Shown here: one piece after another, positions 1 to 64,000 of the stretch
How positions within the stretch are numbered: the stretch's first letter is position 1
Layout of the letters: every line of letters begins with the position of its first letter
DNA from: Oscillospiraceae bacterium
GTDB lineage: Bacteria > Bacillota > Clostridia > Oscillospirales > Acutalibacteraceae
Length of the DNA: 64,000 bases
Assembly: GCA_015066345.1 (NCBI GenBank)
Contig: SVOQ01000010.1
Coordinates: 22,431-86,430, forward strand
Reading direction: 5' to 3'
Notes under the pieces: generated by a model
What the model saw: the letters and a program-made list of their open reading frames with translations, nothing else
Told to the model about the DNA's origin: nothing
Database searches by the model: none
Translations under genes and position numbers: made by a program

Positions 1-1852
1 TGTATACCTCGTTCTTTGTTTCGTTTTTAAGTGTTATTTCGCTACCTGCTTTAAGTTCAGCTTTGATAGCGGGGAGTGTAAGCTTGTCTCCTACGGAAAT
101 CTTATCATAATCCTCTGCGTTTACAAAGTTAAGGGGAAGAATACTTGCGTTAACAAGGTTAGCTTTGTGAATACGAGCAAATGATTTTGTAATAACAGCC
201 TTAACACCGAGGTAAAGGGGTACAAGTGCGGCGTGTTCTCTTGATGAACCCTGACCGTAGTTGTTACCACCGATAATGATGCAAGAACCTGCCTCTTTAC
301 AGTGTTCTGCAAAGTTTTCGTCGCACTGACGGAAACAGAACTGTGAAAGATAAGGAATATTTGAACGATAGGGAAGAATCTTAGCACCTGCGGGCATAAT
401 GTGGTCAGTTGTGATATTGTCTTCAACCTTTAAAACTGCAGTTGCTTCAATTGAATCTGCAAGGGGAGTTGTCTTGGGGAAAGGTTTAATGTTCGGTCCG
501 TAGTAAACTTCAACGGCAGCTGCTTCCTCGGGAGTTTCTGCAGGCATTTCTATCATATTGTCGTTGATGATAAATGACTTGGGAAGTGTAACTGAAATAT
601 CTTCTTTACAAGTTGTAGCATCAGTAAGAACACCCGTAAGAGCGGATACAGCTGCGGTTTCGGGGCTGACGAGATATACTTTACCGTCTGCAGTACCGCT
701 TCTGCCTTCGAAGTTACGGTTGAATGTTCTGAGTGATACACCTGATGAGCAGGGAGACTGACCCATACCGATACAGGGACCACAAGCACTTTCGAGAATA
801 CGGGCACCTGCATCAATCATATCTGCAAGAGCACCGTTGAGTGCGAGCATATTAAGAACCTGTTTTGAACCGGGAGCAATACCGAGAGAAACAGAGGGAT
901 GAACCTTTTTGCCCTTAAGGATTTTTGCAACTTTCATCATATCGAGAAGTGATGAGTTTGTACAAGAACCGATAAGTACCTGGTCTACCTTGATTTCGCC
1001 GATTTCGGCAACTGATTTAACGTTATCGGGCATATGGGGCATTGCGGCAAGGGGTTTTAATTCGCAAAGGTCAATATCAATTACTCTTGAATATTCGGCA
1101 TCTTCGTCAGGAAGAAGTTCAACCCAATCCTGCTCACGGCTCTGTGCTTTCATAAAGTCGTATGTAATATCGTCAGAGGGGAATATAGATGTTGTTGCAC
1201 CTAATTCCGCACCCATGTTTGTTATGGTTGCTCTTTCGGGAACAGTAAGTGTTTTTACACCTTCACCGCCGTACTCGATAACCTTACCAACGCCACCTTT
1301 AACGCTGAGAATTCTGAGAACTTCGAGAATAATGTCCTTAGCGGCAACGTAGGGAGCGAGTTTACCTGTTAAGTTAACCTTAATAACTTCGGGTACTGTG
1401 ATGTAATATGCACCGCCACCCATAGCAACTGCAACGTCAAGACCGCCTGCACCCATAGCGAGCATACCTAAACCGCCGCCTGTGGGAGTGTGGCTATCGG
1501 AACCGATAAGTGTCTTACCGGGAATTCCGAATCTTTCAAGGTGTACCTGATGGCAGATACCGTTACCGGGTCTTGAATAACGAACACCGCGTTTTTTACA
1601 AACGCTCTGTATAAATTTATGGTCATCGGCATTTTCGAAACCTGTCTGAAGTGTGTTATGGTCGATATAAGCAACCGAGAGTTCAGTTTTTACTTTGTCG
1701 ATATCCATAGCTTCAAGCTCAAGGTAAGCCATTGTGCCGGTAGCGTCCTGGGTCAAAGTCTGGTCGATTCTTATACCAACTTCGTTACCGGGAGCATATT
1801 CACCGTCAACAAGATGACTCTTAATGATTTTTTCACATAGAGTAAGTCCCAT
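1..1852 (-). CDS. Aconitate hydratase, 3' end cut by window edge
   Basis: Reverse-strand reading frame starting at ATG 1850-1852 and open to base 1, about 617 residues, so the C-terminus lies outside the window. Aconitase interconverts citrate and isocitrate with a 4Fe-4S cluster. Cluster motifs are visible: a Cys in the segment VLIGSCTNSS and a CxxC pair in ACGPCIGMG. Substrate-site segments such as SDSHTPTGGG and NNYGQGSSREHAA, the swivelling-domain signature, follow in the expected order. Size and sequence fit the shorter, roughly 640-residue bacterial aconitase type rather than the 900-residue AcnA. The Shine-Dalgarno GGAGG lies just upstream. The gene is divergent from tepA, and no other TCA gene is in view. 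Isopropylmalate dehydratase is less likely because large and small domains are fused. Confidence 0.9.
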   Translation of the reverse strand, partial: MGLTLCEKIIKSHLVDGEYAPGNEVGIRIDQTLTQDATGTMAYLELEAMDIDKVKTELSVAYIDHNTLQTGFENADDHKFIQSVCKKRGVRYSRPGNGICHQVHLERFGIPGKTLIGSDSHTPTGGGLGMLAMGAGGLDVAVAMGGGAYYITVPEVIKVNLTGKLAPYVAAKDIILEVLRILSVKGGVGKVIEYGGEGVKTLTVPERATITNMGAELGATTSIFPSDDITYDFMKAQSREQDWVELLPDEDAEYSRVIDIDLCELKPLAAMPHMPDNVKSVAEIGEIKVDQVLIGSCTNSSLLDMMKVAKILKGKKVHPSVSLGIAPGSKQVLNMLALNGALADMIDAGARILESACGPCIGMGQSPCSSGVSLRTFNRNFEGRSGTADGKVYLVSPETAAVSALTGVLTDATTCKEDISVTLPKSFIINDNMIEMPAETPEEAAAVEVYYGPNIKPFPKTTPLADSIEATAVLKVEDNITTDHIMPAGAKILPYRSNIPYLSQFCFRQCDENFAEHCKEAGSCIIIGGNNYGQGSSREHAALVPLYLGVKAVITKSFARIHKANLVNASILPLNFVNAEDYDKISVGDKLTLPAIKAELKAGSEITLKNETKNEVY

Positions 1853-1895
1853 TTTTTTGTCCTCCGAAAAACTTGTTTAATTTTTTAACAAAGAC

Positions 1896-1924
1896 ATTTT
1901 AATATTTTTCACAATCTTTGTCAA
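1896..1924 (-). promoter_or_regulatory. Sigma-A-like promoter of the aconitase gene
   Basis: Read on the minus strand: -35 TTGACA (1919-1924), 17-bp spacer, -10 TAAAAT (1896-1901), about 45 bp ahead of the aconitase ATG. Perfect -35 and optimal spacing. Confidence 0.7.
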
Positions 1925-1976
1925 CGGGGATTTGATAAATAATAAACAAACAATAATAAATATAATGTGACAAATA

Positions 1977-2005
1977 TTGCACTTTTTTGTTTAATGTGCT
2001 ATTAT
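1977..2005 (+). promoter_or_regulatory. Sigma-A-like promoter of the tepA-uppP-ftsK operon
   Basis: -35 TTGCAC (1977-1982), 17-bp spacer, -10 TATTAT (2000-2005), about 50 bp before the tepA start. With the aconitase promoter it fills the divergent intergenic region 1853-2055; nothing else was seen there. Confidence 0.6.
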
Positions 2006-2055
2006 ATATAAGTTAAAGTGGGTATTTTGGTTATACTAAGTAACGGTGATGCTTT

Positions 2056-2778
2056 TTGTATAACTATTTACACGATTTTTATAATTTTGATGCGTCAACT
2101 CCGGGTGCCGGTACAGATGATGTTCACGAAAATGATGGTGAATTACCCGAAACTAATATGCTTGACGGTAGTGTTACCGTCAACAAAAACGGTAAATTTA
2201 TTCATTGCCTGACAATAATCGGACAGATTGAAGGTCACTATGCTTCATCTGACGGCGTTAAGGTTACGAAGTACGAACATATTATTCCTCGTCTTGTGGC
2301 GGTTGAAGAAAGTGATGATGTTTCGGGTCTTCTTGTAATCCTTAATACAGTGGGCGGGGATATTGAAGCCGGACTTGCTATTGCTGAGCTTATATCGGGT
2401 ATGAAGAAACCAACAGTTTCCCTTGTATTAGGTGGTAGTCACTCCATTGGCATACCTTTGGCGGTAAGCACGGATAAATCATTTGTTGTTCCTACTGCAT
2501 CAATGACTGTACATCCTGTCAGGATGAACGGGCTCGTGCTTGGTGTTCCTCAGACACTTGTATATCTCAATAAAATGGAGGACCGCGTTGTTGAGTTCGT
2601 TACTCGGAATTCGAGTGTTACGGCTAAGCGTTTTAAGGAAATGATGCTTAACAGTGAGGAACTTATTACTGATTTTGGTACAATTTTAAATGGTGTACAA
2701 GCCGTTAAAGAAGGATTAATTGACCGGATTGGTAGCCTTAGTGATGCATTGAATTGTCTTTATGAAATGATTGATTAG
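2056..2778 (+). CDS. tepA: ClpP-class serine peptidase, TepA/YmfB-like
   Basis: 240-residue ClpP-fold protein. The likely nucleophile Ser lies in GGSHSIGIP and the likely catalytic His in MTVHPVR, the arrangement of Bacillus TepA (YmfB), a protease linked to protein export and spore-related processing. A strongly acidic, low-complexity N-terminus (about residues 10-40) precedes the crotonase-like core. The chosen start is TTG at 2056; a weak GGTGAT-type Shine-Dalgarno lies just ahead. Location upstream of an FtsK/SpoIIIE gene matches the tepA-spoIIIE neighbourhood known in Bacillus, here with uppP inserted between. The family is clear; the biological substrate is not. Confidence 0.85.
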   Translation: MYNYLHDFYNFDASTPGAGTDDVHENDGELPETNMLDGSVTVNKNGKFIHCLTIIGQIEGHYASSDGVKVTKYEHIIPRLVAVEESDDVSGLLVILNTVGGDIEAGLAIAELISGMKKPTVSLVLGGSHSIGIPLAVSTDKSFVVPTASMTVHPVRMNGLVLGVPQTLVYLNKMEDRVVEFVTRNSSVTAKRFKEMMLNSEELITDFGTILNGVQAVKEGLIDRIGSLSDALNCLYEMID

Positions 2779-2798
2779 ATATATTTACGGAGGTAGTT

Positions 2799-3680
2799 AT
2801 GAAAGAAATTATTCAAGCCTTATTTCTCGGTATTATTCAGGGGTTAACCGAGTTTTTGCCTGTATCAAGTAGTGGTCATATGTCCGTATTCAGGCATTTC
2901 AGCGGAATGGCAACCGAAGGGTCGGGGCTATTTTCCGCAATGTTACATATAGGCACTCTTGTTGCTATCTTTGTTGTATTTTATAAACCAATTTACGAAT
3001 TGTTTATGGAGTTTTTCCGTTGTTTCAAGGATTTGTTCTCAAGAAACTTTGATAAATTCAAGTTTAAGAATATGTCCGTAACAAGACGTATGCTCTTTAT
3101 GTTCGTAATATCCTGCGTGCCGTTGTTGTTATTACTTATACCCGTTGGTAATGGTAATAACCTTATGGATTTAGTTGGTGTTTTCGGTTCGGATGACAGT
3201 ATAAAAGCCGAAGGTTTGTGTTTTATGATTACGGGCTTTATTTTACTTTTAGGCACAACCGTTGCAGAAGGAACAAAGAGGCACCTTAATGTTTCACCGC
3301 TTACTGCGTTAATTATCGGTATTGCTCAGTTTTTTGCCGCTTGTTTTCCCGGTATTTCCCGCTCGGGTACAACGGTTTCTGCGGCAATGTGTTGCCGTGT
3401 ATCTAAGAATAACGCAATCCGCTACTCATTTATCCTTAGCATTCCTGCAGTACTTGCAAGTGGACTCGTTGAGTTTAAAGATGCAATGGAAAGCACCGAA
3501 ATTATACCTGTTTTTCCGTTGTTGGTAGGTGTTGTTGCCTCGGCGGTAGTTGGTGTTCTTTCAATTAAATTACTTCAGCTTATTTTGAAGAAGAATTTAT
3601 ACAAGTATTTTGGTATCTATTGCGTTATTTTAGGCTTTATAGTTACTATTATCGGTGCAGTAGAAGTTTTCATAAAATAA
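2799..3680 (+). CDS. uppP: Undecaprenyl-diphosphatase UppP (BacA)
   Basis: 293-residue polytopic membrane enzyme that dephosphorylates undecaprenyl pyrophosphate to recycle the lipid carrier for peptidoglycan and other wall polymers. Both family motifs are present: the N-terminal LTEFLPVSSSGHM segment (residues about 16-28), with the catalytic Glu and Ser-rich loop, and the second motif PGISRSGTT (about residue 187). At least seven hydrophobic segments can be seen. The ATG follows a CGGAGG site at good distance. It sits 20 bp after tepA and 17 bp before ftsK, so it is probably co-transcribed with both. Its homologues can raise bacitracin tolerance by supplying more carrier. Confidence 0.95.
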   Translation: MKEIIQALFLGIIQGLTEFLPVSSSGHMSVFRHFSGMATEGSGLFSAMLHIGTLVAIFVVFYKPIYELFMEFFRCFKDLFSRNFDKFKFKNMSVTRRMLFMFVISCVPLLLLLIPVGNGNNLMDLVGVFGSDDSIKAEGLCFMITGFILLLGTTVAEGTKRHLNVSPLTALIIGIAQFFAACFPGISRSGTTVSAAMCCRVSKNNAIRYSFILSIPAVLASGLVEFKDAMESTEIIPVFPLLVGVVASAVVGVLSIKLLQLILKKNLYKYFGIYCVILGFIVTIIGAVEVFIK

Positions 3681-3697
3681 TTAAGGGGATTTAAGTT

Positions 3698-6403
3698 TTG
3701 GCTCAGAAAAAGAAAACTGCTCCAAAAAAGAGCAGTAAGACAACTAATAAAAATACTCCCGAAAAGGGTAAAGGTATCAAATCGCTTTTCAGTCCCGAAC
3801 ATAAACAAATCGCATCTTTAATAGGATTCTTTGTTGCTTTGTTTATGTGTGCGGTTGTGTTTATTGACGCGGGTAGTGTATGGGGTGCTTTGAGAAACTT
3901 TACTTTTGGCTTATTCGGACTTAATGCATTTATTGTGCCTTTCTTTATAGGTTTCGTTTGCATTGTTTCAGCCATAGGCAAGGACTCAAAAAAATATAAA
4001 ATCAAGGTTATCGAAGGTTTTACTTTATTTACGTTGATTGTTGCTTTTTTACATATTGTATGCACCAATGCCGAACATACTTACGGGGAACAGATTGCCG
4101 ATGCATATAAAGTGTATAAAGAATACAATGGCGAAGGTTTAAGATTCGGTTACGGTGTCTTCGGTGCTCTTGTTGGCGGAATACCTCTTATGCTCACAGG
4201 TGGTAATAAACTTGCCGCCGGTATAGTTACAATCCTTTTACTTGTAGCTTTGTTTATGATTTTCAGCGGAACATCACTTCTTAAGCTTATACAATCTTTA
4301 AAAGCACCTGCTGAAGCTGTAACTGAATATGCAGAGGAGAAGATTGAAGATATAAAAACATCCTATAATACAGTTGCTGAGAACAGACAGGAAAAACGCG
4401 CTAAAACCGCCGAAAAAAGAAGAGATAAAGCAACCAAGCAGGAAATAAATCTTGATATTCCTCTTGATGATGACAGTGTTGTTATCCCTGATAACGGTGT
4501 GGACCCGATACTTACTAATGATGTTACTTACCCCGATCGCGAAACTCAGATGGCGGAGATTATCGATTTATTTAAGAATGACGGTACTGAAAATGCGGAT
4601 GATGAGGATTTAATACCCTTTGATTCTTTAGATGAAAAAACTGTACAGGAAGTTCATTTTGAAGAGATTATCGAAGAAGCCGAGGACGAGGCAGTTGTAG
4701 ATATTGATGATTTTAACCCGCAGGAAGTTGTTGAAGAAGAACCTGTTACAGAAGAAGTTGTTGAGAAAGTAGCAGAAGAAATCGTTGAAGAAACGGTAGT
4801 TTACGAATTGCCACCGGTTGACCTTCTTGACCCTCCTAAAAACACAGGCTCCACAGGTTCGGCTAATGAACTTCGTGAAAAGGGCGAAACAATTGTTAAA
4901 ACCCTCAAGAGTTTCGGTGTTGGTACTCGCATAGTTGAAATTTGCCAGAGTCCTTCGGTTACACGATTTGAACTTCAACCCGACCCGGGTGTTAAAATCA
5001 GTCGAATTACATCTCTTGCGGATGATATTGCAATGAATCTTGCTGCGTCAGGTGTTCGTATTGAAGCTCCTATACCCAACAAGAATGCAGTTGGTATCGA
5101 GGTTCCCAACGCTGAAAAAGCAATGGTAACGCTCCGCGAAATTCTTGAGAATAATACATTCAAAAACTCTAAATCAAGACTTAATGTGGCTTTGGGCCGT
5201 GATATTCAGGGTGAAGCAACTTGTGCCGACCTTGCGAAAATGCCCCATTTACTTGTAGCGGGTACAACAGGTTCAGGTAAATCTGTTTGCCTTAACACGA
5301 TGATTATGAGTTTACTTTATAACGCAACTCCCGAAGAAGTTAAGCTCATTATGATTGACCCCAAAAAGGTTGAGTTTACGGTTTATCGTTCTATTCCGCA
5401 CCTTCTCGTGCCCGTTGTTGCAGACCCGAGAAAAGCCGCAGGTGCTCTTTCCTGGGCGGTTGCAGAAATGGACAAACGTTACGCATTGTTTGCCGAAAAG
5501 GGTGTCAGAAATCTTCAGGGTTACAATACTTACGCAGTATCAAACAACTTACCCAAGATGCCACAGATAGTTATTATTATTGACGAGTTATCCGATTTAA
5601 TGATGGCGGCATCTAATGAGGTTGAAGATTCTATTTGTCGTCTTGCTCAGAAAGCCCGTGCCGCAGGTATGCACCTTATTGTTGCGACTCAGAGACCGTC
5701 AGTTGACGTTATTACGGGTCTTATTAAGGCGAATATACCGAGCCGTATTGCTTTCGCAGTTAAATCACAGATTGACTCCCGTACAATTATTGATACTCAA
5801 GGTGCGGAGAAACTTCTTGGTAACGGTGATATGCTTTACTGTCCCGTTGGCCTTTCTAAGCCCGTGCGTGTTCAGGGTTGCTATGTTTCCGATGATGAAA
5901 TCGAACGTGTTATTGAGTTTGTAACATCTCAGGGTGATGTTAAGTACGATGATGCAGTTATGCAGGAAATTGAACTTAAAGCTGCTCAGGATGGTAAAAA
6001 GAAAACTTCTGCAACTGTTGATACAGAAACTTCATCAGGTGGTCAATACGGCGATGAAATGATACCTAAGGCAATTGAAGTGGTTGTTGAGGCGGGTATG
6101 GCTTCCACAACGCTTTTACAAAGAAAACTTAAATTGGGTTACGCTCGTGCGGCTCGTATAGTTGATGAGTTAAGCGAAATGGGCATTATTGGTCCTTTTG
6201 AGGGTAGTAAACCTCGCAAAGTTCTTATTACTAAGGACCAATGGTATGAGATGCAGGCTAATTCGTCTGTTTGTGCTCCCAAACAACTTTCTGTTGATGA
6301 TGTTACTGTTCAACAAGCTCAAAATACGGATAGTGATTCACAACAGTTGCCCGATAACCACAATTATTTCGGCTCTGCCGTGAATAATATTTCCGAGGAT
6401 TAA
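3698..6403 (+). CDS. FtsK/SpoIIIE-type DNA translocase
   Basis: 901 residues, TTG start with AAGGGGAT Shine-Dalgarno 7 bp upstream. It is a membrane-anchored hexameric ATPase that pumps chromosomal DNA through the division or sporulation septum. Four hydrophobic N-terminal segments (about residues 35-200) are followed by a long charged linker (about 210-395) rich in Glu/Val, then the RecA-like motor with Walker A GTTGSGKS at residues 522-529 and Walker B IVIIIDELSD. The C-terminal winged-helix gamma domain (about 786-845), which reads polar DNA sequences, is present. The tepA neighbourhood favours the SpoIIIE role, but sequence alone cannot separate FtsK from SpoIIIE and one protein may do both. 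Confidence 0.93.
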   Translation: MAQKKKTAPKKSSKTTNKNTPEKGKGIKSLFSPEHKQIASLIGFFVALFMCAVVFIDAGSVWGALRNFTFGLFGLNAFIVPFFIGFVCIVSAIGKDSKKYKIKVIEGFTLFTLIVAFLHIVCTNAEHTYGEQIADAYKVYKEYNGEGLRFGYGVFGALVGGIPLMLTGGNKLAAGIVTILLLVALFMIFSGTSLLKLIQSLKAPAEAVTEYAEEKIEDIKTSYNTVAENRQEKRAKTAEKRRDKATKQEINLDIPLDDDSVVIPDNGVDPILTNDVTYPDRETQMAEIIDLFKNDGTENADDEDLIPFDSLDEKTVQEVHFEEIIEEAEDEAVVDIDDFNPQEVVEEEPVTEEVVEKVAEEIVEETVVYELPPVDLLDPPKNTGSTGSANELREKGETIVKTLKSFGVGTRIVEICQSPSVTRFELQPDPGVKISRITSLADDIAMNLAASGVRIEAPIPNKNAVGIEVPNAEKAMVTLREILENNTFKNSKSRLNVALGRDIQGEATCADLAKMPHLLVAGTTGSGKSVCLNTMIMSLLYNATPEEVKLIMIDPKKVEFTVYRSIPHLLVPVVADPRKAAGALSWAVAEMDKRYALFAEKGVRNLQGYNTYAVSNNLPKMPQIVIIIDELSDLMMAASNEVEDSICRLAQKARAAGMHLIVATQRPSVDVITGLIKANIPSRIAFAVKSQIDSRTIIDTQGAEKLLGNGDMLYCPVGLSKPVRVQGCYVSDDEIERVIEFVTSQGDVKYDDAVMQEIELKAAQDGKKKTSATVDTETSSGGQYGDEMIPKAIEVVVEAGMASTTLLQRKLKLGYARAARIVDELSEMGIIGPFEGSKPRKVLITKDQWYEMQANSSVCAPKQLSVDDVTVQQAQNTDSDSQQLPDNHNYFGSAVNNISED

Positions 6404-6405
6404 TT

Positions 6406-6648
6406 ATGGATATTTTCGTTGAATATTTAGATGGGGACTTTGCAGTTTGCAGGTTGCCCGATAAAGCTAAAAACCTTATCAGATTACCGCTCAGAGATTT
6501 ACCCGAGGGTGTCCGTGAGCTTGTGGTAATTTCTATGCGTGACAATGGTTCGTTTGTAATAAACGAGTATGGTCGCGAGGTAAGAATGAAAAAAATCAGT
6601 CAATATTTACGATATAAAAAATATTGCTTTGATTTACAAAATAATTAA
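6406..6648 (+). CDS. DUF3006-like small protein
   Basis: 80 residues, beginning 2 bp after the ftsK stop and therefore probably translated with it. The first half (FVEYLDGDFAVCRLPD, then LPEGVRE) resembles DUF3006 proteins, which start with a short beta-rich segment about 'protecting' or binding an unknown ligand. The C-terminus is basic and tyrosine-rich (RMKKISQYLRYKKY). No signal peptide or membrane segment. Function is unknown; the DUF3006 call rests on the pattern of the first 40 residues only. Confidence 0.6.
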   Translation: MDIFVEYLDGDFAVCRLPDKAKNLIRLPLRDLPEGVRELVVISMRDNGSFVINEYGREVRMKKISQYLRYKKYCFDLQNN

Positions 6649-6658
6649 CAAAAAAGTA

Positions 6659-6687
6659 TTGCTTTTTTTGTAAAAAGGTGATATACT
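6659..6687 (+). promoter_or_regulatory. Promoter of rpsB-tsf
   Basis: -35 TTGCTT (6659-6664), 17-bp spacer, -10 TATACT (6682-6687). Transcription would begin near 6694 and give a leader of about 105 nt before the rpsB ATG. Confidence 0.65.
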
Positions 6688-6700
6688 TTCTCAGTCAAAA

Positions 6701-6758
6701 ACTCACGCAGGGTAGATTGCGGGTGTCGTGTGCATCAAAAGATGTGGTATCCGTGAGT
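6701..6758 (+). promoter_or_regulatory. Structured 5' leader of rpsB (candidate ribosomal-protein autoregulatory RNA)
   Basis: ACTCACG (6701-6707) pairs perfectly with CGTGAGT (6752-6758). It encloses a hairpin, GCATC-AAAA-GATGT (6732-6745), and a second short GCA/TGC pairing at 6707-6720. The structure starts only a few bases after the predicted transcription start and ends 40 nt before the rpsB ATG. It has no terminator-like T run, so a translational or S2-binding role is more plausible than attenuation. The pairing is visible; the function is inferred from position. Confidence 0.5.
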
Positions 6759-6798
6759 CGAAACTTTGCGGCGGTTTAACAAAAAGGAGGACAAAATT

Positions 6799-7527
6799 AT
6801 GTCAGTAGTTTCAATGAAACAATTACTCGAAGCAGGTGTTCACTTCGGACACCAGACCAGAAGATGGAACCCCAAAATGGCTCCTTACATCTTCACTGAA
6901 AGAAATGGTATCTATATCATCGACCTTCAGAAGACTGTAAAGAAGCTCGAAGAGGCTTACACCTTCATCAACCAGATCGCTCAGGAGGGCGGCGAAGTAC
7001 TTTTCGTAGGTACTAAGAAACAGGCTCAGGATTCTGTTAAAGAAGAAGCAGAACGTTGCGGTATGTCATACGTAAACGCTCGTTGGCTCGGCGGTATGCT
7101 CACAAACTTCAACACAATCCAGAAGAGAATCAGAAGACTTGCTCAGCTTAACGCTATGGAAGCTGACGGTACATTCGACCTTCTTCCCAAAAAGGAAGTT
7201 ATCAAGCTCAACCTCGAAAGAGAAAAACTTGAGAAGTTTATGGGCGGTATCACAGAAATGAAAAAGATGCCCGCTGCTATGTTCATTGTTGACCCCAGAA
7301 AAGAAAGAATCGCTGTTCTTGAAGCAAAGAAACTCGGTATTCCGATTGTTGCTATCGTTGATACAAACTGCGATCCCGACGAAATCGACTATGTAATTCC
7401 CGGTAACGATGACGCTATCCGTGCGGTTAAACTTATCGCAGGTGCTATGGCTGATGCTATCATTGCAGGTCGTCAGGGCGAACAGAACGTTGCTGAAGAA
7501 GAAGTTGCTGAAGAAGCAGCAGAATAA
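6799..7527 (+). CDS. rpsB: 30S ribosomal protein S2
   Basis: 242-residue S2 protein of the small ribosomal subunit. The start is ATG 6799 ([20 protein letters not shown]), preceded by AAGGAGG; an in-frame upstream start at 6766 would add 11 residues but has no ribosome-binding site and is rejected. Signature segments [14 protein letters not shown] and [20 protein letters not shown] are intact. The C-terminus is acidic (repeated Glu/Ala), as is common in Firmicutes. It is followed by tsf, the standard rpsB-tsf operon, with a hairpin between them, and is led by its own promoter and structured leader. Confidence 0.98.
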
Positions 7528-7541
7528 GTAGTAAAATTAAT

Positions 7542-7564
7542 AGGCGGAATTTAATTCCGCCTTT
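7542..7564 (+). terminator. rpsB-tsf intercistronic hairpin (partial terminator)
   Basis: AGGCGGAAT (7542-7550), loop TTA, ATTCCGCCT (7554-7562): a perfect 9-bp stem with only a short T run. It lies between rpsB and tsf and could reduce tsf expression or act as an RNA-processing site. Confidence 0.55.
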
Positions 7565-7590
7565 ACAACTTTATAAAGGAGGATACCTCT

Positions 7591-8688
7591 ATGGCATTCA
7601 CAGCTTTAGATGTTAAAAACTTAAGAGAAAAAACAGGCGTTGGTATGATGGAGTGTAAAAAAGCACTTACAGAAGCTGACGGTGATATGGATAGAGCATT
7701 TGAAATTCTTCGTGAAAGAGGCCTTGCTGCTTCCGAGAAGAAAGCAAGCAGAATTGCTGCTGAAGGTGCAATCATCGCTTACACAGATGATGCAGCTAAG
7801 GTTACAGTTCTTCTTGAAATCAACTCCGAAACAGACTTCGTTGGTAAAAACGACAAGTTCCAGGAATTCGGTCTTAACGTTGCTAAGACAATTGCAGCTA
7901 ACAAACCCGAATCAGTTGAAGCTCTTGCAGAGCTCAAACTTGTTGATTCCGACAGAACAGTTACAGAAAACCTTAACGACCTTATCCTCGTTATCGGTGA
8001 AAACCTCAAAATTCGTCGTTTCGTAATCGTTGAGGGTGACGTTGTAACTTACATCCACGCAGGTGGCGCAGTTGGTGTTGCAGTTAAATTCGAAACAAAC
8101 CTTGAAGATAAAGCAGAATTCGTTGCAATGGGTAAAAACATCGCTATGCAGGTTGCAGCTATGAGCCCCGAATATCTTGCAAAAGAATCCATTTCTGCTG
8201 ATGAACTTGCTAAGATGAGAAGCATCACAATCGACAGCTCTCTCAACAAGCCCGAATCTCTTCCCAAGCCCATCCTTACAGCTCTCTTCCAGAAAGCTTT
8301 GGCTGAAAACCTTTTCAGTGCTGAAGATGTTGCAGCTTATGAAGAAAATATGAAGAGCCCCTATCTCTTCAACTTCCTTTCTAAAGAAGCAGTTGCTACT
8401 CTTGCTTCTCTTGCAGTTGCAGGTAAAGAAGAGTATATGAACAACAAAATCTTTGCAGGTGCAGTTGAAGGTCGTATCAAGAAACAGATTAAAGAAATCT
8501 GCCTTCTTGAACAGACATTCGTTCGTTCCGATCTCTTTGATGGTACAGTAGCAGGTTATGTTGCACAGGTTGCAAAAAACAACAATGCTGATATCAAGGT
8601 TGTTGATTTTGTTCGTCTTGTTAAGGGCGAAGGCCTCGAAAAAAGAGAAGACAATTTTGCTGACGAAGTTGCCAGCATGATGAAATAA
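7591..8688 (+). CDS. tsf: Elongation factor Ts, with extended middle region
   Basis: 365 residues; EF-Ts is the guanine nucleotide exchange factor that recycles EF-Tu-GDP. The N-terminal UBA-like domain with the TGVGMMECKKAL signature and the ETDFVGKND core motif are typical. AAAGGAGG precedes the ATG. Clostridial EF-Ts proteins are usually about 300 residues; here the region between roughly residue 195 and residue 293 (the conserved EGRIKKQIKEICLLEQ segment) is about 60 residues longer, in the area that normally forms the coiled-coil/dimerisation module. The reading frame is continuous and shows no sign of frameshift. Confidence 0.96.
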   Translation: MAFTALDVKNLREKTGVGMMECKKALTEADGDMDRAFEILRERGLAASEKKASRIAAEGAIIAYTDDAAKVTVLLEINSETDFVGKNDKFQEFGLNVAKTIAANKPESVEALAELKLVDSDRTVTENLNDLILVIGENLKIRRFVIVEGDVVTYIHAGGAVGVAVKFETNLEDKAEFVAMGKNIAMQVAAMSPEYLAKESISADELAKMRSITIDSSLNKPESLPKPILTALFQKALAENLFSAEDVAAYEENMKSPYLFNFLSKEAVATLASLAVAGKEEYMNNKIFAGAVEGRIKKQIKEICLLEQTFVRSDLFDGTVAGYVAQVAKNNNADIKVVDFVRLVKGEGLEKREDNFADEVASMMK

Positions 8689-8700
8689 GATTTCAAATGA

Positions 8701-8736
8701 GGGCGGCTTTCATTGAAAGTCGCTCCATACTTTTTT
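8701..8736 (+). terminator. Terminator of rpsB-tsf
   Basis: GGGCGGCTTTC (8701-8711), loop ATT, GAAAGTCGCTC (8715-8725) with two G-T wobbles, followed by a six-T run (8731-8736). Confidence 0.8.
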
Positions 8737-8787
8737 ACATTGTTAAAAAACCAATTTTGGTAAACTATATAAAGTGGTGAGATTATT

Positions 8788-9978
8788 ATGGAAAGAAAAG
8801 TAGGTACAGTTTCACGCGGTATTCGTTGCCCCATCATAAGAGAGGGTGACAACCTTGTTGATATTACTGTAACAAGTGTTCTTGAGGCTGCCGAAAGCGA
8901 AGGCTTCGCACTCAGAGATCGTGACGTTGTTGCTCTTACAGAGTCAATCGTTGCAAGAGCGCAGGGTAACTACGCAAAAGTTGAGGATATCGCAGCTGAC
9001 GTTAAAGCTAAGCTTGGCGGTGAAACAGTTGGTGTTATTTTCCCGATTTTGTCACGTAACCGTTTTGCAATCTGTCTTAAAGGTATTGCAATGGGTGCTA
9101 AAAAGGTAGTTCTTATGCTCAGCTATCCCAGTGACGAGGTTGGTAACTCTCTTTTGACATACGATCAGCTTGATGAAGCCGGTATTAATCCTTACTCCGA
9201 TGTTCTTTCTCTTGAAAAGTACAGAGAACTTTTCGGTGAAAATAAACACGAGTTCACAGGTGTTGACTACGTCGCTTACTATTCTGAAATCATAAAAGAG
9301 GCAGGAGCAGAAGTGGAAATTGTTTTTGCTAACCAGGCTAAAACAATTCTTGATTATACCGATTGTGTTCTCACTTGTGATATTCATACAAGAGCAAGAA
9401 CAAAGCGTATCCTTAAAGCTGCAGGTGCTAAAGTAGTTTGTGGTCTTGATGATATTCTTAATGCTTCTGTTAATGGTAGTGGTTGCAACGAAGCTTACGG
9501 TCTTCTCGGTTCAAATAAATCAACCGAAGATACAATTAAGCTTTTCCCCAGAGAATGTAATGATCTTGTTAAGGATATTCAGGCTGAATTCCTTGCAAGA
9601 ACAGGTAAACACATTGAAGTAATGGTTTACGGTGACGGTGCATTCAAAGACCCACAGGGTAAAATCTGGGAACTTGCTGACCCCGTTGTTTCACCCGCAC
9701 ATACCGATGGTCTTATCGGTACACCCAATGAACTCAAATTAAAATACCTTGCGGATAACGATTTCAAAGGTCTTTCCGGTGCTGAACTTAAGGAAGCTAT
9801 TTCTAACAGCATCAAAGCAAAATCCGCTAACCTTGTAGGCAATATGGCTTCTCAGGGTACTACACCCAGACAGCTTACTGACCTTATTGGTTCTCTTTGT
9901 GACCTTACAAGCGGTTCAGGTGATAAAGGTACCCCCATTATCCTTGTTCAGGGTTATTTTGACAATTACACAGACTAA
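8788..9978 (+). CDS. CofE-like F420-0:gamma-glutamyl ligase family protein
   Basis: 396 residues. The first half (RGIRCPIIREGDNLVDI, ALRDRDVVALTESIVARAQG, FPILSRNRFA) resembles the F420-0:L-glutamate ligase family, which in archaea and actinobacteria adds glutamates to coenzyme F420. Nothing else in the window suggests F420 synthesis and clostridia generally lack it, so a different gamma-glutamyl or amide ligation is likely. The C-terminal half, with PVVSPAHTDGLIGTPNE, is conserved among clostridial homologues as I remember them. It stands between the tsf terminator and guaA, 19 bp from guaA, and may be co-transcribed with it. Family assignment is fair; substrate unknown. Confidence 0.7.
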   Translation: MERKVGTVSRGIRCPIIREGDNLVDITVTSVLEAAESEGFALRDRDVVALTESIVARAQGNYAKVEDIAADVKAKLGGETVGVIFPILSRNRFAICLKGIAMGAKKVVLMLSYPSDEVGNSLLTYDQLDEAGINPYSDVLSLEKYRELFGENKHEFTGVDYVAYYSEIIKEAGAEVEIVFANQAKTILDYTDCVLTCDIHTRARTKRILKAAGAKVVCGLDDILNASVNGSGCNEAYGLLGSNKSTEDTIKLFPRECNDLVKDIQAEFLARTGKHIEVMVYGDGAFKDPQGKIWELADPVVSPAHTDGLIGTPNELKLKYLADNDFKGLSGAELKEAISNSIKAKSANLVGNMASQGTTPRQLTDLIGSLCDLTSGSGDKGTPIILVQGYFDNYTD

Positions 9979-9997
9979 TTAACGGAGGTTGAAAAAT

Positions 9998-10978
9998 ATG
10001 GAACTTGTTAAACGTCCCGATGATATGAAAAGAATAAACAATATTGAACTCGCCAATGCTTTTATTGATGAACAGGTTGCGGCAGTTCGTTCGCAGGTAG
10101 GGGATAAAAAAGTTCTTCTCGCTCTTTCAGGCGGTGTTGATTCCTCTGTTGTTGCGGCTTTGCTTATTAAAGCAATCGGCAAACAGCTTGTTTGTGTTCA
10201 CGTAAACCATGGTCTTATGAGAAAAGGCGAAAGCGAACAGGTTATTGAAGTTTTCGGTAAACAGCTTGATGCAAATCTTATTTACATTGATGCAACTGAC
10301 CGTTTTCTTGACAAACTTGTTGATGTTTCTGACCCTGAAAAGAAACGTAAAATTATCGGTAATGAATTTATTGAAGTTTTCAACGAAGAAGCACTTAAGC
10401 TTGAAGGCATTTCTTTCCTTGCTCAGGGTACAATTTACCCCGATATTCTTGAGAGTGACGGAGTTAAGGCTCACCACAACGTTGGCGGTCTTCCCGAGGA
10501 TATGAAGCTTGAGCTTTGCGAACCCGTTGCACTTCTTTATAAAGATGAAGTACGTGTTGTTGGTTCTGCGCTCGGTCTTCCCGATGAAATGGTTTATCGT
10601 CAACCTTTCCCGGGTCCCGGTCTTGGTGTTCGTTGCCTTGGTGCAATTACACGCGACAGACTCCACGCTTTAAGAGAAGCTGATGCAATTCTTCGTGAAG
10701 AATTTGATAATGCCGGTCTTGCAGGTAAAGTATGGCAGTATTTTATTGCCGTTCCCGATGTTAAGAGCGTTGGTGTAAGAGATTCTAAACGTTATGAGGG
10801 TTGGCCCGCAATCATTCGTGCAGTTAACACAACTGACGCAATGAGTGCTACAATTGAAGAAATTCCTTACGCACTCCTTCATAAGATTACTGATAGAATT
10901 ACCCACGAGGTAGACGGCATCAACCGTGTGCTCTACGACCTCACACCGAAGCCCATCGGCACAATTGAGTGGGAATAA
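9998..10978 (+). CDS. guaA: GMP synthase, ATP-pyrophosphatase/dimerisation part only
   Basis: 326 residues from ATG 9998, with GGAGG 9 bp ahead (a TTG at 9989 is too close to it). GMP synthase converts XMP to GMP. The PP-loop LALSGGVDSSVVA is at about residue 45; the dimerisation-domain segments RQPFPGPGLGVRCLG and the conserved end GTIEWE are intact. The glutamine amidotransferase domain that forms the first 190 or so residues of ordinary bacterial GuaA is absent, as in archaeal GuaAb. Ammonia or a separate GATase subunit must supply nitrogen. The last codons and stop are part of a 16-bp repeat that marks the left end of a genomic island. Confidence 0.93.
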   Translation: MELVKRPDDMKRINNIELANAFIDEQVAAVRSQVGDKKVLLALSGGVDSSVVAALLIKAIGKQLVCVHVNHGLMRKGESEQVIEVFGKQLDANLIYIDATDRFLDKLVDVSDPEKKRKIIGNEFIEVFNEEALKLEGISFLAQGTIYPDILESDGVKAHHNVGGLPEDMKLELCEPVALLYKDEVRVVGSALGLPDEMVYRQPFPGPGLGVRCLGAITRDRLHALREADAILREEFDNAGLAGKVWQYFIAVPDVKSVGVRDSKRYEGWPAIIRAVNTTDAMSATIEEIPYALLHKITDRITHEVDGINRVLYDLTPKPIGTIEWE

Positions 10979-10981
10979 TAC
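10966..10981 (+). repeat. attL-like direct repeat at the guaA 3' end
   Basis: TGAGTGGGAATAATAC, identical to bases 15604-15619. It covers the last codons and stop of guaA. The 3' end of guaA is a known insertion hotspot for genomic islands that use tyrosine recombinases. The two copies bracket 4.6 kb of accessory genes. Confidence 0.85.
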
Positions 10982-11066
10982 CAAGTTTTTTAAAAATCCT
11001 TGATTTATAAGGGATTTAAGAGTTTTTTCACGCTCTGTGACTAAGCTTGTGACTAAATATATATTT

Positions 11067-11103
11067 GAACTGACTGATTATAATATCGGTCAGTTCTTTT
11101 TTT
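11067..11103 (+). terminator. Strong terminator inside the island's left end
   Basis: GAACTGACTGAT (11067-11078), loop TATAAT, ATCGGTCAGTTC (11085-11096), a 12-bp stem with one wobble, then seven Ts. It would stop guaA read-through into the island, since insertion separates guaA from its own terminator. Confidence 0.85.
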
Positions 11104-11180
11104 ATCAAAAATTTTTTGTTATATAATAAGATTAATTGTCATCATATTGTGAATGAATGTAGTTTTAACTCGATTTTTTG

Positions 11181-11209
11181 TTGCAATATTAGTTTTCGAT
11201 TGTTATAAT
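11181..11209 (+). promoter_or_regulatory. Promoter of the island operon
   Basis: -35 TTGCAA (11181-11186), 17-bp spacer, -10 TATAAT (11204-11209), 34 bp before the HTH gene. A consensus -10 suggests good expression; all island genes could be driven from here. Confidence 0.7.
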
Positions 11210-11243
11210 AGTAAGTGGATTTTTATATTTAAGAGGTGTACTT

Positions 11244-11456
11244 ATGGCTGTTAGTTATAAAAAACTCTGGAAACTCTTGATTGACCACGATATGAAGAAA
11301 AAAGACCTTGCAAAGGTCGCTGATATCAGCAACTACACAATCACAAAAATGAGCAAGGGTGAAAACGTCACCGTTGAAACCCTCGGCAAAATCTGCGCTG
11401 CATTAAACTGTGGCGTGGATGATATTATGGAATTTGTTCCGGAAGAAAATCAGTGA
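11244..11456 (+). CDS. Small XRE/Cro-type HTH regulator
   Basis: 70 residues consisting of one helix-turn-helix domain (KKKDLAKVADISNYTITKMSKGE) followed by a helix typical of the YozG/Cro family (LGKICAALNCGVDDIMEF). An AGAGGTG site precedes the ATG. It lies 48 bp before the methylase-nuclease gene, a position typical of controller proteins of restriction-modification systems, which delay nuclease expression after entry into a new host. Control of the downstream genes is inferred from position; no palindromic operator was clearly seen near the promoter. Confidence 0.85.
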   Translation: MAVSYKKLWKLLIDHDMKKKDLAKVADISNYTITKMSKGENVTVETLGKICAALNCGVDDIMEFVPEENQ

Positions 11457-11504
11457 ATTCAATAATTAGATTTATAGACAGTTTATTCAAACGGAGGCTT
11501 TATT

Positions 11505-13541
11505 ATGAGCACATTAGAAATTAAAAGAGACAACGGAAAAATCTTTTGCCCTTTAACAGATTCTTGGCATATTGAAACACCTGAGGAAAAAGTGCGCCAA
11601 GAATACATAAAAATTCTTGTAGAGGACTATGGATATTCTCTTGACCAAATGGCACAAGAAATCAAAGTCAATAATTCTCAGCGCGGTCAAGGCAAGGCAC
11701 GTGCAGATATTGTTATTTGGAAATCAAAACAGGATAAAATCGAAAGCAAAGCCGCTTTTATTGTTGTTGAATGCAAAGCGGAAAATGTTCGTATTCGTGA
11801 AGAGGATTATTATCAAGGATACAACTATGCTTCTTGGGCTGGTGCAAGCTTCTTTGTAACTACTAACGAAAAAGAAACAAAATACTTTAACGTTGACAAG
11901 GATTATCTTCCTAAAGAATTAGTAGAAGTTGTCGCTATTCCTACTGCAGAAGAAGCACTGAATGACAAAAAAGTAAAAGATATTCTCTCTAAAACGAAAA
12001 CATTTACAAGAGATGATTTTACAAAGATTCTTCGCACCTGCCATAATATTATTCGTAATAATGATAAGCTTTCTCCTGAAGCTGCATTTGATGAAATTAG
12101 CAAAATTCTCTTTATGAAGATCAAATACGAGCGTGAGCAGCGTGGTGCAAAAGTTTTTACGAAGAATGAATTTGTAGAAAAAGAAAAGTGGTTTGAAAAA
12201 GAAATTCGTCCCAGTCTGAAAGGAACTCCTAAAGATCTTCCTTATATGCAATTCTTGTTTTACAACACCAAGGAAGAATTTAAGGATGACCAACTTTTTG
12301 AAGAAAACGAAATCATTAAAATCAGACAAAACAGCTTTGAGCAAATCCTCGAAAAGCTCGAAACCTATAATCTTTCCGATACACAAGATGACGTTAAAGG
12401 TATCGCCTTTGAACAGTTCTTGGGTACTACATTCCGTGGTGAATTAGGACAATACTTTACCCCTCGCACTATCGTTGATTTTATGACGCATATTCTTGAT
12501 CCCAATGAAACGGAAACTGTATGTGATCCTACTTGTGGTAGTGGTGGTTTCTTGATTAAAGCATTCGAATATATGCGTGAAAAAATTGAGGAAGACGTAA
12601 AGAAAGCTAAAGCCGAATTGCGTTCTGTTATTGAAGGTGAGAACTACGATTCACTATCCGAAAAGGAACAGGTAGTTATCAACGAACGCATTGAAGCTAT
12701 GCAATCCACACTTAACAAAGAACTCGATACCCAAGTAGAGGGTAGCCGTATGTATAATCTGTCCCGTAATTGTATTTATGGAACTGATGCTAACCCTCGT
12801 ATGGCAAGAACCTCAAAAATGAATATGATTATGCACGGTGATGGACACGGAGGCGTTCATCATCACGACGGCTTGCTGAATGTTAACGGTATTTTTGAAG
12901 AGCGTTTTGATGTAATTTTAACGAACCCTCCTTTCGGCGCAAGAATTGATAAATCTCAAAAAATTACCGAAGCAGATAAATTCACCGATGAAGCTTTGAT
13001 CGCAAAATATAAAGAAAAATACGGTGAAGCTTATGAAAATGCGCTCAAGCAGGTAAACGATAACATCGGCAAATCCTTGCTTTCTCTCTACGATGTCGGT
13101 TCTATGTCCGGTCTTACTGAAGTGCTCTTTATGGAACGTTGCCTCAGACTGCTTAAAAAAGGTGGCCGTATGGGTATGGTTTTGCCTGAAGGTGTTCTTA
13201 ATACATCCAACCTTCAGAAAATTCGTGAATACTTTGAAGGTAAAGCCAAAATCATTTTGATTTGTTCGATCCCTCAAGATGTATTTATCGCTGCCGGTGC
13301 CACAGTAAAACCCAGCCTCGTTTTCTTCAAGCGTTTTACTGAAGAGGAAGAACTTCAGTACTTGGGTGCAAAAACCAAGGCCGAAGGCGAAGTTCGTGAA
13401 AAATATATCGAAACCATTAACACAGTAAAAGAAGAAATTGCAAAAGAAAAAATCAAGGCAATACGAATGGTAGGACTAAAAACGCTTAATGATATTGAAA
13501 AAAATATTATTGAAGAAGCAAAACCGCTTATCAAACAATAA
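11505..13541 (+). CDS. HsdR-N nuclease-like domain fused to type I N6-adenine DNA methylase
   Basis: 678 residues with a CGGAGG site ahead of ATG. Residues about 25-150 look like the type I restriction HsdR N-terminal (HSDR_N) fold, with a PD-(D/E)XK-like pattern: Asp68 in RADIVIW and Glu89-Cys-Lys91 in VVECKAEN. Residues about 175-300 match the HsdM N-terminal helical domain, and the methylase core follows with the SAM-binding motif DPTCGSGGF (341-349) and the catalytic NPPFG (474-478). The protein could therefore cut and methylate with one chain. No HsdS specificity gene and no HsdR helicase lie next to it. The C-terminus ends at AKPLIKQ, where many relatives continue, so it may be slightly truncated. 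A standalone, BREX-unrelated system is the simplest reading. Confidence 0.9.
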   Translation: MSTLEIKRDNGKIFCPLTDSWHIETPEEKVRQEYIKILVEDYGYSLDQMAQEIKVNNSQRGQGKARADIVIWKSKQDKIESKAAFIVVECKAENVRIREEDYYQGYNYASWAGASFFVTTNEKETKYFNVDKDYLPKELVEVVAIPTAEEALNDKKVKDILSKTKTFTRDDFTKILRTCHNIIRNNDKLSPEAAFDEISKILFMKIKYEREQRGAKVFTKNEFVEKEKWFEKEIRPSLKGTPKDLPYMQFLFYNTKEEFKDDQLFEENEIIKIRQNSFEQILEKLETYNLSDTQDDVKGIAFEQFLGTTFRGELGQYFTPRTIVDFMTHILDPNETETVCDPTCGSGGFLIKAFEYMREKIEEDVKKAKAELRSVIEGENYDSLSEKEQVVINERIEAMQSTLNKELDTQVEGSRMYNLSRNCIYGTDANPRMARTSKMNMIMHGDGHGGVHHHDGLLNVNGIFEERFDVILTNPPFGARIDKSQKITEADKFTDEALIAKYKEKYGEAYENALKQVNDNIGKSLLSLYDVGSMSGLTEVLFMERCLRLLKKGGRMGMVLPEGVLNTSNLQKIREYFEGKAKIILICSIPQDVFIAAGATVKPSLVFFKRFTEEEELQYLGAKTKAEGEVREKYIETINTVKEEIAKEKIKAIRMVGLKTLNDIEKNIIEEAKPLIKQ

Positions 13542-13546
13542 TCTAT

Positions 13547-13807
13547 GTGTTTGAGGTACAGTCTAAAGGTTCAATTGATAGCCTTATTCTTAATCTAAAG
13601 AAAGCACAAAGCAACGCTGCTGTTCAAGCTGTTGTCGCCGTTGCCGATGAAGAACAACTTGCAAAGATTATTCGTGAAAGTACAGGTGTTATTGATGCTA
13701 ATTCTCTTCGCACATGGGATTCCGAAGATGTTTTAGCTGTCTATGACTCTCTCGTAAGGGCTCATGAATCAATCAACAAACTTGCTCTTGTCCCTGAAAG
13801 CTTTTAA
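13547..13807 (+). pseudogene. 86-codon fragment resembling the end of a restriction-type nuclease
   Basis: Open frame with a GTG at 13547, 5 bp after the methylase stop and without a Shine-Dalgarno site. It opens abruptly with FEVQSKGSIDSLILNLKKAQ, which looks like the second strand and following helix of a PD-(D/E)XK-type restriction enzyme (an E-x-Q/K plus G pattern), and continues with a beta-alpha-beta stretch AVVAVADEEQLAKI. The abrupt start, missing upstream strand with the first acidic residue, and lack of a ribosome-binding site suggest the 3' remnant of a larger gene lost by deletion. It could instead be a small accessory protein translated by coupling; I cannot decide from sequence. 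Confidence 0.45.
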
Positions 13808-13825
13808 TCAAATGGTTTGTATAGC

Positions 13826-15367
13826 ATGAAGAATCAATCTAAGTTGTTAAATAAATACTGTGATCCGTTTTCCAACAAAGCAAAAGAATTAGCTTTGAAA
13901 TTTGACTCAGCAACTATTGATAAAGATACAAAAAAGCTCAAAAGCCTATTAGGTGAAGCTGGAGGCATTTTGAAACAAGAGAATGATGCTTCTAAGGCTA
14001 TGATTTATTACTCTTTAGGAACTGCATATGATGATTTGTCAAGGTTAACCGGAAGTCAAACGGAAGAGGCTTTTCAAAAAGTATTGTATTGTTTTAGAAA
14101 AAGTATCAATCTGATTGAACAAGATGAATACACAAAAGATATATATCGCCCATATGTACTTGGTTTAAAAGAGATTCTTTATACCAACTACGCAAATGCG
14201 TTAGACCATTGTGGCAGAAAAATTGCGGCAATTGAACAGTATAAAAAGGCTTTATCTATCCATATGGACTTCGGAATGGCCCTTGGGAACTTAGGGCGAG
14301 TTTATCAACATTATGGTATGCTTGAGTACGATGATAATCATAGGGACTTGTTTCATTATTTTGCATATCATTACTTAAACAATGCAATTAATTGCAATGA
14401 TCCTAATACTTATGATGCTGCTAAAAAGTGTTTTAAGGATACCATTGATGTGTATGCACCTGAGTATGTTGAAAATGTACTTACCTCGGATTTATCTTTT
14501 AACCAATATGTATATGATATCCCCGAAGAACTCGCCTATAGAGAATGGTGTTTGCATAATGGTTTGTTTTTAAATACATTGAATGATTTACCCGTTGCTG
14601 AACTTTGTTTTGCGAGAGATGTCATACAGCTTCCAAGTATGATTGTTGGCATACATGATAAACCGATATTTCATGGAATGTTTAGTCAGCTTAAGCAAGA
14701 ATATGTTTATGCACGATATCTTTATTACGATACTCTTAACTCGTGTGATGAACCTCACTTTGCTGATAAGGAAACATATATAAAATCGCATACCGATTAT
14801 GCTCAATATTCAATTCGGTTGGAAAAATTAAAAACATCATTCAAAACACTTTACGGTATGTTTGATAAAATTGCCTTTTTCCTTGAACATTATTTTGATT
14901 TGGGAATAAAGGAGCGAGATATTAATTTTCGTTCGATTTGGCAAGATTCTGCCGGATTCGGAAAGAAGAAATATCAATACAAGCAAAAACTTGATCCGGA
15001 TAAAAATTTTGCTTTGTCGTCGTTATATTGGATTAGTAAAGATTTCTTCGAGAAGTTTGAAGATTCTCCAAATCCCGAGTTAAAAAGAATCAAAGATATT
15101 CGTGATGCATTAGAGCACAAGTATGTAAAAATTAATGATTATATTTTTAACGATAGAATTGAAGATTATGGCGATGGATTAGCTTTATACGTATCTGAAA
15201 AAGAAATGTATGATGCAACATTTATGTTGCTGAAAATTCTTCGTGAAGCAATAATAAATTTATCTTTATGCGTGAATATAGCTGAAGAACCAAAAAGAGA
15301 GGCATCAAAAGATAAACTAATAATGCCTATTAGTCTTATGGATTATGAAGATGAGTGGAAAATATAG
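13826..15367 (+). CDS. TPR-HEPN protein, LA2681-like, predicted RNase
   Basis: 513 residues from ATG 13826 (an in-frame TTG at 13817 is the alternative; neither has a good Shine-Dalgarno). Residues about 110-160 form TPR-like helical repeats (TNYANALDHCGRKIAAIEQY, then a second unit). The C-terminal quarter is an all-helical region with RDALEH, an Rx4H motif at Arg426 and His431, the signature of catalytically active HEPN ribonucleases. The overall layout resembles the LA2681-like HEPN family. HEPN proteins act in abortive-infection, toxin-antitoxin and RM-linked defence by cleaving RNA. Its place as last gene of the island operon suggests a second, RNA-targeting line of defence behind the DNA nuclease-methylase. 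Function is inferred. Confidence 0.75.
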   Translation: MKNQSKLLNKYCDPFSNKAKELALKFDSATIDKDTKKLKSLLGEAGGILKQENDASKAMIYYSLGTAYDDLSRLTGSQTEEAFQKVLYCFRKSINLIEQDEYTKDIYRPYVLGLKEILYTNYANALDHCGRKIAAIEQYKKALSIHMDFGMALGNLGRVYQHYGMLEYDDNHRDLFHYFAYHYLNNAINCNDPNTYDAAKKCFKDTIDVYAPEYVENVLTSDLSFNQYVYDIPEELAYREWCLHNGLFLNTLNDLPVAELCFARDVIQLPSMIVGIHDKPIFHGMFSQLKQEYVYARYLYYDTLNSCDEPHFADKETYIKSHTDYAQYSIRLEKLKTSFKTLYGMFDKIAFFLEHYFDLGIKERDINFRSIWQDSAGFGKKKYQYKQKLDPDKNFALSSLYWISKDFFEKFEDSPNPELKRIKDIRDALEHKYVKINDYIFNDRIEDYGDGLALYVSEKEMYDATFMLLKILREAIINLSLCVNIAEEPKREASKDKLIMPISLMDYEDEWKI

Positions 15368-15603
15368 TCAACAAAACTTTATCGCTTTAAAGTATTGACA
15401 TATACTTTTTATGTGCTACAAATCATTTGCAATTGTAAATGAGGAGTGTTTCAGGTGGGTGTGAATCCGCCGGGGTTAGTGTTTTTGTTCCGTGATACTG
15501 TGATTGATACGGTTTTTGGGCAAAAAACTTAAAAACATCAGTTTTGACCCCTCAGAAACCCTTATTTTACATGCCTTTTCACAAGTTAAATATCAAAACT
15601 AAG
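15368..15603. other. Right inner flank of the island, no intact gene
   Basis: No gene longer than about 25 codons. A TTGACA at about 15403 and a GGTGG/CCGCC pairing near 15454-15470 are visible but do not form a convincing promoter or known riboswitch. The stretch ends with a CCCTTATTTTAC...TTTTCAC segment similar in style to the left inner flank. It may be the relic of the region that once held the integrase gene. Confidence 0.4.
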
Positions 15604-15619
15604 TGAGTGGGAATAATAC
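15604..15619 (+). repeat. attR-like direct repeat
   Basis: TGAGTGGGAATAATAC, an exact 16-bp copy of the guaA end at 10966-10981. The bases on both sides differ from the left copy, so the identity ends sharply, as expected for a recombination core. Confidence 0.85.
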
Positions 15620-15696
15620 AAATTATTCTTGCAAAACTCATTTATTCTCAAAAGGGTAATTTAGTTTATCCTTTCCTGAATTTTGAATAACAAAGA

Positions 15697-15739
15697 TTTA
15701 GACACTGTACATCATCGGATGTGCAGTGTCTTTTTTTCT
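15697..15739 (+). terminator. Terminator downstream of the island, probably the original guaA terminator
   Basis: GACACTGTACAT, loop CATCGG, ATGTGCAGTGTC, a 12-bp stem with one wobble, then seven Ts. Lying about 80 bp beyond the right repeat, it is where the guaA terminator would sit in an uninterrupted chromosome. Confidence 0.8.
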
Positions 15740-15808
15740 TTATGTTTTTATAAAGGGTGTTTAGCGTATAAAAAAGGTGAATAAGAGTCAAAAAATATTT
15801 TGTATATA

Positions 15809-15841
15809 TTTTCACTAATATTTTATATATTTTTCACTAAT
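15809..15841 (+). promoter_or_regulatory. Tandem TTTTCACTAAT boxes upstream of the GH3 promoter
   Basis: The 11-mer TTTTCACTAAT occurs at 15809-15819 and 15831-15841, 22 bp apart, so two helical turns on the same DNA face. The second ends 13 bp before the -35 box. It could be a binding site for an activator of the glycosidase gene. Confidence 0.45.
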
Positions 15842-15854
15842 TTTTTATAAATTA

Positions 15855-15883
15855 TTGATACTCGGAAAATTTTTTGTTATAGT
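15855..15883 (+). promoter_or_regulatory. Promoter of the GH3 gene
   Basis: -35 TTGATA (15855-15860), 17-bp spacer, -10 TATAGT (15878-15883), followed by a GGGGAG ribosome-binding site. Confidence 0.65.
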
Positions 15884-15920
15884 GTAACTATAGCAAATAT
15901 ATAAAAAGGGGAGATAACAA

Positions 15921-18536
15921 ATGAAAAAATCCAAAAAGTTAATTGCAGTGATACTCACAATTACATTAATTTTTACTTGTTTGGTAGTTCCTGCAGTTGC
16001 AGTAAGCGGAAATATTCCCGATGATGTCGTTGCGATGTCAAGTCAGGTTGCTGTTGAAATTGAGCAAGAGGGTATAGTTCTGCTTAAAAATGTTGATGAT
16101 ACCTTACCGCTGGCCGGTAAGAAAGTAAATGTATTTGGTGCAGCTTCCGTTGTTCCTCTTTTAGGTGGCGCCGGTTCAGGTGCTATAACCACTCACGACC
16201 CCGTATATTTTTATGAGGCTCTTGATGAAGCCGGTATATCATATAACAGAGAACTTATGGAGCTATATGATGAATATTGCAGTTCAGATGAGATTCTTAA
16301 AACCGGAAGTACAGTTTTCAACAACCTTCTTCAGCTTCTTCTTGCAAAAAGTTCTCTTAACGAAATGAATCCCGATAATCTTACCGATGACGTAATGGCA
16401 CGTGCTAAGGCTTTTTCAGATACTGCCATAATTGTTATAGGCAGAACAAGTGCCGAAAACACTGACCTTACGCCCGAGATACTTAGTTTAAGCGAAACTG
16501 AAAGATCAATGGTGGATAAGGTTGCTTCAACATTCTCGGATGTTATAGTGCTTTTCAATATAGGTAACGTGATGGAGATGGGCTTCCTTGATGAGTATGA
16601 GAGCATTAAGGCTGCTGCTATTTTCTGGATTCCCGGTGAATTTGGTATGAGAGCGGTTGGGCAGATGCTCAATGGTGAAGTTAATCCATCGGGCAGACTT
16701 GCGGACACTATTGCTTATAGCATTTATGACCATCCTTCAACACAGAATTTCGGAACTTATAAATATGAGGGTGGAGAATACTATGTTGAGTATCAGGAAG
16801 GTATCTACGTAGGTTACCGTTATTTTGAAACATTTGCTAAGTATAAAGTTCAGTATCCATTCGGATACGGTCTTTCATATACAAGCTTTACGAAAGAAAT
16901 TGTATCAAAAAGTACCGATAATGGTAAAATACGTGTTGATGTAAAGGTCACTAACACCGGTGACGTCAGTGGTAAGGATGCTGTACAGATTTATTACAGT
17001 GCCCCTTACACAGGTGAAATTGAGAAAAGTGCAATAGCCTTGGGTGGTTATGAAAAATCAAAGCTCCTTGCCCCAAATGAAAGCGAAATTGTAACTGTTG
17101 AATTTGACATAAATGGTATGGCTTCTTACGACAGGGTTAATAATGAGGCGTGGGTTCTTGAAAAAGGCGATTACCGAATAATTCTTGGCGAGAATGTTCG
17201 TGAGCATATCGATACATTTACAGTTACTTTAGATGAAGAGATTGTTGTTAAAACTGATAATAATTCGGGAAATGAAATTAAAAATCTTTTTGACGATGTA
17301 TATTCAGATTTTACAATTCTTTCAAGAACGGATGCAGTAGCAACATATCCGGCCGCAAGACAGCTTGTTAAGACTGATGCTATTAAAAAGGCAGATAAGT
17401 ATCCTGCTCCCACCAAAGAAGGCACTGCTCCTAAAATGGGAGTAACTTATAGCACAGGGGTAATCACTCTTCAAGATGTTTACGAAAATGAAGAGCTTAT
17501 GGATGCTTTCTTAGACCAGCTCACCCTTGATGAAATGATTAACCTTGTTGCTCGTGGAGGCTATCAAACGCACGGTATTGAAAGACTTGGTGTTCCTCAG
17601 ACATGGGATAATGATGGACCCTCCAGTATAAAAGGTGCCCATGGTATTGCGTATACTGATAGTGGTACTGCATATCCTTGTGCTACCGCAATTGCTTGTA
17701 CGTGGAATAAAGAGCTTGCAAACAGAATGGGTGACAGTGTAGGTATTGAAGCAAGAAGCATTGGTACTGATATCTGGTATGCACCCGGTGTAAATATCCA
17801 CAGAAATCCCATGGGTGGCAGAAACTTTGAGTATTTCTCAGAAGACCCGGTACTTTCAGGTACAATGGGTGCCGAAATTATTAATGGTGCATGGGGTCAG
17901 GGGCTTGTTACAACTATTAAACATTTTGTTATGAATGATCAGGAATCCCAACGTGCCGGTGTGTTTACTTGGGCAGATGAACAGACAATGCGTGAAATCT
18001 ATCTTAAAGCATTTGAAATTCCTGTGAAAAAATCTGCTTGTCACGGTGTTATGTCCGCTTATAACAGAATTGGTACTGATTGGTGCGGTGCAAGTTCAGA
18101 ACTTCTGAAAGATTTGCTTCGCAAAGAATGGGGATATGAAGGTTATGTTGTTTCCGACTATTCTAATAACTTTGTCGGTAATGGTTATATGAGCCCTGTA
18201 CTGGCAATTTATAATGGTAATGATACAATGCTAACAGGCGTTTGGTTTCTTAATATGCCATCACACGTTGCTGCCATCGAAATTCAGTATTATGCAGACC
18301 CAATAGGTTTTGGTACGGCAATGCGCGAAGCTTGTAGGAACATTATGAACGCAAAAATGAAAACTAAGGCTTTCCTTGAACCCGGTTATTTTGTTGATAA
18401 TGAGGACCTTGTTATTAGTGAGGAAGATTGGGATTTCACTGAACCGTATATTGTTTCCTATCTTAACCTTGAATTTACAAACTTTGTTAATCAAATCGTT
18501 ATGATATTCAGAAAGTTTATTGATTGGCACTTCTGA
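15921..18536 (+). CDS. Secreted glycoside hydrolase family 3 with permuted domain order
   Basis: 871 residues. An N-terminal signal peptide (basic MKKSKK then a hydrophobic stretch to about residue 28) indicates export. The order is GH3 C-terminal alpha/beta domain first (about 45-290), then a fibronectin-III-like domain (about 320-420), then the GH3 TIM barrel (about 500-840). This is the reverse of the usual order and is known from several ruminococcal beta-glucosidases. The barrel carries the KHFVMNDQE substrate loop and the nucleophile Asp746 in GYVVSDY. It probably releases hexose or N-acetylhexosamine from oligosaccharides outside the cell; substrate cannot be fixed by sequence. The following kinase and nucleotidyltransferase genes make an amino-sugar link possible. 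Confidence 0.88.
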   Translation: MKKSKKLIAVILTITLIFTCLVVPAVAVSGNIPDDVVAMSSQVAVEIEQEGIVLLKNVDDTLPLAGKKVNVFGAASVVPLLGGAGSGAITTHDPVYFYEALDEAGISYNRELMELYDEYCSSDEILKTGSTVFNNLLQLLLAKSSLNEMNPDNLTDDVMARAKAFSDTAIIVIGRTSAENTDLTPEILSLSETERSMVDKVASTFSDVIVLFNIGNVMEMGFLDEYESIKAAAIFWIPGEFGMRAVGQMLNGEVNPSGRLADTIAYSIYDHPSTQNFGTYKYEGGEYYVEYQEGIYVGYRYFETFAKYKVQYPFGYGLSYTSFTKEIVSKSTDNGKIRVDVKVTNTGDVSGKDAVQIYYSAPYTGEIEKSAIALGGYEKSKLLAPNESEIVTVEFDINGMASYDRVNNEAWVLEKGDYRIILGENVREHIDTFTVTLDEEIVVKTDNNSGNEIKNLFDDVYSDFTILSRTDAVATYPAARQLVKTDAIKKADKYPAPTKEGTAPKMGVTYSTGVITLQDVYENEELMDAFLDQLTLDEMINLVARGGYQTHGIERLGVPQTWDNDGPSSIKGAHGIAYTDSGTAYPCATAIACTWNKELANRMGDSVGIEARSIGTDIWYAPGVNIHRNPMGGRNFEYFSEDPVLSGTMGAEIINGAWGQGLVTTIKHFVMNDQESQRAGVFTWADEQTMREIYLKAFEIPVKKSACHGVMSAYNRIGTDWCGASSELLKDLLRKEWGYEGYVVSDYSNNFVGNGYMSPVLAIYNGNDTMLTGVWFLNMPSHVAAIEIQYYADPIGFGTAMREACRNIMNAKMKTKAFLEPGYFVDNEDLVISEEDWDFTEPYIVSYLNLEFTNFVNQIVMIFRKFIDWHF

Positions 18537-18543
18537 TAAATTT

Positions 18544-18572
18544 ACCGGACCCGTTTTGGGTCCGGTTTTTAT
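18544..18572 (+). terminator. Terminator of the GH3 gene
   Basis: ACCGGACCC (18544-18552), loop GTTTT, GGGTCCGGT (18558-18566), then Ts. Perfect 9-bp GC-rich stem. Confidence 0.9.
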
Positions 18573-18593
18573 TTAATTGTGAATAGCCACGTA

Positions 18594-18622
18594 TTGCAAA
18601 AAAATATTGTGTGAGTTATAAT
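18594..18622 (+). promoter_or_regulatory. Promoter of the kinase-nucleotidyltransferase operon
   Basis: -35 TTGCAA (18594-18599), 17-bp spacer, consensus -10 TATAAT (18617-18622). Confidence 0.7.
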
Positions 18623-18666
18623 GTACGAGATTAATAATGTTTTATTGTTTTGGAGAAGTTTGTATA

Positions 18667-19806
18667 ATGAACAGCTTGAAAAATGTTGCTGAATGCTTTG
18701 AGATACAAGGTAAAATTATTAATATTGAGCATATTAATAAAGGTTATATAAATCGTACATATAAAATTGAATCTCTTTCTGAAAATAATCACGTTCATCA
18801 ATATATTCTTCAGCGAATAAATACCAATGTTTTTCCGGATGTTGATGCATTGATGAGTAATTTTCAGCTGACTACCGCTCATTTATTTAATACCCTGAAA
18901 ATGCCCGGTGAACATAAACGTGGCACAGTTCAGACATTGCGACCGACCAAAGATGGTAAACTTTACTATGAAGATTCTACCGGCGTTTGGCGTATGATGA
19001 CGTACTTTGATAATGTATATTCACTTGATATTCCCGAAAACGCTGAGGTTTTCTATTATGCAGGTGTTTCCTTTGGCGGGTTTATTAAGTCGATGACTTC
19101 AGTTGACATTAATAAAGTTAAAGAAGTAATACCTAACTTTCATAATACTTTAAGTCGTTATAGGGATTTAGAATCCGCTATTTCTCGCGACCCCGTTAAT
19201 CTAGTTGATGATGTGGAGGATGAGATTAAGTTTGTTCGTTCACGAACTGAAATGTTCGGAAAGATTACAGAAGCTTTAGAGAGTGGTTTAATACCTACTC
19301 GAATATGTCACAATGATTGTAATTTAAATAATATTTTATTTGATGAAATAACCCATTTACCCGTTGCTATTATAGACCTTGATACTGTTATGCCTTCGTC
19401 ACCCTTATATGATTTTGGTGATAGTATGAGAATTGGTACAAATACTGCGAAGGATGATGAGAAGGATTTAACCAAGGTTTCTTGTGATTTGGTACTTTTT
19501 GAGTCCTACGCCCGTGGTTATTTGGAGGCTTGTGGTGATATCCTTACAAAAGAAGAGTTAGAATTACTGCCGTACGCATCCCTGATTATTACAGTGGAAG
19601 ACGGTATACGATTCTTGATGGACCATATAAATGGCGATACATATTACCATATTGATTATCCGGGTCAGAATCTCGACAGAGCTCGTACACAACTGAAACT
19701 CTTGGAAGATATGGAAATTAAACTTCCTGAAATAAGAAGAGTATTACAAAAAATCTATGATGCACAGTGCTTAGAAGCCAAGGTGTGCGAATATATTGAA
19801 ATTTAA
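18667..19806 (+). CDS. NahK-like N-acetylhexosamine 1-kinase
   Basis: 379 residues from ATG 18667, with TGGAGAAG in front. Aminoglycoside-phosphotransferase fold: the catalytic loop is CHNDCNLNNILFD and the metal-binding Asp lies in AIIDLDTVMP. Segments HINKGYINRTYKI, YILQRINTNVFPDV, PLYDFGDSMRIGTN and DGIRFLMDHINGDTYY align closely, from memory, with bifidobacterial NahK (LnpB), which phosphorylates GlcNAc and GalNAc at the anomeric carbon in galacto-N-biose use. The downstream nucleotidyltransferase, 15 bp away, would turn the sugar-1-phosphate into a UDP-sugar. No lacto-N-biose phosphorylase is nearby, so a general HexNAc salvage role is more likely than the full bifidobacterial pathway. 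Confidence 0.82.
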   Translation: MNSLKNVAECFEIQGKIINIEHINKGYINRTYKIESLSENNHVHQYILQRINTNVFPDVDALMSNFQLTTAHLFNTLKMPGEHKRGTVQTLRPTKDGKLYYEDSTGVWRMMTYFDNVYSLDIPENAEVFYYAGVSFGGFIKSMTSVDINKVKEVIPNFHNTLSRYRDLESAISRDPVNLVDDVEDEIKFVRSRTEMFGKITEALESGLIPTRICHNDCNLNNILFDEITHLPVAIIDLDTVMPSSPLYDFGDSMRIGTNTAKDDEKDLTKVSCDLVLFESYARGYLEACGDILTKEELELLPYASLIITVEDGIRFLMDHINGDTYYHIDYPGQNLDRARTQLKLLEDMEIKLPEIRRVLQKIYDAQCLEAKVCEYIEI

Positions 19807-19821
19807 AATTTGGAGAATGAA

Positions 19822-20577
19822 ATGAAATCTATCAGGGTAATTATTCCCGCTGCAGGAAAAGGTAGCAGGTTACAAAAAGTCAGTGGTGATATGCCAAAAG
19901 CTATGTTTGCAGTCGGAAACAGACCGATGTTGGAGTATGTTTTAGATAACGTATCATTTGTTGATGAAAAAGATACATACATTGTTGTTGGATGTGGTAA
20001 AGACATAATTATCAACCATTTTGGTAATAAATACACCTACATTGAACAGAAAAAACAACTCGGTACAGGACACGCAGTTATGGAATGTACAAAAGAGTTC
20101 GAGAATTTCGACGGAAGTGTACTAATAACTTTTGGTGATATGCCTTTATTCAGGTATGAAGAAATGGAAGCAATGTGTCAACAACACATAGATAACAATG
20201 CCGATTGTACTTTGATGACTGCTGAGAATCCGTCGTTAAAGAGTTGGGCTCGTATTATCCGTGATGAAAATGGTCATTTTTCAAGAATTGTTGAAGGCAA
20301 GGACTGTACAGCGGAACAACAAAAAATCAAAGAATTATTTTCCGGTGTTATGGTGTTTGATAGTAAGTCGCTTTTCAGGGTTTTGCCTGAGATAGGTTGT
20401 GCTAATGTACAAAAGGAGTATTACATAACCGAAGTACCTGAGTTGATGGTAAAAAAAGGTATGTCTGTTGACACCTATTTTACAAAAGATGGCGATGATC
20501 TTCGTGGTATTAATACCCCCGAGGATTTGGAAATTTGCGATAAAATTTTGAAAAGTCGTATTGCAGGTAGACAATAA
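19822..20577 (+). CDS. Sugar-1-phosphate nucleotidyltransferase (GlmU N-terminal type)
   Basis: 251 residues from ATG 19822, with TTGGAGAATG ahead (an in-frame TTG at 19810 overlaps that site). The nucleotide-binding motif VIIPAAGKGSRLQ is followed by PKAMFAVGNRPMLEYVL. QLGTGHAVMEC and ITFGDMPLFR are the GlmU/UDP-GlcNAc pyrophosphorylase signatures, and KEYYITEVPELM follows. The left-handed beta-helix acetyltransferase domain of GlmU is missing, so this is a pure uridylyltransferase. Paired with the NahK-like kinase it probably makes UDP-GlcNAc or UDP-GalNAc from free sugar, bypassing fructose-6-phosphate. GlcNAc-1-P as substrate is inferred. Confidence 0.85.
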   Translation: MKSIRVIIPAAGKGSRLQKVSGDMPKAMFAVGNRPMLEYVLDNVSFVDEKDTYIVVGCGKDIIINHFGNKYTYIEQKKQLGTGHAVMECTKEFENFDGSVLITFGDMPLFRYEEMEAMCQQHIDNNADCTLMTAENPSLKSWARIIRDENGHFSRIVEGKDCTAEQQKIKELFSGVMVFDSKSLFRVLPEIGCANVQKEYYITEVPELMVKKGMSVDTYFTKDGDDLRGINTPEDLEICDKILKSRIAGRQ

Positions 20578-20600
20578 TGTATTTGCCACTTTTATTATTT

Positions 20601-20639
20601 ATCTGAAAGTCAAAGTGGAATTTGGCTTTCGGATTTTTT
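20601..20639 (+). terminator. Terminator of the kinase-nucleotidyltransferase operon
   Basis: ATCTGAAAGTCAAA (20601-20614) pairs with TTTGGCTTTCGGAT (20621-20634), with two G-T wobbles, followed by a six-T run. Confidence 0.75.
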
Positions 20640-20675
20640 GTTTGAAAAAATTTTTAAAAAAATATTTAAAATGAG

Positions 20676-20700
20676 TGAGACATTTTTGATTCTCGTTCGT
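20676..20700 (+). promoter_or_regulatory. Candidate ECF-type promoter of the sigma factor operon
   Basis: TGAGACA (20676-20682) and CGTTCGT (20694-20700) resemble the GAC-type -35 and CGT-type -10 elements recognised by ECF sigma factors. Their position about 55 bp before an ECF sigma gene suggests autoregulation. No sigma-A promoter of comparable quality was seen here. Confidence 0.4.
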
Positions 20701-20750
20701 TTAATAAGTGAAAGGAAGTAAAACAGTGCCTTTCGGAGAGGAGTTTATCA

Positions 20751-21308
20751 ATGGATAACGGTGCAAGTAGCTACCGCCGTTTCCTTGATGGTGACGATAA
20801 CGCATTAACAGAAATTGTAAGAGACTATAAAGATGGCTTGATTCTGTATCTTAATGGCTTTGTTGGTAACGTTTTTATTGCTGAAGAACTTATGGAAGAA
20901 ACTTTCTTCAAGATTATTACTAAGAAACCAAAGTTTAAAGCAAAATACTCATTCAAAACCTGGCTTTATACCATCGGGCGAAATGTTGCGATTGATTATT
21001 TAAGACGTAATTCTAAAAGAACCGAAGTTCCGATAGAAGATGTTGAGAATTATCTTGAAGAAGAGAAAAATCTCGAGGAAATGTACATAATTGAAGAACA
21101 AAAACTCGATGTACATAAGGCGATGAAGAAACTTAATCCCGAATATGCCCAGGTTTTGTGGTTGTCATATTTTGAGGGATTAAGTAATGAGGAAATCTCG
21201 GTTATAATGAAGAAAAACGCCCGTCAGATTATAAATCTTACATACCGTGCTAAGGGTGCGTTGAAATCAGAGCTTGAAAAGGAGGGCTTTATTTATGAAG
21301 AATTATGA
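20751..21308 (+). CDS. ECF-family RNA polymerase sigma factor
   Basis: 185 residues. Region 2 is at about residues 25-92, with the segment KAKYSFKTWLYTIGRNVAIDYLRR that contacts the -10 element. Region 4 is at about 125-180, with a helix-turn-helix around LSYFEGLSNEEISVIMKKN. Regions 1 and 3 are absent, which defines the ECF group. GGAGAGGAG precedes the ATG. The gene overlaps the next one by 14 bp, so sigma factor and membrane protein are translationally coupled, the classical layout of a sigma factor and its membrane-bound regulator. Regulon unknown; the downstream surface protein is a likely member. Confidence 0.93.
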   Translation: MDNGASSYRRFLDGDDNALTEIVRDYKDGLILYLNGFVGNVFIAEELMEETFFKIITKKPKFKAKYSFKTWLYTIGRNVAIDYLRRNSKRTEVPIEDVENYLEEEKNLEEMYIIEEQKLDVHKAMKKLNPEYAQVLWLSYFEGLSNEEISVIMKKNARQIINLTYRAKGALKSELEKEGFIYEEL

Positions 21309-22293
21309 TGAAATTACAAAGAATCTGCTTGAACGCAGGGATAGTTATAATACTCATAAAAAAGAACAGAAGAAAAAAATTATAAGTATTATCGTTCCTG
21401 TTTGTTGTATCACACTGGTCACTTCTTTAGTTTTAGGAGTAATGAGAGGCGACAGCCTTAAGGATTCTTTACAAATTGCCGTTGATGAGCAGACCCAGGG
21501 CGAGAAAGCAGAAAACGATGTATCCGATAATTCTAATAAAGTTAATAAAGAGAACACCGAAACAACGAAAAAGGTTAATAAAGGTAACAAGGGCAAAAAG
21601 CCTGATAAAAACAACAGTAAAAACGATGATGAGGTTGTTAGCGGTGAATTAACAAATACAGAGAATGCTTTAATGCCCGATTTGGGTTTAGAGGAACTCC
21701 CCGATAAACTCCACGACAATAATAAAGACCAGGATAAAGAGTTTCTTGAAAATCAGACCACAACAGAATCAATGAAAATGATTCAAAAAATCGTGGTAAC
21801 CCAGATGCCTGTTAAGACGGTTTATTATCCCGGAGATAAGTTTGATTATAGGGGGTTAGAGGTTACCGGCTATTTTTCAACCGGTGAAGTAGAGGATATT
21901 ACACCCTATGTTCAGATTTATAATACAATCGCTTATGGTGTAAGTGATGATTATAGAATTTACATTGAATACACTGATAACAGCGAAGCGATAAATCTTG
22001 CATATACCGAGTTTTCTCTTAAAGTTATCGAACCCTCTCTTGATATAACTAAAAAGAGTATTAATTTGAATGTTGGCGAAAGTGCCGATAATTCAGTTAT
22101 TACTGAGGCTAAAGGATGTAACATTACCTGGCATTCAACTGATTCGAGTGTTGTAAAGGTTGATAATGACGGTAATATTACCGCCGTTGGTAGTGGTAGT
22201 GCATCTGTTTATGCTGAAATTTCTTATTACTATAATTCCGGTGACTGTTGTTTCAAGAAAGTTTCACCCTATTGTAGTGTAACCGTTAATTAA
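21295..22293 (+). CDS. Single-pass membrane protein with Ig-like domains, possible anti-sigma partner
   Basis: 332 residues from ATG 21295, inside the end of the sigma gene, with GGAGGG as ribosome-binding site. A short basic cytoplasmic N-terminus (about 25 residues, MKNYDEITKNLLERRDSY) is followed by one membrane segment (about 27-48), a Lys/Asn/Glu-rich linker (about 60-150), then two beta-rich modules: a Big_3-like one (VYYPGDKFDYRGLEVTGYFS) and a C-terminal Big_2-like one (LNVGESADNS...ITAVGSGSASVYA). Topology fits a membrane-bound sigma regulator with an extracellular sensor. The N-terminal segment is short and lacks a recognisable zinc-binding anti-sigma motif, so this role is inferred from operon layout. 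Confidence 0.7.
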   Translation: MKNYDEITKNLLERRDSYNTHKKEQKKKIISIIVPVCCITLVTSLVLGVMRGDSLKDSLQIAVDEQTQGEKAENDVSDNSNKVNKENTETTKKVNKGNKGKKPDKNNSKNDDEVVSGELTNTENALMPDLGLEELPDKLHDNNKDQDKEFLENQTTTESMKMIQKIVVTQMPVKTVYYPGDKFDYRGLEVTGYFSTGEVEDITPYVQIYNTIAYGVSDDYRIYIEYTDNSEAINLAYTEFSLKVIEPSLDITKKSINLNVGESADNSVITEAKGCNITWHSTDSSVVKVDNDGNITAVGSGSASVYAEISYYYNSGDCCFKKVSPYCSVTVN

Positions 22294-22322
22294 ACCTATT
22301 AAGTCTTTAAGGAGGTTTTCTT

Positions 22323-23966
22323 ATGTTGAAAAAATCTAAGTTTAAGAGAATATTGGCTTTAGTTATTGCTGTAATAACTGTATTTGTATCGGTATTGGTT
22401 GTAAACGCCGCACAAAAGCAGAATGATTCAGCTGCTTTAGAAAGCCTGACCGACACAAATGTTACTACAACACAAACAGAAGGAAATGATACCAAAGACC
22501 CCTCAAGTGTGACAATAGCAACCCCGACAAACACTATTACTACCTACTTCCACGAAACGACAGGTACGCTCATTGTCAGCGGTACAGGTGTAGTTAGTAG
22601 TATGTATCCCTTGGATATTGACAGAGAGTGGCCTTGGGAAGTGCCGGCTGTTTATGACACCTCAATCAAGCATATTATTCTTGATAAGGGAATAACCGGA
22701 ATCAGTAATAGTTTTAATGGTTTAACATCCCTTGAAAGTATAAGTTTACCCGAAGGTATTACATCGATATATGATAGTTTTATGGAATGTACTGCACTTG
22801 AAAGTGTCGATTTTCCTGAATCTTTAGAAGAAGTAACGGGATTTTCATTTGCTGAATGTACTAAACTTAAAAATATCAATTTAAAGAAAACTGTTAGTAT
22901 TGATGGCGGATATTGTGGTGCACCGTTTTATAATTGTGATGCTCTCAAGGAGGTTAGCATTCCCGGTGGTTCAACCTTGTATAGCGCCTTTGTTTCTTGT
23001 GATTTCTTGGAGAATGCATATATAGGCAGAGAAGGTGTTCGTATAGTTCCGTCGTATCCATCCGGTGATATTGAAGAAATCTCCTTCGATAGTTTTAGAG
23101 GATGTCACGAAAACCTTAAACTTCACTACGTTGAAGGTTCATTGGATTGTGATGCTGATGCCGTTTGTTGGGATAGAGTATATGTTGAAAATATGCCCGA
23201 TAAGATTGCCTTGACAGTTACCGCTACGGGTATAAACATAAACTGGAACGGTAGAACGGGTGCGGATGTGTATCATGTTTACCGTAAAGCAAAAGCTGAT
23301 AAGTCATGGACTAAAATTGCCGATACCAAGCTTACTTATTATGATGATAGTACTGTAAAAAGTGGTGTTGAGTATTCATATCTTATCAAAGTTGATGATG
23401 ATACGGATAAATTGACATCATCATATACAAGATTTTTAGGAACACCCACCATTAACTCCGCTACTCAGACAAAGACCGGTATTAAACTTAATTGGAGTAA
23501 GGTTGACGGTACTGCTAAATACAGAGTTTATCGTAGAACGCAGTATGGCGAATGGGTAAAAGTTGCCGATGTTAAAGGCACAACTTACACTGATAACAAG
23601 GCAAAGAGCGGTGTTGAATATTATTACACAGTAAGAGCATTTGGTAAAACAGGATACGGTGCTGTTGATAAGTCATATCCCTATGTATTATATCTCAAAC
23701 CGCCTAAAATTACCTCTGTAAAGAAAGTCACGGGAGCAGTTCGTCTTGAATGGGAGAGCGTTGGTTCTCAAGGATATTATCTTTACAGAAAAGAGCCGGG
23801 CGGAAATTGGGTAAGAATATTCTCAACATATTCAAATGTAACTTCATATGAAGACAGAACTGCTAAAAAAGGTGTTCAGTACTCCTATACAGTCAGAGCT
23901 TTTGAATGGCACAGAAATGAATGTCAGCGAAGTGAATATACACCGGGTGTAAATTTCAAGTATTAA
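22323..23966 (+). CDS. Secreted BspA-type leucine-rich-repeat protein with Fn3 repeats
   Basis: 547 residues with AAGGAGG ahead. A signal peptide occupies about residues 1-30. Residues about 95-255 are BspA/LRR_5-type repeats (SLESISLPEGITSIYDSF, ALESVDFPESLEEVTGFSF). Three fibronectin-III-like repeats follow (about 290-375, 380-460, 465-545), each with the pattern LxWxxxxGAxxYxVYR...VEYxYxV. There is no sortase or S-layer anchor, so it is released or held by its repeats. It closes the ECF sigma operon and is probably its output, a surface or secreted adhesion or glycan-binding protein. Confidence 0.8.
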   Translation: MLKKSKFKRILALVIAVITVFVSVLVVNAAQKQNDSAALESLTDTNVTTTQTEGNDTKDPSSVTIATPTNTITTYFHETTGTLIVSGTGVVSSMYPLDIDREWPWEVPAVYDTSIKHIILDKGITGISNSFNGLTSLESISLPEGITSIYDSFMECTALESVDFPESLEEVTGFSFAECTKLKNINLKKTVSIDGGYCGAPFYNCDALKEVSIPGGSTLYSAFVSCDFLENAYIGREGVRIVPSYPSGDIEEISFDSFRGCHENLKLHYVEGSLDCDADAVCWDRVYVENMPDKIALTVTATGININWNGRTGADVYHVYRKAKADKSWTKIADTKLTYYDDSTVKSGVEYSYLIKVDDDTDKLTSSYTRFLGTPTINSATQTKTGIKLNWSKVDGTAKYRVYRRTQYGEWVKVADVKGTTYTDNKAKSGVEYYYTVRAFGKTGYGAVDKSYPYVLYLKPPKITSVKKVTGAVRLEWESVGSQGYYLYRKEPGGNWVRIFSTYSNVTSYEDRTAKKGVQYSYTVRAFEWHRNECQRSEYTPGVNFKY

Positions 23967-23980
23967 GAACTGAATAATAT

Positions 23981-24019
23981 AGAGCCAAGTGCAGATTACT
24001 GTGCTTGGCTCTCTCTTTT
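23981..24019 (+). terminator. Terminator of the ECF operon
   Basis: AGAGCCAAGTGCA (23981-23993) pairs with TGTGCTTGGCTCT (24000-24012) with two wobbles, followed by a T-rich tail. Confidence 0.85.
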
Positions 24020-24047
24020 ATTATAAAAAAAGTATTTGAATTTTTAC

Positions 24048-24076
24048 TTGTATTTTTAGTGCATACAATATATAAT
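24048..24076 (+). promoter_or_regulatory. Promoter of the panE-like operon
   Basis: -35 TTGTAT (24048-24053), 17-bp spacer, consensus -10 TATAAT (24071-24076). Confidence 0.65.
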
Positions 24077-24124
24077 GGTTGTGAAAAAATAAACAATATT
24101 TTCTTGTTGAAAAGAGGTAATTTT

Positions 24125-25141
24125 ATGGGCAGATATGCGATTTACGGTGCAGGTTCCCTCGGTACGGTTCTTGGTGCGTTTATTACTAAAAACGGTGGTC
24201 AGGTTGACCTTATTAATCGTAATAAAGCACACGTTGATTTATTAAATGAAAAGGGTGCTAAAATTATCGGTACTGTTGATATGACAGTTCCCGTTAAGGC
24301 TATTACACCTGATATGATGGAAGGAAAATACGACGTTATCGTACTTCTTACAAAGCAGCTTCATAATAAAGAGGTTGTTACTTTCCTTAAGGATTATCTT
24401 TCCGATGACGGTGTAATTGTCACACTTCAGAACGGTATTCCCGAACCCGGTATCGCTGAAATTATCGGTGAAAATCACACTATTGGTTGTGCGGTTGAAT
24501 GGGGTGCAGCCCTCGTCGAGCCGGGCGTATGTGAGCTTACAAGTGATAAGGATAGCCTTTCATTCCATATGGGTAAAATGAAGGGTATTACTGATGCACA
24601 GTTTAAGATGGTTAAGGATTTACTCGAACTTATGTGTCCCGTTCACGAGGAAGAAAACCTTATGGGCGCTCGTTGGTCCAAGCTTCTTATAAACGCTACT
24701 TTCTCAGGTCTCGGTACAGTTGTTGGCGGTGTTTTCGGCGATGTATCCGAGGATAAAGACGGTAAAAAAATTGCAATACGTTGTATGAAAGAATGTATTG
24801 ATGTTGGTCACGCTGCGGGTGTTGAATTTGCACCTGTACAGGGTAAAAACATCGTTGGTCTTTTCTATTACAAGAATGCAATTAAACGTGCGTTTGGTTG
24901 TCTTTTACTGCCTATTGCTATGAAAAAACACAGAGATATTGAACCCTCAATGCTTCAGGACCTTAAAAAGGGTAAACCCTGCGAAATTGATGCAATTAAC
25001 GGTGTTGTTTGCGATTTCGGTAAAAAGTACGGGGTTGCAACACCTGTTAACGACAGAATCGTTGAAATAGTTAAGAAAATTCAGGCAGGGGAGCTTAAAG
25101 CGGATAAATCCAACTTCCGTCTTTTTGATGATATTCTTTAA
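24125..25141 (+). CDS. Ketopantoate reductase family protein (PanE/ApbA)
   Basis: 338 residues from ATG 24125 with AGAGG ahead; the 40 codons upstream of this ATG overlap the promoter and are not translated. The N-terminal NADPH-binding Rossmann motif is GAGSLGTVLGAF. The PanE signature with the catalytic Lys and Asn is WSKLLINATFSGLG. True PanE reduces 2-dehydropantoate in pantothenate synthesis, but panB and panC are not in view and clostridia carry several paralogues acting on other 2-keto acids, so the substrate is left open. An HAD phosphatase begins 2 bp after the stop and is co-translated. Confidence 0.82.
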   Translation: MGRYAIYGAGSLGTVLGAFITKNGGQVDLINRNKAHVDLLNEKGAKIIGTVDMTVPVKAITPDMMEGKYDVIVLLTKQLHNKEVVTFLKDYLSDDGVIVTLQNGIPEPGIAEIIGENHTIGCAVEWGAALVEPGVCELTSDKDSLSFHMGKMKGITDAQFKMVKDLLELMCPVHEEENLMGARWSKLLINATFSGLGTVVGGVFGDVSEDKDGKKIAIRCMKECIDVGHAAGVEFAPVQGKNIVGLFYYKNAIKRAFGCLLLPIAMKKHRDIEPSMLQDLKKGKPCEIDAINGVVCDFGKKYGVATPVNDRIVEIVKKIQAGELKADKSNFRLFDDIL

Positions 25142-25143
25142 TT

Positions 25144-25881
25144 ATGAAAATTATAGCAAGTGATTATGACGGTACTTTTAACCGCAACGGTATTACCGAA
25201 TATAAAAAAGAAACCCTTTCCCGGTGGCGTAAGGCAGGTAATTTATTCGGTATTATCAGTGGCAGAGGTTATCCGTCGCTTATTGAATGTATTGAGTCAC
25301 ACCCCTTTGAATACGATTTTTTGGTTTGTAATAACGGCGGAGTTATATATAACACTGACGGTAAAATTATGTTTGAAGTAAGGTGCGATGGTGCAAACGC
25401 ACGACCTTTTATAGAGGATTTATTCTTATGGGGTTGTCCTATGGCTCATATTGATAAAGACATACCCATCAGAATCGTTAATACCACCGACCCCATTGAC
25501 GAGGGTGAGATATATTTATCCGATTTACCTGAGATAGAGTATTTTAATCAGATAAGTACATATCTTGATACTGTTGAGGCTGCGGCTGAAATAGTTGAAA
25601 AAATTAAAGATAAATACTCAAACATATTAATACCTTTACAAAACGGCAATTGTATTGATATAGTACCCGTAGGTGTAAATAAGGCTCAGGGATTATATTC
25701 TCTTTTAGAGGTTATTGGTGGCACTTATGACGATATTATTGCCGTAGGTGATGATATAAACGATACCCATATGATAGCGGAGTTTCGCTCTTACGCTATG
25801 GAAAACGGTGTTGATTCAATAAAAGCGTTGGCGGATTATATTGTCAAAGATATTACCGAAGTTATGAATAAAGAAATATAA
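25144..25881 (+). CDS. HAD-superfamily (Cof/IIB) phosphatase
   Basis: 245 residues. Motif I is DYDGTFNRNG, with nucleophile and acid Asp 7 and Asp 9; motif II lies at IISGRG; motif III and IV are the Lys in VNKAQGL and AVGDDINDTHM. The cap between motifs II and III is of the IIB (Cof-type) class. Such enzymes dephosphorylate small sugar or nucleotide phosphates; the substrate is unknown. It is coupled to the panE-like gene and ends at a perfect bidirectional hairpin shared with the convergent GH110 operon. Confidence 0.85.
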   Translation: MKIIASDYDGTFNRNGITEYKKETLSRWRKAGNLFGIISGRGYPSLIECIESHPFEYDFLVCNNGGVIYNTDGKIMFEVRCDGANARPFIEDLFLWGCPMAHIDKDIPIRIVNTTDPIDEGEIYLSDLPEIEYFNQISTYLDTVEAAAEIVEKIKDKYSNILIPLQNGNCIDIVPVGVNKAQGLYSLLEVIGGTYDDIIAVGDDINDTHMIAEFRSYAMENGVDSIKALADYIVKDITEVMNKEI

Positions 25882-25887
25882 TGAAAG

Positions 25888-25920
25888 CACACTTACTCAG
25901 TTAATTGAGTAAGTGTGTTT
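25888..25920 (+). terminator. Bidirectional terminator between HAD and GH110 genes
   Basis: CACACTTACTCA (25888-25899), loop GTTAAT, TGAGTAAGTGTG (25906-25917), a perfect 12-bp stem between convergent genes. T runs are short on both sides. Confidence 0.75.
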
Positions 25921-25927
25921 ACTAATT

Positions 25928-27541
25928 TTAGTTATCAATTTTACCTACGTTTACAGATTCGATTTCGAGCTCACTGTCAAATGTATTGTTTTTTATTACT
26001 GCTTCGTTTAAATGTTGTAATAAAAATCCGTGTTTACCAAGTGCAGGTTTATAAAATGAATTGTTTTCAACGGTTAATTTACCGTGAACGTATGTATCAA
26101 CATTATCTTTTAAAACTTTGGGTGAGTACCTTATGACAGGCGCACCGTCCCATGTAACGTGGTAATCACAGTTTATAACTTTATTATTTCTGAATGTTAT
26201 ATCCTTTGTAAAGCCCGACTCAAACCAGAAGTTGCAGTCATCTTCGATTAAAAGGGCGGGACCCCAGAGGTTTTCAAAGGTGTTATTTTCGATTACTACT
26301 TCGCCACGGGTTGTGCAAAGAATCCCTCTTGCGGAATTTTGACCGAAATAGCAGTTGCGAACGTATAAATTGGGTGTATAAGTTGCGTTTTCGATAACAT
26401 CCTTGTTAATTTCAATTTCGGGTAATTTGCCGTCAAGTGTAAGCTTAATATCCGTGTCATTGAGTTTTTGGAATTCAATAACTTTTAATGTATGGTAGGG
26501 TATAAGAGTATCCCATTTTATAAAATCAATGGTGTCATCTTTGTCAAATGCCTGAAAGCCCCAGCTTTCGGGATGCATAAACCTGACGATTAGTTTATTT
26601 TCGCTGTAATCCGCATCAATTATCCTGAGGTGTGTACCGTGCACATTTACGTAATCATCGTGAGCACCCCAAGCCTTGCAATTGTCAATTATTATATCGC
26701 CCTTGCAACCCGAAAACTGAAAGAAATCGGCGGTGCTTGTAATGGTTCTGCCGTAGGCAGGGGTCAAGTCACAATTAAGAAAGCTTACATTTTCGCTATA
26801 CTGCGACACAATACCGAGGCCGTGCATAAACTTTATGCGAAGGTTTTCGAATTTAATATTTTTACATCGCTCAATTAATCCGCCCGTCTGATCGCGGACT
26901 ATACTACGGGACTGAAAAACTGAGCCAACAGGGATATTTATATTTTTATTAATCAATTTAACCTTGAGCGTGGTTTCGTCAATTTTTTCTATTTCTTCAA
27001 AATTAAGGTCATCCCGATTAAAATCGTAGCTTAATTTAGTTTTGGGGTCATAGCGTTTTATGTATCTTTTAAATCCCGAGTTTGTGTCACGCCAATAGTA
27101 TTGACCATTTTTGTCTTTTTCCCCAAGCCAATATAATGTGTTATTCTCAATTTCAAAAAGACATTCTTCGTTTACTTTAATTACGTACTCGTCTTTTTCT
27201 CCTGAAATAACTGTGAATTCACTCATTGTGGGACGTGCGTAGTCTATTTCAAGGTTTTTAATTGTAATATTTTCGCATCTTTCGAGAAGAATGGGCGTCA
27301 TTTTGCCGTGAACGAGGATTTTAGCACCGTTACCGTCAATTACGATATCTTTCATATCTTTTAAGAACACACCCGTAAAACGCTTCCCTGTGGGGTTTTC
27401 GTCCTTCTTTGCAGTGTTGGAGCAGAAGTACCCGTCAAGTATGAATGAATCATCCTCCGAAACGTCGTAAACCCTGCCTTTTCCCAAAGTCAGGGTTTCA
27501 CCATTTTTAATATTTAAAATTAAGCTACTTAATTCATTCAT
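25928..27541 (-). CDS. GH110-like alpha-1,3-galactosidase, beta-helix fold
   Basis: 537 residues, a right-handed parallel beta-helix judged by regular N/D/I-rich rungs (IIDNCKAW, VVIENNTFENL, ITFRNNKVINC). The segments STADFFQFSGCKGDI, WGAHDDYVNVHGTHLRI (His294-Asp-Asp296) and ARGILCTTRGEVVIENN match GH110 enzymes, which remove alpha-1,3-linked galactose from blood-group B and linear structures. There is no signal peptide, so it acts in the cytoplasm on imported oligosaccharides. It is last in a three-gene operon, 1 bp after the DegT aminotransferase. GH110 in a Firmicute is less common than in Bacteroides. A pectate-lyase-like relative with another specificity is possible. Confidence 0.72.
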   Translation of the reverse strand: MNELSSLILNIKNGETLTLGKGRVYDVSEDDSFILDGYFCSNTAKKDENPTGKRFTGVFLKDMKDIVIDGNGAKILVHGKMTPILLERCENITIKNLEIDYARPTMSEFTVISGEKDEYVIKVNEECLFEIENNTLYWLGEKDKNGQYYWRDTNSGFKRYIKRYDPKTKLSYDFNRDDLNFEEIEKIDETTLKVKLINKNINIPVGSVFQSRSIVRDQTGGLIERCKNIKFENLRIKFMHGLGIVSQYSENVSFLNCDLTPAYGRTITSTADFFQFSGCKGDIIIDNCKAWGAHDDYVNVHGTHLRIIDADYSENKLIVRFMHPESWGFQAFDKDDTIDFIKWDTLIPYHTLKVIEFQKLNDTDIKLTLDGKLPEIEINKDVIENATYTPNLYVRNCYFGQNSARGILCTTRGEVVIENNTFENLWGPALLIEDDCNFWFESGFTKDITFRNNKVINCDYHVTWDGAPVIRYSPKVLKDNVDTYVHGKLTVENNSFYKPALGKHGFLLQHLNEAVIKNNTFDSELEIESVNVGKIDN

Positions 27542-27542
27542 A

Positions 27543-28718
27543 TTAATTTAAAGCCTTGTTAATGATATTTGCGATGTTTGATACTGTTTCATCCGACCAA
27601 TCAGGGTGGAGGTTAATATATGCAGTTCTCGATAAAAGGTCAAGTGTACGAGGGCACATATCCATTGTGTAATTCATCTGAAGCCCTTGGTTTTCCTTCA
27701 TCTTAAAGGGGTCCATAGCAGGGTGGAGTGCACCGCGTTTTTCCATAATCTGTGTCCAGTTGGTGTAAATGTGCTTGCCTGTGGTTATGGGTATAACAAC
27801 ACCTAAGCCGTCCTGTTCGCAATTTACTGCGAAATTTTTACAGTCTTCTTCCGTGCCGAAACGCAATGCAAGTGTTGTAGCACAGTCACCGTCAGAATCG
27901 TGTGTGGGTGCAACAAGGCTTTTGTTGTTGAGCTTTTCAATAAGGTTAAACTTAACCTTATGTAAATCACTTATAATATCGGGTAATTTTTTTAACTGTT
28001 CGCGTAGAATAGCACCTGTGATATCGGATATTCTGAACTCTGTTCCGCCGAAAATGGGTTCAGTAATGCCGTCAAGCTGTGAGCCGAAAAAGGCAACGGC
28101 GCTTGAATCGTGGTAAATAAGTGCTCTTTCGTAGATTTTTTTATTATTGGTTACCAGCGCACCGCCTTCACCCGAGGTCATAATTTTATAATAATTGTAA
28201 CTGTAAGCGCCTGCATCACCGATGGTGCCAAGGTATTCACACTTGAATTTACCGCCCATTGACTGACAAGCGTCCTCAACAATGGCAATATTATATTTTT
28301 CGGCAATTGCCTTAAGCGCTGCCATATCACAGGGGAAGCCCATAATATGAACGGGTATTACTGCCTTGGTGTTCTTGCTGATTTTCTTTTCAACCTCTTT
28401 AGGGTCAATGGTCAAGGTAGAGTCAATATCGGCAATTACAGGGATAGCACCAACGGCAGTTACTGCAAGTGCAGTTGCTATGTAGGTATATGCGGGTACT
28501 ATAACCTCGTCACCGGGTCCGATTCCTAAGCCGATAAGTGCAGAGGTGAGCGCACCAAAGCCCGAGGACATAAGCAAGCAATGCTCGTTTCCGAGATACT
28601 CCTTAAGCTCGTTTTCAAAGTTTAATACCTCACAACCGCTATTGTTAATTTTAAAGAAATCGTGTGTGTTTATAGCACGTGCTACGGCATCAATTTCTTC
28701 CTGTCCTATTCTGTACAT
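27543..28718 (-). CDS. DegT/DnrJ/EryC1/StrS-family PLP aminotransferase
   Basis: 391 residues. The PLP-binding Lys is Lys178 in NYYKIMTSGEGGALVT; the SSGFGALTSALIGLGIGPGDEVIVPAYTYI region and EDACQSMGG are family signatures. The family transaminates keto sugars to amino sugars or, in some members, dehydrates them. It follows the ceramidase-like gene by 3 bp and precedes the GH110 gene by 1 bp. In this company it probably modifies or handles an amino-sugar-like product rather than building a surface polysaccharide, since no nucleotide-sugar genes adjoin. Specific reaction unknown. Confidence 0.85.
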   Translation of the reverse strand: MYRIGQEEIDAVARAINTHDFFKINNSGCEVLNFENELKEYLGNEHCLLMSSGFGALTSALIGLGIGPGDEVIVPAYTYIATALAVTAVGAIPVIADIDSTLTIDPKEVEKKISKNTKAVIPVHIMGFPCDMAALKAIAEKYNIAIVEDACQSMGGKFKCEYLGTIGDAGAYSYNYYKIMTSGEGGALVTNNKKIYERALIYHDSSAVAFFGSQLDGITEPIFGGTEFRISDITGAILREQLKKLPDIISDLHKVKFNLIEKLNNKSLVAPTHDSDGDCATTLALRFGTEEDCKNFAVNCEQDGLGVVIPITTGKHIYTNWTQIMEKRGALHPAMDPFKMKENQGLQMNYTMDMCPRTLDLLSRTAYINLHPDWSDETVSNIANIINKALN

Positions 28719-28721
28719 AAT

Positions 28722-30035
28722 TTATACCTCGTTATAGTTATTCATAATTCTTAGGTTTTCGTTGATGATATTCTGGTCGGTGTTATCTGCAAGAGGGAAC
28801 AGATGCCCGTACATAAAGCAACCTACCTCGTACCCTCCACGGCATAGCTGGTCCTCTGATGGAAGATAAACGTTATATCCGTTAGTGCAGGATAAGCAAA
28901 GGGTATATTTATATGGTGAATATTCCCTTAAGCGCATAACGATTTCTGAAAACATTTCAAAGGGGAAGGGAATAAAAACAATATCACCGAGTGAAACTAT
29001 GGTCTGCTGAAAAGTAAACTCGGTTTTAATTTCGCCGTCACCATTTATTAGAAAATCATAGGTTTCTTTATAATGTTCATACTCAAGCCTTTGAATATTA
29101 ATTAAATTTTCGGGTTCCGTGTATTCATCGAGCTTAGCCTTTACTTGCTCAAGGGTCGGCATTTGCTTGTAAGGAAGGTGTACCGTGTCACGTAAAATGC
29201 TAAGCCTTCCCTCGTGGTAGCCACCCATATTTTTATAGGCTCTTAATACGTCCGTTGCCGCAAGGCCGCCTAATTCCTCGGTGTGGGTAATATCGCCCGT
29301 TGTTTCGCCGTTAGTGAGCCTCGGACCCACGTCACCGATAGCACCGTTCCAGAATGCGGTGAGTGTGTGGCTTTCTTTTTCGAGCCTGTCAATCATTACA
29401 CCTGACCAATCACGAGTGATTGCGGTGGTGAGTCCTGCAGAGGTACCGTGACACCCATAGTGTATGAGGTTTAAAATACCTTCCTTGGTTTCTTTGTTTC
29501 GTATGGCTACTACTGTCATATTGGGGTCAAAGCAAGCGTGAGGGTTCTGACCGAGACCGATTTCACCGTTGGGGTGCTGTTGTCTGCGGTTGATACCCAC
29601 AAGACTGTCGGTAACACCAATTGCAATTTCTGCCGCAGAAAGATTACTTAAAGCACTCTTTGAAGCCTTAAGTATTGCGGGTAGAAAGAGGTTATTATAA
29701 TAATCCGTGTTAAGGTCGCCCCAACCCACAACGCCCGATAAATTAGGTGCTGAGTGGGTATGTGTTGCAGAAATTATTATGTTTTCAAAGGGGATACCGC
29801 AACATTCTGCAATTGCCTTACGAGTTTTGTCGCAAAGCTCGGTCTGTATGTCACCGTTTTCTACGGTGAGCATTATGCACGCTTCGTCGCCCTGACTAAG
29901 GGCGAGTGCAGTAAGTGACAGGTTATCGTGTACGCTTTCACTTGCAAGGTCGGGTCTGTAGCCGTATAAAAGTGTGCCGATAGGGGGTGTAATGTCTTCT
30001 CGACAGGCACCTGCTTTAAAAATTAAATCAGTCAT
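28722..30035 (-). CDS. Neutral/alkaline ceramidase-like metalloenzyme
   Basis: 437 residues. The start MTDLIFKAGACREDITPPIG carries the family's GxAxxDITPP element, and ATHTHSAPN is the zinc-binding HTH pair; HYGCHGTSA and the region DWSGVMI continue the catalytic domain of neutral/alkaline ceramidases (PF04734). Many bacterial members do not act on ceramide but on other amides or sugar-linked substrates. It lacks a signal peptide. As first gene of an operon with a DegT aminotransferase and a GH110 galactosidase it may deacylate or open an amino-sugar conjugate. The AGGAGG site lies 22 nt before the ATG, unusually far, so the start is less certain. Confidence 0.75.
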   Translation of the reverse strand: MTDLIFKAGACREDITPPIGTLLYGYRPDLASESVHDNLSLTALALSQGDEACIMLTVENGDIQTELCDKTRKAIAECCGIPFENIIISATHTHSAPNLSGVVGWGDLNTDYYNNLFLPAILKASKSALSNLSAAEIAIGVTDSLVGINRRQQHPNGEIGLGQNPHACFDPNMTVVAIRNKETKEGILNLIHYGCHGTSAGLTTAITRDWSGVMIDRLEKESHTLTAFWNGAIGDVGPRLTNGETTGDITHTEELGGLAATDVLRAYKNMGGYHEGRLSILRDTVHLPYKQMPTLEQVKAKLDEYTEPENLINIQRLEYEHYKETYDFLINGDGEIKTEFTFQQTIVSLGDIVFIPFPFEMFSEIVMRLREYSPYKYTLCLSCTNGYNVYLPSEDQLCRGGYEVGCFMYGHLFPLADNTDQNIINENLRIMNNYNEV

Positions 30036-30168
30036 ATTTGTAACGGTAAAACCGCATCCTCCTGTTTTTATATAATAAATTATACTAAATTATTATGAAA
30101 AGTAAATGAAAATAAGGGTTAAATACTTACCAAAAAATACCACTATTCATTGGTTAAAACATAAAATA

Positions 30169-30192
30169 ACTCCAAGGCTATGACCTTGGAGT
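30169..30192 (-). terminator. Terminator of the ytrA-ABC operon
   Basis: ACTCCAAGG (30169-30177), loop CTATGA, CCTTGGAGT (30184-30192), a perfect 9-bp stem, followed on the minus strand by a T-rich tail. The rest of 30036-30209 contains the ceramidase-gene promoter region, with a TATAAT-like -10 on the minus strand. Confidence 0.8.
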
Positions 30193-30209
30193 TAAATTTA
30201 GTTGAATAT

Positions 30210-31250
30210 TTATTTAATATTAGCAACAATCAAGAAGATTATGAATGCTACGATTTCTGCAAGGCAGAAGGCACTTGCACCAAACAGAAGCTTGCGGTAT
30301 GTTTTCTTTTTAATAATTGCATAAACAAATGAAACCACACATACACAGCCGGGCACTACGCCGAAGAGCATAATTAAGAAGAAGTATGAGATTGAGTCGG
30401 CTAACTCGTCATTCTGTAAATAACCGTAGTCATCTTCGTAATAAAGCTGCTGACCCTCTTTAATAGCGGCAACGGTTGCTTCGTCGGTTATGGGGTAGGC
30501 GTCGAAGCCCTCTTCACTATAGTAGAACTCAAGAAAGTCTAAATAAAGTGATGCACCGCTCTCCTCATAATCAAGATAATAATATTCATCGCCACAGATG
30601 ATTATCATACCGGGGTTAAACGAAAGCTTACCGTCGTCAGAGCTAACGTATATTTCGTAGTATTCGTCGTATGATGTGAAGGCGCTGGGTGTTATATGCT
30701 TCGGCTCGTTCTCAAAAAGTATGTCACAATCAATATCAACTTCGTTGTTTTCGGGGTAGTCGAAATGAAGTGTGTATACGTCACCCTTTGTTGTTAGCAG
30801 CTTATCATAATCGTCAAGGTAATCTGTTCTGAGAACATCGTATGAGTAATAGGTGCCGTCTCTGTAATTTATTGAAACGTTAAGTATGATATCGTCACCG
30901 TAAATTTCGACACTGTGAACAGTTTCTTTTTGTGTTTCACTTAATTCGTATTCAGCCCACTGAGGTAGCATTATATCGTCCGTACTCACAACGCCGTCAT
31001 AATCCTCGTAATAACCAATTTCATAATCCGAATCAACGTTTGAAATGAACATTGAAAGATCTTTTTGAACGTACTCGTAGTCATCGTAGTACACGGTTTT
31101 AAAATCATCCGAGAAGGTAACAACGGGTTGTTTGACGTTTTCAGGTCCGGGATTTGGAACGAGGGTACTGACAGAGGTTGCTATGGAGGTGACACTTAAG
31201 CCGATAGCGGCAATTAATACTGAAATAAATATAGAAATTAATTTTTTCAT
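30210..31250 (-). CDS. Membrane-anchored Asp/Tyr-rich extracytoplasmic protein, unknown function
   Basis: 346 residues from ATG 31250, with AAGGAGG just ahead (an upstream GTG-region start at 31289 is rejected because it overlaps that site and the previous gene). A signal-anchor (MKKLISIFISVLIAAIGLS) leads into an acidic, tyrosine-rich outer domain (DDYEYVQKDL, YYEDYDGVV), with two C-terminal membrane helices (about 280-302 and 318-342). It is the last gene of the YtrA-ABC operon, 13 bp from the permease. It may be a lipid-II or antibiotic-sensing partner of the transporter, by analogy with extra ytr genes; no family recognised. Confidence 0.6.
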   Translation of the reverse strand: MKKLISIFISVLIAAIGLSVTSIATSVSTLVPNPGPENVKQPVVTFSDDFKTVYYDDYEYVQKDLSMFISNVDSDYEIGYYEDYDGVVSTDDIMLPQWAEYELSETQKETVHSVEIYGDDIILNVSINYRDGTYYSYDVLRTDYLDDYDKLLTTKGDVYTLHFDYPENNEVDIDCDILFENEPKHITPSAFTSYDEYYEIYVSSDDGKLSFNPGMIIICGDEYYYLDYEESGASLYLDFLEFYYSEEGFDAYPITDEATVAAIKEGQQLYYEDDYGYLQNDELADSISYFFLIMLFGVVPGCVCVVSFVYAIIKKKTYRKLLFGASAFCLAEIVAFIIFLIVANIK

Positions 31251-31263
31251 ATTATCAACCTCC

Positions 31264-32094
31264 TTATGCAAGATTAAGCTTTTTGTCAATGCACCAATGT
31301 GTTACGTAATAAAGTAAGCAACAGAAGGCGCAAAGTAAAAAGATTACCATAATCAACAGCATCATAATACTGTTAAGTGTTCCCACCTCGGTTAATCTGT
31401 AGAACAGATTCATAAGGCTTGTCATACCGAAAAGGTAGAAGATTGTCATAATAAAGCTTAAAACAGAGGATGCTCCGTAATAAATACCAATGGCTACGGC
31501 AATTTTAGCCTTCTTTACAAGTACACTTGCTATGGCTATGCAGCCGTATGCAAAAAGATATCCCGCTAAGGCTAAAAGTGCAAAAAGAATTATGCCCAAG
31601 GCTAAATAAATGAATGCATAGTAATAATAGTCATAAGCTAAAAATTCTTCGATGAAATATTTGAAATCTTCTACAAAATCCTTTGAAAACCAATATTCAC
31701 GTCCTGCAATAAGCGTAAGTATAACCGTATCAATAAACAAAACAAAAGCTGTTGCAGAAAAAGTGATGTATGACAAAAGAACCTTGGATTTAAGCACTGT
31801 ACTCCTTTTAGCAGGAAGTGTGAAGGTCAGGTAGCCCTCGTCGGTAAACAGGTTTTTGTAGTATCTTAAATAAACAAGTATATCCGAGAAAACACCGAAG
31901 GCAGCAAAGCCAAGAAATACAAGTACAAGTGCAAAAATTGCAATAACAAGTATGGACTTGGGAATATCCCAATCAGTAAAGTAAAGTCCACCTGCAAAGC
32001 CGCCTGCTATAGAAAAAGCAATTGATGATACTGCACCAATCCACCAGATTTTAAATACGGATTTAAGGTCGTATTTCATTAATTTTTTTAGCAT
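31264..32094 (-). CDS. ABC transporter permease of a YtrB/BcrA-type exporter
   Basis: 276 residues with six hydrophobic segments, starting with MLKKLMKYDLKSVFKIWW, a typical amphipathic lead of ABC-2-type permeases. It overlaps the ATPase gene by 7 bp. The substrate is unknown; YtrA-regulated transporters are linked to cell-wall-antibiotic stress and acetoin-related growth, but this does not transfer by sequence alone. Confidence 0.75.
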   Translation of the reverse strand: MLKKLMKYDLKSVFKIWWIGAVSSIAFSIAGGFAGGLYFTDWDIPKSILVIAIFALVLVFLGFAAFGVFSDILVYLRYYKNLFTDEGYLTFTLPAKRSTVLKSKVLLSYITFSATAFVLFIDTVILTLIAGREYWFSKDFVEDFKYFIEEFLAYDYYYYAFIYLALGIILFALLALAGYLFAYGCIAIASVLVKKAKIAVAIGIYYGASSVLSFIMTIFYLFGMTSLMNLFYRLTEVGTLNSIMMLLIMVIFLLCAFCCLLYYVTHWCIDKKLNLA

Positions 32095-32789
32095 CTGAAT
32101 ACCTCCTTAAACAACTCGTCAAGGGATTTTCCTGTTTCATTACGGGCTTCCTCGGCATTACCTGCCATCATAATCTGACCGCCGTAGCCCATAAAGATGA
32201 AGTCATCAAGCACCTGTTCAACGTCTGTTATAAGGTGGGTTGTTATAACAATTGATGCTTCGGGATTATAGTTACTTACAATAGTGCTTAAGATATATTC
32301 TCTTGCGGCAGGGTCAACACCTGCAATGGGCTCGTCAAGAAGGTATAATTTAGCATTTCTTGACATAACGAGTATAAGCTGAACCTTTTCCTTAGTGCCC
32401 TTTGAAAGGGTCTTAAGACTTGCATTAACGTCAATTCTAAGGTCATTGAGCAGCTGCTTTGCTCTTTCAATGTCAAAATCACTGTAGAAATCCTTGAAGT
32501 AGGTAAGAATATCCTTAACCTTCATAGAATTACTGAAATATGTTCTTTCAGGCAGGTATGAAATAAGGGCACAGCTTTTTTCACCGACGGGGTTGCCGTC
32601 AACGAAAATATCACCGCTATTAGGCTGCAGAATGCCTGCAATCATTTTAATAAGTGTTGATTTACCGCAACCGTTGGGTCCCAAAAGACCAACGATTCTG
32701 CCCTGTGGAATAGTAAGATTAAGGTTTTCTAACACAGGCTTATTTTTGTGGTAGGATTTGTTGATGTTCACGCAATCCAGAACATTCAT
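32088..32789 (-). CDS. ABC transporter ATP-binding protein, YtrB-like
   Basis: 233 residues. Walker A GPNGCGKSTL (about 36-45), signature LSKGTKEKVQ, Walker B YLLDEPIAGVD and the switch His in ITTHLI are all intact. The signature motif is the SKGT variant seen in multidrug/antibiotic exporters. It overlaps the upstream regulator by 4 bp (ATGA-type) and the downstream permease by 7 bp, so ATPase and permease form one exporter. Confidence 0.9.
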   Translation of the reverse strand: MNVLDCVNINKSYHKNKPVLENLNLTIPQGRIVGLLGPNGCGKSTLIKMIAGILQPNSGDIFVDGNPVGEKSCALISYLPERTYFSNSMKVKDILTYFKDFYSDFDIERAKQLLNDLRIDVNASLKTLSKGTKEKVQLILVMSRNAKLYLLDEPIAGVDPAAREYILSTIVSNYNPEASIVITTHLITDVEQVLDDFIFMGYGGQIMMAGNAEEARNETGKSLDELFKEVFRC

Positions 32790-33145
32790 TTGAATACCTC
32801 CTCAATCATATCAATGGCTTGCGCTTTGGTGATGGACAGGTCATTGATGTTAACTACAAAGTCTTTGACGATTTTTTCGGCAATTTTCTTTCGGCTGTTT
32901 TCGATAATTTCGTTATCGTCCGTAACAAATCTGCCGAGAGTGCCTCTGGATACAACTATACCTTCACTTTCAAGGTCGGCAAAAGCGTGTTGCACGGTGT
33001 TTGGATTGACAGCCGCGTCTAAAGCTAATTGTCTGACGCTTGGTATCTGTTCGCCGGGTTTGTATTCACCCGAGAGAATGGATTTTGTAATACGGTCAGT
33101 AATCTGAATGTAAACGGGTCTGTCAGAAGTGAATTTCCAAGCCAA
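32786..33145 (-). CDS. GntR-family transcriptional repressor, YtrA-like
   Basis: 119 residues from a TTG start at 33145 with AAAGGAGGG ahead; the 15 codons further upstream cover the promoter and operator and are not translated. The N-terminal winged helix (KSILSGEYKPGEQIPSVR, then LALDAAVNPNTVQHAFADLE) is GntR-type; the short C-terminal helical tail (about 45 residues) defines the YtrA subfamily. It should repress its own four-gene operon by binding the palindrome at the transcription start. Confidence 0.9.
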   Translation of the reverse strand: MAWKFTSDRPVYIQITDRITKSILSGEYKPGEQIPSVRQLALDAAVNPNTVQHAFADLESEGIVVSRGTLGRFVTDDNEIIENSRKKIAEKIVKDFVVNINDLSITKAQAIDMIEEVFK

Positions 33146-33158
33146 AATATCCCTCCTT

Positions 33159-33178
33159 TGTATTATTGTGTTAATACA
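33159..33178. promoter_or_regulatory. YtrA-type operator palindrome
   Basis: TGTATTA (33159-33165), 6 bp, TAATACA (33172-33178), a perfect 7-bp inverted repeat directly between -10 box and the repressor's ribosome-binding site. It resembles YtrA operators of Bacillus. Binding here would block transcription initiation. Confidence 0.75.
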
Positions 33179-33207
33179 AGCATACAACATCGTTTATTAT
33201 TTGTCAA
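33179..33207 (-). promoter_or_regulatory. Promoter of the ytrA-ABC operon
   Basis: Minus strand: -35 TTGACA (33202-33207), 17-bp spacer, -10 TATGCT (33179-33184). The operator overlaps its transcription start. Confidence 0.75.
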
Positions 33208-33227
33208 TATTTTTTTAAAAAAATAAA

Positions 33228-33246
33228 CCCGAGAGATAATCTCGGG
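33228..33246 (-). terminator. Terminator of the GNAT-membrane protein operon
   Basis: CCCGAGA (33228-33234), 5-nt loop, TCTCGGG (33240-33246); on the minus strand it is followed by TTTATTTTTTT. It separates this operon from the ytrA promoter. Confidence 0.8.
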
Positions 33247-33252
33247 CAAAAT

Positions 33253-34776
33253 TTAAATAACAAATAAAACTGATAAAATCATACATAGTGTAAAGTAACC
33301 GTGTACTGAAATAATCGTTTTATTTTTATTGATGAATAGTTTGAAAAGCTCTTTTTTAGTATATTCTTCAGTAGATTTTTTAATTTCTTTTCTGAATAAT
33401 CTTGCTGTTTTAACACCTAACCACACCATTGTGATTAATTCGTAACCGAATGTGTAAAGTAACATTGTACCTAAAGCAGTGAAGTCAAATGAAAATGCAA
33501 CCTGAATTATAAAAATCGCAAGGGTTACTACACCTAACAGTATCTTAAACGGCAAATCAAACTTCTTGGTAATGCTTTTTTCAAGACCGATTTCCTGGGC
33601 AACTACGAGGAAAAGCAGGAAGAATGATGAAATTAAAGCAGTCTCCTTTGAACCGATACAAATAAGTATAAATGGAATGGCACAGTACAAAACGGGCTCA
33701 GTTTTTTCCGTGAAGTTATCGTAAATGTCGTAACCCCTCGGTACTGCCGTAACTGCTTTAAGACGCTTTACGGCATACTGTTCCTGAGTTATTTGTTTGC
33801 GTTTTAATTGTTTTTTTAACTCTTTTTTTGTGATGGGTCTTTTTATAAAATAATGTACCATATCACCTACAAGAAGAATTACCCATATTATAAATAAGAC
33901 TAAAGCAAGAGTTTTGTTATAGGGGAGAAGACCGTCGTTTTTTTCAAGATTGAAAAGTGTTAATTTAAAATTATCATAAGTGAGTAAAAAGCCTACTGCC
34001 GCACCAAGACCGCCGAATGCACCTAATACACATTCCATTATTTTCCACGAGTCAATACCGTTTTTATTGGAAAAACGACGGCAGAATGATGACTTGGAAT
34101 TATGGGCGTAGTGGATTGAATAAATCTGAAACAATTGACCTAAAACCCAACCAATACCGCCAAATAGAGCACAAGATAGAGAGAAAACAATAGTTAAAAC
34201 ATTGAGCTTGATTATTGCAAAAACAATGAGTACGAGTAATGCACCCAGTAAAGCTCCCCAGCTTTCCTGACGGGTTTTAGAAAAATAAATTTTGGGGAAT
34301 TTGTTTTCTTTTAGGTTTAACGGTTTATTGAATATAAAATAACCCGCAACCGCAATACCCGGTGTCAACGCAAATATAATCAATAATTCGATAATTGAAT
34401 ATGTATAACATACCGCGTTAATACCCGTAGTAAATATTGCACCGAATAAACCAAACCACAAGAATCCCTTAATGAATAGGGCTATTAAACCTTTTTTCAT
34501 ATTCTCGGCGGGTTTTTGGTTCATTGAAAGACCGAGGGTTTCACCGTAGGTCATTGAACCTCCAAGGTACATTGAAACTGCACCAAGACCGGCAAAAATA
34601 TAAAAATGCTCCTGTGCAATAAGGATTTTACTGAAAAATGCTATTAACAGACCTATCATAGCACCGGGGAGCATAGCACCCTTTTCACCGCCGATAGTTG
34701 TGCCTCGCATACCCCAGGCGTAAGAAACTGCGGGAATTATAGCAAGAATCAGTAAAGTTGCCGTAATGATATCCAT
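33253..34776 (-). CDS. Polytopic membrane protein, family not recognised
   Basis: 507 residues with about 12 hydrophobic segments. The N-terminus holds conserved-looking Gly-rich motifs around SYAWGMRGTTIGGEKGAM and MYLGGSMTYGETLG, and a basic cytoplasmic loop lies near residue 320 (RPITKKELKKQLKRKQ). It resembles a transporter or integral-membrane enzyme, but no transporter signature is evident. The GNAT gene ends on its first base, so the two are coupled. Function unknown; I do not recognise the family. Confidence 0.65.
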   Translation of the reverse strand: MDIITATLLILAIIPAVSYAWGMRGTTIGGEKGAMLPGAMIGLLIAFFSKILIAQEHFYIFAGLGAVSMYLGGSMTYGETLGLSMNQKPAENMKKGLIALFIKGFLWFGLFGAIFTTGINAVCYTYSIIELLIIFALTPGIAVAGYFIFNKPLNLKENKFPKIYFSKTRQESWGALLGALLVLIVFAIIKLNVLTIVFSLSCALFGGIGWVLGQLFQIYSIHYAHNSKSSFCRRFSNKNGIDSWKIMECVLGAFGGLGAAVGFLLTYDNFKLTLFNLEKNDGLLPYNKTLALVLFIIWVILLVGDMVHYFIKRPITKKELKKQLKRKQITQEQYAVKRLKAVTAVPRGYDIYDNFTEKTEPVLYCAIPFILICIGSKETALISSFFLLFLVVAQEIGLEKSITKKFDLPFKILLGVVTLAIFIIQVAFSFDFTALGTMLLYTFGYELITMVWLGVKTARLFRKEIKKSTEEYTKKELFKLFINKNKTIISVHGYFTLCMILSVLFVI

Positions 34777-35342
34777 TACTTTTCCTCCGTTAATTTTTTA
34801 CCGTAAGCGAAACCGCTTTGTTTTTTATTAAGTAAAGTGAAGCCGTTTTTCTCGTAAAATTTCTGGGCACGTATATTGTCGCAACCAACAATGAGCATAA
34901 CACCCTTAATGCCTTTTTCCTTAAGATTATTGCAGAAAGCTTCAATCATTTCTGAGCCGTAACCCTTGCTTCGGAATTCGCCGAAAATATCAATATGTAA
35001 ATGAGCAGGGTAGTCCTCTTTATAAATTTCGTGGTTATACATTTCAACATAAGCATCTGATAAATAGATACCGTTATTTATTTCTGAAATAAGTTGCAGG
35101 TACTCCGTCATATTTTGGTGATATGTATCATAATCGGAAGCACCGTATACGTAACCCATAGCTGTGTCGTTGTCATCGGTTACAACAAAGCAATTTTCGG
35201 GCTCTTTCTCGATATAATAACGGCAAAACATCTGCTTGATATATTTATAAATAGGTAGTTCCTGTTCCTCTTTATCGTAAGTATCAAGGCAGATGTTTAC
35301 TATCTGCTCATAATCTTTGGGGTCGTATTTTCTGATAGCCAA
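34776..35342 (-). CDS. GNAT-family N-acetyltransferase
   Basis: 188 residues from TTG 35342, placed 8 nt after GAGAGG; a GTG at 35351 overlaps that site and is less likely. The acetyl-CoA-binding motif is the segment HLHIDIFGEFRSKGYGSEMIEAF, with the pyrophosphate-binding GxGxxG-like RSKGYGSE, followed by the typical NIRAQKFYEKNGF. The protein is similar to short clostridial GNATs with an extended N-terminal helix (residues about 20-50). Substrate unknown; translation is coupled to the membrane-protein gene. Confidence 0.85.
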   Translation of the reverse strand: MAIRKYDPKDYEQIVNICLDTYDKEEQELPIYKYIKQMFCRYYIEKEPENCFVVTDDNDTAMGYVYGASDYDTYHQNMTEYLQLISEINNGIYLSDAYVEMYNHEIYKEDYPAHLHIDIFGEFRSKGYGSEMIEAFCNNLKEKGIKGVMLIVGCDNIRAQKFYEKNGFTLLNKKQSGFAYGKKLTEEK

Positions 35343-35444
35343 GTTAAACACCTCTCAATTTCTTCCATTATATACAAAAACTATTAAAAAGTCTATTTAT
35401 TTTTAATTTTATGTGTGATAGAATGTAAAAAGAGGTGAATCTTT

Positions 35445-36368
35445 ATGAAGAAAATTAATACGGGTGTGTATCCTACAATGGTTACACCATTTACTGATGA
35501 CAATAAAATCGACTACAATGGCGTAAAACAAATCCTTGATTGGTATGCCGGAAAGGGTACGGATGGTATATTTGCAATATGTCAGAGTAGTGAGATTTTT
35601 TATCTTTCTTTTGAAGAAAGACTTGAACTTATTAAGTTTATTATGGCTAACAAACCCGAGGGTATGGATATTGTAGCATCGGGACACACTTCCGATGATC
35701 TTGATGTTCAGATTGCCGAGGCAAAAGCATTTATTGAAACCGGTATTGACGCCTATGTTTTCATTTCAAACCGCTTTGCTAAAGAGGATGAAGATGACGA
35801 CGTGCTTCTTAAAAATATGGAGTACGTTGCTAATGCTTTACCCGATATTCCCTTAGGTGTTTACGAGTGTCCCTATCCCTATAAACGTGAACTTACACCC
35901 TACGTTATGAAGAAAATGGCAGAGTCGGGCAGATATATGTTCATTAAGGACACCTGTTGCGACCTTGATAAAATTCAGGCTAAACTTGACGCTATCAAGG
36001 GTAGCGATATTATGATTTTCAATGCAAACGGTGCTACACTCGCTGAGAGTATCAGAATGGGTTGTGAGGGTTACTCGGGTGTTATGGCTAACTTCCACCC
36101 CGAGCTTTATTCACAGCTTATTGAATCGATTAAAAACGGTGATGAAGAAAAGGCTGAATTCCTTGAAAATATGGTTGGTTTCTTCTCCCTTACTGAGTGT
36201 CAGTGCTATCCCGTTAACGCAAAGTATTATATGAGCCTCGACGGTGTGGATATTGGTATTATGACACGCACAAGAAATCCGAAAGACTTATTTGATGCCC
36301 GTAAAAAAGAAATTGAGCAAATGTACGCATTTACTAATGAAATTAAAAAACAGTATAAATTGAGATAA
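35445..36368 (+). CDS. DapA/NanA-family (dihydrodipicolinate synthase-like) aldolase
   Basis: 307 residues of a TIM-barrel pyruvate-type aldolase. The Schiff-base Lys is Lys168 in FIKDTCCD and the conserved catalytic Tyr is Tyr140 in GVYECPYPY. The usual GxTGE substrate loop near residue 45 is replaced by AICQSSEIFYLS, so the pyruvate/aldehyde pocket differs from both DapA and sialic-acid lyase. A real dapA lies at 62058 in this window, so this copy probably acts on another keto-acid or sugar acid. It is monocistronic, with AGAGGTG ahead and a strong terminator after. Confidence 0.85.
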   Translation: MKKINTGVYPTMVTPFTDDNKIDYNGVKQILDWYAGKGTDGIFAICQSSEIFYLSFEERLELIKFIMANKPEGMDIVASGHTSDDLDVQIAEAKAFIETGIDAYVFISNRFAKEDEDDDVLLKNMEYVANALPDIPLGVYECPYPYKRELTPYVMKKMAESGRYMFIKDTCCDLDKIQAKLDAIKGSDIMIFNANGATLAESIRMGCEGYSGVMANFHPELYSQLIESIKNGDEEKAEFLENMVGFFSLTECQCYPVNAKYYMSLDGVDIGIMTRTRNPKDLFDARKKEIEQMYAFTNEIKKQYKLR

Positions 36369-36373
36369 AAATT

Positions 36374-36410
36374 AACCGCTTATTCGAATTTGAATAAGCG
36401 GTTGTTTTTT
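36374..36410 (+). terminator. Terminator of the DapA-family gene
   Basis: AACCGCTTATTC (36374-36385), loop GAATTT, GAATAAGCGGTT (36392-36403), a perfect 12-bp stem followed by six Ts. It may also serve the convergent ACT gene. Confidence 0.9.
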
Positions 36411-36843
36411 AGAAGTTTTCTATATCGTTTTGGTTAAGTGAGCGGATATTGTTTTCCATAAGTGCTTTAGTTGCTGCGGCATCATCCTGTACTCTGAAAA
36501 TCATATATGCGTGATTTTTCTCTTTTTTACCGAGGAAGGCGTACATATATTCAATATTAATTCCTGCGTCCTCAAGAACGTTAAGAACCTTGTTAACACC
36601 ACCGGGGACATTGGGTATTGCAACACCGAGAACGTCGGTAACGGAGTGGATATAACCTGCATCCTTTAAAACTGTTGTTGCGGCATAAACATTATCAACA
36701 ATGATTCTTACAATACCGAAATCTGCGGTTTCTGCAAGGGATAAAGCACGCATATCGATATTGTTATCTGCGAGAACAGCGGTCATTGCACTCATAGCAC
36801 CGGGTTTATTTTCAACGAAAACTGAAATCTGTTTGATACTCAT
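36409..36843 (-). CDS. Tandem ACT-domain protein
   Basis: 144 residues made of two ACT domains (about 1-70 and 72-144), the first beginning ISVFVENKPGAMSAMTAVLA. ACT domains bind amino acids. The gene follows paaK by 14 bp, an arrangement common in clostridia, where the pair accompanies aryl-acid activation or indolepyruvate metabolism. It is probably the sensor or regulator of PaaK or of the pathway; the ligand is not known. Confidence 0.85.
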   Translation of the reverse strand: MSIKQISVFVENKPGAMSAMTAVLADNNIDMRALSLAETADFGIVRIIVDNVYAATTVLKDAGYIHSVTDVLGVAIPNVPGGVNKVLNVLEDAGINIEYMYAFLGKKEKNHAYMIFRVQDDAAATKALMENNIRSLNQNDIENF

Positions 36844-36857
36844 AATTCTTACCTCCG

Positions 36858-38159
36858 TTAAATTTTACGTTTGTCGATTACTCGAACTGCTTTGCCTTCG
36901 CTTCTTACGATTGACTTGGGAGCAACCAAAGTAACCTTAGCAGAAAGGCCAAGCATAGAACGTAAGCCCTCAACAAGTTCTTTCTGTCTGCGGTTAATTT
37001 CACCAACGTTATCAGTGAACATTTCGGGAGTCATTTCAACCTGAACATCAAGTGTATCGGTATTTTTAACTCTATCAACAATAATCTGATAGTTAGCAGA
37101 GTAGCCCTGATTAATAAGAACAGTTTCAATCTGTGAGGGGAATACGTTAACACCGCGGATAATAAGCATATCGTCGCTTCTACCCATGGGTTTGCACATT
37201 TTTACGTGGGTTCTGCCACAGGGACAGGGTTCATAGTTAAGCATACAAATATCTTTTGTACGGTAACGAAGAAGGGGGAACGCTTCCTTAGTAATTGATG
37301 TAAATACAAGTTCGCCCTTTGAACCTTCGGGAAGAACTTCGCCGGTATCAGGGTCGATGATTTCGGCAATGAAGTGGTCTTCGTTAATATGCATACCTGA
37401 TTGAGCGGAACACTCGAAGGATACACCGGGACCTGAAAGCTCAGTAAGTCCATAAATATCGTAAGCCTTGATACCGAGAGTGTTCTCTATGTCTCTACGC
37501 ATTTCCTCGCTCCATGCTTCCGCACCGAAGATACCCGCTTTAAGAGAGAGTTGGTCTTTGGTAATACCCATTTCTTTCATTGTTTCGCCTATGTATGCAG
37601 CATAAGAGGGTGTGCAACAAAGAATAGTTGCCTGTAAATCCTGAATAAACATAATCTGACGTTCTGTGTTACCTGAGGATGTGGGAACTGTAAGGCAACC
37701 AACCTTGTGGCTACCGCCGTTAAGACCGGGACCACCTGTGAAAAGACCGTAACCGTAAGAAACCTGACAAACATCTTTGTTTGTACCGCCGGCGGCTACG
37801 ATTGCTCTTGCACAACAATCTTCCCATAAATCGATATCGTGCTGAGTGTAGAAAGCAACTACACGTTTACCTGTTGTACCGGATGTGGACTGTATACGTA
37901 CACAATCTTCAAGGGGTTTTGCAAGAAGTCCGTAAGGATAAGCCTCACGTAAATCATCCTTTGTTACGAATGGGAGTTTGTGAAGGTCCTCAATACCTTT
38001 TATATCGTCGGGCGTAACGCCTTTTTCTTCCATTTTATTGCGGTAATAGGGTACATTATCCCATATATGTTTTACCTGTTTAACAAGCCTTTCACTCTGC
38101 CATTGCTTTATTTGTTCACGACTGGCAGTTTCTATTTCAGGTTGATAGTATCGTTCCAT
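36858..38159 (-). CDS. paaK: Phenylacetate-CoA ligase (PaaK)
   Basis: 433 residues from ATG 38159, with AAGGAGG 6 bp ahead (30 upstream codons overlap the promoter and are rejected). An adenylate-forming enzyme that activates phenylacetate or related aryl acids to CoA thioesters. The AMP-binding P-loop STSGTTGKRV is at about residue 96, the motif YGLTELSGPG at about 240, and the hinge region RSDDMLIIRGVNVFPSQIE at about 335. The ACT-domain partner follows. No paa-ring-cleavage genes are near, and indolepyruvate oxidoreductase genes are not in the window, so use in amino-acid fermentation or salvage is inferred. Confidence 0.92.
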   Translation of the reverse strand: MERYYQPEIETASREQIKQWQSERLVKQVKHIWDNVPYYRNKMEEKGVTPDDIKGIEDLHKLPFVTKDDLREAYPYGLLAKPLEDCVRIQSTSGTTGKRVVAFYTQHDIDLWEDCCARAIVAAGGTNKDVCQVSYGYGLFTGGPGLNGGSHKVGCLTVPTSSGNTERQIMFIQDLQATILCCTPSYAAYIGETMKEMGITKDQLSLKAGIFGAEAWSEEMRRDIENTLGIKAYDIYGLTELSGPGVSFECSAQSGMHINEDHFIAEIIDPDTGEVLPEGSKGELVFTSITKEAFPLLRYRTKDICMLNYEPCPCGRTHVKMCKPMGRSDDMLIIRGVNVFPSQIETVLINQGYSANYQIIVDRVKNTDTLDVQVEMTPEMFTDNVGEINRRQKELVEGLRSMLGLSAKVTLVAPKSIVRSEGKAVRVIDKRKI

Positions 38160-38220
38160 AATTAATCCTCCTTGAACGTAAATGAATAAATATTTACAAA
38201 AATTAATAAATATACAAATT

Positions 38221-38249
38221 ATTATACAACTGACTGAAACGATAGTCAA
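38221..38249 (-). promoter_or_regulatory. Promoter of paaK
   Basis: Minus strand: -35 TTGACT (38244-38249), 17-bp spacer, -10 TATAAT (38221-38226). Confidence 0.75.
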
Positions 38250-38262
38250 TATAATTTTAATG

Positions 38263-38297
38263 AAAGCCTTCTGACCGAAAAGTCAAAAGGCTTTTTT
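38263..38297 (-). terminator. Terminator of the GH95 gene
   Basis: AAGCCTTCTGAC and GTCAAAAGGCTT form a stem with one mismatch around a CGAAAA loop (about 38263-38292). It lies between the GH95 stop and the paaK promoter; the stronger T run is on the plus strand, so efficiency on the minus strand is uncertain. Confidence 0.6.
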
Positions 38298-38300
38298 AAA

Positions 38301-40589
38301 TCAGTTAATGAGTTTACCTTTATTATAAACTTTGATGTTTGATGTATCACCGTCTAATTTGTAGTTAACGATTTCGCCGTCTTTCCACTCAATATCAACG
38401 GTAATATTACCCATAGCCTTAAGACCTGTAACCTTGCCGTTTTTCCAACTTGAGGGTAATGCAGGTAAAAGGAAAATCTTGCCTTGTCTTGACTGTAAAA
38501 GCATCTCACAAATACCGCTGGTACAACCGTAGTTACCGTCAATCTGGAAGGGGGGATGTGCATCAAAAAGGTTGGGGTATGTACCGCCGCCGCGATAACG
38601 GACATTTTTAGCTGCAGGAACGGGACGAAGTTGCATATCAAGGAGTTTGAGTGCGTGGTCGCCGTCCCAGAGTCTTGCCCACATATTTATTTTCCAACCA
38701 AGGCTCCAACCTGTGCCGTTGTCACCGCGAAGTTCAAGAGAACGAATACAGGCTTTTGCAAGGTCCGGTGTTTCGTCAGGTGTAATCTGATAACCGGGAT
38801 GAAGTCCGTAAAGATGTGATTTATGGCGGTGTGTGGGTTCGTGTTCTTTGAGTTCCTTATACCATTCGAGCATTTCACCGCGACTACCGATCTGATAGGG
38901 TAAAAGTCGGGGGATTGCATTCTTGGCTGCTTCAATATCATCGTCGGTTTTACCGAGTATTTCTGCCGCCTGAACAGTATTTGTAAGTACCTCTCTTACG
39001 AGTGCCATAGTCATAGTTGTAGTTTCACTGACACTCATTGCAACACCGTCAATAAGGAATTCGTTTTCGGGTGATGTTGAGGGACACATAATGAGATAAC
39101 TGTCTTTTTCAACTAACATATCAAGAACAAACTGAATACATTTCTTGAGTATGGGGTATGCAGTTTCTTCAAGATATTTAATATCATTTGTGTATAAGTA
39201 GTGATTAAATACGTGTTGGCAGAACCAGACACCTGACATAGGCCAGAAACCCCATTGAGCATCACCGCAGGCAGGGTCGCAGTAACGCCAGATATCAATA
39301 TTATGGTGACCGCAGAAACCACGTGCATTATAAATATGTTTAGCGGTCTTTTCGCCTTTTACGGATAAATCAGAAACCAACTGAATAAGGGGTTGGTTGA
39401 ATTCCTGAAGGTTACACATCAATACGGGCCAATAGTTCATTTCGGTATTAATATTAACTGTGTAGTTGGAACTCCACGGAGGAGCAACCTTATCGTTCCA
39501 AATACCCTGAAGGGTTGTTGCCTGACTGCCCGGACGAGAACCTGCAATAATAAGATATCTGCCGAAGTTGAACATAAGTGAGTAAAGTGCAATATCCTCA
39601 GCACCGTTATTATGTTTAATAAGACGTTTGTCGGTAGGAATATCACCTTTGTTATTGCTACCGATATCCAATGAAACTCTGTTGAAAAATGATGAGAAAT
39701 CATCAATATGCTCTTTTTCAAGGGTTGCATAAGGGATTTTTATAACATCCTTAAGATGGTTGATACAAGCATTTTTGTACTCTTTACCTTCAAGTACAGG
39801 GTGTTTGTCGAAGCCGTTAAATGAGTTTTCGGTGCAGAAAATAATAGTTGCTTCTTTTGCTTCGGTAACGATAATGGAATTTTTATTCTCAGTTACCTTT
39901 CCGTCAGTAAGAACTTTCACTGCACAACGGAAGTACATACCCTGTTCTTCAGGTTTGTCTGAATACTCGGGGTCGTTTTTGTAGATATCCATATCACGGT
40001 TGGCAGGGGAGTTTGAGGGGCATCTGCCGTCGAGGATGAGAATACCGTTTTCTATAAAAGAACTACCTTTCAGTTTTGTACTGAGTGAAATTGTAAAATT
40101 AATTGCATTACCGTTATCCGCAGTGATTCTGTCAATATATGCGTTAGCAGGGAATGACACAAATGATTTTCTTACGAAGTTACAGCTACCGCGGTAATAT
40201 TCAACTGTGTTAACACCTGTTTCAAGGTCAAGTGTTCTTGAATAATTCTTGCGGGGGAATGTGGGTTTATATTTAATATTGATGTCGCAAAGGGGCATAT
40301 AAGCCTGAGAACAAGTAGCGAGTACGTTTTCTTCAATAATGTCCTGACCCTTGCGGTATTCACCTTTAAGAACTAAATCTCTTGCCTCAAGGAATTTTTC
40401 GTTACAATTATCTTTTAAAATTGTTTCACGAGGAAATCCTGTCCAGAGAGAGTCCGAGTTCATTGAAATAGTTTCTTTGTCAGTTCTGCCGTAAACCATT
40501 GCACCTAAAAAGCCGTTACCTAAAGGCATAGCCTGAAGCCATGTTTTAGCCGCAGATTTGTAATAGAGAACTTTTGAATCATTACGCAT
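38301..40589 (-). CDS. GH95 alpha-L-fucosidase, cytoplasmic
   Basis: 762 residues from ATG 40589 (an in-frame GTG at 40601 would add four). The N-terminal beta-domain begins [20 protein letters not shown] and [10 protein letters not shown], the hallmark of GH95. The (alpha/alpha)6 barrel contains the catalytic Asn pair in [13 protein letters not shown], the putative acid Glu in [20 protein letters not shown] and the base Asp in [11 protein letters not shown]. The length matches the catalytic part of AfcA-type 1,2-alpha-L-fucosidases, without the carbohydrate-binding additions of secreted forms. With no signal peptide, it probably cuts fucosylated oligosaccharides after uptake; alpha-L-galactosidase activity is an alternative in this family. 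Confidence 0.9.
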
Positions 40590-40623
40590 AATAAAAGTCA
40601 CCGTCCGAGTTGTATTTTAAATC

Positions 40624-40652
40624 ATTCTATCGTATTTCAAATGTAAAATCAA
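40624..40652 (-). promoter_or_regulatory. Promoter of the GH95 gene
   Basis: Minus strand: -35 TTGATT (40647-40652), 17-bp spacer, -10 TAGAAT (40624-40629). Confidence 0.6.
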
Positions 40653-40671
40653 TATAATTTAATATATACTG

Positions 40672-40700
40672 TTGTAAAATTTTATTTAATGTGTTATATT
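40672..40700 (+). promoter_or_regulatory. Promoter of the M28 peptidase gene
   Basis: -35 TTGTAA (40672-40677), 17-bp spacer, -10 TATATT (40695-40700). Confidence 0.6.
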
Positions 40701-40730
40701 ATCAACATTGGAAAGTTAGGATGTGATACT

Positions 40731-41978
40731 ATGAAAACAATTCAGAGTAAATTTGACATTGCAAAAATTGATTTTGATTCAACTGTAAAATATATGGTTG
40801 ACAAAATTACATATATTTGCGATAAAATCGGTCCTCGTGCCCCGGGTAGCCCCGAGGAATTAAAGGCTCAGGAGTCCATGGCTGAGGATTTAAAGAAATG
40901 GTCCGATAAAGTTGAAATCGAGGGCTTTACAGTTCATCGTCAGGCATTTATGGGCTTTATTCCCTTTACTGTGGCAATGGCTATTATTGCAACTGTTTTA
41001 TTCTTCTTTAAGCCTGTAATCGGTTTTGGTCTTACAATTCTCGGCTTTATTCCTCTTGTTTTAGAGTTCTTGATGTACAAACAGTTTATTGACCCGCTTT
41101 TCAAGGGTCATCCCTCTCACAATGTTTTCGCTACAAGAAAAGCAAGTGGCGAAACTAAAAAACGTATTATTTTTATTGGTCACGCCGACTCTCAGTACGA
41201 GTGGATTTTGAATTATAAACTCGGCGGAACGGGTATGAAGTTGTTTTTAATTCCCGCAGTTGTCGGTCTTATTGTTTGTTGTATTTCTTCACTCGTTAAA
41301 TTTATTGTTGTTGACCTTAAGGGTATTACAACACCCGGTTGCAACACATTCTTCCTTATTCTCGGTATCGTTTTATGTGTATTTATTATACCTTACGTGG
41401 GTTTCCTTTTCTTCCAGAGCCACACAAAGAACGTTCCCGGTGCTAACGATAACCTTTCGGGATGCCTTACTTCAATGGCTGTTCTTAAATTAATGGATGA
41501 AAATGACGTTCGTTTTGAGAACACTGATGTTTGCGTTATGCTTTCAGGTTCCGAAGAGGCAGGTTTACGAGGTGCTAAGGCTTACGCTAAAAAGCATAAA
41601 AAAGAACTTAAAGAAATCGAAACAGTAGTTGTTGCTTGTGACACAATGCGTGATATGGAGTATATGGCGGTATATGACCGTGATTTGAGCGGTACTTTAC
41701 AACACGACGCTCAGGCTAAGGCTCTTGTAAAACAGGCGGCACTTAATTGCGGTTTTGATATTCCCTATTCTTCAATTTATCTTGGTGCTTGTGACGCGGC
41801 GGCATTTACTCAGGCGGGAATTAAGGCAACGGGCTTTGCCGCTATGGACCCCACACCGCCCAGATACTATCATACTCGTCTTGACACACCCGAACTTCTT
41901 ATTCCCGAGGCACTTGAAGCAGGTGCAAAAGTATTGCTTGAAACTGCCTGTCTTTATGACGAGGAAGGTTTAAAATAA
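40731..41978 (+). CDS. Membrane-bound M28-family metallopeptidase
   Basis: 415 residues from ATG 40731 with AGGATGTGAT ahead. The M28 zinc-ligand series is complete in order: His in FIGHADS, Asp in GANDNLSG, Glu-Glu in GSEEAGLRGA, Asp in VACDTM and His in YYHTRLDT. Unusually, four hydrophobic segments (two at about 70-113, two at about 167-227) interrupt the catalytic domain, so the two halves of the active site must be brought together on one side of the membrane. Such clostridial aminopeptidase-like proteins are common but uncharacterised. Monocistronic, ending at a terminator hairpin. Confidence 0.85.
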   Translation: MKTIQSKFDIAKIDFDSTVKYMVDKITYICDKIGPRAPGSPEELKAQESMAEDLKKWSDKVEIEGFTVHRQAFMGFIPFTVAMAIIATVLFFFKPVIGFGLTILGFIPLVLEFLMYKQFIDPLFKGHPSHNVFATRKASGETKKRIIFIGHADSQYEWILNYKLGGTGMKLFLIPAVVGLIVCCISSLVKFIVVDLKGITTPGCNTFFLILGIVLCVFIIPYVGFLFFQSHTKNVPGANDNLSGCLTSMAVLKLMDENDVRFENTDVCVMLSGSEEAGLRGAKAYAKKHKKELKEIETVVVACDTMRDMEYMAVYDRDLSGTLQHDAQAKALVKQAALNCGFDIPYSSIYLGACDAAAFTQAGIKATGFAAMDPTPPRYYHTRLDTPELLIPEALEAGAKVLLETACLYDEEGLK

Positions 41979-41988
41979 ATTTCAATAA

Positions 41989-42018
41989 AACCATCTGCTT
42001 TCGGCAGGTGGTTTTACA
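41989..42018 (+). terminator. Terminator of the M28 gene
   Basis: AACCATCTGC (41989-41998), short loop, GCAGGTGGTT (42004-42013) with one wobble, followed by Ts. Confidence 0.75.
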
Positions 42019-42030
42019 TAGGAGTTCACG

Positions 42031-42939
42031 ATGAATTATATAATCATGGACCTTGAATGGAATAACGCCTACTGTAAAAAGAAAAAAGGCTTCATTAATG
42101 AGATTATTGAAATCGGTGCGGTTAAACTCGATGAAAACCTTAATGTTATTGACACCTTTTCAATGTTCATTAAAGCCCAGTTGGGTAAAAAACTCCATTC
42201 AAGAGTAAAAGAACTTACGAATATTACAAACGACGATATCAGTACGGGTACGCCTTTTTCACAGACTATGTCACTTTTCCGTAAATGGTCTTCGGGTAAT
42301 GACACGGTTATTCTCACCTGGGGTGATACGGATATCCGCGTTTTAATTGAGAATTTCAGGTATTTTAACGGTATTTCGTTTATACCGTTTTTGCGTAATT
42401 ATGTTAATTTGCAGAAATATGCTCAGGCTTTTATGAATATTTCAAAAGCTGACCAGATTGGTCTTTCTGCGGCTGCCGAAAAACTCGGTATCAGTGTTGA
42501 GTCCTATTCACTTCACAGGGCTCTTGATGACAGTTTACTTACGGCTGATTTATTCAAAAAGATATATAACGAGCATATGTTATCGTCATATACACTTGTG
42601 TGTGATACCTCTTTTTACTCAAAAATTACTTTCAAACCAAAGATTATTACTGATATTAACAGTCCTCTTATTGATAAAACAAAAATGCGTTGCTTATGTG
42701 ATGTTTGCGGTGGTCAATGTGAGCGTGTATCTGAATGGAGAGTAATAAATCAGGCATTCAGAGCCGTATTCCTTTGTAAGAAATGTAAACGAAAAATAAG
42801 GTTTACCATTCGCTTTAAAGAATATTATGACAGGGTGGATATTAAATCATCATCCGTACCGTTTATTGAGAAAAAAGAAATCAGCGTCGTTGCAGTTGAA
42901 AGTACGGGCGACAAAATACCCACGGAGGAAGAAAAATGA
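42031..42939 (+). CDS. DEDDh 3'-5' exonuclease with C-terminal zinc ribbon
   Basis: 302 residues. DnaQ-like exonuclease motifs: ExoI IIMDLEWN (Asp7, Glu9), ExoII in LTWGDTDIRVL, ExoIII in HRALDDSLLTADLF (His and Asp of the DEDDh class). Residues about 228-255 carry CDVCGGQC...CKKCKRK, a zinc-ribbon that is not part of standard PolC or KapD. It may act as an RNA or DNA 3' trimming nuclease, similar to the sporulation inhibitor KapD. Its stop overlaps the manA start by 4 bp. Confidence 0.88.
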   Translation: MNYIIMDLEWNNAYCKKKKGFINEIIEIGAVKLDENLNVIDTFSMFIKAQLGKKLHSRVKELTNITNDDISTGTPFSQTMSLFRKWSSGNDTVILTWGDTDIRVLIENFRYFNGISFIPFLRNYVNLQKYAQAFMNISKADQIGLSAAAEKLGISVESYSLHRALDDSLLTADLFKKIYNEHMLSSYTLVCDTSFYSKITFKPKIITDINSPLIDKTKMRCLCDVCGGQCERVSEWRVINQAFRAVFLCKKCKRKIRFTIRFKEYYDRVDIKSSSVPFIEKKEISVVAVESTGDKIPTEEEK

Positions 42940-43895
42940 ACACATTTATTAAATTAGAGCCTGTTTTTAAAGAAATCGTTTGGGGCGGTAACAGACTTAA
43001 AAATGATTACGGTTTCAAAAGCGACCTTAATAACATTGCCGAAGCCTGGATGCTTTGCGCAAGAAATGACGGTGATAATATAATCGTCAACGGTGAAAAT
43101 GCAGGTCAGTCTTTTACTGAGTTTATTAAAGCGAACAAATCTCTTTTAGGGTCTAAGGGTCAGTCTTACGAGGAATTCCCGTTACTTATTAAATTTATTG
43201 ATGCTAAAGCCGATTTATCCGTTCAGGTTCATCCCGATGATGAATACGCAAAAATGCACGAGAACAGTTACGGTAAAACTGAGGCTTGGTATATTCTTGA
43301 CTGCGACGAGGGTGCAGAGTTAATTTACGGTTTCAATAAAGAACTCACACCCGATGAATTCAGAAAATCCATTGAAGATAACACATTCCTTGATTATGTT
43401 AATAAAGTTAAAGTTAAAAAGGGCGATGTTTTCTTCATCAGTGCCGGTACACTTCACGCAATCGGTAGCGGTATTTTACTTGCGGAAGTTCAACAGAACT
43501 GCAATACTACATACCGTGTTTACGATTATAACCGTTTAGTTGACGGCAAACCCCGTGAACTTCACGTAGAGAAAGCTCTTGATGTTACAAACACCGTACC
43601 TCCCGTAAGAAACGGTGACCCCGACTCTGCACCTGTTTTAAAAGGAACTGCTACCGAACAGGCTCTTTGTTCTTGTGAATTCTTTAAAATGGACAGTGTT
43701 GATGTTAAGGATACATATACATTAAATGTTGATAACGAGTCATTTGTAAGTATTCTTGTTTTAAACGGCGAAGGTACATTGAATAAAGATAACGAAGCAA
43801 TTACTTGTAAAGCGGGTGACAGCATTTTCGTTCCTGCTTCTTCAGGTGAAATTACACTTAAAGGTGAATTTAAGGTATTACTCAGTACTCTGTAA
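42936..43895 (+). CDS. manA: Mannose-6-phosphate isomerase, class I
   Basis: 319 residues. Interconverts mannose-6-phosphate and fructose-6-phosphate with a zinc ion. The start LEPVFKEIVWGGNRL, the zinc ligands in SVQVHPDDEYA and EAWYILDC, and the final His in GTLHAIGSG are all typical for short Firmicute PMIs. It is translated with the preceding exonuclease (ATG overlaps the stop) and followed after 9 bp by an ABC-F gene; these three form one transcription unit by spacing. Confidence 0.93.
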   Translation: MNTFIKLEPVFKEIVWGGNRLKNDYGFKSDLNNIAEAWMLCARNDGDNIIVNGENAGQSFTEFIKANKSLLGSKGQSYEEFPLLIKFIDAKADLSVQVHPDDEYAKMHENSYGKTEAWYILDCDEGAELIYGFNKELTPDEFRKSIEDNTFLDYVNKVKVKKGDVFFISAGTLHAIGSGILLAEVQQNCNTTYRVYDYNRLVDGKPRELHVEKALDVTNTVPPVRNGDPDSAPVLKGTATEQALCSCEFFKMDSVDVKDTYTLNVDNESFVSILVLNGEGTLNKDNEAITCKAGDSIFVPASSGEITLKGEFKVLLSTL

Positions 43896-43904
43896 GGTGG
43901 TTTT

Positions 43905-45797
43905 ATGTCATTATTAACGGCACAAAACTTAACATTCGGTTTTCTTGACGGCGTCTTGTTTAAAGGCGCCGCTTTCAAGGTTGAGGAAACTGACCGTGTC
44001 GGTTTAATTGGTGCTAACGGCACGGGTAAAACCTCTCTTTTTCGCCTTATAACGGGCAAATATGAGCCAACCGAGGGCGGTATTGTACGGGGCAAGGACG
44101 TTCGCATAGGTTATATGGAACAGTACCTTGACTGCGACGAGAATACAACCCTTTATGATGAAGCACTTACCGTTTTTAACGATGTAATTGAAATGGAGAG
44201 GGAACTTGAAGTTATAAATCAAAGACTTCTTGAAAGTGCGGATATTGCCACAATTGAAAGGCAGTTACGCTTAACGGATGAATTTGAGCGACGTGACGGT
44301 CTTGTTTATAAAGCGAAAACTAAATCCGCTTTAATCGGTCTCGGTTTTTCGGAAAATGACCTTGACTTAAAAGTATCCGCCTTAAGTGGCGGTCAACGCT
44401 CTAAGTTATCCCTTTGTAAACTCTTGCTATCAAACGCCAATTTGCTTTTATTGGACGAGCCTACAAACAACCTTGATACTGATTCAATTATATGGCTCGA
44501 GGATTTTCTTACTAAATACCGCGGTGCTTTTATGGTTGTATCCCACGATAGATACTTTCTTGATAAAGTAACCACTTCCACTATGGAAATTTCCCATCAG
44601 AAACTTATTCACACTGTTGGTAACTACTCAGTTTTTCAGAAATTAAAAGCTGAACGTGAGCTTACAATAGAACGTGAATACGAAAAGACCGTTACTGAAA
44701 TTAAGCGAATTGAAGGTATAATCGAACAACAAAAACGCTTTAATCAGGAACGAAATTATATAACCATCGCAAGTAAAGAAAAGCAGATTGAACGATTAAA
44801 AGAAACCCTTGTTGTACCCGATAAAGTCCTTAAAAGTGTTAATTTCAGTTTTAAAACCGATGTCAGGACAGGGGACGAGGTTTTAGTTGTTAAAAATCTT
44901 AAAAAATCCTTCCCGGATAAAGATTTATTCAAAAATTTTGATTTATCGGTTTATCGCGAGGACAAGGTTTTCTTATTAGGTCCCAATGGTTGCGGTAAAT
45001 CAACATTTTTAAAGATTATTAATAAGGAAATTACCGCTGATGATGGTGTATTCCGCCTTGGCTCAAATGTGAAAATCGGTTATTTTGACCAGAATATTGA
45101 TAAACTCAGTTCCCACAAAACCGTTCTTAACGAAGTGTGGGATATGTACCCGTTTATGAATGAAACGGATATACGCAGTGCTCTCGCAATGTTTTTATTC
45201 AGGGGCGAGGATGTATTTAAATCGGTTTCTGATTTAAGTGGTGGCGAGAGAGCGAAGATATCACTTTTAAAAATTATGCTCTCAAAACCCAATTTCCTTA
45301 TACTTGACGAACCTACAAACCACCTTGATATTATTTCAAGAGAGGTTCTCGAAAACGCACTTGCGGATTTTAACGGTACTCTTCTTGTAGTTTCCCACGA
45401 CCGATACTTTATTAATAAACTTGCAACGAAGATTGTTCACCTGACCCATGACGGTGCCGTGGATATTGCGGGTAATTATGATGCCTATCTCCGGTTCAGG
45501 GAAAACGAAAAAGAAAATAATATTGAATTTAGTCGCAAAAATCCCGTTGTTAATGAGTATAAATTAAAAAAAGAAAAGGCAAGTAACGAACGTAAGCGTA
45601 AGACTAAAATTGCGAGAATAGAAACGGAAATTGAGGAAAAAGAAAATCTTATTAAAGAAACTGAAGATTTACTTTCTCAACCCGAGGTTACGGCAAATTA
45701 CGAGGAGTTAATAAGGTTAACGGAGTTACTTGATACTTCGCGTATTGAACTCGAGGATTTATATTCTCAATGGGAAATTCTGCAAATTGAAGAATAA
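43905..45797 (+). CDS. ABC-F subfamily ATPase
   Basis: 630 residues with two ABC domains and no membrane segments. NBD1 has GANGTGKTSL and LSGGQRSKLSL; NBD2 has GPNGCGKSTF and LSGGERAKISL; both Walker B motifs end in LLDEPTNNLD or ILDEPTNHLD. A charged linker with ELTIEREYEKT (about 245-310) joins them, and a coiled coil (about 560-630) closes the protein, as in Uup/YdiF. ABC-F proteins act on the ribosome as translation factors or antibiotic-resistance proteins. The C-terminal coiled coil suggests a housekeeping Uup-type role; resistance cannot be claimed without the linker type. Confidence 0.9.
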   Translation: MSLLTAQNLTFGFLDGVLFKGAAFKVEETDRVGLIGANGTGKTSLFRLITGKYEPTEGGIVRGKDVRIGYMEQYLDCDENTTLYDEALTVFNDVIEMERELEVINQRLLESADIATIERQLRLTDEFERRDGLVYKAKTKSALIGLGFSENDLDLKVSALSGGQRSKLSLCKLLLSNANLLLLDEPTNNLDTDSIIWLEDFLTKYRGAFMVVSHDRYFLDKVTTSTMEISHQKLIHTVGNYSVFQKLKAERELTIEREYEKTVTEIKRIEGIIEQQKRFNQERNYITIASKEKQIERLKETLVVPDKVLKSVNFSFKTDVRTGDEVLVVKNLKKSFPDKDLFKNFDLSVYREDKVFLLGPNGCGKSTFLKIINKEITADDGVFRLGSNVKIGYFDQNIDKLSSHKTVLNEVWDMYPFMNETDIRSALAMFLFRGEDVFKSVSDLSGGERAKISLLKIMLSKPNFLILDEPTNHLDIISREVLENALADFNGTLLVVSHDRYFINKLATKIVHLTHDGAVDIAGNYDAYLRFRENEKENNIEFSRKNPVVNEYKLKKEKASNERKRKTKIARIETEIEEKENLIKETEDLLSQPEVTANYEELIRLTELLDTSRIELEDLYSQWEILQIEE

Positions 45798-45812
45798 TTT
45801 TAACGTCACCCA

Positions 45813-45833
45813 CATATATATTTGTGGGTGATT
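45813..45833 (+). promoter_or_regulatory. Conserved element before spoIVFA: shared with cwlD
   Basis: CATATATATTTGTGGGTGATT, 19 of 21 positions identical to 51445-51465 before cwlD. The first part resembles a sporulation sigma -10 (CATA-type); the second contains the Shine-Dalgarno GGGTGA. The surrounding CACCCACA...TGTGGGTG (from about 45808) is a perfect 8-bp hairpin that would hide that Shine-Dalgarno site. Role inferred. Confidence 0.45.
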
Positions 45834-45837
45834 TTCT

Positions 45838-46647
45838 ATGGATAACAAGAAAAAGGACTATCTCTTACATACTCTATTATTTCAATTTTTGGTTTGTGGT
45901 ATAACATTTGGTATACTTTTCGGTATTAAATTTACGGGTTCAGGGGTTCTTGATAATATTAAATCCGCTTATTTTGACAATATAGAGCGTAATTTTATTG
46001 TCGAGTTAAAGGATAGCGGTACTGAAGTTTTTAAAAATACCCCGACACCCGAAACTTCTGAGGCTACAAAAGCCCCCGAAACTACTGCAAATACAACTGA
46101 AGCAATTACTGAAGTAATTGCAACTACCGCACCGCAAACAGAACAACTGACAGCCAAAATTAAAGCCGAGGGCGGAGCTGATTACTCGGTTTCATCGAAA
46201 GATGATATACCCGATAATGTTTCGGTTAATTCATATACATTAAGTCAGCGGATGTTTTTACCGACTGATGGCGAAATTACTTCCTCTTTCGGTGTAAGAA
46301 CACATCCTATTGACGGTGATTTGCGTTTTCACGCAGGGGTTGACATTGCCAACGACCTTGGTACACCGATTTTCGCGGCTTTTGACGGAGTAGTTAAGGT
46401 CGCAACATACGACCAATGGAACGGTTATTATTTAAAAATAATTCACGATAATGAGATTATGACAGTTTACTGCCATTGTAATAAACTACTTGTAAAAGAA
46501 GGGGAAAAAGTAAAAGCGGGACAAAAAATAGCCGAAATGGGTTCAACAGGCTCTTCTACGGGACCGCATTTGCATTTTGAATTGCGAATTGAGAATATTT
46601 CTTACGACCCTGAAAGTGCTTTAAATGAGGCCATAAGTGAGATTTAA
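45838..46647 (+). CDS. SpoIVFA-like membrane protein with M23 (LytM) domain
   Basis: 269 residues: short cytoplasmic N-terminus, one membrane helix (about 12-34), Thr/Glu-rich linker (about 50-125), then an M23 domain. The LytM zinc ligands appear intact (His165 and Asp169 in HAGVD, His213 in CHCN, His244 and His246 in HLHFEL), so it may still be an active endopeptidase, unlike degenerate SpoIVFA proteins. SpoIVFA anchors and holds back the SpoIVFB protease in the forespore outer membrane. The following SpoIVFB gene overlaps by 11 bp. Alternative: a generic SpoIIQ-like M23 factor. Confidence 0.7.
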   Translation: MDNKKKDYLLHTLLFQFLVCGITFGILFGIKFTGSGVLDNIKSAYFDNIERNFIVELKDSGTEVFKNTPTPETSEATKAPETTANTTEAITEVIATTAPQTEQLTAKIKAEGGADYSVSSKDDIPDNVSVNSYTLSQRMFLPTDGEITSSFGVRTHPIDGDLRFHAGVDIANDLGTPIFAAFDGVVKVATYDQWNGYYLKIIHDNEIMTVYCHCNKLLVKEGEKVKAGQKIAEMGSTGSSTGPHLHFELRIENISYDPESALNEAISEI

Positions 46648-47248
46648 AGTAAAAAACACCGGGATTTACTTAAGTTTCACCTTTTTTGCGGTGCTTTTAG
46701 TTTTACTATGTGTGGGACAACTGAAAATTTGTCTTTATTCACTTATTTCTTCACTTATACACGAAACTGTACACATTATTTTTATACTTGCTTTTTCCGG
46801 TGGTATTTCAAGAATAACACTTACAGGTTTTGGTGCTAACATTAAAAGAACAAATGATGATTTATTAAAACCTTATAAAGAGGCAATTATAAGCTTCAGT
46901 GCCCCTGTTTTTAATCTGATTATTTCCTTAGTTGTATATTTGATTTATGAAAAACACACAGTATTCGGCACTGTTAATTTTGTAATAGGCTTTTTTAATC
47001 TGCTACCATATTATACTTTTGACGGCGGCAGGGGACTTAGTTTTTTATTGAAACCGATTCTATCCGAAAAATCAATTGCCGTAATTCTTGATATTTTGTC
47101 CGTGTGTGTAACAATTCTTTTTTCTTTTACAAGTGTTTATGTTTTCTTTCATCACAATAGAAATGTTACTTTACTATTCTTAAGTATATATATGATAGCA
47201 AATCTTTTTGTTTTGAATTCAAAAGTTAATAAAGGTTACAATTATTAA
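46637..47248 (+). CDS. SpoIVFB-type M50 site-2 metalloprotease
   Basis: 203 residues from GTG 46637, with GAGG at the right distance. The zinc motif HETVH (His42, Glu43, His46) and the second motif NLLPYYTFDGG (Asn121, Asp129) define the S2P/M50 family; about five membrane helices are visible. SpoIVFB cuts pro-sigma-K in the mother cell to activate late sporulation genes. It overlaps the SpoIVFA-like gene, the usual pair. No SigK gene is in the window. Confidence 0.8.
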   Translation: MRFKVKNTGIYLSFTFFAVLLVLLCVGQLKICLYSLISSLIHETVHIIFILAFSGGISRITLTGFGANIKRTNDDLLKPYKEAIISFSAPVFNLIISLVVYLIYEKHTVFGTVNFVIGFFNLLPYYTFDGGRGLSFLLKPILSEKSIAVILDILSVCVTILFSFTSVYVFFHHNRNVTLLFLSIYMIANLFVLNSKVNKGYNY

Positions 47249-47264
47249 GGTTTTGTAATATTTA

Positions 47265-47292
47265 TTGAATATTTGTTGAATTTCGGTATAAT
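47265..47292 (+). promoter_or_regulatory. Promoter of the O-antigen-ligase-like gene
   Basis: -35 TTGAAT (47265-47270), 16-bp spacer, consensus -10 TATAAT (47287-47292). Confidence 0.6.
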
Positions 47293-47327
47293 GGAAGTAA
47301 ATATGGATAATTGCGTGGTATTTATAT

Positions 47328-48806
47328 ATGGAAAAAATATTTAAATCCGAGTCATCCTTAAAAAGAATTAATAAAATACGCGACTTCCTTTTTAGTGATA
47401 AGTGGATTGCAATCCTCTTTATTGTTGCGGCGGTTTTCGCTTGTCTTGATTCTTTTTATGCCCGTGGCTCTGACACAAACCATCAATTTGCTATTGCCGG
47501 AACTGTTGTTTTAGCCTATTTTACGGGCTTTTGCTTTTTGTTTACGGGCGATATATTAGCAATGTTGATTCCCTTAATGTTTACATATCTTGTTGCAATA
47601 AGGTGTTATAATTCACTGAACGATTTTTTGAGCATAATATGGTTAGCCATTCCTTTGATTGCCATTATTATATTTAACCTTGTTGTTTATCGTAAAAAAC
47701 TGTCAGCTAAAGGATCACAGTTTAAACCGATGATGTTTGTTTCCTTTGCGGTTATAATGGGTGGCTTTGGTTTCATTTCCGCTAAGGATTATTTTGCAGG
47801 TTCTTCTATTTACCATATGCTCGGTATGGGCTTTGGTATGGTGCTTGTTTACTGCTATTTATATGCTAAAATTGACGTAACTAAAAAGTACTCGCTTATT
47901 GAACAATTAACCCGTATTATGGTAATTGTTGGTATTTTTGCCACCCTTATGGTTATAGCACACTACCTTATTAACATTAACCTTGCTATTGATAAGGGCG
48001 GAATATTCTTTATAAGATGGCGAAATAATATTTCGACTATACTTATGATTACAATGCCCTTTGCTTTCTTACAGGGTAACAAAAAGCCCTATGCAATTGT
48101 TTTCGGCTTTTTGTTCTTCCTTGCGATGCTTCTGTCAGGTTCAAGGGGCGGTATGGTATTCGGCGCCATTGAGCTTGTTATGTGCATAGTTATGTTCGTT
48201 CTTTACGATAAACGCAGAAGATTAGCTTATGTTATTATCTGTGTTTGTGTAGTATTCGGTCTTCTTATATTCTTACCTCAGATTACTAAGTTCCTTAATA
48301 ACACCTTTGTAAGATTGTTTAATGTATTAAATGACTTCCTTATTGGTGGTGAGGATACTGAAACCCGTGTACGTCATTACGCACGTGGTATTCAGGATTT
48401 CCTTAAACATCCCGTATTAGGAACGGGTCTCGGTTATATGGGCAACCGTGACATTTTCAAAAATAAAGCCGGTGCGTTATGCTGGTATCACTGTGAACCC
48501 ATACAAATTGCCGCAAGTTTTGGTATAGTGGGTATTATCGCGTTCGTTTATCAGTTTATTAAACGTAATATGCTTATATGGAAAAAGGCAACACTTTTTA
48601 ATATGACCGTGTTCTTGTCATATATAAGTCTTGAGATGATGTCCCTTGTAAATCCCGGTATTTTGTGTCCTGTACCGTACTTGTTATTAGTCACGTTGTT
48701 CCTCGTAATTGTTGAGAAATGTGATGATGGTGAAACTCAGGAAAGAATCCCGATTTTCAAAAAATTCAAAACTGTTTTTAAAACAAAAAGAGTATCTAAA
48801 AAATAA
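47328..48806 (+). CDS. O-antigen ligase/polymerase (WaaL/Wzy_C-like) membrane protein
   Basis: 492 residues with about 12 hydrophobic segments. The Wzy_C signature includes SGSRGGMVFG (about residue 270) and, in the large outer loop, ARGIQDFLKHPVLGTGLGY. Such proteins polymerise or ligate surface polysaccharides. In Gram-positive bacteria they join capsule or wall glycans. No glycosyltransferase cluster adjoins, so the polysaccharide partner lies elsewhere. Single-gene transcript with its own promoter and terminator. Confidence 0.8.
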   Translation: MEKIFKSESSLKRINKIRDFLFSDKWIAILFIVAAVFACLDSFYARGSDTNHQFAIAGTVVLAYFTGFCFLFTGDILAMLIPLMFTYLVAIRCYNSLNDFLSIIWLAIPLIAIIIFNLVVYRKKLSAKGSQFKPMMFVSFAVIMGGFGFISAKDYFAGSSIYHMLGMGFGMVLVYCYLYAKIDVTKKYSLIEQLTRIMVIVGIFATLMVIAHYLININLAIDKGGIFFIRWRNNISTILMITMPFAFLQGNKKPYAIVFGFLFFLAMLLSGSRGGMVFGAIELVMCIVMFVLYDKRRRLAYVIICVCVVFGLLIFLPQITKFLNNTFVRLFNVLNDFLIGGEDTETRVRHYARGIQDFLKHPVLGTGLGYMGNRDIFKNKAGALCWYHCEPIQIAASFGIVGIIAFVYQFIKRNMLIWKKATLFNMTVFLSYISLEMMSLVNPGILCPVPYLLLVTLFLVIVEKCDDGETQERIPIFKKFKTVFKTKRVSKK

Positions 48807-48820
48807 ATAATTTCAATACA

Positions 48821-48855
48821 CTGCGTTCCTGAAAAATAACGGGAACGCGGTTTTA
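48821..48855 (+). terminator. Terminator of the O-antigen-ligase-like gene
   Basis: CTGCGTTCC (48821-48829) pairs with GGAACGCGG (48842-48850), with one wobble, followed by TTTTATTTTT. Confidence 0.8.
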
Positions 48856-48921
48856 TTTTTACTTGATTATTGATTATTAATATAGTAAAATAACTATATA
48901 TGTTTATTTGGAGTTGTATAT

Positions 48922-50784
48922 ATGCTTAAAACCAAGATTGAGTCAATTTTACCCCTCGTACAAAAACCCGCAAGATACACGGGCGGTGAACTTAACTCTG
49001 TTGTAAAAAATAAAGATGATGTTGATATACGTTTCGCTTTTTGTTTCCCCGATACATACGAAATAGGTATGTCACATTTGGGAATGAAAATACTTTATAG
49101 TCTTATTAATTCAAGGGATAATTTCTGGTGCGAAAGAGTGTTTGCACCAGACACGGATATGGAACAGATAATGCGTGAAAAGGATATTCCCTTATTTGCT
49201 CTTGAAAGTCGCGATGCTTTATCCGATTTTGACGTTGTAGGCTTTACTTTACAGTATGAACTTTGCTTTACTAACGTACTGAATATGCTAAATCTTGCAA
49301 ATATTCCTTTGCGTAGTAAAGACCGAGGGGATGCTCTGGATGTACCGATTATAATTGCCGGTGGTCCATGTGTTTGTAACCCTGAGCCTCTTGCAGATTT
49401 CATTGATGTTTTTGAAATCGGTGAGGGCGAGGAAATGATGCTCGAATTCCTCGATTTACTCAATGAATATAAAAAGGCGGGTAAATCAAGAAGTGAATTC
49501 TTAAAAGCCGCTTCACAAATTGAAGGTATCTACGTTCCGTCCTTATATGATGTTACATATAACACCGACGGCACTATCGAAAAGATTACTGCCAAAGACG
49601 GTGCACCCGAGGTTGTTAATAAAAGGGTAGTAGCAGACCTTGATAATATTTTTTATCCCGACAAATTTGTTGTACCCTTTGTTGAGGTTGTTCACGATAG
49701 GGTTGTTCACGAAATTTTCAGGGGATGTATCCGCGGTTGCCGTTTCTGTCAGGCGGGTTTCTGGTACAGACCCATTCGTGAAAAAAGTGTTGAAACCATC
49801 AGTGAACAAAGTCAGAGACTTGCTTGTACAAGTGGCTATGACGAGCTTTCTCTTTGCTCACTTTCAAGTAGTGACTATACTAAAATTACCGAACTTCTTG
49901 AGGAATTGTTAGGTTGGGCAGTACCGCAGAAAATAAATGTTGCCCTGCCTTCATTAAGAATTGATAATTTCTCGGATGAATTAAAAGAAAAATTAGCCCT
50001 CGTAAGGCGTTCGGGTCTTACCTTTGCCGCCGAGGCAGGTACACAAAGACTTCGTGATGTTATTAATAAAAATATATCCGAGGAAGAAATACTTGATACT
50101 TGCCGTAAAGCCTTTGTTGGCGGTTGGACTGCGGTTAAATTATACTTTATGATAGGTTTACCCACTGAAACCGATGACGACGTTGTGGGTATTAACGTAC
50201 TTTCACAAAAGGTTGTTGAGGAGTTCTACTCTAATCCCGACAAACCTAAGGGTAAGGGCGTTAACGTCAGTGCGGGTGTTTCATCCTTTGTTCCCAAACC
50301 CTGTACACCATTCCAATGGGAGCCTCAGGATACACGCGAGGAACTTAAGAGGAAACAGAAACTTCTGCTTGAAACCTGTACTTCTAAAAAGATTACTTTC
50401 CGTTTCCACAATACGGATTTAACTTTCCTTGAGGGTGTTTTTGCAAGGGGTGACAGACGTCTTTCCGACGTTATCGAAACCGCGTATAAGAACGGTTGTA
50501 CTTTTGATAGCTGGGACGATAAATTTAATTTTGATGCGTGGATGAATGCTTTTGAAACCTGCGGTCTTTCAACTGCCTTTTACGCAAACCGCAGACGTTC
50601 TTATGACGAAATTCTTCCTTGGGACCATATAAATTCCGGTATAAGAAAGCAATTCCTTATTTGTGAAAACGAAAAGGCTAAAAAGGCGGAAACAACAAAG
50701 CATTGCCGTCAACAGTGTGCCGCTTGTGGCTCTAATATGTTAAATGGAGGTAAATGTGATGCGCTCAATAAGAATATGGTTTAA
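48922..50784 (+). CDS. TIGR03960-family B12-binding-type radical SAM protein
   Basis: 620 residues. The first 200 residues contain a B12-binding-like region (RFAFCFPDTYEIGMSHLG, LQYELCFTNVLNMLNLA), and the radical SAM 4Fe-4S motif is CIRGCRFC, read as CxxxCxxC, at about residue 273. The C-terminus carries extra cysteines (CRQQCAACG). The family always sits beside a DUF2344 protein, as here; reaction unknown. Together they may modify a tRNA or ribosomal component, by analogy only. The following TIGR03936 gene starts 26 bp before the end of this one, giving tight coupling. Confidence 0.88.
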   Translation: MLKTKIESILPLVQKPARYTGGELNSVVKNKDDVDIRFAFCFPDTYEIGMSHLGMKILYSLINSRDNFWCERVFAPDTDMEQIMREKDIPLFALESRDALSDFDVVGFTLQYELCFTNVLNMLNLANIPLRSKDRGDALDVPIIIAGGPCVCNPEPLADFIDVFEIGEGEEMMLEFLDLLNEYKKAGKSRSEFLKAASQIEGIYVPSLYDVTYNTDGTIEKITAKDGAPEVVNKRVVADLDNIFYPDKFVVPFVEVVHDRVVHEIFRGCIRGCRFCQAGFWYRPIREKSVETISEQSQRLACTSGYDELSLCSLSSSDYTKITELLEELLGWAVPQKINVALPSLRIDNFSDELKEKLALVRRSGLTFAAEAGTQRLRDVINKNISEEEILDTCRKAFVGGWTAVKLYFMIGLPTETDDDVVGINVLSQKVVEEFYSNPDKPKGKGVNVSAGVSSFVPKPCTPFQWEPQDTREELKRKQKLLLETCTSKKITFRFHNTDLTFLEGVFARGDRRLSDVIETAYKNGCTFDSWDDKFNFDAWMNAFETCGLSTAFYANRRRSYDEILPWDHINSGIRKQFLICENEKAKKAETTKHCRQQCAACGSNMLNGGKCDALNKNMV

Positions 50785-51418
50785 TAAAACTGAAACCGCA
50801 AAATATATCTCCCACCTTGATTTAACAAGATGTATGGTTCGTGCTTTCAGAAGAACGGATATTCCACTTTGGTATACTGAGGGGTTTAACCCTCATCCTC
50901 ACCTTGTATTCGGTCTTTCATTGCCATTGGGTGTTGAGGGTTTATATGAGCCTCTTGATATCAGACTTAATGACGAAAATTACCCCTTACAAAGGGTTAT
51001 TGACGAGCTTAACCGAGTTACCGTACCGGGAATTAAGTTTATTGAAATAACCGAACCCGTAAACAAACCTCTTGAGATTTTTTCGGCAGATTATACCGCT
51101 CAGCTTGTGGGCGAGAACCTTGAAAATATAACCGAAAAGATTAAAGAGATAGTTGAAAACGAAACTATAACCTACGAAAAAAAGGTTAAAAAAGGCGGAT
51201 TTAAAACAATTAACGTTACTGATAACCTTAAGGATTTTGAAATAACCGAAAATAACGGCGATATTTTACTTAAATTCAATTTACCTGCAGGTAATGATTT
51301 CACGGTTAGTCCCGTAAATTTCTGTAACGCATTAAGCGAAAGGTTAAACCGTGACGATTTAATCTGGCGAATTACCCGCCATAAACTTTTAATGAAAAAC
51401 GGCAGAGACTTTATTTAA
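50759..51418 (+). CDS. TIGR03936/DUF2344 radical SAM-associated protein
   Basis: 219 residues from ATG 50759, 8 nt after GGAGG (the in-frame ATG at 50744 overlaps that site and is rejected). It opens with IRIWFNKTETAKYISHLDLTRC and carries FRRTDIPLWYTEGFNPHPH, the DUF2344 signature. In several bacteria it is fused to the C-terminus of the TIGR03960 protein; here both are separate but overlapping. Function unknown; role as partner of the radical SAM enzyme follows from the fusion. Confidence 0.88.
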   Translation: MRSIRIWFNKTETAKYISHLDLTRCMVRAFRRTDIPLWYTEGFNPHPHLVFGLSLPLGVEGLYEPLDIRLNDENYPLQRVIDELNRVTVPGIKFIEITEPVNKPLEIFSADYTAQLVGENLENITEKIKEIVENETITYEKKVKKGGFKTINVTDNLKDFEITENNGDILLKFNLPAGNDFTVSPVNFCNALSERLNRDDLIWRITRHKLLMKNGRDFI

Positions 51419-51444
51419 AACTAAAATCTATTTAATCCCTGTGG

Positions 51445-51465
51445 CATATATATTTACGGGTGATT
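51445..51465 (+). promoter_or_regulatory. Conserved element before cwlD: shared with spoIVFA
   Basis: CATATATATTTACGGGTGATT, nearly identical to 45813-45833 before spoIVFA, and ending just before the cwlD ATG. The upstream AATCCC (51434-51439) can pair partly with GGGTGATT. Confidence 0.45.
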
Positions 51466-51467
51466 AA

Positions 51468-52181
51468 ATGAAGAAAATCTATTTACCGTTAATTTCAGCA
51501 ATTATTGTTGCTTTGATATTAAATACTGTTACGTATTTTTATTCGTCCGAAAAGGCTTCTGTCGGCGGTGAAACTGCAAGAAAAATACCCGTAATTATAA
51601 TTGATGCGGGTCATGGTGGCTTTGACGGTGGTGCAGTAGCAAATGACGGCACAATTGAAAAGGATATTAACTTAAAAATCAGTCTTTATTTACAGGAGTA
51701 TCTTGAACTTTCGGGCTTTGAAACTATAATGACCCGATATGAAGATACATCCCTTGAGGATGATGGTCTTAATTCCATAAGACAAAAGAAAACTTCCGAT
51801 ATCCATAATCGCTTGAAGATTATGGACGAAACGGATAATTCGATTTTTATAAGTATCCATCAGAATAAATATCATATAGAAAAATATAGCGGTTTACAGG
51901 TGTTTTATTCACCCGAATTTTCGGAGGAAAGTTCGGAACTTGCCCGTAATATTCAGGAGAATGTTACGGAAATACTACAACCTGATAATGAACGGCAAAT
52001 CAAGAAATGCGGTACATCCGTTTATCTTATTTATAATGCGGTGAAACCCGCGGTACTTGTGGAATGCGGATTTCTTTCAAATTATAACGAAACCGAACTT
52101 CTTAAAACCGATATTTATCAAAGAAAATTAGCATTTTCCATTGCCTCGGGTGTACAGGATTATGTTTATTGCAAAGGATGA
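51468..52181 (+). CDS. cwlD: N-acetylmuramoyl-L-alanine amidase, CwlD-like
   Basis: 237 residues: an N-terminal membrane anchor or signal (about 5-27), then Amidase_3. Zinc ligands: His in IDAGHGGFDGG, Glu in GTIEKDIN, His in ISIHQN; catalytic Glu in VECGFLSN. The length and the VAL-type anchor match CwlD, which prepares muramic lactam in the spore cortex needed for germination. The Shine-Dalgarno GGGTGA sits in the element shared with spoIVFA. It is followed 5 bp later by radA; co-transcription is likely although the functions are unrelated. Confidence 0.87.
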   Translation: MKKIYLPLISAIIVALILNTVTYFYSSEKASVGGETARKIPVIIIDAGHGGFDGGAVANDGTIEKDINLKISLYLQEYLELSGFETIMTRYEDTSLEDDGLNSIRQKKTSDIHNRLKIMDETDNSIFISIHQNKYHIEKYSGLQVFYSPEFSEESSELARNIQENVTEILQPDNERQIKKCGTSVYLIYNAVKPAVLVECGFLSNYNETELLKTDIYQRKLAFSIASGVQDYVYCKG

Positions 52182-52186
52182 CATAA

Positions 52187-53560
52187 ATGGCAAAAAGTAA
52201 AGTTGTTTATATATGCAGGGAGTGTGGGTATGAGTCCGCCAAATGGTACGGTAAATGCCCCTCTTGCGGTGAATGGGACACTTTAAACGAGGAACAGGTA
52301 ATTGATACCCCTGTTTCAAAAACCGCTAAAAACAGGCTTTCGTCCTATTCGGGTTTAGTCCTGCCTTTATCAAAGATTAATTCATCCGGTGAAATCCGTT
52401 ATGATACAGGGGTAGGGGAATTAAACCGAGTTCTTGGCGGTGGTCTTGTTAAAGGCTCACTTGTGCTTTTGTGCGGTGACCCCGGTATCGGTAAATCAAC
52501 AATACTTTTGCAGATTTGCGAAATGCTTTCAAACGGTTTATCCGTGTTATATGTATCGGGTGAGGAATCCGCGTATCAGATTAAAATGAGAGCAAAACGC
52601 CTTGGTGTTACTAACGAAAAACTCGCCATTATGTGCGAAACGGACGCGGAGATTATTTGTGAATACATAAGAACCGAGAAACCGGATATTGTTATGATTG
52701 ACTCAGTGCAGACAATGAATATTTCGTCTGTTTCATCCACCGCGGGTAGTGTTACTCAGGTTCGTGAATGTACTAATTTATTTATGCGTACGGCTAAAAA
52801 TAACGATATTTCGATTATTTTAGTCGGTCACGTTAATAAGGACGGCAATATTGCAGGTCCAAAGGTTTTGGAACATATTGTTGATACTGTTTTATATTTT
52901 GAGGGCGAACGAAACCTCACTTACCGTATTTTAAGAGCCGCCAAAAACAGATTCGGTTCAACTAATGAAATCGGCGTTTTTGAAATGACCGAGAAAGGTC
53001 TTGTGGAGATAGAAAGCCCGTCTTTAGCGATGATTTCGGGTAGACCCTTAAACGTATCAGGTACTTGTGTAACTTGCCTTATAGAGGGTTCAAGACCCAT
53101 TCTTGCTGAAGTTCAGGGTCTTGCAACGGCTTCAGGCTTTGGTAATCCCCGTAGAATGGCAGCGGGATTTGACTATAACCGTATGGCAATGCTCATTGCT
53201 ATTCTTGAAAAACGTGCAGGTTATTTCCTTGGAAATATGGATTGTTACGTTAATATTGTTGGGGGGCTTCGTGTTGATGAACCCGCCTGTGATTTAGCCG
53301 TAGCAATTTCTATTCTTTCGAGTTTTAAAGATGCGGTAATTGACAGCGGTACGATTTGCTTTGGTGAAATCGGTCTTGCGGGTGAAATACGCACTGTTAC
53401 AAACTGCGAACAACGTATTAGAGAATGCGAAAGACTTGGATTTAAACGTTGTATTATTCCAAGACAGAATATTAAGAAACTTAATAAAAATGATTTCAAG
53501 GAAATCGAGGTTATTGGTGTGCGTAATATCCGCGAAGCCTTTGAATGTGCAACCGAATGA
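52187..53560 (+). CDS. radA: DNA repair protein RadA (Sms)
   Basis: 457 residues. N-terminal zinc finger (VYICRECGYESAKWYGKCPSC), RecA-like ATPase with Walker A GDPGIGKSTI and the RadA-specific KNRFGSTNEIG motif, and a C-terminal Lon-protease-like domain (RMAMLIAILEKRAG, VGGLRVDEPACDLA). RadA helps branch migration of recombination intermediates. Its stop overlaps the start of the next gene by 4 bp. In other Firmicutes radA neighbours disA or clpC; that is not so here. Confidence 0.97.
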   Translation: MAKSKVVYICRECGYESAKWYGKCPSCGEWDTLNEEQVIDTPVSKTAKNRLSSYSGLVLPLSKINSSGEIRYDTGVGELNRVLGGGLVKGSLVLLCGDPGIGKSTILLQICEMLSNGLSVLYVSGEESAYQIKMRAKRLGVTNEKLAIMCETDAEIICEYIRTEKPDIVMIDSVQTMNISSVSSTAGSVTQVRECTNLFMRTAKNNDISIILVGHVNKDGNIAGPKVLEHIVDTVLYFEGERNLTYRILRAAKNRFGSTNEIGVFEMTEKGLVEIESPSLAMISGRPLNVSGTCVTCLIEGSRPILAEVQGLATASGFGNPRRMAAGFDYNRMAMLIAILEKRAGYFLGNMDCYVNIVGGLRVDEPACDLAVAISILSSFKDAVIDSGTICFGEIGLAGEIRTVTNCEQRIRECERLGFKRCIIPRQNIKKLNKNDFKEIEVIGVRNIREAFECATE

Positions 53561-54288
53561 TTATGAATACGCCACTTTTACCAAATAACAGAATAAAATC
53601 TTGCATTATCGGTGAGCGTTATTATAATGAAATTAAAGAATTAACGGATTTAGGCATAAATTGTTTTACAATTCCCGAGAATAAATCACTGCATAATGAA
53701 ATATCCTGTCACGCTGATATACTCGCTTTTAACTGGGGTAACGGTAAAATCCTTGCTGAAAAGACAATAGCAGGGGAGTTACAGGAGAAAATTACAGGTT
53801 ATGATGTTATATCTGTTGACGAAATAACTTCACCATATCCCAACGACATAGGTCTTAATGTATTCTTTGACGGAAAAAGGGTTTTCGGTAATTCAAAATA
53901 TATTAAACGGGAATTAATTGATTTTTACTCTGAAAATAATATAGAGATTATTCATACTAATCAAGGATACACAAAATGTTCGATTTGTGCCGTTTCGGAT
54001 AATGCAGTTATTACGGAAGATGATGGACTCGCCTATTTGTTAAAAAATTATCAATATGATGTTTTAAAGATAGAAAAGGGTTTTATCACTCTTACTGACG
54101 AGCATTACGGATTCATCGGCGGTGCCTCGGCTCTGATTTCGGACAAGGAGCTATACATAAGCGGTGATATAGGTAAACACCCGAATTATCGTGAAATCAA
54201 GGCTTTTACGGATAAGTACAATATTTCATTAGTTTATAATAAAAACCGTCCGTTGACTGATTTCGGCGGTATTATTAATATTATTTAA
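53557..54288 (+). CDS. DUF6873-type GME-fold protein
   Basis: 243 residues from ATG 53557, which overlaps the radA stop by 4 bp. The repeated small beta-beta-alpha-like modules with NQGYTKCSICAVSD, GFIGGASALIS and the terminal TDFGGIINII resemble the guanidino-group-modifying enzyme (GME) fold of agmatine and peptidylarginine deiminases. The pieces with Gly and Cys could hold the nucleophile, but the complete His/Cys triad is not obvious. Function unknown; the coupling to radA may be accidental. Confidence in the fold is moderate. Confidence 0.55.
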   Translation: MIMNTPLLPNNRIKSCIIGERYYNEIKELTDLGINCFTIPENKSLHNEISCHADILAFNWGNGKILAEKTIAGELQEKITGYDVISVDEITSPYPNDIGLNVFFDGKRVFGNSKYIKRELIDFYSENNIEIIHTNQGYTKCSICAVSDNAVITEDDGLAYLLKNYQYDVLKIEKGFITLTDEHYGFIGGASALISDKELYISGDIGKHPNYREIKAFTDKYNISLVYNKNRPLTDFGGIINII

Positions 54289-54414
54289 GTGATATTTAAG
54301 TAAAAAACCACTTAATAAGCCAAAAGGCAAAAAATTTCATCCTCTCAGTTTTTTTGAAACATACAAAGTATCATTTTAAAAATTTCTATTCGATGTGGAA
54401 AGGAAAGATTTTTT

Positions 54415-54522
54415 ATGAAAAACCGCGAAGACAACAGAGTTGCTAAAATCGGCTACGCAGTAACAATGATTGTAGTTACAACTGCCATAGTAATTGTAAT
54501 GAAAAAGTATAAAGACAAATAA
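54415..54522 (+). CDS. Small single-pass membrane protein, 35 residues
   Basis: Encoded by ATG 54415 to TAA 54522 with GGAAAGGAAAG ahead. It has a basic start (MKNREDNRVAK), a hydrophobic helix of about 18 residues (YAVTMIVVTTAIVIVM) and a basic end (KKYKDK). Typical of small membrane proteins; may be a toxin- or sporulation-related peptide. Real expression is suggested only by the good ribosome-binding site. Confidence 0.5.
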   Translation: MKNREDNRVAKIGYAVTMIVVTTAIVIVMKKYKDK

Positions 54523-54699
54523 TTATAATTTTAAATATAAAATATTTTTAATTAATAATTAATCTATAAATGATATTGCAAAAAAGCTAATTACAAGGGA
54601 TAACCGCGTTTTAGAGGTGTTTCATCAGTTTCCTGATAAAATCCTTAAAAAGCCCTTATTTGCAAAAAAACACTCTTTTTATCTAAAAATCACTACCCC

Positions 54700-54731
54700 G
54701 ACTTATACAAAATTTTTATTTTGTATAAGTC
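54700..54731. promoter_or_regulatory. Perfect 13-bp inverted repeat before the DUF2726 gene
   Basis: GACTTATACAAAA (54700-54712), 6 bp, TTTTGTATAAGTC (54719-54731). It ends 11 bp before the Shine-Dalgarno site of the next gene. It could be a repressor-binding site or an RNA hairpin with loop TTTTTA. Upstream, 54523-54699 holds no gene. Confidence 0.5.
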
Positions 54732-54757
54732 GCAATATAAAGAAAGGACGATGTAAT

Positions 54758-55462
54758 TTGGAATCTTATACAATTGTTGACGTCTTTTTATCTTTGATAT
54801 GTTGTTCCTCTCCTTTTTTCCTTATTATGGGAGTAGTTGTTGCGATTGTTTTAGCGGTAACTTTAAGTAAAAAGAATAATAAGAAAACTAATTTAAATCA
54901 AAACAGATTTAATCCGCCGTATGTTCCTCGTCCTATGACGAATTATCAACAACCTAACAGATATTATGTTAAACAAATTAATCCGGGTATTTCTGAAGTA
55001 CAGTCTGCGAATATAACACCTAAGCAACAAACTATTAATGTAGAAAATAATGAGCAAGAGAAAAAAGAAGTATTCCCCTACTCTAAAAGAAGAATTTTAT
55101 CGAAACACGAACTTGATTTTTATAAAGAATTGAAACGTGTTGCAGATTCAAAAAATCTTTGTGTTTTATCTAAAATCCGTATGGCTGATTTAGTTAATGT
55201 TAATGGGTATAATTATCGTGACCAGTATGTTTACTTTAATAAAGTGAGCAGAAAACATGTTGATTTTGCTTTAGCTGAACCACTGAATTTAAATATTGTG
55301 TTGTTAATAGAATTGGATGATTCCAGTCACGATTATGAGCAATCTGAGAGAGATAGATTTGTTGAAAACGTATACAGAAAAACGGGTTATAAATTACTTA
55401 GAGTACGAAATGCGGTATCTTTAAATGAAAAAATCACTGCTATTCTTAGTGGAGTCCAATAA
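54758..55462 (+). CDS. Membrane-anchored DUF2726 (nuclease-fold) protein
   Basis: 234 residues from a TTG at 54758 with AAAGGA ahead; the 47 upstream codons overlap the inverted repeat and are not translated. One N-terminal membrane segment (about 5-35) is followed by a basic, Gln/Asn-rich linker (about 40-110) and a DUF2726 domain (about 120-234). The segment HVDFALAEPLNLNIVLLIEL with a following acidic DDSSHD matches the PD-(D/E)XK-like core strand pattern. Relatives are suspected nucleases or DNA-binding proteins. It is divergent in style from its neighbours, with few charged residues outside the domain. Confidence 0.7.
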   Translation: MESYTIVDVFLSLICCSSPFFLIMGVVVAIVLAVTLSKKNNKKTNLNQNRFNPPYVPRPMTNYQQPNRYYVKQINPGISEVQSANITPKQQTINVENNEQEKKEVFPYSKRRILSKHELDFYKELKRVADSKNLCVLSKIRMADLVNVNGYNYRDQYVYFNKVSRKHVDFALAEPLNLNIVLLIELDDSSHDYEQSERDRFVENVYRKTGYKLLRVRNAVSLNEKITAILSGVQ

Positions 55463-55485
55463 TAGTTATTAATAGGTTAAATTTT

Positions 55486-56514
55486 ATGAAAAAAAGTGAA
55501 TTTAATTATATATTCCCTTCCTTTGTGGTGGAGTTTTTGAATTATTATAGTGTTATTAAGAGCAGGTCCGACCTTACTGTTACGGAGTATGCCACTGATT
55601 TGCAGACCTTCTTCCGTTTTCTGAAGGTTATACGCGGTAATGCTTCAAAGGAAACGCCTTTTAATGAAATTCAAATTAAAGATTTGTCTTTACAGGAAAT
55701 TGCGTCCGTTACCTTGAGTGATGCGTATATGTTCCTGGTTTACTGCAAGGATAATCGCGGTAATAACGAACGTACAAGGGCTCGTAAAGCCACTACTCTG
55801 AGAAATTTTTATAAATTTCTGACTGTACAGAAAAAACTCATTGATGATAATCCTTTGCAGGAGCTTGATTCCCCTAAAATCAAAAAGACTTTACCGAAAT
55901 ATCTCACTCTTGATGAGAGTATCGCCCTTTTAAACGCCGTTGACGGTAAATATAAGGAAAGAGATTATTGTATTATTACTTTGTTTCTAAACTGCGGTAT
56001 GCGTCTTTCTGAGCTTGTTTCCTTGAATTTATCGGATATACGAAGTAATAATACTCTCGTTGTTACCGGTAAAGGTAATAAAGAACGCACCGTTTATTTA
56101 AACGATGCGTGTATAGATGCTATTAATGCCTACCTACCCTACCGCCCCGTTGACGGAGTAAAGGACAAGGATGCTTTATTTATAAGCCGTCAAAAGACGA
56201 GAATCAGTCCTAAAACGGTGCAGTTTGTGGTTAAAAATACCCTTGAAAAAGCCGGTCTTTCGGGCAGAGAGCTTTCCACCCATAAATTAAGGCACACGGC
56301 GGCTACACTAATGTATCAACACGGTGATGTTGACGTGTTGGCTATTAAAGAAATTCTGGGTCACGAAAGCCTCAGTACTACCCAGATTTACACCCATATT
56401 ATGGATGAACAACTTAAAAATGCGGCGGCATCCAACCCCTTAAGCGGTATAAAAGCCCCCAAAAGACCCGAAATTGCTATTGAAACACCATCAGGTGAAG
56501 GTGAAGAAGCCTGA
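55486..56514 (+). CDS. XerC/XerD-type tyrosine recombinase
   Basis: 342 residues. The N-terminal SAM-like core-binding domain (about 10-110) is followed by the catalytic domain with Arg in NCGMRLSELV, Lys in VTGKGNKERTV, HKLRHTAA (His and Arg), GHESLSTTQIYTH (His and nucleophile Tyr). Xer proteins resolve chromosome dimers at dif. It is not fused to any accessory gene and lies beside spoIIM, a conserved clostridial neighbourhood, so it is the housekeeping enzyme and not the integrase of the guaA island. Its last 24 bp overlap the end of the convergent spoIIM gene. Confidence 0.92.
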   Translation: MKKSEFNYIFPSFVVEFLNYYSVIKSRSDLTVTEYATDLQTFFRFLKVIRGNASKETPFNEIQIKDLSLQEIASVTLSDAYMFLVYCKDNRGNNERTRARKATTLRNFYKFLTVQKKLIDDNPLQELDSPKIKKTLPKYLTLDESIALLNAVDGKYKERDYCIITLFLNCGMRLSELVSLNLSDIRSNNTLVVTGKGNKERTVYLNDACIDAINAYLPYRPVDGVKDKDALFISRQKTRISPKTVQFVVKNTLEKAGLSGRELSTHKLRHTAATLMYQHGDVDVLAIKEILGHESLSTTQIYTHIMDEQLKNAAASNPLSGIKAPKRPEIAIETPSGEGEEA

Positions 56515-57132
56515 GAACATTTTAAAGCACACGGTTGAAGCGAACGCTCCTAAAAGCAACGGCAGACACATTATGACATACTTTAAAGTGTACTCTTTTA
56601 AAAGTTGATTTCTACCGCTGTCGCAACCGTAGTTGCCGAATAAATAAAAGAAAATATTATTACATATTTTTGTACTTTCACAGCAGCAACAAACTAAGGT
56701 TGCTGCTGTTATTGCGTAACAAGGTATATCCACCAAAAGACAAAAACCAAGTCCTTTCAGACCGAAAGTGATAAAAAATTCACCCGTTACAGCTCCGCAG
56801 CACACACCGAAGCCTATGAGAATTAACCATATAAACGGAAAGCCTACCGCGGATAATGAGCATAGATAATTTAAAAAGAATAACAGTAATAGGCACAAAA
56901 AAACAAAGCAAAAATCAGTAATAAAGCTGTTGTGTTTCTTAGCGTTAACGTGTTTTATCAGTAAATCCGAGAAAAATCGGTTGAAATCATCCCCTGCGTT
57001 TTTTATAAGCAGAACACCAATAATCACACCGCATAAAAACAGAGTAAAATATATAATTAATTTGTAGTCTAAATTTAATTTGAAATTTGGTCGAATGTTT
57101 TTGGTTTTTATAATTACACTTTTTTTAAACAT
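56491..57132 (-). CDS. spoIIM: Stage II sporulation protein M (SpoIIM)
   Basis: 213 residues with four to five hydrophobic segments and the SpoIIM motif region YFTLFLCGVIIGVLLIKN. SpoIIM, with SpoIID and SpoIIP, removes septal peptidoglycan during engulfment. AAGGGG precedes the ATG. Its tail overlaps the xer gene by 24 bp. Cysteines are unusually frequent (a CCCC run near residue 150). The gene follows the TIGR04086 gene by 13 bp. Confidence 0.85.
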   Translation of the reverse strand: MFKKSVIIKTKNIRPNFKLNLDYKLIIYFTLFLCGVIIGVLLIKNAGDDFNRFFSDLLIKHVNAKKHNSFITDFCFVFLCLLLLFFLNYLCSLSAVGFPFIWLILIGFGVCCGAVTGEFFITFGLKGLGFCLLVDIPCYAITAATLVCCCCESTKICNNIFFYLFGNYGCDSGRNQLLKEYTLKYVIMCLPLLLGAFASTVCFKMFSGFFTFT

Positions 57133-57145
57133 AAGTATTCCCCTT

Positions 57146-57538
57146 TTATTTTACTGCTAAATTACCGCCTAAAAATCCCGATACAAGGCACAAAGGAACC
57201 AATAAAAGAAGATTAACTGACATATTAAATTTCATTAGAATAATACTTAAAATAATAATTACGAGCATATACGCAGCGGATGAAATAAGCCCCTTTATAA
57301 ATCCCCTGCCGTTTATTCTTTTAGAAGCACTAAAACCACTCAAAAAAGCACCTAAAGCTACAAAAACATAGACCATATAATAGAAAAAGTTACTTTGTGG
57401 TGATTTTAGTACCATAAAAGCACAAAATAACAGACCGCTTATGAATATAACAAGTCCCTTTATAACAGAGAAAGCATATAAAGTGGGAATATTATAATTT
57501 TTATTAGTTAATTTTTTAGTTTTTATAATTTTAGGCAT
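57146..57538 (-). CDS. TIGR04086-family membrane protein
   Basis: 130 residues from ATG 57538 with CGGAGG ahead (an upstream start at 57553 overlaps it). Four membrane helices (about 18-40, 45-65, 75-98, 103-125) and motif SGFSASKRINGRGF. The family is found next to yajC and sporulation genes in clostridia; no function is known. Its ribosome-binding site lies inside the hairpin that follows yajC. Confidence 0.8.
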   Translation of the reverse strand: MPKIIKTKKLTNKNYNIPTLYAFSVIKGLVIFISGLLFCAFMVLKSPQSNFFYYMVYVFVALGAFLSGFSASKRINGRGFIKGLISSAAYMLVIIILSIILMKFNMSVNLLLLVPLCLVSGFLGGNLAVK

Positions 57539-57545
57539 AAAAATC

Positions 57546-57578
57546 CTCCGCACATCTTTTTGTATAAGATATGCGGAG
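57546..57578 (-). terminator. Hairpin between yajC and the TIGR04086 gene
   Basis: CTCCGCACATCTT (57546-57558) pairs with AAGATATGCGGAG (57566-57578), 13 bp with one mismatch or wobble. On the minus strand it is followed by GATTTTT and then the ATG, so the same bases serve as terminator stem and as Shine-Dalgarno of the next gene. Confidence 0.6.
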
Positions 57579-57597
57579 TAAATTTTAAATATAACGC

Positions 57598-58131
57598 TTA
57601 TTCTTTTGTTTCGTCAACAGTTTCTTTAACTGTCTCGTCAACTGTTTCCTTAGCGGAGTCATCAGCAATGTTTTTAACCTTTTTGCTGAATTTTTTCTTT
57701 CTGCCGTTTACTGCAGTATCAATAGCATCCTGTTCGCCTTTTGCTTTTTTAGCTTCTGCAGCAGCTTTTCTTTCAGCTTCCATACGAGCGTTAGCGGTGT
57801 CGTTAGTCTGGATAGCCCAACGCTGGAAACGCATTTTAACTCTGTCTGCACCTGTTTCGATAACGATACTGTCTTCTTTAACAGTAACAACACGACCCAT
57901 AATACCGCCGATTGTTGTAACTTCGTCACCAATCTGGATAGAATCACGCATTTCCTGCTCTTCTTTTTGTTTTTTCTTCTGAGGACGAATCATAAGGAAG
58001 TACATAGCGACTGCCATTACGACAATCATAATGATACCGCCCCACTGTCCGCCGGTTTTTGTTGTAGCGTCTGCAGCAGCATCACCTGCTCCGCCACCGA
58101 ATAAATTACCAAGTAAAGGAATAAAATTCAT
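57598..58131 (-). CDS. yajC: Preprotein translocase subunit YajC
   Basis: 177 residues. One membrane helix (about 30-50, ending in FLMIRPQKKKQKEEQE) and the YajC core (IGDEVTTIGGIMGRVVTV) that assists the SecDF-YajC complex. The C-terminus is extended by about 70 residues, with a Lys/Ala-rich stretch and a short acidic repeat (KETVDETVKETVDETKE). AGGATTTTTATT follows GGAGG ahead of ATG. Position after tgt and queA is the conserved queA-tgt-yajC order. Confidence 0.93.
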   Translation of the reverse strand: MNFIPLLGNLFGGGAGDAAADATTKTGGQWGGIIMIVVMAVAMYFLMIRPQKKKQKEEQEMRDSIQIGDEVTTIGGIMGRVVTVKEDSIVIETGADRVKMRFQRWAIQTNDTANARMEAERKAAAEAKKAKGEQDAIDTAVNGRKKKFSKKVKNIADDSAKETVDETVKETVDETKE

Positions 58132-58164
58132 AATAAAAATCCTCCAAAAATTTCATACTCGTAC

Positions 58165-58193
58165 ATTATAACTTTAAATTCATAAATATACAA
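58165..58193 (-). promoter_or_regulatory. Promoter of yajC
   Basis: Minus strand: -35 TTGTAT (58188-58193), 17-bp spacer, -10 TATAAT (58165-58170). Confidence 0.65.
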
Positions 58194-58219
58194 GTCTTTT
58201 TTTAAATTTAATGATTTAT

Positions 58220-59350
58220 TTATATTCTCGTATCAAGCAAATCAACATACTTGTTTTTGAAGTCGTTGAATGTGCCGTTGTCAAGCTCGTCGCGTATACG
58301 TTTCATAAGATTATTATAGAAATAAAGGTTATGAGTAACGGCTAAACGCATAGCGAGAATCTCTTTGGCTTTAAAAAGATGATGCATATATGCTCTCGAG
58401 AATTTCTGACAAGTGGGGCAATTACACTGAGTATCAATGGGTGTATCGTCAGTAGCATATTTGGCATTATTGAGGTTAATTATACCGTTCCATGTGAATA
58501 AATGACCGTGACGAGCGTTACGGCTGGGCATTACGCAGTCAAATAAGTCAACACCACGGCTTACACCCTCAATAATATTACCGGGAGTACCAACACCCAT
58601 AAGATAACGGATTTTATCCTTTGGTGCAAATGGCTCAACTGCGGATATAATACGGTACATATCCTCTTTCGGCTCACCTACTGCAAGACCGCCAATGGCG
58701 TAACCGTCAAGGTCAAGGTCGGCAATAATTTTCATATGCTCAACACGTAAATCGTCAAAAGTCGCACCCTGATTTATACCGAAAAGCAACTGATTTTTAT
58801 TGATGGTATTGGGAAGATTATTGAGTCTTTCCATCTCGTTTTTACAACGTATGAGCCAACGTGTAGTTCTTGCAATGGATTCTTTGGCATATTTATATTC
58901 AGCGGGATTTTTAACACATTCGTCAAAAGCCATAGCGATTGTTGAGCCTAAGTTTGACTGAATCTGCATACTTTCCTCGGGACCCATAAAAATCTTCTTG
59001 CCGTCAATATGGGAGTTAAAAGTAACGCCTTCCTCTTTGATTTTGCGAAGCTTCGCTAAAGAAAATACCTGAAATCCGCCACTATCCGTAAGAATAGGAC
59101 CGCTCCAACCTGTAAATTTATGAAGTCCGCCAAGTTCTTTTATAAGTTTGTCACCAGGTCTTACGTGTAAGTGATAGGTATTACAAAGCTGAACCTGACA
59201 GTCAATATCCTTTAAATCATAAGCGGAAAGACCGCCCTTTATAGCACCACAGGTGGCAACATTCTGAAATGCGGGTGTCTGAACAGTACCGTGAACGGTT
59301 GTAAACTCACCGCGACGGGCAGTACCTTCGGTTTTAAGTAATTTGAACAT
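58220..59350 (-). CDS. tgt: tRNA-guanine transglycosylase (queuosine synthesis)
   Basis: 376 residues. Exchanges guanine 34 of GUN tRNAs for preQ1. The base-binding Asp is Asp89 in TDSGGFQVF; the nucleophile region is VDLFDCVMPSRNARHG (Asp268 and Asp271). Zinc ligands CNCPTCQKF followed by a His near the C-terminus are present. All family motifs agree with bacterial Tgt of normal length. It lies downstream of queA, separated by 347 bp of repeat-rich DNA, and upstream of yajC. Confidence 0.97.
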   Translation of the reverse strand: MFKLLKTEGTARRGEFTTVHGTVQTPAFQNVATCGAIKGGLSAYDLKDIDCQVQLCNTYHLHVRPGDKLIKELGGLHKFTGWSGPILTDSGGFQVFSLAKLRKIKEEGVTFNSHIDGKKIFMGPEESMQIQSNLGSTIAMAFDECVKNPAEYKYAKESIARTTRWLIRCKNEMERLNNLPNTINKNQLLFGINQGATFDDLRVEHMKIIADLDLDGYAIGGLAVGEPKEDMYRIISAVEPFAPKDKIRYLMGVGTPGNIIEGVSRGVDLFDCVMPSRNARHGHLFTWNGIINLNNAKYATDDTPIDTQCNCPTCQKFSRAYMHHLFKAKEILAMRLAVTHNLYFYNNLMKRIRDELDNGTFNDFKNKYVDLLDTRI

Positions 59351-59402
59351 AATTTTACCTCGAGAAAAGATTTATGAATGGTTGTGGTTGGGAGTATTTT
59401 TT

Positions 59403-59629
59403 TGCGAAGCCTCGCCTCCCTGCTTTAGGAGGGAGGGGGACCGTCGCCAGACGGTGGAGGGTCCTGTAACTTTATTTATAAACCAAACTAAACTTGACCT
59501 TCCACCACTCCGATCAACTAAATTTTATAAAGTTTTTTATTTTCACGCTTGAAAATGTGTTGATACAACAATTATATTTCAAGGTGGTCCCCCTTCCTCC
59601 CGCAAGCGGCAGGAAGGTTGGCTGTCGCA
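59403..59629. mobile_element. MITE-like element between queA and tgt
   Basis: Ends TGCGAAGCC (59403-59411) and GGCTGTCGCA (59620-59629) are inverted copies with one extra base. Inner parts GGGGGACC (59435-59442) and GGTCCCCC (59586-59593) are also inverted, giving terminal inverted repeats of about 40 bp. Inside are further hairpins: ACCGTC/GACGGT (59440-59455), GGTGGAGGGTC/GACCTTCCACC (59453-59511) and CCTTCCT...AGGAAGG (59592-59617). No coding capacity. No target-site duplication is obvious. It has the look of the small GC-rich intergenic repeats common in Ruminococcaceae. Confidence 0.6.
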
Positions 59630-59650
59630 TTACAACTGCTTATTCTATTA

Positions 59651-59700
59651 ATCGGCTTTGCCCCGATAATTTTGCCTTCTGCATTTTGCATTCTGCATTA
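59651..59700 (-). repeat. ATGCAGA-type dispersed repeat, copy A (after queA)
   Basis: Read on the minus strand, the queA stop codon runs straight into TGCAGAATGCAAAATGCAG, followed by an ATCGGGGC/GCCGAT hairpin. Same family as copies B and C. Confidence 0.6.
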
Positions 59701-60729
59701 AATAATCAACATACAATCCCCGAATGAGAAGAATCTGTATCTTTCATCAACTGCCTCTTTGTATGCTTTAAAAGTCTTATCATAGCCGTAAAATGCACTT
59801 ACGAGCATTATCAATGTGCTTTCGGGAAGATGGAAGTTAGTAAGTAAACCGTCAATACACTTGAATTTATAACCGGGATAGATAAAAATATCCGTGTTTC
59901 GGTCATCCTCGCGTATTTCACCGCAGAAAGTAGCGGCGGATTCGAGAGTACGGCAACTTGTAGTACCGACGGCTATTACTCTACCACCGTTTTTCTTGGT
60001 TTCGTTAATTAAATCGGCGGTTTCTTTGGGTAAATGGTAATGCTCCGAGTGCATATGGTGGTCCTCGATTTTGTCCGCCTTAACGGGTCTGAATGTACCG
60101 AGACCAACGTGCAAGGTAACATAACCGATATTAACGCCTTTTTCCTTTAATTTACCGAGTATTTCATCAGTAAAATGAAGTCCCGCAGTGGGTGCGGCGG
60201 CAGAGCCTAATTCTTTTGAATAAACTGTCTGATAACGTTCTTTATCCTCTAACTCCTCCGTAATATAATGGGGCAAGGGCATCTGACCGATTTTATCAAG
60301 GATGTTAAAAATATTATCGCTTTTGTCATAAGAGAAACGAACAATCCGGTTACCGTTATCAAGTACCTCAATAACTTTTGCTTCAAGAATACCGTTACCG
60401 AAAATGAATTCCGCACCTTCTTTTGCGCGTTTACCCGGTCCTGCGAGAGTTTCCCACAAATCGTTTTCAATCTGATTAAGAAGTAAAAACTCAACATTAG
60501 CACCCGTGTTCTTCTTAGTGCCGTAAATACGGGCGGGTAAAACCCTCGTATTGTTAAGAATAAGGCAATCGCCCTCTTTGAAGTAGTCGAGTATGTCATA
60601 AAAGTGCTTGTGAGATATCTCATCACTGTTTTTTGACAAAACCATCATACGGGAGTGGTCGCGGGGTTCTATGGGATGTTGAGCAATAAGTTCTTCGGGT
60701 AAATGGTAAAAAAAGTCGGATTTGTTCAT
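59698..60729 (-). CDS. queA: S-adenosylmethionine:tRNA ribosyltransferase-isomerase (QueA)
   Basis: 343 residues. Transfers the ribosyl part of SAM to preQ1-tRNA, giving epoxyqueuosine. Family segments: [68 protein letters not shown] and [16 protein letters not shown]. Length is typical. The GGGAGAAT site lies before ATG. queA and tgt usually form one operon; a MITE-like element and a dispersed repeat separate them here, and read-through across both would be needed. Confidence 0.97.
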
Positions 60730-60780
60730 AATTCTCCCTTTGTTTCCTTAATGTGTAGTAAAAATTATAAATAATAACGA

Positions 60781-60809
60781 TTGACTATCTTTTAATATAA
60801 TGGTATTAT
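60781..60809 (+). promoter_or_regulatory. Promoter of the asd-dapA-dapB cluster
   Basis: -35 TTGACT (60781-60786), 17-bp spacer, -10 TATTAT (60804-60809). The leader of about 75 nt to the asd ATG is too short for a lysine riboswitch. Confidence 0.6.
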
Positions 60810-60889
60810 TTATAATTGTTAAAAAGCGGATTATATTATAATTCATTTACACCGCAATTACAAGTGTTTTTTATTACGGAGGTACACTT

Positions 60890-61972
60890 ATGAAAAAGTA
60901 TAAAGTTGGTATTATCGGTGCAACAGGTATGGTTGGCCAGAGATTTGCTCTTTTACTCGCTGAGCATCCCTGGTACGACGTAACTGTTCTTGCCGCAAGT
61001 TCACGTTCTGCAGGTATGAGCTACAAGGAAGCCCTCGGCGACCGTTGGTGTATGGCTGAACCCACACCCGAAAAATACCTTGATATGCCCGTTCTTGATG
61101 CAGAAAAGGATATTGAAAAAATCGCTGCAAGTGTTGATTTCGTATTCTGTGCAGTTAACCTCAGCAAGGACGAAACAAAACTTCTTGAGGAAAAATACGC
61201 TAAAGCCGAATGCCCCGTTGTTTCAAACAACAGTGCTCACCGTATGACTCCCGACGTACCCATGGTAGTTCCCGAGCTTAACCCCGAGCATATCGAAATC
61301 ATCAAAGCTCAGAGAGAGCGTCTTGGTACAAAGCGTGGCTTTATCGCAGTTAAATCAAACTGCTCACTTCAGTCATACGTTCCTGCCCTCTTCCCCCTTC
61401 ACGACAAATACACTGTTAAAGACGTTGTTGTTTGTACTTATCAGGCTATTTCAGGTGCAGGTAAAACTTTCGAAAGATGGCCCGAAATGGTTGATAACGT
61501 AATCCCCTTCATCGGTGGCGAAGAAGAAAAGAGCGAAAAAGAACCCCTTAAACTCTGGGGTAAAATCCAAGGAAATGAAATTGTATCTGCAACTGAGCCC
61601 CACTTTACCGCTCAGTGTATCCGTGTTCCCGTTTCTGACGGTCATATGGGTGCAGTATTTGTTCGTTTCGAAAATAAACCCACTAAAGAAGATATGATTG
61701 ATATGTGGAAGAACTTCAAAGGCAGAGCTCAGGAGCTTGAACTCCCCTCCGCTCCCAAGCAGTTCCTTCACTATTTCGAAGAGGATAACTGTCCTCAGAC
61801 AAAGCTTCACAGAAATCTTGAAAACGGTATGGCAGTTTCAATCGGCAGACTTCGTGAAGATACACAGTATGATTATAAATTTGTTTGCCTTGCACATAAC
61901 ACCTTAAGAGGTGCTGCAGGCGGTGCTGTTCTTCTCGCTGAACTCCTTTGTGCAGAAGGATACATGGATTAA
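60890..61972 (+). CDS. asd: Aspartate-semialdehyde dehydrogenase, archaeal/fungal-type
   Basis: 360 residues. Reduces aspartyl phosphate to aspartate semialdehyde, the branch point to lysine, threonine and methionine. NADP motif GATGMVGQRF, catalytic Cys158 in KSNCSLQ, active-site His252 in VSDGHMG. The length and the inserted KLWGKIQ region point to the archaeal/fungal type, which some clostridia carry instead of the classical bacterial form. CGGAGG precedes ATG. The stop codon opens directly into repeat copy B. Confidence 0.95.
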   Translation: MKKYKVGIIGATGMVGQRFALLLAEHPWYDVTVLAASSRSAGMSYKEALGDRWCMAEPTPEKYLDMPVLDAEKDIEKIAASVDFVFCAVNLSKDETKLLEEKYAKAECPVVSNNSAHRMTPDVPMVVPELNPEHIEIIKAQRERLGTKRGFIAVKSNCSLQSYVPALFPLHDKYTVKDVVVCTYQAISGAGKTFERWPEMVDNVIPFIGGEEEKSEKEPLKLWGKIQGNEIVSATEPHFTAQCIRVPVSDGHMGAVFVRFENKPTKEDMIDMWKNFKGRAQELELPSAPKQFLHYFEEDNCPQTKLHRNLENGMAVSIGRLREDTQYDYKFVCLAHNTLRGAAGGAVLLAELLCAEGYMD

Positions 61973-62029
61973 ATGCAAAATGCAGAATGCAGAATGCAAA
62001 ATTAAGGGGCTAACGCCGATTATAATTAC
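61972..62029 (+). repeat. ATGCAGA-type dispersed repeat, copy B (after asd)
   Basis: Three to four ATGCARA units beginning at the asd stop, then ATTAAGGGGCTAACGCC, a small GGC/GCC hairpin, and GATTATAATT. It separates asd from dapA by 85 bp. Confidence 0.6.
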
Positions 62030-62057
62030 GCATTAATAATATCTGGGAGGTCTTACT

Positions 62058-62948
62058 GTGAAAAAGCCTATTTTTACAGGTTCGGGTGTTGCTATTGTTA
62101 CACCCTTTACCGGGGACGATTTAAAAATCAATTTTTCTCTTTTTGAAGAAATTTTAGAGTACCAGATTCAAAACGGAACGGATGCAATTATAGTTTGCGG
62201 TACAACGGGTGAAAAATCGACTCTCGTTTATGACGAACACGTGGAGGCTTTACGTATAGCCGTTGAAACCGTAGGCAAAAGAGTTCCTGTTATTGCGGGA
62301 ACAGGTAGTAACGACACTAAACACGCGGTAATGCTCTCAAATGATGCAGAGCGTTTCGGTGTTGACGGTCTTCTTATGGTTACCCCCTATTACAACAAAG
62401 CGTCGCAGGATGGACTTATTGAGTCATATTCGTACATTGAAAAGCGTGTTTCCACACCAATTATTTTATACAATGTACCAAGCAGAACGGGTGTTAATAT
62501 TAAACCCGAAACGTACCTTGAACTCTCTAAATTACCCCTTGTAAACTCCGCTAAGGAGGCTAACGGCGATATATCGGCTTTGGCTCAGTCAATGGCTCTT
62601 TGCGGTGATAACCTTAATTTCTACTCGGGTAATGATGACCAGATTACTGCCTTTATGTCTCTTGGTGCCAAGGGTGTTATTTCGGTTCTTGCAAACGTTG
62701 CACCGAAGCTTACCCACGATATTGCTCAGTACGGTCTTGAGGGTGATTTAAAAAAGAGTGCCGAGTTACAACTTGAGTATATTGACTTGTGCAATGCACT
62801 TTTCTGTGACGTAAACCCCATTCCCGTTAAGGCGGCTATGAGTATGATGGGCTTTGACGTTGGCAGATGCCGAATGCCCCTTTCCCCTCTTAATGAGAAA
62901 AATACCGAATATCTTAAATCGGTATTAAAAAGACATAATATGATTTAA
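62058..62948 (+). CDS. dapA: 4-hydroxy-tetrahydrodipicolinate synthase
   Basis: 296 residues from GTG 62058 with GGGAGG 7 bp ahead. Condenses pyruvate with aspartate semialdehyde. The signature GTTGEKSTL is at about residue 48, the Schiff-base Lys is Lys166 in AKEANGD, and Tyr in ILYNVPSRTG is the proton relay. These differ clearly from the DapA-like copy at 35445. dapB follows 23 bp later; product is used for lysine and diaminopimelate in peptidoglycan and for spore dipicolinate. Confidence 0.97.
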   Translation: MKKPIFTGSGVAIVTPFTGDDLKINFSLFEEILEYQIQNGTDAIIVCGTTGEKSTLVYDEHVEALRIAVETVGKRVPVIAGTGSNDTKHAVMLSNDAERFGVDGLLMVTPYYNKASQDGLIESYSYIEKRVSTPIILYNVPSRTGVNIKPETYLELSKLPLVNSAKEANGDISALAQSMALCGDNLNFYSGNDDQITAFMSLGAKGVISVLANVAPKLTHDIAQYGLEGDLKKSAELQLEYIDLCNALFCDVNPIPVKAAMSMMGFDVGRCRMPLSPLNEKNTEYLKSVLKRHNMI

Positions 62949-62971
62949 TTCATATTTCGGAGGAAGTTTAA

Positions 62972-63724
62972 ATGACAAGAATACTTTTGAGCGGTTGCTG
63001 TGGTAAAATGGGCAGATTTGTAGCCTCCGCAGTTGCCGGACGTAAGGATTGCGAAATTGTCGCAGGTATTGATATTGTTGAAGATTCAACACTCGGTTTT
63101 CCTGTGTTTTCAAATTATGACGAGGTTCAGGTTAAAGCCGATGTAATAGTCGACTTTTCCAACCCCTCGCTTTTACCCGCAATGCTTGATTACGCGGTAA
63201 AAACAAGTACAGGTGTTGTTCTTGCAACAACGGGTCTTACAGATGAACAGATTAAGACGGTTGAGGATGCAGGTAAATCAGTTCCCGTTTTCTTCAGTTA
63301 TAATATGTCAATCGGTGTTAGCCTTCTTTGTGAGCTTTCAAAGGTTGCGGCAAAGGTTCTGGGTAACGGTTTTGACGTTGAAATCGTTGAAGCACACCAT
63401 AACCAGAAACTTGACGCACCCAGCGGTACGGCAATTATGCTCGGTAACGCAATTAAAGAGGAAATGCCCGACGCATACTTTGAGTACGACAGACACTCAA
63501 AACGCGAAAAAAGACATACTAACGAAATCGGTATTCACTCAGTTCGCGGCGGTACAATCGTCGGTGAACACGAGGTTATTTTCGCAGGTAATGACGAAAT
63601 AGTAAAACTCTCTCACAGTGCCCGTTCAAGAGCAATTTTCGCCAACGGTGCAGTAAATGCGGCAGTATTCCTTAAGAATAAAGAAACAGGCGTTTATAAT
63701 ATGACGGACCTTGTTAATGAATAA
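62972..63724 (+). CDS. dapB: 4-hydroxy-tetrahydrodipicolinate reductase
   Basis: 250 residues, normal length. NAD(P)H-binding start LLSGCCGKMGRFV, the segment ATTGLTDEQ, catalytic EAHHNQKLDAPSGTA and the C-terminal IHSVRGGTIVGEHEVIF match DapB. GGAGG precedes the ATG. It completes the asd-dapA-dapB cluster, which ends in a strong terminator. Confidence 0.97.
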   Translation: MTRILLSGCCGKMGRFVASAVAGRKDCEIVAGIDIVEDSTLGFPVFSNYDEVQVKADVIVDFSNPSLLPAMLDYAVKTSTGVVLATTGLTDEQIKTVEDAGKSVPVFFSYNMSIGVSLLCELSKVAAKVLGNGFDVEIVEAHHNQKLDAPSGTAIMLGNAIKEEMPDAYFEYDRHSKREKRHTNEIGIHSVRGGTIVGEHEVIFAGNDEIVKLSHSARSRAIFANGAVNAAVFLKNKETGVYNMTDLVNE

Positions 63725-63730
63725 AAAATT

Positions 63731-63756
63731 TCCCTTGCGAAAGCAAGGGATTTTTT
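63731..63756 (+). terminator. Terminator of asd-dapA-dapB
   Basis: TCCCTTGC (63731-63738), loop GAAA, GCAAGGGA (63743-63750), six Ts (63751-63756). Perfect 8-bp stem with a stable GNRA-type loop. Confidence 0.9.
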
Positions 63757-63758
63757 AC

Positions 63759-63822
63759 TTAATGCAGAATGCAAAATGCAGAATGCAGAATTAAATGGGC
63801 ACTCCGTGCCGTTTATAATTGC
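63759..63822 (+). repeat. ATGCAGA-type dispersed repeat, copy C (after dapB)
   Basis: AATGCAGAATGCAAAATGCA and two more units, then TTAAATGGGCACTCCGTGCC, a hairpin, and GTTTATAATTGCCG. Same composition as copies A and B. Confidence 0.6.
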
Positions 63823-63838
63823 CGACCGACAGTCCCCA

Positions 63839-64000
63839 AATTATTCATTTTTCAATATTCATCATTCATTATTCATTAATAAACATCCACCCGCCAAGCG
63901 GGTGGTTTTTCATATGCGGGCATAGCCCTATGTTCTTCGCGTATGCGTAAACGCATAAGTACGGTCTGCCAGTTGCGTAAGATTGTTACTTGCTACCCGT
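63839..64000. other. Repeat-rich, gene-free right end of the window
   Basis: ATTCATTATTCATTA-type short repeats (63841-63880) lead to a hairpin CCACCCGC, loop CAA, GCGGGTGG (63887-63905) with five Ts. A TATGCGT/ACGCATA inverted repeat is at 63942-63957. No open frame of note was found; the stretch may be the edge of another repeat element. Confidence 0.4.
63887..63910 (+). terminator. Hairpin with T run near the window end
   Basis: CCACCCGC (63887-63894), loop CAA, GCGGGTGG (63898-63905), TTTTT. Perfect 8-bp stem. No gene ends just before it within this window. Confidence 0.55.

What the first reader, a model, noticed from the sequence alone, without database searches (positions are those of the whole stretch)
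11244..15367. Candidate new defence module: HTH + nuclease-methylase fusion + TPR-HEPN RNase
One polypeptide carries an HsdR-N-like PD-(D/E)XK pattern (Asp68, Glu89-Cys-Lys91) and an intact N6-adenine methylase (DPTCGSGGF, NPPFG) without HsdS or an HsdR helicase. It is followed by a TPR-HEPN protein with an Rx4H motif, in the same operon behind one regulator. DNA recognition plus RNA degradation in one small operon is not an arrangement I can name from known systems.
Basis: partly seen in the sequence, partly recalled or inferred. Interest (0 to 1): 0.8.

Follow-up and report, generated by a model that had tools for sequence, protein, structure and literature searches.

The report
Damaged restriction operon with intact TPR-HEPN gene
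A 4.6-kb piece of DNA inserted at the end of the guaA gene carries parts of a restriction-modification (anti-virus) operon next to a complete gene that likely makes an RNA-cutting defence protein, so the apparent three-gene 'new system' is likely a deletion product rather than a working module.

Summary
(1) The 678-aa nuclease-methylase lacks a C-terminal tail that 119 of the 120 listed homologues carry (112 of 120 are 750-765 aa). In 13 of 16 related loci a separate HsdS gene follows directly, in one more it is fused; a HEPN gene is present in 0 of 16. (2) The unmentioned 86-aa ORF at 13547-13807 is the last quarter of a ~360-aa, probably nuclease, protein; the junction near 13540 is best explained by one deletion that removed the RM tail, HsdS and the front of that gene (inferred). 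(3) HsdS and HsdR were not found in the genome. (4) 10967-15619 is an insertion at the 3' end of guaA: exact 15-bp repeats at both ends, and in two sister genomes guaA runs straight into the right-hand flank. The TPR-HEPN gene (LA2681 family) looks complete, with an invariant R-x4-H; it likely acts as an infection-triggered RNase (inferred). Of 80 HEPN loci, one (L007, 68% identical) has an RM-HsdS-HNH-TIR-like-HEPN run, so HEPN cargo in an R-M operon exists but looks rare. An ordinary remnant with a moderately interesting cargo gene.

The parts
10967..10981 (+). Left copy of exact 15-bp direct repeat GAGTGGGAATAATAC, spanning the guaA stop codon (attL-like)
   Evidence: only 2 matches in 64 kb with up to 2 mismatches; mean 0.14 in shuffles, 1 of 100 shuffles had 2; guaA ORF ends 10978
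11181..11209 (+). Promoter-like site TTGCAA-17-TATAAT with TG before the second hexamer, upstream of the HTH gene (consensus match only)
   Evidence: 23 sites found, 19.9 expected by chance; not evidence by itself
11244..11456 (+). HTH_26 Cro/C1-type regulator, 70 aa
   Evidence: 9.8e-21
11505..13541 (+). Truncated RM subunit: HSDR_N_2 nuclease domain (26-146) and N6-adenine MTase; ends EEAKPLIKQ*, lacking about 80 C-terminal residues of homologues
13533..13545 (+). Likely deletion junction: similarity to RM homologues ends and similarity to the ~360-aa protein gene begins at about 13540
   Evidence: blastn similarity begins at 13540 to L087, 13541 to L135, L136, L137, L139; RM side
13547..13807 (+). 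Remaining C-terminal 86 codons of a ~360-aa protein with a PD-(D/E)XK-like pattern; about 275 N-terminal residues, including the putative catalytic Asp, are absent
13826..15367 (+). Full-length TPR-HEPN protein, LA2681 family, 513 aa, R426-x4-H431
15605..15619 (+). Right copy of the 15-bp direct repeat (attR-like); from here the sequence matches the DNA that directly follows guaA in two sister genomes

Best explanation
This is a 4.6-kb insertion at the 3' end of guaA that carries part of a restriction-modification operon (a regulator, an RM subunit without its C-terminal tail, no specificity gene, and only the last 86 codons of a second gene that likely encoded a nuclease), likely left by one internal deletion, followed by a full-length TPR-HEPN gene that likely works on its own as an infection-triggered RNase. 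Shown by the sequence and calls: the flanking repeat and the uninterrupted site in two sister genomes; the missing tail; no HsdS or HsdR found in the genome; the partial ORF; the conserved HEPN motif. Inferred: that one deletion joined the RM gene to the neighbouring gene; that the RM protein can no longer assemble with an S subunit and so neither cuts nor methylates a defined site; that the HEPN protein, held inactive by its TPR part or by dimer control, is released during phage infection and cleaves RNA to stop phage production, as other HEPN abortive-infection RNases do. In the undamaged ancestor the order would have been HTH - RM - HsdS - ~360-aa nuclease - HEPN, a BcgI/Type I-like DNA restriction enzyme backed by an RNase.
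For: Tail: motif found in 119 of the 120 listed homologues, the exception being P0031, 625 aa; 112 of the 120 are 750-765 aa. A separate HsdS directly downstream (gap -64 to +354 bp) in 13 of 16 RM loci, each confirmed by Pfam Methylase_S above cut-off (L093, ten, L103 and L129); of the other three, L104 has Methylase_S in the same ORF, L094's contig ends 77 bp after the gene, and in L130 none was found. Own genome (98.2% complete): PF01420 HsdS 0 matches; PF04313 only the window's own domain, below cut-off. The 86-aa ORF aligns to the C-terminus of 359-377-aa proteins in L135, L136, L137; DNA similarity runs 13540-13807 (82% to L087). That ~360-aa gene directly follows a specificity gene in L146, after a Type IIG-like RM gene, and overlaps the end of a Methylase_S ORF in L087. 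Insertion. Rarity: RM gene in 1 of 200 family genomes, its own (E<=1e-100); HEPN in 2 of 295 order genomes (E<=1e-30), its own and a 30%-identical copy with one stop inside. HEPN complete.
Against: No read data: the junction could be an assembly error; the exact junction string was not found in viral contigs and metagenome contigs could not be checked. No intact relative with exactly RM (this subfamily) - HsdS - ~360-aa gene - HEPN was found, so the ancestral order is inferred from pieces; in L135 and L136 and on the Monoglobus plasmid the ~360-aa gene has no R-M gene beside it. No integrase in the insert. The empty site matched in only 2 of 19 sister loci. GC content in the insert (0.32-0.40 in 1-kb windows) is lower than upstream (0.40-0.43) but similar to parts of the downstream DNA (0.33-0.41), so it says little. 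The RM active-site residues are all in place, which a long-dead gene need not show; the damage may be recent or the short protein may still function. No homologue of the HTH (phmmer E<=1e-3) was seen in 18 related loci, although the Flammeovirga operon has an unrelated-looking HTH gene in the same place. HEPN RNase activity and any defence role are untested. No enrichment control was run for the HEPN neighbourhoods.
Confidence: 0.82

Rival explanations
1. A genuine compact defence module: the RM protein senses or nicks DNA without HsdS and signals to the HEPN RNase, under one regulator.
For: Catalytic residues of RM and HEPN in place; genes co-directional with short gaps and no terminator-like site on the + strand between 11244 and 15367.
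Against: RM lacks a tail present in 119 of 120 listed homologues; related loci have HsdS (13 of 16 separate, 1 fused) and no HEPN (0 of 16); the intervening ORF is a gene fragment; no target-recognition (Methylase_S) domain in the 678 aa.
Confidence: 0.06
2. The junction is an assembly or binning artefact, and the organism carries a complete RM-HsdS-nuclease-HEPN operon.
For: 48-contig assembly; other chimeric-looking database proteins of the same families exist (P0257 HsdS::HEPN, P0002 RM::AAA, P0121 internally deleted).
Against: Both sides of the junction lie in one contig stretch with a coherent insertion structure; HsdS was not found anywhere else in the assembly; no long direct repeat was reported at the junction.
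Confidence: 0.1
3. PrrC-like two-tier system in its intact form: the HEPN RNase is kept in check by the R-M complex and released when the complex is attacked; in this window the lock has been lost, so the HEPN must be self-regulated or re-regulated.
For: PrrC precedent (PMC3710099 and PMC3874165 passages); L007 has RM-HsdS-HNH-TIR-like-HEPN co-directional, with a 4-bp overlap before HEPN; P0257 joins an HsdS piece to the HEPN.
Against: Only 1 of 80 HEPN loci shows it; neighbours of other copies include BREX, Type IIG, HsdR, RloB and GmrSD genes, which suggests a free-standing cargo gene; the window's HEPN persists without a complete R-M complex.
Confidence: 0.2

Closest known systems
BcgI-like (Type IIB) RM subunit plus separate S subunit
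   Same: N-terminal PD-(D/E)XK-type domain and N6-adenine MTase in one chain, no helicase; related loci have a separate HsdS directly downstream (PMC3874165 and PMC11997821 passages).
   Different: In the window the S gene and the RM C-terminal tail are missing. For the RM + S group (BsaXI excepted) a C-terminal helical tail is described as forming a bundle with S (PMC11997821 passage). Double-sided cleavage not tested; the sequence match to RM.BsaXI is best over the MTase part (419-619) and the N-terminal domain alone had no meaningful PDB match.
MADS methyltransferase MAD2
   Same: Matches over residues 10-618 (NCBIfam NF047738, 302.8 bits).
   Different: Far below the curated cut-off of 720 bits.
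PADLOC MTase_I family PDLC03018
   Same: Match over 4-677, 1151.5 bits: an already catalogued Type I-like methyltransferase family.
   Different: Window copy ends at model position 673 of 749.
LA2681 HEPN family (Anantharaman et al. 2013, PMC3710099)
   Same: TPR fused to HEPN with conserved R-x4-H; PF18733 201 bits against cut-off 27.
   Different: The table row seen lists TPR fusion and TPR operon for LA2681, not R-M linkage.
PrrC / EcoprrI
   Same: HEPN RNase coded with a Type I-like R-M system (passages).
   Different: PrrC has an ABC ATPase domain and lies in a complete hsdMSR operon; here TPR, and hsdS/hsdR not found.
guaA 3'-end integrated islands (e.g. Tn5801-like, PMC4844618 passages)
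   Same: Insertion at the guaA 3' end with a short direct repeat at both ends.
   Different: 15-bp rather than 11-bp repeat; no integrase or transfer gene seen in the insert.

Membership tests
Type IIB (BcgI-like) R-M | One chain with N-terminal PD-(D/E)XK nuclease and N6-adenine MTase, no helicase | tested here: met
   HSDR_N_2 26-146 and N6_Mtase in 678 aa, no helicase domain; D68/E89/K91 and NPPF conserved in the alignment. Domain level only; catalysis untested
Type IIB (BcgI-like) R-M | Separate S (specificity) subunit | tested here: not met
   None in window or genome; present in 13 of 16 relatives' loci
Type IIB (BcgI-like) R-M | Cleavage on both sides of a bipartite site | not testable with these tools
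   Needs purified enzyme
Type I R-M | HsdR motor subunit | tested here: not met
   PF04313 search of own genome: only the window's own domain, below cut-off (control rings in 9 of 14 genomes)
Type I R-M | HsdS subunit | tested here: not met
   0 matches in own genome; control rings in 9 of 14 genomes
MADS (MAD2) | NCBIfam equivalog cut-off 720 bits | tested here: not met
   302.8 bits
LA2681-type HEPN RNase | PF18733 above gathering score | tested here: met
   201.1 bits against 27
LA2681-type HEPN RNase | Conserved R-x4-6-H motif | tested here: met
   R426 and H431 invariant in 22 of 22 aligned
LA2681-type HEPN RNase | TPR region fused N-terminally | tested here: met
   TPR_17 25.5 bits against 24.4, a narrow pass; AlphaFold helical model, mean pLDDT 83.5; Foldseek top hits are TPR proteins, but none at E<=0.001
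LA2681-type HEPN RNase | RNase activity | not testable with these tools
   No experiment; inferred from family
PrrC-like anticodon nuclease | ABC ATPase domain fused to HEPN, inside an hsdMSR operon | tested here: not met
   No ATPase domain; no hsdS/hsdR
guaA genomic island | Direct repeats at guaA 3' end and uninterrupted site in relatives | tested here: met
   (L116 90.3% and L110 87.5% over 144 aligned columns from 15605; 2 of 19 sister loci)
guaA genomic island | Own integrase | tested here: not met
   No integrase-like gene among the ORFs of at least 60 aa between 10982 and 15604 (read by eye; the four named ORFs scanned)

The most novel reading that the evidence does not exclude
The LA2681 TPR-HEPN proteins are a plug-in RNase arm for BcgI/Type I-like R-M operons: an intact form (L007: RM - HsdS - HNH - TIR-like - HEPN) couples DNA restriction to RNA destruction, and the window shows the RNase arm surviving as an independent defence gene after the DNA arm broke.
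Probability: 0.3. Interest if true: 0.55.

Novelty: new member of a known kind. Interest (0 to 1): 0.28.

Why it matters
It removes a probable false 'new system' from the list and shows how such false modules can arise: a deletion inside inserted defence DNA places genes side by side that normally are not. It also shows the LA2681 TPR-HEPN family (for which I found one paper in the library) on a guaA insertion, on viral contigs and beside R-M, BREX and Type IIG genes, which makes it a reasonable candidate for a phage-defence test.

Tried and rejected
Rejected: compact HsdS-free module (see rivals). Rejected: the 86-aa ORF as an S-like or antitoxin protein; it is the end of a larger protein. 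Rejected: MADS membership. Led nowhere: viral-contig search with the 86-aa ORF, no relatives; class-wide search with the RM protein, 1 of 391 genomes, its own (E<=1e-80); PDB search with the 170-aa N-terminal domain, no meaningful match; AlphaFold of the 150-aa nuclease-like C-terminus P0133, mean pLDDT 54.7, too low for a fold search, although the predicted helix-strand order is what I would expect of PD-(D/E)XK; Foldseek of the HEPN model gave TPR proteins at the top and nothing at E<=0.001; Rfam, none; HTH homologues in 18 related loci, none; phage records: HEPN in 1 of 50,697 records, RM relatives all under 60% identity (59 records); junction string in viral contigs, none; MADS papers, listing only; papers on genes embedded in Type I operons, listing only.

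HEPN neighbour scan: 306 neighbouring ORFs from 84 loci, 258 after removing near-duplicates, 92 from mostly Firmicutes loci, of which 85 were scanned (I left out the seven rows of L024, L029 and L077). Only counts per family were returned and I ran no control set, so no enrichment is claimed. The HsdS profile used was built from six of the same loci (L007, L091, L092, L093, L101, L129); I therefore checked all 13 downstream genes with Pfam, and all pass. That profile missed the Type II specificity gene of L146, which PADLOC found.
Full report
What is in the window. Searches confirm an HTH_26 regulator (11244-11456), a 678-aa protein with HSDR_N_2 and N6_Mtase domains (11505-13541) and a TPR-HEPN protein (13826-15367; PF18733, 1.6e-59). 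The quoted motifs are real; D68, E89, C90, K91, N474, P476 and F477 are the same in all 130 aligned sequences (window, the 120 listed homologues, 9 locus proteins), and R426/H431 in 22 of 22 aligned HEPN proteins (the window's protein and 21 of the 120 listed).

The RM protein is truncated. One search scored 7998 homologues and listed 120; 112 of these are 750-765 aa. A script found the C-terminal tail motif F[DHN]Y[EADV][IV]P in 119 of the 120; the exception is P0031, 625 aa. The window's protein ends EEAKPLIKQ* where the listed homologues go on EEAKPLIKEYFDYEIP... for about 80 residues. PADLOC's family PDLC03018 matches it at 1151.5 bits but only to position 673 of 749. In the RM + S group of Type IIB enzymes (BsaXI excepted) a C-terminal helical tail is described as forming a bundle with the S subunit (PMC11997821, passages seen), so loss of the tail would likely also impair S binding (inference).

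HsdS is normally there. I examined 16 loci with related RM genes: 14 viral contigs and two plasmids. A separate HsdS follows directly in 13 of 16, all 13 passing Pfam's Methylase_S cut-off (for L093, for ten, for L103 and L129). In L104 Methylase_S is in the same ORF, L094's contig ends 77 bp after the gene, and in L130 I found none. HEPN: 0 of 16. Some relatives carry further genes after HsdS: an ATP-binding protein in Flammeovirga, and an AAA ATPase (Pfam) plus a short protein in L093 and L101 that I read as HNH-like although neither has a Pfam match. The own genome (2.33 Mb, 48 contigs, 98.2% complete) has no PF01420 match and no PF04313 match above cut-off.

The 86-aa ORF is a gene end. 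One search found 104 relatives of limited length; their N-terminal extensions and full-length loci (360, 377 and 359 aa in L135, L136, L137; L138 is a shorter, degraded-looking 155-aa copy) show a ~360-aa protein whose C-terminal part reads ...VDAVWEAKIGNMGKAIYVFEVQSKG..., a pattern I read as PD-(D/E)XK-like (no Pfam family above cut-off for the pieces scanned, no PADLOC match for the full L146 copy; AlphaFold model too weak to test). The window keeps only the part from about IYVFEVQSKG onwards; DNA similarity to L087 starts at 13540. In L146 the full gene directly follows a Type IIG-like RM gene and a Type II specificity gene and precedes HamA; in L087 a Methylase_S ORF precedes it; in L147, L148 and the Monoglobus plasmid it stands without an R-M gene beside it. 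A single deletion joining the RM gene to this gene explains the window with one event. This is inference; an assembly error is the main alternative.

It sits in an insertion at guaA. The 15-bp repeat GAGTGGGAATAATAC occurs exactly at 10967-10981 (over the guaA stop) and 15605-15619, and nowhere else in 64 kb with up to 2 mismatches (mean 0.14 by chance). In L116 (G487) and L110 (G483) guaA runs straight into DNA that matches the window from 15605 on (144 columns at 90.3% and 87.5%), i.e. the empty site. These are 2 of the 19 sister loci fetched (the twentieth, L109, is the window itself); 17 gave no match to the right flank, and three of those hold less than 120 bp after guaA. guaA 3' ends are a known integration site (PMC4844618, passages seen; further papers seen only in the listing). 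No integrase was seen in the insert. The RM gene was found in 1 of 200 family genomes (its own) and the HEPN in 2 of 295 order genomes (its own and a 30%-identical copy with a stop inside).

The HEPN gene. 513 aa, AlphaFold mean pLDDT 83.5, helical repeats followed by the HEPN part. In 80 genome loci (the best 80 of 93) only L007 and L039 have an ORF matching the RM profile; the L039 one is an ordinary HsdM with HsdM_N, about 5.6 kb away from its HEPN. Only L007 has the run RM - HsdS - HNH - TIR-like - HEPN (the TIR match is weak: PADLOC 4.3e-8, Pfam below cut-off). Neighbours of other copies include BrxL, PglZ, a Type IIG enzyme, a Type I restriction enzyme, a C5 methylase, RloB and GmrSD_N (one member of 85 each; no control). 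P0257 joins an HsdS piece to the HEPN, possibly another deletion product. The LA2681 family is listed in PMC3710099 with TPR fusion and TPR operon only (passage); the search for 'LA2681' with 'HEPN' returned that single paper in the library searched.

How it likely works. The RM part is probably dead for sequence-specific cutting and methylation. The HEPN likely remains a latent RNase triggered by infection; the TPR part is the likely sensor or lock. Both statements are inference from family knowledge. The ancestor would have been a BcgI/Type I-like enzyme with RNase back-up, comparable in logic to EcoprrI-PrrC (PMC3874165 and PMC3710099 passages).

Verdict. Real genes, wrong module: a damaged member of known kinds, with one little-studied HEPN family as the point of interest.

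Noticed in passing
L141 4512-6047 (own genome, contig C48): A second HsdM-like gene (511 aa) with no HsdS found next to it or in the genome: another orphan methylase.
   Followed up: partly
L007 3727-11539: Co-directional run: type IV-like restriction protein, RM, HsdS, HNH, weak TIR-like effector, HEPN, with HEPN overlapping the preceding ORF by 4 bp.
   Followed up: partly
L146 2-7016: Type IIG-like RM, specificity gene, the ~360-aa nuclease-like gene, HamA, then a 750-aa ORF where HamB would be expected (HamB name recalled, not tested).
   Followed up: partly
L110-L128: The DNA after guaA in 17 of 19 sister loci does not match the window's right flank, so the site may be a hotspot; three of the 17 hold under 120 bp after guaA.
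   Followed up: partly
proteins P0002, P0004, P0121, P0157, P0257: Chimeric-looking database proteins (RM::AAA, RM::HEPN_Swt1, internally deleted nuclease, HsdS::HEPN): deletions between neighbouring defence genes may be common here, or these are assembly chimeras.
   Followed up: no
L105 7124-8650; L150 9144-10655: LA2681 HEPN genes on a viral contig next to packaging-type genes (my reading of the ORFs) and on an unannotated faecal phage fragment.
   Followed up: no
window 15809-15852: Two tandem imperfect 22-bp copies (91%) upstream of the ORF at 15921, which I read as a GH3-type enzyme.
   Followed up: no
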